A DNA stretch of 23,857 nucleotides. Source: a virus. The notes below the pieces were generated by a model. That model did no database searches, was not told where the DNA came from, and saw only the letters and a program-made list of their open reading frames with translations. The position numbers and the translations under genes were made by a program. The DNA is taken from the IMG/VR virus record IMGVR_UViG_3300027631_000139, positions 1 through 23,857 of that record; one strand, written 5' to 3'. Positions 1 to 23,857 of the stretch are shown piece after piece (position 1 is the stretch's first letter; every line of letters begins with the position of its first letter).

Positions 1-10
1 ACTCTACCCC

Positions 11-39
11 TTGACAAATGGAAGCACCAACACTATATG
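11..39 (+). promoter_or_regulatory. Sigma70-like promoter upstream of the packaging genes
   Basis: A perfect -35 box TTGACA (11-16) is followed after 17 nt by the -10 box TATATG (34-39), so transcription should start near 46 and run into the terminase genes. The -35 box is preceded by TACCCC. The same 12-nt block TACCCCTTGACA recurs at the second promoter near 10718, which supports both as real elements. No activator site is recognised. Function is inferred from sequence only. Confidence 0.7.
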
Positions 40-313
40 TAATAAACAAAGGCAAAAGATCATGCTTCCCCACATATTCATGCAATCATGGAAGTGCATT
101 AGATTGAGCCTTTGTAACATATTCCACTAACGCCTTCTGGTAGCTGAATCACAACGTCAGCAAGAAATCCAAGCGCAACATAGTGGTAAAAACCGCTGTT
201 CTTCCGTGGCGGGATATAAATCACAGTCTGCATAGCGGATGCTGGGTCGTAGTGCGGGCTGAGGCCACAAGCTAGGCTAACGGACAACCTATTCAAAAGA
301 GATTGAGATCATT
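40..313 (+). other. Untranslated leader before the terminase genes
   Basis: About 270 nt lie between the promoter and the first convincing gene. Short stems can be drawn (GCTGA 143-147 with TCAGC 157-161), but none is strong. A 65-codon TTG-started frame exists on the minus strand (99-296), but it has no recognisable product and faces against the promoter. I see no tRNA and no terminator. It may be a long 5' leader of the packaging transcript. Confidence 0.4.
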
Positions 314-697
314 ATGGCTGAACTACTAAAGCACAAGATGGAGATTGCTACTGCCATTCGCCGTCAAATCGGTGCTGGTGTGGCAATGAAAGTCATTCTC
401 GATTTCATCCAACAGTTCAAAGATGCACCCTCTTCAATGAATGGTATGTACAAGACATATCGTGCTGACATTGCAGATGCTCGTGCTAATCTCCAAGAAG
501 AAATGGGTTCTGTGGTTATCAATGCTGCCAAGGGTGGTGATTGGAAAGCTGCTGAACTTGTACTTCGTTCTAAAGCTGGTTGGTCGCCTACTCAGACTGT
601 CATTGAGGGTGAACCTGAAGATGAGACTTCTGATACTGGTGCTATTGATGATCTTCTGGCCTTGCTAGGTAAGAAGAAAAAAGAAAAAGAAGAGTAA
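314..697 (+). CDS. Probable terminase small subunit
   Basis: This 127-residue protein sits immediately upstream of, and overlaps by one base (TAATG), the large terminase, which is the usual place for the DNA-recognition subunit of the packaging motor. The N-terminal 60 residues are predicted to be helical and could form a helix-turn-helix (around ATAIRRQIGAGVAMKVILDF). A central segment (AAKGGDWKAAELVLRSKAGW, about 75-95) resembles the oligomerisation helices of small terminases. The tail is acidic, then ends in a Lys/Glu-rich stretch (GKKKKEKEE). The ATG at 314 is preceded only by a weak GAG-type ribosome site. Assignment rests on position, size and general character rather than on a diagnostic motif. 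Confidence 0.7.
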   Translation: MAELLKHKMEIATAIRRQIGAGVAMKVILDFIQQFKDAPSSMNGMYKTYRADIADARANLQEEMGSVVINAAKGGDWKAAELVLRSKAGWSPTQTVIEGEPEDETSDTGAIDDLLALLGKKKKEKEE

Positions 698-2154
698 TGG
701 TAAAGAGAGCCATGCCTTTGGCATCAAAACCGCGAAGCGGTCCCAAAAAGTTAGCCCCTAAACCTGAACCCACAGGTAAGAATGGTCTAGCACTTCATGC
801 TGATGATCTTCGTGGCATGGGTGAAGACGTAGGCGAACTTCTGGCTCAACTTGATCCTGCTAAGGCTAAGTCACTTATCTACAACTGGCCTTTTTGGGCT
901 AGACCCACACAGATTGCCCCCAAAGGTAATTGGAACACTTGGTTTATCAATGCTGGTCGTGGCTTTGGTAAGACAAGGGCTGGTGTTGAGTGGGTTAGGG
1001 AAAAGGTTAAGGGTGGTGCAAAGCGTATTGCTGCCATTGCTGCCACTAACTCTGATATTGAACGGGTTATGATCCACGGGGAATCTGGTTTCCTTGCCCG
1101 TTGCTGGGAAGGTGATAAGACTAATCGTGGTGTTAAGATGGGGTTGCCTGTGTGGTCCCCTACCAAGCGCACGTTGACTTGGGAAAATGGCGCACAAGTT
1201 CAGTTCTTCTCAGCAGAGGAACCAGAGCGTCTTCGTGGCCCTCAGTTCGAGTGTGCATGGGGCGACGAACTTGCTGCTTGGAATAAAGACCGTGACACTT
1301 GGGATATGCTCCAATTCTGTCTGCGTCTAGGTAAACACCCCCAAGTCTGCATCACCACAACACCAAAGCCCACCAAACTTGTTAGAGAGATACTCAAAAA
1401 AGATACCACTGTTGTCACAACGGGTTCCACATTTGACAACTCTGCTAATCTTGCTACTCCTTATCTGGCTACAGTTAAAAGTCAGTATGAAGGAACCCGT
1501 CTAGGTCGTCAGGAACTCTATGCAGAAATCCTTGATGAAGCATCTGGTGCTTTGTGGAACAGGGACATCCTGCAAGCCTGTGAAATGGACATCCCTGACC
1601 CTGTAGACTTCGCTAATACCCTTGCTAGGGTTGTCGTGGCTATTGACCCTGCTGTCACAGCTAACGCAGAAAGCGACATGACAGGTATTGTTGTGGCAGG
1701 AATCGACATCAATGGTATGTGTTACGTCCTTGAGGATGCCACAGAACGATATTCGCCTGAACAGTGGGCATCTAAAGCCAATGAACTTTATCACAAGTAT
1801 TCCGCTGACCGTGTTGTGGCAGAACGCAACCAAGGTGGGGATATGGTTCGTCATACTCTCCAAACTGTCAACGAAGTCATCCCTATCCGTCTAGTTCATG
1901 CTTCTCGTGGCAAGTATGCTCGTGCAGAGCCTATATCAGCCCTCTACGAGCGACATAAGGTTAAGCATTGTAGGGGCCTTGATGAACTAGAGAACCAGAT
2001 GGTGCAGTGGGAGCCTATGGGTTCTATTGGATCACCTGATCGTCTTGATGCCCTAGTCTGGGCTTTGACTGATCTGGCCCTTAATGGTGTGGTCAAACCG
2101 TCCCTAAATTTGGCCTATTCTGATGCGAAAGGTCTTCTCAGTCCTAAAAACTAA
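697..2154 (+). CDS. terL: Terminase large subunit (packaging ATPase/nuclease)
   Basis: This 485-residue motor protein pumps DNA into the prohead and cuts it. The ATPase domain shows Walker A GRGFGKT (87-93), Walker B ending in the DE pair (D190, E191 in CAWGDE) and the coupling motif TTTPKP (220-225). The C-terminal RNase H-like nuclease shows its acidic residues in AIDP (D317), VAERNQGG (E376) and SPDRLDALVWA (D448, D451). Length is normal for the family. The N-terminal 30 residues are basic and Pro-rich. The start at 697 is chosen because it overlaps the previous stop; an in-frame ATG at 712 is an alternative. The DNA-end type (cos, pac or other) cannot be told from this. Confidence 0.96.
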   Translation: MVKRAMPLASKPRSGPKKLAPKPEPTGKNGLALHADDLRGMGEDVGELLAQLDPAKAKSLIYNWPFWARPTQIAPKGNWNTWFINAGRGFGKTRAGVEWVREKVKGGAKRIAAIAATNSDIERVMIHGESGFLARCWEGDKTNRGVKMGLPVWSPTKRTLTWENGAQVQFFSAEEPERLRGPQFECAWGDELAAWNKDRDTWDMLQFCLRLGKHPQVCITTTPKPTKLVREILKKDTTVVTTGSTFDNSANLATPYLATVKSQYEGTRLGRQELYAEILDEASGALWNRDILQACEMDIPDPVDFANTLARVVVAIDPAVTANAESDMTGIVVAGIDINGMCYVLEDATERYSPEQWASKANELYHKYSADRVVAERNQGGDMVRHTLQTVNEVIPIRLVHASRGKYARAEPISALYERHKVKHCRGLDELENQMVQWEPMGSIGSPDRLDALVWALTDLALNGVVKPSLNLAYSDAKGLLSPKN

Positions 2155-2171
2155 TCCTTATAGGTAGCCAA

Positions 2172-3518
2172 ATGAACAAACTCAGTGAAACAGCGGCTAA
2201 GATCGAACTTGGTGTCTCTGGTAAGAATACCTACACGGGTGACATCCGCGCCGATGAGTTTCTTCAGGAACTTCGTGGCAAGAAGGCAATTCAGAAGTAC
2301 CGTGAGATGCGAGATAACAACGCTATCGTTGGTTCCATCATGTATGCTGTAGAACAAACCCTCCGCGATGTCAAGATTGAAGTCAAACCCGCTGATGATA
2401 GTGCCATTGCCAAGCAAGAGGCTGACTTCCTACAGTCTGTCCTTGATGACATGGACCACTCCCTTGACGATCACATCTCTGAAGCCCTGTCTTACTTGAC
2501 CTATGGTTTCTCGTGGTTCGAAGTTGTCTACAAGCGCCGTGAAGGTGACTTCCGTTCTCCCAAGAAGAACTCCAAGTTTGAAGATGGTCGTATCGGCATC
2601 AAGAAAATTGCTATTCGCGCACCTTGGACTGTAGAGAGTTTTGAAGTAGACCAACAAACTGGTGAAATTCTTGGTATGTATCAAGAAGCTGCTTGGGGCA
2701 AGCGTATTGCCATGATCCCCACAGAGAAGTCTGTTTACTATCGTACTACAAGCCTGAACAATGATCCCTCTGGTAGATCGGTGCTTCGTAATGCTTATGT
2801 TAGCTACACATATCTTAATAAAATTCAGGGATATGAAGCTACTGCTATTGAACGAGAACTACATGGTGTGCCTATTGGTCGTATGCCAGCGGAGTATATG
2901 AGTTCAGATGCTTCTGTGGATCAGGTTGCTCTTCGGACTAAGTTTGAGCGTATCCTTCGGGACTTGAAGAACAACGAGCAGGGTTATGCTTTGCTTCCCT
3001 CTGATCTCTATGTTGATGCAGATGGAAAGCCCACTAATCAACGTATGATGGATGTGGAGTTGATTACCGCCAATGGCTCTCGTTCTATTGATATTGACCC
3101 TGTTGTCAAGCGTTACCAACATGATATTGCTCGTAGCCTTATGGCTGAGTTTCTTATGCTTGGTTCTAGTAGTGGTTCTTATGCCCTATCAAAGACTAAA
3201 ACAGACCTTTTCCTGAGAAGCCTTGAGAGTTACATCAACACTATCGTAGATATACTCAACAAGCAACTTGTAGAGCGTTTGTGGCAGCTTAACGGCTTGC
3301 CTTGGGACACGATGCCCAAACTTGTTGCTGGTGATGTGGCTCCGCACGATCTCCGTGAGATAGCTTCCTTCCTGCGTAATATCAATGGCGCTGGTATTGA
3401 ACTGCAAGATCAGACTGAGGTTGTCGCAGACCTTATGAACATTGCTGAAATTGAGTTCGATAGCAATAAGTATGAAGCTAAGTTACAGAAACCTGTGGTT
3501 GGAGAAGTAAATGTCTGA
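2172..3518 (+). CDS. Portal protein, Mu gp29-like (DUF935) type
   Basis: This 448-residue protein directly follows the large terminase. Features that match the DUF935/Mu gp29 portal family are the N-terminal NNAIVGSIMYAVEQTLRD segment, the central YLTYGFSWFEVVYKR motif, and the C-terminal helical block with SSGSYALSKTKTDLFLRSLE followed by NKQLVERLWQLNG. The portal forms the dodecameric DNA channel at one capsid vertex and docks terminase and then the neck. The gene ends by overlapping the next start by 8 nt. The AGGTAG upstream of the ATG serves as ribosome site. Confidence 0.88.
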   Translation: MNKLSETAAKIELGVSGKNTYTGDIRADEFLQELRGKKAIQKYREMRDNNAIVGSIMYAVEQTLRDVKIEVKPADDSAIAKQEADFLQSVLDDMDHSLDDHISEALSYLTYGFSWFEVVYKRREGDFRSPKKNSKFEDGRIGIKKIAIRAPWTVESFEVDQQTGEILGMYQEAAWGKRIAMIPTEKSVYYRTTSLNNDPSGRSVLRNAYVSYTYLNKIQGYEATAIERELHGVPIGRMPAEYMSSDASVDQVALRTKFERILRDLKNNEQGYALLPSDLYVDADGKPTNQRMMDVELITANGSRSIDIDPVVKRYQHDIARSLMAEFLMLGSSSGSYALSKTKTDLFLRSLESYINTIVDILNKQLVERLWQLNGLPWDTMPKLVAGDVAPHDLREIASFLRNINGAGIELQDQTEVVADLMNIAEIEFDSNKYEAKLQKPVVGEVNV

Positions 3519-4242
3519 TTGGGGACAATACCTACTAAGAGACAGTTACTTCTCTATCGCCCAAGGTCAAGTTGGTGGCTATTCTCTTGCCCATGTAACT
3601 GGATATAATTCAGACCTTGATATTGGCGTTGATGAAACAGTTTGGGCTGCTGGTGGCTTGTATCCTTGGTCTACTTGGAACTCTACGCGAGTTATAACAG
3701 TTGTCTCTACATCTGCTTCTGACACTGGCTCTGTTGTGGTTTCTGGTCTTGATGTCAACTACAATCCAATCACAGAAGAGATTGACTTTAACGGACTTAC
3801 CTCTGGGACTGGTACTGTTCAGTTTAAGCGTGTCAATTCTGCTCTTTATAAAGACAGTGGTGCTAACAATGTTGGAGTAATTACCCTTACTGCAAATGGT
3901 GGCACTGTTGTAGGCTTGATTGAAGCTGGTATTGGTCAAACTCTAAACGGTATATACACAGTTCCCGCTGGACACACAGCCTACATCTTGTGTGGTGATT
4001 TCAGCGTACATAAGGGTAAGAACGCTCAAGTACGTTTCTTTATTCGCCCATTTGGGCAATCTTTCCGAATTGCTCATATCGGAGAGACTACAGAGAGTAC
4101 ATATCGGTATGATTTCACCGTCCCTGTTGCCATGACAGAGAAGACTGACCTAGATATTCAGGCCGCTCTTATAGAAACAAACAATACGCGAGTTACTACA
4201 AACTTTTCCATGATTTTGGTTAATAATAATGCCCTACAGTAA
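3511..4242 (+). CDS. Beta-rich putative virion protein next to the portal
   Basis: This is a 243-residue protein without catalytic motifs. The N-terminus (SLAHVTGYNSDLDIGVDETVW, then GGLYPW) and the body, rich in Thr, Ser, Val and Gly, resemble beta-structured proteins of unknown function that marine phages carry among their head genes. I recall this from family knowledge and did not search it. The frame overlaps the portal by 8 nt (ATGTCTGA) and the next gene by 14 nt, so it is translated with the head morphogenesis genes. It may be a head or neck surface protein. No precise role can be assigned. Confidence 0.6.
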   Translation: MSDWGQYLLRDSYFSIAQGQVGGYSLAHVTGYNSDLDIGVDETVWAAGGLYPWSTWNSTRVITVVSTSASDTGSVVVSGLDVNYNPITEEIDFNGLTSGTGTVQFKRVNSALYKDSGANNVGVITLTANGGTVVGLIEAGIGQTLNGIYTVPAGHTAYILCGDFSVHKGKNAQVRFFIRPFGQSFRIAHIGETTESTYRYDFTVPVAMTEKTDLDIQAALIETNNTRVTTNFSMILVNNNALQ

Positions 4243-5059
4243 CAATGATGAACTGCCTAAAGCAGTACGAGATAAGTTATCTGCTCACCAACAATCAATC
4301 TTCCGCAATGTCTTCAACTCTATGATGGGTCAAGAAGGTATGTCTGAGAGTAGGGCCTTTGCTGGTGCGTGGTCACAGGCCAAACAGGCTGTTGAGAAAG
4401 CCGAATATCAAGGTCGTAGCGTTGAACTAGACAAGCCATTTCGTATGCCCGCTGGGTCTACAAAGAAGTTTGGTGTCTATGTCAAAGCTGGTGACAAGAT
4501 CAAAAAAGTCACTTTCGGTGATCCAAACATGGAAATTCGCCGTGATGACCCTGATGCTCGTGCTAATTTTCGCGCTCGTCACTCCTGCGATGCCGCCACA
4601 GATAAGACAACTCCCCGTTATTGGTCGTGTCGTATGTGGGAAGCAGGAACGTCTGTCTCTGAGATGACCAACAAGGTCCAGATTGTAGGCGAAATCCTCA
4701 AGCGTGACGATGAAGAGCGTCTTGCCTTCGGTTGGGCTTATGTCTCCACAGTAGACAATCAAATCAGTCTTGATCACAGCGGTGAGTTCATTCGCCCTGA
4801 TCAGTTGGCTAAAGCAGCCACAAACTTTATGCTCTCCCTTCGTACAGCTAAAACAATGCACTCTGGTGCTAGTATCGGGGAAGTTGTTCATTCCATGCCT
4901 TTGACTAACGAGATTGCTAAGGCGTTGGGTATCCAGTCTAACCGCGAGGGCTGGCTAGTCGCCATAAAGGTCTATGATGATCAAGTATGGCAAGATGTTA
5001 AAAGCGGTAAATTGGCAGCTTTCAGTATTGGAGGCCATGCCTTGAAGGAGATGGTGTAA
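4229..5059 (+). CDS. ChaB-domain / XkdF-like putative prohead protease
   Basis: This 276-residue protein appears to have three parts. Residues 1-55 match the ChaB fold (PYSNNDELPKAVRDKL, then AFAGAWSQAK). Residues 62-138 form a module with FGDPNMEIRRDDP, RARHSCD and YWSCRMWE, carrying H118, C120 and C134, which could bind metal or simply stabilise the fold. Residues 149-276 resemble the XkdF family of putative prohead serine proteases: FGWAYVS, an SLDHSGEFI segment, and KTMHSG with H211 as a candidate catalytic residue. The position between portal and scaffold fits a maturation protease. The gene overlaps its downstream neighbour by one base. The catalytic residues are not proven here. Confidence 0.7.
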   Translation: MPYSNNDELPKAVRDKLSAHQQSIFRNVFNSMMGQEGMSESRAFAGAWSQAKQAVEKAEYQGRSVELDKPFRMPAGSTKKFGVYVKAGDKIKKVTFGDPNMEIRRDDPDARANFRARHSCDAATDKTTPRYWSCRMWEAGTSVSEMTNKVQIVGEILKRDDEERLAFGWAYVSTVDNQISLDHSGEFIRPDQLAKAATNFMLSLRTAKTMHSGASIGEVVHSMPLTNEIAKALGIQSNREGWLVAIKVYDDQVWQDVKSGKLAAFSIGGHALKEMV

Positions 5060-5937
5060 TGCCCACCGAACTCGTAAACTTGGAACTTGAGGAAGTTTCC
5101 TTGGTCGATATGGGCGATGACCCACTCGCTAAGGTTGCCATTTTCAAGCGTAGCCCTGAAGGGGAAGACATGGAAGATGATGTTGAAAAAGGCATCTCTA
5201 TTGAGATTGAAATCAAATCCCCAGAAGAGGAAATGATGGAAGCCCAAATGGAAGCACAACAAGAAGCACCGCCTATGGATAAGGCTGCTATGTGTGAGAA
5301 CTGCACTGATCCTACCTGCAAGGGTTGTGAAGGTGACATGATGGCGTTAGAATCCGACAAGGGTTATGACGAGAAGCCCATGCGTAAGTCATGGAAAGCT
5401 GAAGCACAGGCTTTTGAAGAAGTCAATAAGATGCTTCTGGAAGAAATCGAAACTTACAAAGCCAAAGTCTCTGAGTTGGAAGTTGCTGCAATCGCTAAAG
5501 TTGCTCCCACCGAAGAGTCGATTGAAGTTGAAGGTCAGATGATTGCTAAGTCGGCTATCCCTGCCCCTATCCTCAAAAAACTAGAAGAGATGCAGAAGGC
5601 TGTAGAAACCGAAGCACTCCGTAAACGCGCCGAAGAGGTACTTCCTAACTTTAAGGGAACTGCTGATGAGCGTGGTAAACTGTTGAAGTCTGTAGGCGAA
5701 GACGAAGGTCTGCTTACGCTTCTTAAAGCTGCTGATGCTGCTTTTGCTGGTGTCTACCAAGAAGTCGGTAAGACAGACGCAGCTAATGATCTGAAAACTG
5801 CCACCGAAAAGTTGAATGATTTGGTGAAAGGTTATCAGGAAGACAAACAAGAAAAAGACTTCCACAAGGCATATGCCGCCGTTATCAAAACCGCTCAGGG
5901 CCGTGCCCTAGTGCTTGAAACCTACAAAAATCAATAA
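5059..5937 (+). CDS. Putative scaffold / prohead core protein
   Basis: This is a 292-residue, very acidic and helical protein located between protease and capsid genes, where scaffolding proteins lie. Its first 30 residues (LEEVSLVDMGDDPLAKVAIFKR) look like the C-terminal end of XkdF-type proteases, suggesting that one ancestral polypeptide has been split into two overlapping genes. Residues 50-75 are Glu/Met/Gln rich. A four-cysteine cluster (C79, C82, C87, C90 in CENCTDPTCKGC) could bind zinc. Residues 110-190 are likely coiled coil. The C-terminal 40 residues are charged and helical, as expected for capsid contact. Function is inferred from position and composition. Confidence 0.65.
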   Translation: MPTELVNLELEEVSLVDMGDDPLAKVAIFKRSPEGEDMEDDVEKGISIEIEIKSPEEEMMEAQMEAQQEAPPMDKAAMCENCTDPTCKGCEGDMMALESDKGYDEKPMRKSWKAEAQAFEEVNKMLLEEIETYKAKVSELEVAAIAKVAPTEESIEVEGQMIAKSAIPAPILKKLEEMQKAVETEALRKRAEEVLPNFKGTADERGKLLKSVGEDEGLLTLLKAADAAFAGVYQEVGKTDAANDLKTATEKLNDLVKGYQEDKQEKDFHKAYAAVIKTAQGRALVLETYKNQ

Positions 5938-5949
5938 GGAGCCTTTATT

Positions 5950-6315
5950 ATGGCATTTACGGAAAATATGGCTACTCGGACCTACACCTCTGGTTCTGCT
6001 GTGGCTCAATTCACCTTCGTCTCGCTTGCCGCTGATGGTCAAGTTGACAACACTTCTGCTAACGCTCGTACCGATGGTGTGGCCTTGATGGCTGCTGTTG
6101 GCGCTAACGAGGCTATTACGGTTGCTTACGATGGTCGTGTGACTGTCCAAGCTGGTGGCACGATTACTCGTGGTGCTGCTGTTGCAGTTGGCACTTCGGG
6201 CAAAGCTAAAGCTGCTGCTTCGACCAACGTGATCGTGGGCTATGCTCTTGAAGCTGGTGTTGATGGTCAAATCATCACTATCGAATTGTCGCGTGCTGAC
6301 AAAGCCGCAGCCTAA
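5950..6315 (+). CDS. Capsid decoration protein (DUF2190-like)
   Basis: This small beta-rich protein of 121 residues is rich in Ala, Gly, Thr and Val. The pattern AVGANEAITVAYDGRVTVQAGGTITRGAAV split around residues 55-85, followed by VIVGYALEAG and IITIELSR, is typical of DUF2190 capsid cement/decoration proteins. These bind the outer surface of the expanded capsid. A strong AAGGAG ribosome site lies 8 nt before the ATG, in keeping with a product needed in hundreds of copies. It immediately precedes the major capsid gene. Codon choice resembles that of the capsid gene. Confidence 0.82.
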   Translation: MAFTENMATRTYTSGSAVAQFTFVSLAADGQVDNTSANARTDGVALMAAVGANEAITVAYDGRVTVQAGGTITRGAAVAVGTSGKAKAAASTNVIVGYALEAGVDGQIITIELSRADKAAA

Positions 6316-6342
6316 TCTAGTTTAAAACAAGGAATATCACAA

Positions 6343-7350
6343 ATGGCTATGTTGTCCCCCAGCGCCGTCCATATTGACGCCCCGCTTACTAACCTGACTA
6401 TCGCCTTCCTGCAAGATGCTAACGGCTTTATCGCTGATCGTGTTTTCCCGAAGGTTTCGGTTTCCAAGAAGACCGACAAGTACTACATCTACAACCGCGC
6501 TGACTTCAACCGCACTGGTCAAGTTCAGCCCCGCGCTCCCCGTACTCAGGCTCCTCGCGTTGGTATGTCCCTCTCGACGGATACCTACTCGGCTGACGTA
6601 TTCTCGCTGGCTACCGACTTTGACTTCCAAACTTTGGCTAACGAAGATGCAGCTTTGGACATCCGCTCGGCTGGCGCTCAGATGCTGACCCACCAACTGC
6701 TGATCGACCGCGAAATCAAGTGGGCTACTTCCTACTTCGCTGGTGGTATCTGGGGTACGGACTGGGATGGTGTCGCTGGCACTCCTTCGACCAACGAAGT
6801 TAAGCAGTGGTCGGACTACACGAACGCAACTCCGATTGTTGACGTTACCAACATCATGCGTACCGTGCAACTCAAGTCGGGTGGTTTCAAGCCCAACGTC
6901 ATGGTTGTCGGTAAGGCAGTTCGTGACGTTCTGGTTAACCACCCCACGATCTTGGCCCGCCTGAATGGTGGTGCTACGGTCTCGAACACCGCTCTGGTGA
7001 CGGATGCCAAGTTGGCTGAAATCTTCGGTGTGGAAGAGTTCTTGGTCATGGAGACCGTGAAGAACACCGCTGCTGAAGGTCTGACTGAATCGAATGCGTT
7101 CATTGGTGGTAAGGCTGCTGCCTTCTACTATCGTCCGCGCTCGGCTGGTCTGATGGTTCCTTCGGCTGGTTACACCTTCACTTGGGATGAGCTGGAAGGC
7201 GCTTCGGGTAGCGGCCTTTCGATCAAGTCTTACAAAGGTGACTATCTGGCTATCGACGGCATTGCTGAAGTTCTGGAAGCCAACATGGCTTACGATCACA
7301 AGGTTGTGTCGGCTGATCTGGGTGCCTTCATCGACACCGTTATCGCCTAA
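6343..7350 (+). CDS. Major capsid protein
   Basis: This 335-residue protein is in the expected slot after scaffold and decoration genes. The N-terminus (LTNLTIAFLQDANGFIADRVFPKVSVS) and the later SLATDFDFQTLANEDAALDI and LIDREIKWATSYF regions resemble HK97-fold capsid proteins of siphoviruses and Mu-like phages. The C-terminal half contains the expected KSYKGDYLAIDGIAEVLEANM ending, read in two pieces. Codon use is strikingly different from the neighbours: 15 of 22 serines use TCG and only one uses TCT. This suggests selection for fast translation. It has a GGA-type ribosome site. Confidence 0.9.
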   Translation: MAMLSPSAVHIDAPLTNLTIAFLQDANGFIADRVFPKVSVSKKTDKYYIYNRADFNRTGQVQPRAPRTQAPRVGMSLSTDTYSADVFSLATDFDFQTLANEDAALDIRSAGAQMLTHQLLIDREIKWATSYFAGGIWGTDWDGVAGTPSTNEVKQWSDYTNATPIVDVTNIMRTVQLKSGGFKPNVMVVGKAVRDVLVNHPTILARLNGGATVSNTALVTDAKLAEIFGVEEFLVMETVKNTAAEGLTESNAFIGGKAAAFYYRPRSAGLMVPSAGYTFTWDELEGASGSGLSIKSYKGDYLAIDGIAEVLEANMAYDHKVVSADLGAFIDTVIA

Positions 7351-7371
7351 CTAGAACAAGGAGTGGGATAG

Positions 7372-7779
7372 ATGACCCGACCATTTATCCCCTTCTTCAA
7401 TCCTGCCCGTCCAGTGTATGTTAAACAAAATGACATACAAATGGCGGGTAAGTTTTGGAAGAAGGGTGAAAGATTCAACTGGGACTTCTTCGGAACCCCA
7501 CACGAAACCATCCAACAGATGTTCTTCAATGATCAGCTTCACCACAACGAAGCCCTAGAAGATGTAGCTGTAACAAGGATTGCCATTGGTGATGGTCTAG
7601 CAGAACTCTCGCTAGAACAACTACAGGCTCTCGTTGAGAATATCAATGGGAAAGTTAAAGCCAAGACAAAAGACAGCAAAGAGTTCTTGCAAAAGAAATG
7701 CTCTGTCAGCAGGATCAAAGATAAACAAATTGGTCTTATTCGTAGGTGGCGTACCTCCTATGGTGAACTAGAAAACTAA
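7372..7779 (+). CDS. Hypothetical protein between capsid and connector genes
   Basis: A 135-residue soluble protein that I do not recognise. The N-terminal half is aromatic and basic (RPFIPFFNPARPVYVK, FWKKGERFNWDFFGTP), followed by a helical region (LSLEQLQALVENINGKVKAK) and a Lys/Arg-rich end (RIKDKQIGLIRRWR). The start is well set by AAGGAGTGG 9 nt before the ATG. The position suggests a head-completion or assembly role, and the basic C-terminus could contact DNA or capsid. Both are inference only. Confidence 0.7.
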   Translation: MTRPFIPFFNPARPVYVKQNDIQMAGKFWKKGERFNWDFFGTPHETIQQMFFNDQLHHNEALEDVAVTRIAIGDGLAELSLEQLQALVENINGKVKAKTKDSKEFLQKKCSVSRIKDKQIGLIRRWRTSYGELEN

Positions 7780-7795
7780 ATAGTGAGGCGAACAG

Positions 7796-8269
7796 ATGTC
7801 TTGGTCCTACGATCCAAACACTTTGAACACTACTACCAGTGCGGGTAGGCTCAACACTGTTCGCCTTCTAGTAGGTGATACAGATACCACAGACCAACTT
7901 GTCCAGAACGAAGAGATTACATTTGCCCTGTCTCAGACTGGCGATAATGTTTACTACGGTGCTGTCTGGATTTGTAGGGCCATTGCTGCTAAGTTCAGCC
8001 GTCTGGTCACAACGACCCTTGATGGCGCTCTAAGTGCCAACTATAGCGACAAGGCAAAGCAATACAATCAGCTTGCTGTACAGATTGAAGTCCAAGGCAA
8101 GAAGACCTCTGGTAAGGCTCTTGGTGTCTTTGCTGGTGGTATCTCTGTAAGCGATATGACTGTAGTCAACGCTACAACTGATCGTGTGAAACCCGCTTTC
8201 AGCATTACCCAATTCGATAACCCAGAGGCGGGAGACCAATACCTTCCCGATGAACCTTATGGCGTTTGA
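7796..8269 (+). CDS. Head-tail connector (adaptor) protein
   Basis: This 157-residue protein begins SWSYDPNTLNTTTSAGRLNTVRLLVGDTD, followed by NEEITFALSQTGDNVYYGAVWICRAIAAKFS, the arrangement seen in small helical connector proteins that dock under the portal. It lies directly after the capsid region and overlaps the stopper-like gene by 20 nt. Family length and position match an adaptor (Ad1-type) protein. There are no enzymatic motifs. Confidence 0.7.
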   Translation: MSWSYDPNTLNTTTSAGRLNTVRLLVGDTDTTDQLVQNEEITFALSQTGDNVYYGAVWICRAIAAKFSRLVTTTLDGALSANYSDKAKQYNQLAVQIEVQGKKTSGKALGVFAGGISVSDMTVVNATTDRVKPAFSITQFDNPEAGDQYLPDEPYGV

Positions 8270-8621
8270 CCCTTTTACTCTGCGTCAGCTTATCAAAGAG
8301 CATGGCATAGCCCTCACGCTTCGTAAGAGAGCCGCCAGTGCGTATAACGATGCCACAGGTACTGTGACTACCACAAACACAGACTACGCTCTACAGGGCT
8401 ATTTCTACGACTATACGCCAGACATGATTGACGGTGACTCTATCCTTCGTGGTGATCGTAGGGTTGTCTTGAGTGACAAGTTGACTAATGGGTCAGCTAC
8501 ACCAGAACCTGATGCCACAGACCAGATCATTGGTCTTGGTGATACAGTCAACATTGTTAAGGTTATGGAGATCAAGTCTGGTAGTGCCACGATGTGCTAT
8601 CAGTTGCAAGTGAGGGAATGA
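8250..8621 (+). CDS. Probable head-closure (stopper) protein
   Basis: This 123-residue beta-rich protein (GITL-like strands around IALTLRKRA, ALQGYFYDYTPDMIDGDSILRGDRRVVL, IIGLGDTVNIVKVMEIKSG) fits the SPP1 gp16/lambda FII-like neck family in size and position. The motif of a redox-like GD at the centre and the strand ending in YQLQVRE are common in these proteins. The start at 8250 lies about 15 nt after GGAG. An ATG at 8259 is possible but worse placed. It overlaps the connector gene. Confidence 0.6.
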   Translation: MNLMAFDPFTLRQLIKEHGIALTLRKRAASAYNDATGTVTTTNTDYALQGYFYDYTPDMIDGDSILRGDRRVVLSDKLTNGSATPEPDATDQIIGLGDTVNIVKVMEIKSGSATMCYQLQVRE

Positions 8622-8622
8622 T

Positions 8623-9045
8623 ATGGCTCAGATCAAACTGACCACCCTTATCCAAAAGATTCAAGATGACCTACATAAAGTCAGGAATGAGTTTCTGCTA
8701 AAAATGGCAGAAGATGTTGTTACTTCGTCTATACTAACTGTTGATACTGGTGCTTACATTACCTCTCACTCCATCAGGACTACTAGAGGTGCAGGTCGGT
8801 CTAGGAGTTCTCACGGTAAACCTACTGGACAAGACCCAGAAGCTAAAGCAGCCGAAGCTATGGACCAACTCATGAGTGATATTGCCTCTTTGCCAGATGA
8901 TCAGACACAGGTCTATCTGACTAACAATTCCCCTCATGCCAATATAGTTGAGTACAGTCATGGATATGCTGTATACAGTGGTGTTCGTAGTCGGGCTAAG
9001 TATCACCTAGAAAAAGCAATCAACGAAGTCAAAGGTGGACGATGA
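8623..9045 (+). CDS. HK97 gp10-like tail completion protein
   Basis: This 140-residue protein has an N-terminal helix (LIQKIQDDLHKVRNEFLLKM), a VDTGAYITSHSIR strand region, the signature NNSPHANIVEYSHGYAVYSG (about 104-123), and a C-terminal helix. The NN-x-x-H-A-x-x-x-E-x-G/H pattern is characteristic of HK97 gp10-type neck/tail completion proteins. A GAGGGA ribosome site precedes the ATG by 5 nt. The stop overlaps the next start as ATGA. Confidence 0.75.
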   Translation: MAQIKLTTLIQKIQDDLHKVRNEFLLKMAEDVVTSSILTVDTGAYITSHSIRTTRGAGRSRSSHGKPTGQDPEAKAAEAMDQLMSDIASLPDDQTQVYLTNNSPHANIVEYSHGYAVYSGVRSRAKYHLEKAINEVKGGR

Positions 9046-9449
9046 CAATCATTAACGACATCCGTGCTTGCCTAGACTCGCATCTGACTGGTGCTTCAGG
9101 CATCCCAACCATTGCTCGACAAAACGTACCTTTTGAACCTACCACTGGAACTTCCTTTGTTAAGGCCAGTATGATCCCTACCTCCCGCAGACCCGCTGTA
9201 CGAGGTCTTAACCCTCAGAAGCGATATGACGGCCTCTACAATCTATTGATCTGCACACCAGAGGGTTTAGGTTCAGGTGCAGGATATGACGTTGCTGATC
9301 TGTTGTTGGCTCGTTTTGAAGCAACCACAGACATCACTTACAGTGGCTTAACCATAAGCCTAGACTACTCTGAGGTAAGAGCAAGTTACCTTGATTCACC
9401 ATTCTATTGCACACCAGTCGTAGTTGCTTGGTACTGCTATAACTCTTAA
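9042..9449 (+). CDS. Tail terminator protein
   Basis: This 135-residue protein has the layout of lambda gpU-like terminators: an N-terminal helix (IINDIRACLDSHL), a strand region with RQNVPFEPTTGTSFVKA, a central YDGLYNLLICTPEGLGSGAGYDVADLLLARFE block and a C-terminal strand (PFYCTPVVVAWYCY). These proteins cap the tail tube once the tape-measure length is reached. It lies between tail completion and tail tube, as in many siphophages. Confidence 0.72.
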   Translation: MTIINDIRACLDSHLTGASGIPTIARQNVPFEPTTGTSFVKASMIPTSRRPAVRGLNPQKRYDGLYNLLICTPEGLGSGAGYDVADLLLARFEATTDITYSGLTISLDYSEVRASYLDSPFYCTPVVVAWYCYNS

Positions 9450-9463
9450 TAAAGGAAACTAAA

Positions 9464-10618
9464 ATGGCTTTTGCACAGGGTTCACGTTCTGGACTATCTT
9501 ATGTGGTTGAATCCACTTTCGGCACTACTCCCGCTTCTCCCTCACTCGTTCAGTTGCCCTACAACACTCACTCTTTGGATATGACCAAGGATCGTGTATC
9601 GGGTAATGAAATCCAACCTGATCGTATGCTTCGTGTTGACCGTCACGGTAATCGTCAAGCTGGTGGCGACATCGTTGCTGATCTTCGTAAAGCTGACTTT
9701 GACCCCTTCCTCGAAAGCGCCCTTATGAGTGCCTTTGCGGATTCGGCTACCATTGCTACTCTGACCGCTACCAGTGCTGGTGGTACTGCTACTTTGACGT
9801 TTGCCAGCCAGACTATCCCCCCGTTCCCAGTTGGTTCTGCTATCACTGTTGCTGGTGTTACCCCCTCTGGCTTTAATGGTGTATTCACTGTAACTGCTTG
9901 CACTGCCACTTCGGTATCTTACGCCAACGCTACTGCTGGCCCGCAGACTGTTGCTGGTACGATCAAGAACAGGGTTCTGAAGGTTGGGAATACAGCTAAG
10001 TCAATGAGCATTGAAGATGCTGCTGATGATATTAGTCAGTTCCGTCTCTTCACTGGTATGACGGTTAACACTGCTGCTATCTCCATTAAGCCCAATGCTA
10101 TGATTGCTGCTACGTTCAGCATGATCGGCAAAGACATGACCATCTCTGGTTCATCCCTTGATGCCGCAAAGACTGCAAGCAGCACCAACCAGCCTTTTGA
10201 TGCTTACTCTGGCACTATGGCTATCGGTAACGCAAGTGCAGCGTTGTCTTCTGTGGCTACGATCACTGGCATTGACTTCTCTATCACCAACGCACTTGCA
10301 CCTACCTTCGTTGTTGGTTCTGCCACAACCCCTCAACTTGAGTTTGGTATGGCAACTGTGGAAGGTACGATCACTGCCTACTTTGAAGATGCTTCCTTGA
10401 TCAACCGCTTTGTCAACGAAACGACTTCGGCCTTCCAAGTCACTGTGAACGATCCCAGTGGTGCTTCCAACTACACGTTTCACTTCCCCCGTGTGAAGAT
10501 CAATGGTGCGGCTGTTCCTGTTGGTGGTCCTACCTCGCGTATCGTCACTCTGCCCTTCGTGGCTCTGTATGACACCACTGAGAACAGCAACATCGAAATC
10601 ATCCGTAACCCTTCCTAA
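9464..10618 (+). CDS. Major tail tube protein with an inserted Ig-like domain
   Basis: This is a 384-residue protein. The start (SRSGLSYVVESTFGTTPASP) and the DRVSGNEIQPDRMLRVDRHGNRQAGGDIVADLRKADFD stretch, here in residues 43-80, are typical of the phage tail-tube family that forms stacked hexameric rings. Residues about 99-167 (SAITVAGVTPSGFNGVFTVTA and flanks) look like an inserted small beta-sandwich, since the tube fold resumes at IKNRVLKVGNTAKSMSIE. Such inserts project from the tail surface. The RBS AAAGGAAA is strong. It is the last gene before the structured intergenic region. Confidence 0.85.
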   Translation: MAFAQGSRSGLSYVVESTFGTTPASPSLVQLPYNTHSLDMTKDRVSGNEIQPDRMLRVDRHGNRQAGGDIVADLRKADFDPFLESALMSAFADSATIATLTATSAGGTATLTFASQTIPPFPVGSAITVAGVTPSGFNGVFTVTACTATSVSYANATAGPQTVAGTIKNRVLKVGNTAKSMSIEDAADDISQFRLFTGMTVNTAAISIKPNAMIAATFSMIGKDMTISGSSLDAAKTASSTNQPFDAYSGTMAIGNASAALSSVATITGIDFSITNALAPTFVVGSATTPQLEFGMATVEGTITAYFEDASLINRFVNETTSAFQVTVNDPSGASNYTFHFPRVKINGAAVPVGGPTSRIVTLPFVALYDTTENSNIEIIRNPS

Positions 10619-10627
10619 CATAAGCAT

Positions 10628-10704
10628 CCCCTTTAAACAAGGGGTAGGGACAGGATGATTGTGTCGGGCAGAAGTCCTGTCCCGAATTTCACTATCCGAC
10701 ACAA
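10628..10704 (+). ncRNA. Structured RNA: hairpin plus 9+9 bp H-type pseudoknot
   Basis: A hairpin CCCCTT (10628-10633) / AAGGGG (10639-10644) comes first. Stem 1 then pairs GGGACAGGA (10647-10655) with TCCTGTCCC (10675-10683), 9 bp without mismatch. Stem 2 pairs TTGTGTCGG (10659-10667), which lies inside the stem-1 loop, with CCGACACAA (10696-10704), 9 bp without mismatch. The crossing order makes an H-type pseudoknot with short loops (3, 7 and 12 nt). A T-rich run (10705-10718) follows. It begins 10 nt after the tail-tube stop codon. It could stabilise the 3' end of the head/tail-tube mRNA, act as an attenuator, or bind a ligand or protein. I recognise no named RNA family. Confidence 0.7.
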
Positions 10705-10723
10705 CTTTATTTTCGTTTACCCC

Positions 10724-10752
10724 TTGACACGGGCATGACCACTCCCTATATA
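10724..10752 (+). promoter_or_regulatory. Second sigma70-like promoter, upstream of tail chaperone genes
   Basis: TTGACA (10724-10729) is followed by a 17-nt spacer and TATATA (10747-10752). The upstream stretch 10705-10720 is AT-rich like an UP element. The block TACCCCTTGACA is identical to that at the first promoter. It would start a new transcript near 10759 for the tail-assembly, tip and lysis genes. Confidence 0.75.
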
Positions 10753-10787
10753 CTTATTAGGTTTGCCCCCGCCGATATATCTATCCC

Positions 10788-10816
10788 CTACATGAACTTG
10801 ATCATCTATCATGTAG
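10788..10816 (+). repeat. 8-bp inverted repeat in the tail-operon leader
   Basis: CTACATGA (10788-10795) pairs perfectly with TCATGTAG (10809-10816) around a 13-nt loop that itself contains the palindrome TGATCA. It lies about 30 nt after the predicted transcription start and 30 nt before the first start codon. It could be an operator for a dimeric regulator or an mRNA hairpin. Confidence 0.5.
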
Positions 10817-10831
10817 TAACCCTAATCCTAT

Positions 10832-10849
10832 AAGGACATCCCCGACATG
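10832..10849 (+). promoter_or_regulatory. Recurring ribosome-binding leader (copy 1)
   Basis: AAGGACATCCCCGACATG places the Shine-Dalgarno AAGGA before the tail-chaperone ATG. Very similar sequences precede the GNAT gene (16161-16178) and the fibre gene (19193-19209), sharing AAGGA, CCCGA and the ATG. Confidence 0.5.
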
Positions 10850-11245
10850 GACCTACAGAACCTTCTACCTACTTCTGACACTATTACTGTTATCCTTAAG
10901 CATCCAGTTACTGATGATGTCTTGATGAAGGATGATGGTGTTGAGATGTCAGTCACTGTGTATGCACCCCACTCAAAAGAGTATAAGGCTGCTATCCACG
11001 AACAGACCAACAAGCGTATCCAGAAAGCACAGAAGAGTAAGAAGATTACCTTCACTGCTGAAGAGATTGACCTTGCATCTGTAGAGTTGATGGCTAAGAC
11101 CACGAAAGATTGGGACTTGATCTTCAACAAGAAGTCCTTGAAATTCTCTGTGGCAGAAGCAATCGACCTTTATCAGAAACTTCCGTGGCTCAAAGATCAG
11201 GTCATTGAGGCTCAAGAGGATTACACCTCTTTTTTGAAGAAATAG
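10847..11245 (+). CDS. Tail assembly chaperone (lambda G-like)
   Basis: A 132-residue protein encoded just upstream of the tape-measure gene. The N-terminus is strand-rich (DTITVILKHPVTDDVLM), then an amphipathic Lys/Gln-rich helix and a segment with VELMAKTTKDWDLIF and FSVAEAIDLYQKLPWLKDQV. This KTTKDW-type region recurs in tail chaperones. These proteins coat the tape measure until the tube polymerises. The coding frame ends just after a slippery T TTT TTG site, so a fraction of ribosomes should produce the longer fusion described separately. It is the first gene of the transcript from the promoter at 10724. Confidence 0.8.
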   Translation: MDLQNLLPTSDTITVILKHPVTDDVLMKDDGVEMSVTVYAPHSKEYKAAIHEQTNKRIQKAQKSKKITFTAEEIDLASVELMAKTTKDWDLIFNKKSLKFSVAEAIDLYQKLPWLKDQVIEAQEDYTSFLKK

Positions 11246-11592
11246 CCTCTGACCTATACGAGTATGCGGAATGGGACTTCAAACTAAGTCTTACTGATAG
11301 TAACGGTGTCTCCGAAAGGGAACACTTAGAAATGGTTGAAAGGCAGATTGGACAAACTCCAGTAGAGTTGCAGGGACCACCGTTCCCCGAACTAATGGAA
11401 TATGTCTGGTCTGCCTTTATTAGTTTGCACTCTGCCCGTGGTCAAGGCTTCAATGGACCCTTACCTCTTACCTACACTGAGATTGCCTATTGGCAACAAC
11501 TAACTGGAAGTCAACTATCCGTCTGGGAAGTTGGTGTTATCAAAAGACTAGATTCTATCTACATAAAAGTGATTGGTGAAAGAAATGGCTGA
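10847..11592 (+). CDS. Frameshifted tail assembly chaperone fusion (GT-like, -1 PRF)
   Basis: If ribosomes slip by -1 at TTTTTTG (11230-11236), codon 130 (Leu) is followed by GAA in the next frame and translation runs to the TGA at 11590-11592. This gives a 248-residue fusion with 118 new residues. The second frame is open from 11209, has no independent ribosome site at the slip point, and encodes sensible protein (EEIASDLYEYAEWDF, LPLTYTEIAYWQQLTG, then IKRLDSIYIKVIGE). Lambda G/GT is the model: the T-part binds the tape measure and recruits tube subunits. The fusion end overlaps the tape-measure start. A separate start at ATG 11332 would be the alternative. Confidence 0.78.
11230..11236 (+). 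promoter_or_regulatory. -1 frameshift slippery heptamer T TTT TTG
   Basis: In the zero frame the codons are TCT TTT TTG AAG AAA TAG, so the site matches X XXY YYZ exactly. The zero-frame stop follows two codons later. The -1 frame is open from 11209 to 11589, so the overlap window spans the site. No obvious stimulatory stem is visible downstream. Confidence 0.78.
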
Positions 11593-13765
11593 TCTTGGTA
11601 CAGTAAATATTCTGATTGATATTAAAGGTCAGCCTCTCGTAAAAGAACTTGCTACAGACTTTGACAGGGTAACTGTCTCAGAAAAGAAAATGTCTGATGC
11701 TACTGCAAAAGTTATGGCAGACTTTCGACGTATGAAGTCCATAATGCAGATGGTTAAAACAGAAACTGATGGTGCAGCTAACTCTTTCCAAAGGTTTTCT
11801 GCTAAAGAACTTCAGCAGACTGCTCAAAGAATGCAGGGTTTTGAATCTGTACTAGCTAACACTCGTCGTGGCATGGGTCAGATGGGTATGGCTACTCAAC
11901 AAGTTGGTTATCAGGTTGGTGACTTCTTAGTCCAAATTCAATCTGGAACTAATCCTCTTGTGGCTTTTGGGCAACAGGCAACTCAGCTAGTGGGTATCCT
12001 ACCTTCTTTTTCTAGTGTATTGGGTGTATCTGTAAGTTCCCTTATTGGACTTAGTGCTGGTCTTGGTATTGCTATTCCACTCTTAACTGCTATCGGCGCA
12101 TACTTTATGCGTACTGGCAAGGATGCTAAAGATGGTGCAGATGGTATCAATACCTTTTCTGGGGCAATTAAAGCCCTTACAGCAGAGATACAAAAAAACC
12201 AAGAAGCCTTTCTTAAAGCAAAGTTTGGAACGGACATTCTTGGTGTAGCAAGCGCAAGTCAACAGATAGAAGACTTCCAAAAAAGAATTGCAAGCCTTCA
12301 GACAAGCATTGATAAAATGAAAAGTCAAGGTGGTAAAGCTGCCGCTTTCTCTGGCCTTGTTACGGGTAGTGTAGAAGAACTCGAAGCCCAAAAGAAGGCT
12401 CTTCAAGACCAACTCGATACTTTAACTGCACAAGCAGAAGCCCAGAATATGCTTAATGGTGGACTGTCTGTTGCTGGTGGCCTACAACGTGCTGCTGTTC
12501 AAGACAAGCAAGAAGAACTTCGGACTGCAAAAGATTATGAGCAATCTTTGATCCGTGCCTATGGTTACTATGCTAAGACTAGGGTAGAGGCAGACAAGAT
12601 TGCTGCTGCAAACGCTAAGGCCAATGAAAGTTCATATGCTGACGCACAGTTTGCTAAACAGGCAGCTATAATTGCTTTCTACAAAGAGCAAGAAGAAGCT
12701 GAAAATAAGGCTGGTGAAAAGGCAGAATACCTAAGACAAGTCTTCCATATGTTAGCTGGTGAAACCAGTTCAATCTCTACGGGTATTAAACCGCTTCCAG
12801 AAATTCTGGACAAAGCAGCTATTGCAGCCTATAAACTTGCTGCCGCTATGGCAGATACTAGGACTGCTGCAAGTGCGGTTCTGTCTAGTATGATACAAGT
12901 AGATGCTGCTAGGTTGAGGAAGCAAGGACAAGTTCAAGCCGCTGCTGCTGGTTTTGTTGGTAGACCAGAACTTGATAATGTTGCAAATCGTGCGGCTGTG
13001 AATGCAGCAAGAGGAACGATTCTTGAATTTAATAATGCACCAGATACTGGTGGGGCAAAGACTGACCCACTTGTTGAACTGCAAAAGCAGATTGCCCTTC
13101 AAGAAGAACTGAATGGTAAGACTGAAGCAGAAAGACAAGTTCGTCAAGCACTTGGTGATGACTATGCTAAGTATAGTCCTACTATTATCAAGGGCCTTGA
13201 AGAACAAATCCAAAAGCAGATCGAACTTGAAGAACGTCTTAAGGAACAGCAAGGTCTTTACGACACCATCCAAAGTAGCATGGAAGATGCTTTCATGTCT
13301 ATGGTTGATGGAACTAAGACTGCTAAGGATGCCTTCAAACAAATGGCTGCTGCTATCATCAAAGAACTCTACAATGTTCTTGTGGTTCAACGGATGGTCG
13401 GTTCTTTCAATGCCTCCACTGGTGTTGGTACGGGACTCTCTGGTATTATTGGTGGTGCTATCGGCGGCTTGTTCAAAGCTGATGGTGGTCCTGTTAGTGC
13501 GGGTCAACCGTATATCGTTGGTGAACGTGGTCCTGAAATGATCATCCCCAAGTCTTCGGGAATGGTTCTGACAAATGGGCAAACTAAGGCTGCTCTTGGT
13601 GGTGAAAGCTACACTGTCCAGAACAACATTACTGTAACGGGTTCAGACTCTGCAATGGTTCGTCAAGAGATCGCTAAGATGATCCCGCAGATCAGTAGTG
13701 CCACAAAGGCTGCAATGATTGATGCTAAGAGGCGTGGCGGACAAATGGGCAACGCATTCAGATGA
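11585..13765 (+). CDS. Tail tape-measure protein
   Basis: This 726-residue protein sets tail length and later helps DNA entry. Its N-terminal 110 residues are helical with coiled-coil character. The motif QVGYQVGDFLVQIQSGTN followed by PLVAFGQQATQLVG is a hallmark of many tape-measure proteins, and is followed by hydrophobic stretches (VLGVSVSSLIGLSAGLGIAIPLLTAIGAY, in two helices). Long Gln/Lys/Glu helices fill the middle. The C-terminus has AQP-like Gly-rich ADGGPVSAGQPYIVGERGPEMIIP. At about 1.5 A per residue it predicts a tail of roughly 100 nm. The ATG at 11585 is preferred because it gives MADLGTVNI and an 8-nt overlap; a TTG at 11573 is possible. Confidence 0.92.
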   Translation: MADLGTVNILIDIKGQPLVKELATDFDRVTVSEKKMSDATAKVMADFRRMKSIMQMVKTETDGAANSFQRFSAKELQQTAQRMQGFESVLANTRRGMGQMGMATQQVGYQVGDFLVQIQSGTNPLVAFGQQATQLVGILPSFSSVLGVSVSSLIGLSAGLGIAIPLLTAIGAYFMRTGKDAKDGADGINTFSGAIKALTAEIQKNQEAFLKAKFGTDILGVASASQQIEDFQKRIASLQTSIDKMKSQGGKAAAFSGLVTGSVEELEAQKKALQDQLDTLTAQAEAQNMLNGGLSVAGGLQRAAVQDKQEELRTAKDYEQSLIRAYGYYAKTRVEADKIAAANAKANESSYADAQFAKQAAIIAFYKEQEEAENKAGEKAEYLRQVFHMLAGETSSISTGIKPLPEILDKAAIAAYKLAAAMADTRTAASAVLSSMIQVDAARLRKQGQVQAAAAGFVGRPELDNVANRAAVNAARGTILEFNNAPDTGGAKTDPLVELQKQIALQEELNGKTEAERQVRQALGDDYAKYSPTIIKGLEEQIQKQIELEERLKEQQGLYDTIQSSMEDAFMSMVDGTKTAKDAFKQMAAAIIKELYNVLVVQRMVGSFNASTGVGTGLSGIIGGAIGGLFKADGGPVSAGQPYIVGERGPEMIIPKSSGMVLTNGQTKAALGGESYTVQNNITVTGSDSAMVRQEIAKMIPQISSATKAAMIDAKRRGGQMGNAFR

Positions 13766-13777
13766 TAGGTAAGTAAA

Positions 13778-14407
13778 TTGGCAATATCGTATCCACTCTC
13801 TACTCCGACGAATATTGGTATTGCCAATATCATCTTCAGTGCTGACAATGCTACCGCAATCAGTCAATCACCCTTTACTTACGCTCAACAAGTAATCAAA
13901 CATCAGGGGGAGAGGTGGAGGGCATCTATCTCTCTTCCGCCCATGAAACGAGTTGATGCGGAGAATTGGATTGCTTTTCTCCTTACTCTTCGCGGACAAT
14001 ATGGAACTTTCCTTCTTGGTGATCCTAATGGAACTACACCACAAGGCTCTGCTGCAACTACCGCTGGAACTCCCTTGGTGATGGGTGGAAGCCAAACTGG
14101 ACAAGACTTGACTATTGATGGTCTACCTACATCAGTAACTGGCTACCTTCTTGCTGGCGACTATATTCAACTTGGTTCTGGTATTACTTCTAGTCTGTAC
14201 AAAGTTCTGACCCAAGTGAATACAAGTGCGGCTGGTGTTGCAAGCGTCACTGTGTGGCCCTCAATTACCACAGCACCCGCTGACAATGATCCTATTGTAG
14301 TCAGCAATGCAAAAGGTGTATTTCGTCTAGCTAATAACACTGCCTCTTGGGAGATCAACAACATCTCATCCTATGGCATTACCTTTGATTGTGTGGAGGC
14401 TCTCTAA
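13778..14407 (+). CDS. Putative distal tail protein
   Basis: This 209-residue protein follows the tape measure, where distal tail proteins lie. The N-terminal half (FTYAQQVIKHQGERWRASISLPPM, then WIAFLLTLRGQYGTFLLGDPNG) shows the pattern of a strand-rich domain with the RGQYGTFLLGDP motif found in phage tail-tip proteins. The C-terminal half is beta-rich. The start is a TTG (13778) 8 nt after AGGT; no ATG occurs early in frame. The gene ends by overlapping the next ATG by one base. Confidence 0.6.
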   Translation: MAISYPLSTPTNIGIANIIFSADNATAISQSPFTYAQQVIKHQGERWRASISLPPMKRVDAENWIAFLLTLRGQYGTFLLGDPNGTTPQGSAATTAGTPLVMGGSQTGQDLTIDGLPTSVTGYLLAGDYIQLGSGITSSLYKVLTQVNTSAAGVASVTVWPSITTAPADNDPIVVSNAKGVFRLANNTASWEINNISSYGITFDCVEAL

Positions 14408-15489
14408 TGTCTAACGTAAAGATTACTGACCTCCCAAGTCTTACTGGCGCACTTTCTGACAGCTTAGATGTCTTGCCTGTGGTTGATGTGTCTGGTGATG
14501 CCACAAGCAAGATGACTAGAGCGGAGTTCTTCAAGAATGTTCCTGCAATTGATCTCATTGGTGCTATCACCACTGGTTCTTGGAATGGTGATACTATTAC
14601 TGCTCCTTATGGTGGTACGGGTATTGCGTCCTATGCGATAGGTGATCTTGTCTATGCAAGCACTACCTCTGCTCTCAGCAAACTGGCTGATGTGGCAACG
14701 GGTAACGCCCTTATCTCTGGTGGTGTTGGTGCAGCACCTTCTTACGGCAAGATTGGTTTGACTACCCACATCTCTGGAACTCTTCCTGTGGCTAACGGTG
14801 GTACGAACATTACCTCTTATGCCATTGGTGATCTGATCTATGCTTCCACAACTGGTGTTCTTTCTAAGTTAGCTGACGTAGCAACTGGTAACGCTCTGAT
14901 TTCAGGTGGTGTCGGTGCTGCTCCTGCCTATGGTAAGATTGGTCTAACGACCCACGTGTCTGGCACACTTCCTGTAGCCAATGGTGGTACTGGTGTTACG
15001 ACATCAACTGGTTCTGGTGCTAGTGTGCTTGGTACTGGTCCAACTATCACTGGTGCTGCTCTTAACGGAACCCTTGGTGCTACTACAGCCTCTACAGTAG
15101 CTGCCACGACTATTACTGCCACGACAAGCATCTTATCCTCTGGTGCTGGTGGTATAGGATACTCGACAGGTGCTGGTGTTGCTGTAACTCAGTTGACTAG
15201 CCGTACCACTGCTGCCCCTACAACTGGTGCTAAGACATCTGGTGCTGTTACTCTATTTACGACAACCGCTGTGGTCGGTACATACTTTACCTTCACTGTT
15301 CCAAATACGGCAATCGCTGTCACAGATACAGTGTCTTTGTCTGTAAGAGGTGCAACAAACACCTATGTAGCTTTTGTTACAGCTATTGTTGCTGGTACAT
15401 CCTTCAACGTGACGATGGCATCTGTGGCTGGTGTTGCTTCGGACACCCCAATCGTCAACTTCAATATCATCAAGGGCGTTTCTGCTTAA
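14407..15489 (+). CDS. Repeat-containing tail fibre / appendage protein
   Basis: This 360-residue protein is low in charge and rich in Gly, Thr, Ser and Ala. Residues 1-45 (SNVKITDLPSLTGALSDSLD, then PVVDVSGDATSKMTRAEFF) form an attachment-like N-terminus. Two 62-residue tandem repeats follow (69-192), each ending in SGTLPVANGGT, a motif frequent in phage fibres. The C-terminal 120 residues are beta-rich (KTSGAVTLFTTTAVVGTYFTF). ATG 14407 is chosen because TGGAGG stands 7 nt before it; GTG 14389 upstream lacks that. It may be a fibre or tip-attached protein; receptor binding is unproven. Confidence 0.65.
   Translation: MSNVKITDLPSLTGALSDSLDVLPVVDVSGDATSKMTRAEFFKNVPAIDLIGAITTGSWNGDTITAPYGGTGIASYAIGDLVYASTTSALSKLADVATGNALISGGVGAAPSYGKIGLTTHISGTLPVANGGTNITSYAIGDLIYASTTGVLSKLADVATGNALISGGVGAAPAYGKIGLTTHVSGTLPVANGGTGVTTSTGSGASVLGTGPTITGAALNGTLGATTASTVAATTITATTSILSSGAGGIGYSTGAGVAVTQLTSRTTAAPTTGAKTSGAVTLFTTTAVVGTYFTFTVPNTAIAVTDTVSLSVRGATNTYVAFVTAIVAGTSFNVTMASVAGVASDTPIVNFNIIKGVSA
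14611..14982 (+). repeat. Two 186-bp tandem in-frame repeats in the fibre gene
   Basis: Copy 1 is 14611-14796 and copy 2 is 14797-14982, with a third partial start (GGTGGTAC) at 14983. By hand alignment 55 of 62 residues are identical, but 31 of those 55 use different codons, so the DNA copies are far more diverged than the proteins. Confidence 0.85.
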
Positions 15490-15519
15490 TGCTTCCCGAA
15501 AGAACAAACAAGGTGTACT

Positions 15520-16152
15520 ATGGCTAGAGATATTTTTCCATCAATCCTTCAAGCCATAACTGCTCCTGAAATCACACCTTTCTTTGCGGTTGATCTTATG
15601 TTCCAAGGTGGCCCTTTGTATATGTGGTCAGGCTACGGAGACTTTGTTAGGGAAGACACTGGTAATACCTATCTAGGCGCTGGTCAACTCCTTAACATCT
15701 CTACAGTCGAAGAGACTACAGAGATACAGGCTGTAGGGGCTAACTTTACTCTGTCTGGTATCCCTTCTAGCTTCTTATCCCTAGCACTACAAGAACCCTA
15801 TCAAGGTCGTGAGTGTAGGATTTACTTTGGTGTCCTTATTGGTGGTGGTCTTGCTACACAAGGTCTTGACACTATCACTACACAGTTTGGTGATCTCATC
15901 GTTCTACAGTCTGGTACACAGGGTTTCTTAGAAATCTTCAGTGGTGAGATGGATCAAATGAACATTGTAGAAGCAGCAGAAACTGCGACTATCTCTGTTA
16001 GTGCTGAGAATGCTTTGATCAAACTTGAACGACCTGTAGTACGAAGGTTGACTAACATCGATCAAAAGTCTAGGTACCCTAGCGATAAGGGCCTAGAGTA
16101 TGTAGCGGGCCTACAAGATAAAGAAATCTTCTGGGGACGTAAAGGATCATAA
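15520..16152 (+). CDS. DUF2163-like tail hub/assembly protein
   Basis: This 210-residue protein begins with ITAPEITPFFAVDLMFQGGPLYMWSGYGD, continues with EIQAVGANFTLSGIPSSFLSLAL and YQGRECRIYFGVLI, and ends with YPSDKGLEYVAGLQDKEIFWGRK. This arrangement resembles DUF2163-like tail proteins, including those in gene transfer agents of Rhodobacterales, where they sit next to the host-specificity protein. I infer a tail-tip hub or assembly role. There is no catalytic motif. The gene is only 23 nt before the GNAT gene. Confidence 0.55.
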   Translation: MARDIFPSILQAITAPEITPFFAVDLMFQGGPLYMWSGYGDFVREDTGNTYLGAGQLLNISTVEETTEIQAVGANFTLSGIPSSFLSLALQEPYQGRECRIYFGVLIGGGLATQGLDTITTQFGDLIVLQSGTQGFLEIFSGEMDQMNIVEAAETATISVSAENALIKLERPVVRRLTNIDQKSRYPSDKGLEYVAGLQDKEIFWGRKGS

Positions 16153-16160
16153 TCAGTATA

Positions 16161-16178
16161 AAGGACATCCCGATAATG
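16161..16178 (+). promoter_or_regulatory. Recurring ribosome-binding leader (copy 2)
   Basis: AAGGACATCCCGATAATG sets the GNAT start at 16176. It matches copies at 10832-10849 and 19193-19209, which share AAGGA and CCCGA. Confidence 0.45.
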
Positions 16179-16631
16179 TCTATTACTTATCAACAAGAGT
16201 TTCTAGATACCGTTGAGAAAGACATCAAACCCCTGATAGAAGAACATTGGGAAGAGATTGCCCTTAACAAGTCTGTTATTAAGTTAAACCCTGATTGGGA
16301 GGCTTATCACAGTCTAGAAGATAATGGCATATTGAAGGTATTCACTGCAAGGTCTGATAAAGAGTTGATTGGGTACTTTGTGGTTCTGATCAGAAATCAT
16401 ATCCACTACAAGGATCATATCTTTGCTGCTAATGATGTCCTGTTCCTAAAGCAAGAATATCGTAAGGGTCTTACTGGCGCTAAACTGATGAAGTTTGCTG
16501 AGAAGTGTCTTAAGGAGGATGGTGTATCTGTTCTTGTGGTAAACACTAAGAGGCACAAGCCCTTTGATGGGCTACTAGAGTGGTTAGGCTACAGCCATGT
16601 TGAAAACGTATATTCTAAATACTTGAGGTGA
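16176..16631 (+). CDS. GNAT-family acetyltransferase in the tail module
   Basis: This 151-residue protein shows a GNAT acetyl-CoA fold: LIGYFVVLIRNHIHYKDHIFA strands, then DVLFLKQEYRKGLTGAKLMKFAEKCLKEDG (about 88-117), in which EYRKGLTGAKL is the pyrophosphate-binding motif A, and LLEWLGYSHVENVYSKYL at the end. It would move an acetyl group from acetyl-CoA to an amine acceptor that is unknown here. Similar enzymes are frequently found beside phage tail-tip genes. It may modify a virion or host protein. The catalytic base cannot be fixed from sequence alone. Confidence 0.8.
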   Translation: MSITYQQEFLDTVEKDIKPLIEEHWEEIALNKSVIKLNPDWEAYHSLEDNGILKVFTARSDKELIGYFVVLIRNHIHYKDHIFAANDVLFLKQEYRKGLTGAKLMKFAEKCLKEDGVSVLVVNTKRHKPFDGLLEWLGYSHVENVYSKYLR

Positions 16632-16635
16632 ACAC

Positions 16636-19194
16636 ATGGCTGTTTCTGCTGTCGTTGCTGCTGTATCTACTGCTGTATCTGTAGGTGCTGCTGCTATTGC
16701 TGGTACTGCTTTTACCTTCATTGGTTTGTCTGGTTTTGCGGCTATTGCAAGTAGTTTCCTTGTTTCCACTGCAATGGGTGCTGCCCTTAATGCTCTTGCC
16801 CCCAAGCCCCCCACCGCATCAGCCACAAGAGGTTATTCGATTGCTGGTGAAAGTGGCGCAGCTATAGACCATCAAATCATCTATGGTGAAACCAAGGTTG
16901 GTGGTGTTCGTGTCTACGATACGACTACTGGCGGTTCTACCAATAAGTTCCTTCACCGTATCCTTGTCTTCGCTGGACATGAGATTGACAGCTATATAAA
17001 AATCTATGTCAATGACGATGAAGTTACTATCAATGGTAGTAATGATGTTACTGCTCCCTCGCAGTATGTTAAGAGCGGTCACTCTCATATCCACATCAAG
17101 AAGTACTATGGTACGGCTGCACAAACCGCAGACAGTGAACTGGATGCAGCCACTGCTGAGTGGTCTTCTCTACACACTCTGTCTGGTCTTGCATATCTGT
17201 ATGTACGTTTTGAATACGATGCTGATGTCTTTCCTAATGGCGTCCCTTCCATATCTGCTGTCATTAGAGGCAAGAAGGTCTATGACCCTCGCACCACCAC
17301 AACGGTATGGTCTAGTAACCCAGCCCTTTGCTTGAGAGACTACCTTACACAAGGTTATGGCCTTGATATTCCCACTGCCCGTATCTCTGATGATCATGTC
17401 ATTGCTGCTGCAAATATCTGTGATCAATCTGTCACTACAGCCCTTGGTACTACCACTCGCTATACCTGTGATGGCGCTTTTGTAACTGCATTTGCCCCTA
17501 ATCAAGTTATCTCAGACATCATCACTTCTATGGGCGGTCTGTTCTGGTATTCTCAAGGTAAGTGGCGGATGAAGGCATCTGCTTATACTGCACCCACTGT
17601 TACTCTCACAGAGAATGATTTGCGTTCTAGTGTCTCTGTTTCAACAAGACATTCTCGTAGAGATACGTTCAACACTGTTAAGGGTAAGTTCAAGGGTGTT
17701 GAAAGCGATTGGCAAGAGGCTGACTACCCCCAAGTCATAAGTCAACCAGCTATTGATGCTGATAATGGCCTTGTCAATACGGCTGACTACTCATTACCCT
17801 TCACGACATCTTCTATCACGGCACAGCGTATCGCTAAGATATTCTTGTTCCGTAACCGTGAACAACTTACAGTGTCTGCTTCCTTTGGCCTCAAGGCATT
17901 CCAAGTTGAAGTTGGTGACATTGTAAACTTGTCTCTTGCACGGTTTGGGTGGCTACCTAAGACATTCGAGATCACTAACTGGTCCTTTGGTCTTACTGAG
18001 GGCCTTGACCTTCAAGTCAATCTAACTCTTCGTGAAATCTCTTCACAAGTCTTTGATGATGTTGATGGATCAATCTTTGAAACTAATAATAGCAGTCTCC
18101 CTTCTGCTTTTGCTGTCTCTTCTGTTGGTGTGTCTGTATCTTCTGCCACAACGATTGGTGCTGAATCCCTTATCAACACTCTGTATGCAACCATCACTGC
18201 TTCTGATCCTACCTCTGTAGAGAGAGTAGAAGTACAATACAAGTTGACTTCTAGTGCAATTTGGAATGCTATGGGTGTAGGTGATCTTGGTACTTATCAA
18301 GTAGCTGGTGTACCCGAAGGTCTTTACGATGTCCAAGCAAGGTCTTACAGTTATCTTGGTGTTAAGAGCGGCTGGACAAACATCTTAAACTTTCAGGTCA
18401 TTACACAGAGTACTACCCCAGATGATGCAACTGGCTTAAGTTACAACCTTTCTGGTGGTACAGTTGGACTTCAGTGGATACCAATCCAAAAGCTAGACCT
18501 GTCTTTCTATCGTGTCAGACACTCTATTTTAGAAACTGGTGCTACTTGGTCTGATGCCACAACAGCAGTTAGTAAAGTACCCCGTCCTGCAACATCTACC
18601 ACAGTTCCTGTTAAATCGGGAACTTATATGGTCAGACCTTACAATAAGTCTATGCTAACATCTGACAACTTCACTGCTGTGGTCGTTCCTGCAACCAGTT
18701 TGGAAACATTCACTAACAACCCAGTGATCACTGCTCACCCCACTTTTACGGGAACTAAAGTAAACACCTCTGTGACAAGTAGCGCATTAAGACTAACTAC
18801 CTTTACTGGTGCATCTTCTACAGGCACTTATGCTCTCAATGGCTACATCGACACAACTACTGCAAGGCGTGTTAGGTCTAGGGTTGATCTTCAGGTTAGT
18901 CGTTACAGTACTGCTGGTGGTCTATTTGATGACCTTGTTGAATTGTTTGATTCACAAGCTGGTCTCTTTGATGATCTAACTGGATTTTCTGCATACGATG
19001 ATATTGATGTAGTTACATACATCTCTGTCACCCCTGATGATCCTGCTGGCACACCTACTTGGAGTGCATATCAACCCTTTGTATCTGGAGACTTCTACGG
19101 AAGAGCATTCAGGTTTAGGGTTGAACTTAATTCCACTTCACCAAATGTTACTCCAAGTATCACCTCTTTGATTGCCAGAGTGCAATATAACTAA
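16636..19194 (+). CDS. Tail tip / host-specificity protein (lambda J-like)
   Basis: This is the longest protein in the window, 852 residues. Residues 1-55 are strongly hydrophobic (SAVVAAVSTAVSVGAAAIAG and more), a feature of several J-like tip proteins. Residues 60-200 contain IIYGETKVGGVRVYDTTTGG and YLYVRFEYDADVFPNGVPSISAVIRGKKVYDPR, and residues 200-460 the hub-like WSSNPALCLRDYLTQGYGLD and GGLFWYSQGKWRM segments seen in TipJ proteins. The rest has fibronectin-like beta modules (VERVEVQYKLTSSAIW, DVQARSYSYLGVKSGWT) and three FDD repeats (about 761-784). It caps the tail, penetrates the envelope and probably carries receptor contact. The ATG follows GAGGTGA. Confidence 0.85.
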   Translation: MAVSAVVAAVSTAVSVGAAAIAGTAFTFIGLSGFAAIASSFLVSTAMGAALNALAPKPPTASATRGYSIAGESGAAIDHQIIYGETKVGGVRVYDTTTGGSTNKFLHRILVFAGHEIDSYIKIYVNDDEVTINGSNDVTAPSQYVKSGHSHIHIKKYYGTAAQTADSELDAATAEWSSLHTLSGLAYLYVRFEYDADVFPNGVPSISAVIRGKKVYDPRTTTTVWSSNPALCLRDYLTQGYGLDIPTARISDDHVIAAANICDQSVTTALGTTTRYTCDGAFVTAFAPNQVISDIITSMGGLFWYSQGKWRMKASAYTAPTVTLTENDLRSSVSVSTRHSRRDTFNTVKGKFKGVESDWQEADYPQVISQPAIDADNGLVNTADYSLPFTTSSITAQRIAKIFLFRNREQLTVSASFGLKAFQVEVGDIVNLSLARFGWLPKTFEITNWSFGLTEGLDLQVNLTLREISSQVFDDVDGSIFETNNSSLPSAFAVSSVGVSVSSATTIGAESLINTLYATITASDPTSVERVEVQYKLTSSAIWNAMGVGDLGTYQVAGVPEGLYDVQARSYSYLGVKSGWTNILNFQVITQSTTPDDATGLSYNLSGGTVGLQWIPIQKLDLSFYRVRHSILETGATWSDATTAVSKVPRPATSTTVPVKSGTYMVRPYNKSMLTSDNFTAVVVPATSLETFTNNPVITAHPTFTGTKVNTSVTSSALRLTTFTGASSTGTYALNGYIDTTTARRVRSRVDLQVSRYSTAGGLFDDLVELFDSQAGLFDDLTGFSAYDDIDVVTYISVTPDDPAGTPTWSAYQPFVSGDFYGRAFRFRVELNSTSPNVTPSITSLIARVQYN

Positions 19195-19209
19195 GGAAAG
19201 CCCGATATG
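19193..19209 (+). promoter_or_regulatory. Recurring ribosome-binding leader (copy 3)
   Basis: AAGGAAAGCCCGATATG precedes the fibre start at 19207 and resembles copies at 10832 and 16161. Confidence 0.4.
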
Positions 19210-19896
19210 TCTCAACATGACTATATCATTGACAACCAACTAGCACCAGCGTTTCGAGCAGACTTGAATGCTGCTCTCAATGCCGCTGTTACTCAAAATA
19301 GTGGTACTACTGCTCCTACTACGACCTATGCAAATATGTTGTGGTATGATACTACTAATGACCTATTGAAAATCCGCAATGAGGCTAACTCAGGTTGGAT
19401 TACGGTGGGAACTGTAGATCAGACTAATAACGTCTTTGAGCCTAATCAAACTTTTGCTACATTAACACAAGCACAAGCTGGCACTGATAATACAAGGGCA
19501 ATGACTTCATTACGGGTGTCTGATGCTATTACAGCACAAGTTGGTGTATCAAACGCAGTGGTTGTTAAAACGGCAGTAAACGCCAGTGGATCAGCACCGA
19601 TCTATGCCTGTCGCGCTTGGGCAAACTTTGGGCCAACAGGTACAATTCGCGCATCAGGAAATGTGACTTCTGTTACGACAGGGGGGACTGGGATTTATAC
19701 GTTGAATTTTACAACTGCCCTTCAGGATGCAAACTATGTAGTGACAGGATGCACCCAGCGTGGCGCGACTGGCGGCAACGATGGTATGGTTGTTCCCGAT
19801 CAGGCCAATATGACAACAACATCGGCAAAAATATCAACTGTTAACGGCGGGGGCGGTTTTGCAACTGGCAACTGCTACATAGCTGTTTTCCGATAA
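19207..19896 (+). CDS. Tail fibre with variable C-terminal domain
   Basis: This 229-residue protein has an N-terminal helical part (DYIIDNQLAPAFRADLNAALNAAV) and a TTYANMLWYDTTNDLLKIRNEANSGWI region common to small phage fibres. A Thr/Ala-rich shaft follows, then a beta-rich head (RAWANFGPTGTIRASGNVTS, then NYVVTGCTQRG to the end). The head is the likely receptor-binding part. From about 19560 the codons shift to GGG, GGC and GCA instead of GGT and GCT, suggesting recent exchange of this part. Confidence 0.7.
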   Translation: MSQHDYIIDNQLAPAFRADLNAALNAAVTQNSGTTAPTTTYANMLWYDTTNDLLKIRNEANSGWITVGTVDQTNNVFEPNQTFATLTQAQAGTDNTRAMTSLRVSDAITAQVGVSNAVVVKTAVNASGSAPIYACRAWANFGPTGTIRASGNVTSVTTGGTGIYTLNFTTALQDANYVVTGCTQRGATGGNDGMVVPDQANMTTTSAKISTVNGGGGFATGNCYIAVFR

Positions 19897-19906
19897 GGTG
19901 AAAAAA

Positions 19907-20125
19907 ATGAGCAAAGTTATCATCTATAAACTTGATGTCGGGGTTGCGGTTGTTAATCCAGCACCAGATTGTGGCCTAACAATTGGGCAGATTGCCTTGA
20001 AGGATGTGCCTACGGGCAAGCCGTTTAAGATCATAGACGCATCTGAGGTTCCTGAAGACACTACATCTTGGGTTGTCAACGATTCCGACCTAACAGATGG
20101 TATTGGTAGTGGGGTGCAAATATGA
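19907..20125 (+). CDS. Small protein downstream of the fibre, possible fibre assembly partner
   Basis: This 72-residue protein (SKVIIYKLDVGVAVVNPAP, then QIALKDVPTGKPFKIIDASEVPED and SDLTDGIG) looks like a family of small phage proteins encoded immediately after tail fibre genes. I recognise the pattern but not a proven function; a chaperone role is inferred. ATG 19907 is preferred to GTG 19898 because AAGG stands 8 nt before it. Codon use matches the shifted end of the fibre gene. The stop overlaps the endolysin start as ATGA. Confidence 0.65.
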   Translation: MSKVIIYKLDVGVAVVNPAPDCGLTIGQIALKDVPTGKPFKIIDASEVPEDTTSWVVNDSDLTDGIGSGVQI

Positions 20126-20607
20126 TCAACAATTATCCTAAGTGCCTTGCAGTCATCCTCAAAAAAGAGGGTGGCTATGTAAATGATCCCCATGATGCTG
20201 GTGGCGAGACTAACATGGGTATCTCTAAACGAGCCTTCCCAGATGTTGACATCAAGAACCTAGATGTAGAACTTGCTTCATCTATCTACAAGAAGTATTA
20301 CTGGAACCAAGTCAAGGCAGACCAACTACCCTCTGGCCTTGATCTTGTGGTCTTTGACGGTGCAGTGAACTCTGGCCCCGCACAGTCAGCCAAATGGCTT
20401 CAGAAGGCCCTTGGTATCAAAGCTGATGGGGTGATAGGCCCTGTCACTCTTGTGGCTCTACAGGACGCTCCAGTAGCCTCTGTGATTGACAGGGTTCTTG
20501 ATCAACGTCTAGCCTTCCTGAAATCTCTCCCAACTTGGTCCCGCTTTGGTAAAGGTTGGGAAGCAAGGGTAGAAGATATTCGTAAACTAGCACATGGGAT
20601 GAAATGA
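20122..20607 (+). CDS. Endolysin, glycoside hydrolase family 108 with peptidoglycan-binding domain
   Basis: This 161-residue muralytic enzyme would cleave the glycan strand of host peptidoglycan (N-acetylmuramidase type). The signature EGGYVNDPHDAGGETNMGIS (16-35) holds the catalytic glutamate E16. VVFDGAVNSGPAQSAKWLQKAL and GIKADGVIGPVTLVALQ (about 76-114) are the linker and the start of the peptidoglycan-binding C-terminal domain. No signal peptide is visible, so export depends on a holin. It is the first gene of the lysis cassette and overlaps the next start (ATGAAATGA). Confidence 0.92.
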   Translation: MINNYPKCLAVILKKEGGYVNDPHDAGGETNMGISKRAFPDVDIKNLDVELASSIYKKYYWNQVKADQLPSGLDLVVFDGAVNSGPAQSAKWLQKALGIKADGVIGPVTLVALQDAPVASVIDRVLDQRLAFLKSLPTWSRFGKGWEARVEDIRKLAHGMK

Positions 20608-20813
20608 AACAGAAGTCATACAAGAGAGAGTTTGCAGTTGTTATGTGGCTCCATCTTGTATGGCTCACTATCTACGGCAACCCTGAGTTAGTTAATGTTC
20701 TGGTGTGGCCCTACACAGGGTTCATCTTCGGGGCATTTGGATTACAATCTATCGCCACACAGACTGAACTCTTTAAGAAGGTGCAGCCAAGTGATCCCAG
20801 CATTCCTAATTAA
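20604..20813 (+). CDS. Probable holin (two-transmembrane small protein)
   Basis: A 69-residue protein with a basic N-terminus (KQKSYKREF), a first hydrophobic segment at about 10-25 (AVVMWLHLVWLTIYG) and a second at about 30-50 (VNVLVWPYTGFIFGAFGLQ), then a polar tail. Its position between endolysin and spanins fits a holin that opens the inner membrane. No family motif is visible. It overlaps the endolysin by 4 nt and the i-spanin by 23 nt. Confidence 0.6.
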   Translation: MKQKSYKREFAVVMWLHLVWLTIYGNPELVNVLVWPYTGFIFGAFGLQSIATQTELFKKVQPSDPSIPN

Positions 20814-21030
20814 GAAACTGACCCTTCCTCTAATCATCATCCTTACTATTGCTATTGGGGCTTTTGGCTTCTATCAATCTGGCAAGCACACGGAAGCTAA
20901 AGCAAACCTCATCCATCAGCAAGAAGAATATGTAACTGTAAGGAAAAAGATAGATGCCGCTGTCAAGACTCACCCTAATTCTACCGCTGATGCTGCTCTT
21001 AACAGGTTGCGCCAACGTCAGCAAAAGTGA
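20791..21030 (+). CDS. i-spanin (Rz-like), inner membrane subunit
   Basis: This 79-residue protein has an N-terminal membrane anchor (about 10-27, LTLPLIIILTIAIGAFGF) followed by a charged, helical periplasmic part (EAKANLIHQQEEYVTVRKKID). The small o-spanin gene starts inside it in another frame, the classic Rz/Rz1 layout. The GTG at 20791 is chosen because AAGAAGG lies 9 nt before it; the longer frame starting at 20695 would add 32 unlikely residues. It is short for Rz. With the o-spanin it would fuse the inner and outer membranes at lysis. Confidence 0.75.
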   Translation: MIPAFLIKKLTLPLIIILTIAIGAFGFYQSGKHTEAKANLIHQQEEYVTVRKKIDAAVKTHPNSTADAALNRLRQRQQK

Positions 21031-21163
21031 CAGTGCTATCTGTGCTGGTCTTGATCCCCTCATTAGCGCCCATGCGGATGCCCTGATCATTGATGGTGGA
21101 CCACAGTCTCTGGTTACAGGAGACCAACTGATAACTGGTTATGATGCAGGGTGCAGCAAATGA
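20954..21163 (+). CDS. o-spanin (Rz1-like) lipoprotein, nested in the i-spanin gene
   Basis: This 69-residue protein has a signal peptide (SRLTLILPLMLLLTGC) with lipobox LTGC, cysteine 19. Signal peptidase II would leave a 51-residue mature outer membrane lipoprotein. It starts inside the i-spanin gene in a different frame and extends 133 nt beyond it. Its stop overlaps the next start (ATGA). This pair is the main evidence for a Gram-negative host. Confidence 0.85.
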   Translation: MPLSRLTLILPLMLLLTGCANVSKSDSAICAGLDPLISAHADALIIDGGPQSLVTGDQLITGYDAGCSK

Positions 21164-21402
21164 CATTCGATGAGGTTGCTAACAAAATTATTGGTACAGC
21201 CGTTGCCACAATAGCTGCTGCTGGAACTTGGCTAGTACGAACTGTCTTAACAAATCAGAAACAAATCGCCCTATTGCAAGAAGAAATTTCATCCCGTGAC
21301 GTTCGTCGTGAAGAAGACCGTACAGTGTGGAAAGAGTTAAAGGACGATGTTAAGGAACTTAAGCGCGACATCCTAGACATCTACAAGCACAATAAAGAAT
21401 AA
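21160..21402 (+). CDS. Small membrane/coiled-coil protein at the end of the lysis cassette
   Basis: An 80-residue protein with a hydrophobic segment at about 9-28 (KIIGTAVATIAAAGTWLVRT) followed by a charged, heptad-like helix (KQIALLQEEISSRDVRREED, then KELKDDVKELKRDILDIYKH). It may be a holin-like or accessory lysis protein, or a haemolysin XhlA-like protein. ATG 21160 is favoured because AGGG lies 8 nt before it; GTG 21151 is possible. It is the last gene of the plus arm, ahead of the terminator. Confidence 0.6.
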   Translation: MTFDEVANKIIGTAVATIAAAGTWLVRTVLTNQKQIALLQEEISSRDVRREEDRTVWKELKDDVKELKRDILDIYKHNKE

Positions 21403-21409
21403 TGAAGAA

Positions 21410-21449
21410 AGCCCCAAACAGGATCAAACCTGTCTGGGGCTATTTTTTT
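21410..21449 (+). terminator. Rho-independent terminator between the convergent arms
   Basis: AGCCCCAAACAGG (21410-21422) pairs with CCTGTCTGGGGCT (21429-21441), 13 bp with a single A-C mismatch, around the loop ATCAAA. A run of T follows (21443-21449). The reverse strand has a weaker U-rich end (TTTCTTCATT), so it could also stop minus-strand transcription after the Dps-like gene. Confidence 0.93.
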
Positions 21450-21894
21450 ACATTACGGCTGGTGTGAATGCACGAAGCATCCAGTGTAGTTTGTCGTGGT
21501 AGTCAATCTGACCTTCAATGAAGTTGACCACACCATAAGCAGCAGCTTCTACTGCCAGATCATGGGTTTTGTTTAGTTCTACCAACAAAACACGATTGTC
21601 ATCTTCCAGTTGCTTGAACATAGCCAAGGCAGGGATAAGTGTCTCAGCATCTTGAATACGGGTTACTCGAATGAATGGGGTTAGACCACCCATAGCAAAC
21701 GCATCCAATGCACGGATATGTTCTGCATAGTCATCTACACTTTCCCACACAGCGGTGTAGACCTCTTCAAGGAACATATGGTACTCTTTAAAGTTAGGAC
21801 CAGTAACATTCCAGTGGTAGTTGTGGGCTTTCAGATAAAGACTGAAGGCAGTGGCTTGCACCACCCCCAATTGCTGCACAAGTTCGATTAGCAT
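21448..21894 (-). CDS. Dps-like ferritin
   Basis: This 148-residue protein is a Dps-type (ferritin-like) protein. The core LYLKAHNYHWNVTGPNF (19-35) and VDDYAEHIRALDA match the family. The expected ferroxidase residues are present: H27, H39, E43, D54 and E58. Such proteins assemble into hollow 12-mers that oxidise and store iron and shield DNA from peroxide. Some phages carry one. The start overlaps the stop of the 43-residue gene before it (ATGCTAA), so translation is coupled. The stop lies within the T run of the terminator. Confidence 0.9.
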   Translation of the reverse strand: MLIELVQQLGVVQATAFSLYLKAHNYHWNVTGPNFKEYHMFLEEVYTAVWESVDDYAEHIRALDAFAMGGLTPFIRVTRIQDAETLIPALAMFKQLEDDNRVLLVELNKTHDLAVEAAAYGVVNFIEGQIDYHDKLHWMLRAFTPAVM

Positions 21895-22019
21895 TCTGTG
21901 GCTTCCTTTTGTTTGATTGCGGTTTCGATAACTGCTTGAAGTTCTTTCAGGGTCTTCAGGGCAAGATCGTCGTTGTAGATAGATAGTGCTTGGATACGAT
22001 TACTTAGGGTCTTGAACAT
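21888..22019 (-). CDS. Small 43-residue protein between DUF3310 and Dps
   Basis: A short frame is supported by its context. It starts with ATG at 22019 after GGAGG, 10 nt upstream, overlaps the end of the DUF3310 gene by 20 nt, and ends with TAA overlapping the Dps start. The sequence (MFKTLSNRIQALSIYND, then LKTLKELQAVIETAIKQKEATEC) is helical with heptad-like leucines, suggesting a small coiled-coil protein. No family is recognised. Confidence 0.72.
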   Translation of the reverse strand: MFKTLSNRIQALSIYNDDLALKTLKELQAVIETAIKQKEATEC

Positions 22020-22242
22020 CAGTTTGATCCTCCATAAAACAGATAAGACGGTTATGATACCACTCAGACTTTTTTAAATCCTGTAATCCACCTTTGTATC
22101 TCCAGCGGTGGTTGTATTTCGCAATGTTGCCACGAAGATAACCGATATACTCTTCTGTAGTTAGGAAGTCTTGGATGTATTCGATACACTCAATATTACC
22201 CTGCCCTGCATAGTGTTTTGGGCTGTTGACTGCTTCACTCAT
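22000..22242 (-). CDS. DUF3310 family protein
   Basis: An 80-residue protein with the hallmark VNSPKHYAGQGNIECIEYI (5-23), GNIAKYNHRWRYKGGLQDLKKSEWY and LICFME end. This family is common in phages. T7 gp1.7, a nucleotide kinase, carries a related domain, but whether this short form is an enzyme is unknown. It starts with ATG at 22242 in an ATGA overlap with the PhoH stop, preceded by GAAGGAGAC. Confidence 0.88.
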   Translation of the reverse strand: MSEAVNSPKHYAGQGNIECIEYIQDFLTTEEYIGYLRGNIAKYNHRWRYKGGLQDLKKSEWYHNRLICFMEDQTDVQDPK

Positions 22243-22946
22243 AGACTGTCTCCTTCAAATGCAAGTATCCATTGTTTACAGATGTCAGACCGAACAATAT
22301 CTTCTATCCCAAACTCAATTACAGGGACAGCCATTTTGTTCTTCTTAGCCAGATGGATGATCTTAGACAGACCAGACTGCACGTTGATGTCTGACTGCTT
22401 GATGTCCCCATTAACAACGACCTTACAGTTCTGACCTACCCTTGTCAAGAACATCTTCATCTCAGCCACAGTAGTGTTCTGTGCTTCATCCAAGATGATA
22501 AAGGCATTCTTGAAGGATCGACCTCGCATAGTAGATAGTGGAGCCATCTCAATATTACCAGACTTAACAGCCGTTTCCACTACACCTTTCCCCAATTGTT
22601 CTGTGAGAACATCAAGGATAGGCAAGGCCCAAGGTTGGAACTTCTCTTCTAGAGTGCCTTTGAAGTAGCCAAGGTCTTTGCCTACAGACACGTTAGGGCG
22701 AGTAAGAACAATCTTGTCGATCATATTCTGTGCATACATATTAGCTGCATAGGTAGCTGCAATGTAGGTCTTACCCGTCCCAGAGAAGCCACAAACAATC
22801 AACTGATCACTGTCACCAAGGGCTTTGATGTATGCCTTCTGAGTGTCATTCATGGCCTTCAGTGGTACAGTCTTTGTGGCAGCTTCTACTGTAGCACCTT
22901 TATAGCGAGATACCCGTTTAGACTTAGGGGACTCAATCATTTTCAC
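22239..22946 (-). CDS. phoH: PhoH-like ATPase
   Basis: A 235-residue P-loop protein. Walker A is GFSGTGKT (53-60) and Walker B IILDEAQN (150-157). KIVLTRPNVSVGKDLGYFKG, STMRGRSF and VVVNGDIKQSD are conserved PhoH motifs. PhoH is a frequent auxiliary gene of marine phages and has been proposed to act in RNA metabolism or stress, but its role in infection is unproven. GTG 22946 gives a GTGA overlap with the glutaredoxin stop; ATG 22940 is equally likely. Length matches short phage PhoH forms. Confidence 0.92.
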   Translation of the reverse strand: MKMIESPKSKRVSRYKGATVEAATKTVPLKAMNDTQKAYIKALGDSDQLIVCGFSGTGKTYIAATYAANMYAQNMIDKIVLTRPNVSVGKDLGYFKGTLEEKFQPWALPILDVLTEQLGKGVVETAVKSGNIEMAPLSTMRGRSFKNAFIILDEAQNTTVAEMKMFLTRVGQNCKVVVNGDIKQSDINVQSGLSKIIHLAKKNKMAVPVIEFGIEDIVRSDICKQWILAFEGDSL

Positions 22947-23200
22947 TCAATCCAATCAACATCAGTTCGTTGGTGTTCAAACCAATCCACAAGGTCTTCA
23001 TAGCCACCGATATACTCTTTACCGATAGGTGTCTCTACCCAAATCTGAGGAACTGTACTGACACCAGCCTTCTTCATCAACAGAGGGAACATTGGGTGGC
23101 TCTTGTAGTTGAATGCCCCGTAAGGGACACCCTTCTTGTTTAAGAGGAACTTGGTCTTATCACACCAAGAGCAATCTTCTTTGGTCAGAACGTAGAACAT
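22943..23200 (-). CDS. Glutaredoxin
   Basis: An 85-residue thioredoxin-fold protein. The dithiol active site is C10-S-W-C13, the cis-proline motif TVPQIW has P51, and YIGGYEDL (63-70) matches the glutathione-binding region. It would reduce the disulfide that forms in ribonucleotide reductase at each turnover. It lies just downstream of that reductase gene in the same operon. A purine-rich AAAGGAAAG precedes the ATG. Confidence 0.92.
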   Translation of the reverse strand: MFYVLTKEDCSWCDKTKFLLNKKGVPYGAFNYKSHPMFPLLMKKAGVSTVPQIWVETPIGKEYIGGYEDLVDWFEHQRTDVDWIE

Positions 23201-23210
23201 CTGCTTTCCT

Positions 23211-23857
23211 TTACGTTAGATCAACGATTTCACAGCTACCACCAGCACAGGCAAACGTACTTGTGCCTTTAGAGGTATCCTCAGTCTCATAGTCACTTAG
23301 CTTAGACCAGTCAATCTTTTGTGGCATCAGTGCAAGTGCGTCTTCATACTCACGTTTAGAACAGTCTTGGTAAGGTGCTTGCTGATAAGTGTGATCAGAG
23401 TGTGGCAAGAATGATACACCTGATACCTCATCAAAGTTCTTATAAACCCAAGCACCAACTTCCATCCACTCATCATCTTTGACAGTGATAGTCACAGAAG
23501 GTTTGTGTTCGCACCAGTGTCGTTGATATGTAAGCCACAGATCAAGTTGTTCAAGGGCTGTCATATCATTTCGTGTAACAGCACCCTCTGGAGACTTCTG
23601 TGGGAAGCTGAACACTGTGGTAGCATCAGGCTTCATCACATCAGGTTCACTTGGGATACCCTGATCCTTCATAAACTGTGTCAGAGGGTCTTTATTGTCG
23701 CCACGCACAGTACGAATGTAGTAACTGCTGTGACGAGCATGAATACCACTAGCAGAATCGACAAGCTGGGAGACAGTGCCAGAAGGTTTGACACAAGTGA
23801 TAGCAGTAGAAGCAGGGATACCAAGGCGTTTAGCCCACTCAGCATTAGTGTTAATAG
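23211..23857 (-). CDS. nrdJ: Class II (B12-dependent) ribonucleotide reductase, C-terminal part
   Basis: Only the last 214 residues lie in the window; the frame stays open to the right edge, so the gene starts beyond it. A GTG at 23708 is not the start, because the 49 codons before it are coding, including CVKPSGTVSQLVDSASGIHA and YYIRTVRGDN. The motif KPSGTVSQL is typical of class II reductases. Further on are VSGVSFLPHSDHTYQQAPYQDC and the C-terminal CAGGSC pair, which shuttles electrons from glutaredoxin or thioredoxin. The enzyme makes deoxynucleotides for phage replication. Confidence 0.88.
   Translation of the reverse strand, partial: INTNAEWAKRLGIPASTAITCVKPSGTVSQLVDSASGIHARHSSYYIRTVRGDNKDPLTQFMKDQGIPSEPDVMKPDATTVFSFPQKSPEGAVTRNDMTALEQLDLWLTYQRHWCEHKPSVTITVKDDEWMEVGAWVYKNFDEVSGVSFLPHSDHTYQQAPYQDCSKREYEDALALMPQKIDWSKLSDYETEDTSKGTSTFACAGGSCEIVDLT

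Follow-up and report, generated by a model that had tools for sequence, protein, structure and literature searches.

A conserved pseudoknot RNA behind the tail-tube gene of siphophages and its complementary boxes at start codons

What might a pseudoknot be doing in the gap between two structural genes of a siphophage? The locus that raises this question lies in a 23,857-base IMG/VR virus record, which was analysed as a whole and is called the window here. It contains siphophage structural genes, namely terminase, portal, scaffold, major head protein (6343-7350), neck, tail-terminator, tape measure and distal tail genes. The element lies on the 3' side of the gene for a major/minor tail (tail-tube) protein (9464-10618, + strand; phrog_290, E 2.6e-63), starting past its TAA stop and ending 142 nt upstream of the AUG of a tail assembly chaperone gene (10847-11245, + strand; phrog_313, E 5.3e-8), the presumed main target. 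The gap between the two genes is 228 nt long and also holds the Shine-Dalgarno (SD) sequence of the chaperone gene, AAGGA (10832-10836, + strand). The original prediction had expected tail-tip genes downstream; the next gene is the tail assembly chaperone.

Pseudoknot and covariation

The element, on the + strand, opens right after the stop codon with P1 (10628-10644), a 6-bp hairpin formed by CCCCTT (10628-10633) and AAGGGG (10639-10644). It continues with S1 (10647-10683), a 9-bp hairpin of GGGACAGGA (10647-10655) with TCCTGTCCC (10675-10683). The 5' strand of the second stem, S2, is TTGTGTCGG (10659-10667), which overlaps the loop core GUCGGG, or 'anti-box' (10663-10668); the 3' strand, CCGACACAA (10696-10704), is the near box. 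S1 and S2 stand in the crossing order of an H-type pseudoknot. The letters of both perfect 9-bp stems and of the 6-bp hairpin were all present as predicted. Nowhere else does the + strand of the window have a crossed pair of stems with 9/9 bp, and when the whole window was dinucleotide-shuffled 200 times, one shuffle contained such a pair. By plain fold energy the region looks ordinary (z -0.59), but nested folding is blind to pseudoknot pairing and thus leaves the knot unscored.

The decisive evidence, which confirmed the predicted pseudoknot as real and conserved, is comparative. We retrieved relatives with the tail protein only, making no use of the RNA, and read the gap in each of the 80 loci found. 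Nearly every readable gap contained P1, S1, the loop, an A/U-rich stretch of 11-17 nt and CCCGAC or a wobble variant of it, often followed by one or two further CCCGAC copies, the SD and a final copy touching the chaperone AUG. At the position of P1 most relatives have a short hairpin of variable sequence, and in most of them S1 is longer than in the window (12-15 versus 9 bp). The loop takes the form (U)GUCGGG(U/G), with the GUCGGG core, itself the criterion for locating the rows, in 57 of the 57 homologous elements analysed; the single gap lacking it (L039) is truncated. The near box is usually CCCGAC, at 11-17 nt from S1 in 44 of 47 cases. In two loci (L021 and L065) a small ORF replaces the downstream part of the gap; it resembles an HNH homing endonuclease (CxxC motifs) and stands right behind S1, in place of the near-box region.

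Because a MAFFT alignment (A1) misplaced the strands of S1, we counted covariation on a model-based alignment (12 founders and 57 aligned matches, about three of them false) and on explicit registers. Standard pairs made up 93.4% of the S1 cells, compared with 57.7% after shuffling of the 3' letters. Both sides had changed in all 14 of 14 pairs, doubly changed cells numbered 180 against 64 in shuffles, and the S1 covariation score was 0.859 against 0.224; none of 500 shuffles matched either the observed number of doubly changed cells or the score. With explicit registers, among representatives of at most 75% stem identity, strands paired with their own partners in 93%, compared with 68% when strands were swapped between relatives. 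S1 is also very stable, at a mean of -21.8 kcal/mol.

For S2, the six core letters are invariant in the collected set and therefore offer no compensatory test. We analysed instead the seventh (+1) pair, of the base after GUCGGG with the base before the near CCCGAC, in 48 representatives of at most 75% stem identity. These bases pair in 33 of 47 cases, against 21.3 expected (p=5e-5). The +1 base showed no such relation to the start-site box, with 21 of 45 pairing and 20.4 expected (p=0.48). The near copy is thus the pseudoknot partner, and the start-site copy has nothing beyond the core in common with it. Both crossing helices are supported by covariation, S2 through its +1 pair, so that paired changes in homologous gaps, which the original prediction had itself named as the support to look for, are found in each stem. 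The comparative data thus support an H-type pseudoknot RNA under selection.

Distribution among phages

In the genomes searched there was a single hairpin per genome, nearly always immediately upstream of the chaperone gene. A pattern search of IMG/VR for GUCGGG, CCCGAC and CCCGAC-AUG in that order gave, among the matches listed, dozens of hairpins with an S1 of at least 9 bp. In some of these the gene at the chaperone position belongs to a divergent branch of phrog_313 (L255, L385, L399) or is unrelated to it (L299 and L387, phrog_6454/phrog_2115; L465, phrog_19222; L381, no family). Two named phages carry the element, Roseobacter phage CRP-6 and Dinoroseobacter phage vB_DshS-R5C (R5C), the latter with an S1 of 10 bp and the loop GUCGGGUC; both infect Rhodobacteraceae.

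Not every phage with this tail protein has the element, as was evident from phages that lack the gap or fill it otherwise. The gap is absent from PaMx74 and QDWS359 and only short in Vibrio 2.117.O and Seurat, and in Jersey no chaperone is annotated at the position. P106B, X2_24, Effie and VW-6S have plain hairpins in place of the element, and 438212 has GTCGGG within a stem. In a set of element-less loci (L600-L603 and L605, comprising Rhizobium P106B and X2_24, Acinetobacter Effie and HHU4, and Pseudomonas VW-6S) plain strong hairpins, some of them terminator-like, precede the gene at the chaperone position. Inspection of gammaproteobacterial phages did not turn up the element, nor did a search, run without a positive control, of 248 genomes from the family of Paracoccus, by which Rhodobacteraceae were sampled. 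Prophage copies were sought in GTDB, where none of at least 120 stretches with the triple motif had an S1 stem of 9 bp or more.

No Rfam 15 family matched the element, either in the window and eight relatives (E<=1) or in six divergent relatives (E<=0.5), in keeping with the original statement that it belongs to no named RNA family. Two weak matches were put down to chance, one to mir-1289 in another part of the window (E 0.75) and one to sbrA in another part of the relative L061 (E 0.086). Our literature searches found no description of it. The element is thus real, widespread and, apparently, undescribed as a phage RNA.

Boxes complementary to the loop at start codons

The GUCGGG loop matches a second set of sites, CCCGAY boxes at start codons, which the original prediction did not foresee. 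In the window, CCCGAC at 10841-10846 (+ strand) touches the AUG of the chaperone gene, where 10 pairs with the loop would be possible, extending over AUGG. CCCGAY is present at this start in 92 of 102 distinct homologue contexts, a count partly conditioned by the fact that part of the chaperone set was fetched with a box-containing pattern; the counts for other genes are unconditioned. A further CCCGAC (7376-7381, + strand) lies right behind the AUG of the gene that follows the major capsid gene (7372-7779; post-capsid gene), for which 36 of 70 distinct homologue contexts have a box within -14..+13. On the same strand, CCCGAT stands upstream of the AUG of a 151-aa GNAT-like gene (box 16169-16174, gene 16176-16631; 19 of 41 homologue contexts, chiefly in the window's clade) and of a 229-aa tail-fibre-like gene (box 19201-19206, gene 19207-19896; 7 of 74). 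The former is an acetyltransferase-like gene (PF00583, weak) flanked by tail-tip and tail-fibre genes. The boxes of these last two genes do not strictly track the element, as G013 has the element and no box at its homologue of gene 16176. The gene at 15520 has CCCGAY in 4 of 52 distinct start contexts, and most other structural genes in none.

Altogether, the window has six + strand copies of CCCGAY, five of them at start codons. One of these (8246-8251, CCCGAUG) is inside an upstream ORF and may be a coding effect; we left it out as a target. Of 1167 SD-linked starts, 117 have CCCGAY nearby, and the corresponding numbers for three control motifs are 10, 6 and 4. Of the 117, 40 were not of the chaperone type and had no GUCGGG upstream.

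Several observations bear on what is conserved in these boxes. At the post-capsid gene, the window's clade has ATGACCCGACC (MTRP frame with codon CGA, which makes up 7.7% of Arg codons), and other relatives have ATGATCCCGACT or ATGAACCCGACT (MIPT and MNPT frames), ATGTCACCCGAC (MSPD; MSPDY/MTPDY frames) or a box upstream of the AUG. The same six letters thus occur in several frames and outside the frame, which points to selection on RNA or DNA rather than protein. In R5C, a distant phage whose capsid is different (P22-like), 21 start contexts were listed, and those with a box close to the start are precisely the two of the post-capsid and the chaperone gene; both boxes are GACCCGAC, upstream of the SD, and fit 8 nt of the R5C loop. 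One more CCCGAC precedes gp065 by about 28 nt. High-GC relatives have boxes immediately next to the SD, on one side of it or on both (CCCGACAGGAG), and arrays of two to four copies around the SD occur, with up to four in L465. Variants of the box are mostly C-to-U or A-to-G changes that would still pair with GUCGGG (CCCGAT, CCCGGC, CCTGAC, CTCGAC).

Boxes also occur on a separate gene in related phages. A gene of the P0001 family (185 aa, no Pfam or PHROG match) has CCCGAC or CCCGATG at its start in 7 of 8 homologues. In the whole genome G001 it is on the strand opposite the tail genes; homologues are also found in L590-L597, several of which have a TTGAC...TATA site upstream of this gene, and beside an apparent DNA polymerase gene in L277, L281 and L309.

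The box alone is weak evidence, and we rejected it as a sole criterion, since AAGGA-N-CCCGACATG is common in phage ribosome-binding sites with no hairpin found nearby. Proteins of 94-95 aa that share a pattern, probably the tail chaperones of actinophage-like phages (L239, L250, L258, L262, L265, L294, L302 and other viral_contigs loci), are preceded by AAGGAA-CCCGAC-ATG, again with no hairpin found nearby; this may be a related system or a coincidence of a favoured spacer in ribosome-binding sites. We also considered if the box might be a complement of 16S rRNA; the 3' half of one Rhodobacteraceae 16S contains no GUCGGG.

Regulatory function and alternative explanations

The match of GUCGGG to CCCGAY at the chaperone and other starts points to control of translation initiation, and complementarity between the loop and the ribosome-binding sites of the putative targets is conserved, as would be expected of a translational riboregulator. 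On balance, we think it probable that the element is such a regulator, with the loop pairing with boxes in ribosome footprints and lowering translation of genes behind abundant structural genes. In this model, the stable S1 in the 3' untranslated region (UTR) of the tail-tube cistron would display GUCGGG, and pairing with the near box, which closes the H-type pseudoknot, would store the loop. The alternative partner would be the identical box within the chaperone ribosome footprint; the loop could probably also pair, at a distance or in trans, with the post-capsid box and, depending on the clade, with further genes that carry a box. We infer that the loop, once paired at a start site, would mask the SD or AUG and reduce initiation, and the near box, by competing for the loop, could set or gate the strength of the effect. 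Given the lack of +1 covariation at the start-site box, the case for such start-site pairing would come from the 6-nt core, which is invariant, and from R5C.

Predicted energies are consistent with this competition. In the window, the loop would pair with the near box at -15.1 kcal/mol, with the chaperone start at -14.2, the 19207 start at -15.0, the post-capsid box at -12.5 and the 16176 box at -10.5 kcal/mol; the means for the near box and the ribosome-binding site are balanced (-13.3 and -13.9 kcal/mol). The boxed genes shared most widely come immediately after the two structural genes of highest abundance, which suggests that their low-copy products, encoded right behind the capsid and tail-tube cistrons, would be kept at small amounts. 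The loop-box system thus probably limits the protein output of boxed genes. Further observations weigh against the riboregulator: about half of the post-capsid homologues have no box within -14..+13, the rows of up to four boxes in L465 resemble a protein operator, and a promoter-like site separates the hairpin from the chaperone gene. This site, TTGACA-17-TATATA (10724-10752, + strand), occurs once in the window against 0.05 expected, and is retained in the window's clade (L608, L611-L613) although the spacer varies; a stricter promoter scan did not report it. In this clade some chaperone transcripts would begin downstream of the hairpin and thus lack it in cis, and could be reached in trans only.

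The main rival to RNA pairing is a protein that reads CCCGAY. Here, a phage or host RNA-binding protein would bind the boxes in ribosome-binding sites, and the GUCGGG hairpin or pseudoknot would be a competitor that hides or meters these sites. T4 RegA and CsrA recognize their own motifs in ribosome-binding sites. The arrays of two to four boxes around the SD, the boxes of the P0001 family on a separate gene of the opposite strand and the lack of covariation between the start-site copies and the loop flank would all suit an operator. However, GUCGGG is the exact complement of the box and is retained together with it, the variants of the box mostly keep pairing with GUCGGG, G-U pairs included, and in R5C the loop and both boxes were lengthened jointly. 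We therefore regard a protein operator as rather unlikely.

A switch acting only in cis, in which the ribosome-binding site is free when the loop holds the near box and closed when it holds the chaperone box, the other boxes being unrelated, would agree with the single copy of the hairpin, which in nearly all cases stands just ahead of the chaperone gene, and with the balanced energies. Yet it leaves unexplained the post-capsid boxes, which are conserved across reading frames and recur in R5C, and is in our opinion improbable.

It is still less probable that the hairpin and pseudoknot serve only to shield the abundant tail-tube mRNA at its 3' end or to terminate transcription in part, as the stability of S1 and the plain hairpins in the same gap of P106B, Effie and VW-6S might suggest. 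There is no U-tract after S1 in 54 of 57 relatives, a T-run of at least 4 follows it in the other three only, and a scan found no terminator-like site, which rejects an intrinsic terminator or attenuator. The invariant loop, the near box at its fixed distance and the start-site boxes would also be left without explanation, and neither 3'-end protection nor ligand sensing accounts for the boxes at other genes. Of the original functional reading, the selected H-type pseudoknot thus stands, and control of read-through, taken as transcription termination, is not supported; the function of the element is probably translational, not terminal. Finally, a chance or coding coincidence is scarcely credible, as the crossed pair of the one shuffle is set against covariation in dozens of phages, by which chance has already been refuted for the structure.

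The proposed riboregulator can be compared with known systems. Tail assembly chaperones are known for programmed -1 frameshift pseudoknots, and the element too is a pseudoknot near a chaperone gene. It lies, however, in noncoding DNA, after the TAA stop and upstream of the chaperone start, short of the AUG by the 142 nt given above, which excludes a role as a frameshift stimulator. Translational pseudoknots near ribosome-binding sites include SAM-II/preQ1-type riboswitches, the S15 and alpha-operon leaders and the T4 gene 32 leader. The element shares with them an H-type knot tied to initiation of a nearby gene, and its knot box lies right against the SD in high-GC relatives; it differs in having an unrelated sequence, no sign of a ligand or known protein, and a box that recurs at the AUG and at further genes. 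Mu-gpT-DE is a downstream-element RNA found after an abundant gene. The L17 downstream element is another (PMC2864571). Both, like the element, are structured RNAs located in a 3' UTR behind a highly expressed gene, but the element has no Rfam match and has a defined system of complementary boxes. Base-pairing regulatory RNAs encoded by phages include OOP, aQ, IsrK and STnc6030, which come from prophages or lambdoid phages and in several cases are antisense to a single gene (reviewed in PMC12197685). The element would likewise be a phage RNA controlling mRNAs through base pairing; in contrast to these RNAs it has a 6-nt loop, lies in the 3' UTR of a structural gene, has repeated boxes at several starts and is widespread in environmental siphophages.

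The most interesting part of the finding is the shared box system, which extends beyond the pseudoknot originally described. More tentatively, it may be a widespread and undescribed phage RNA regulon, in which a hairpin loop from the end of the tail-tube message would act in cis and in trans on CCCGAY starts and fix the stoichiometry of virion assembly by RNA-RNA pairing; its targets would be the genes that follow the two structural genes of greatest abundance and, depending on the clade, further late or replication-region genes. For annotation, a GUCGGG hairpin with CCCGAY start boxes is a simple bioinformatic criterion, and CRP-6 and R5C, as isolated phages, allow direct testing. The contrast between many copies of capsid and tail-tube proteins and few copies of the products of the next genes in the same operon is usually credited to weak ribosome-binding sites and frameshifting. 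If the riboregulator is true, many aquatic phages would have in common a dedicated RNA device for this stoichiometry.
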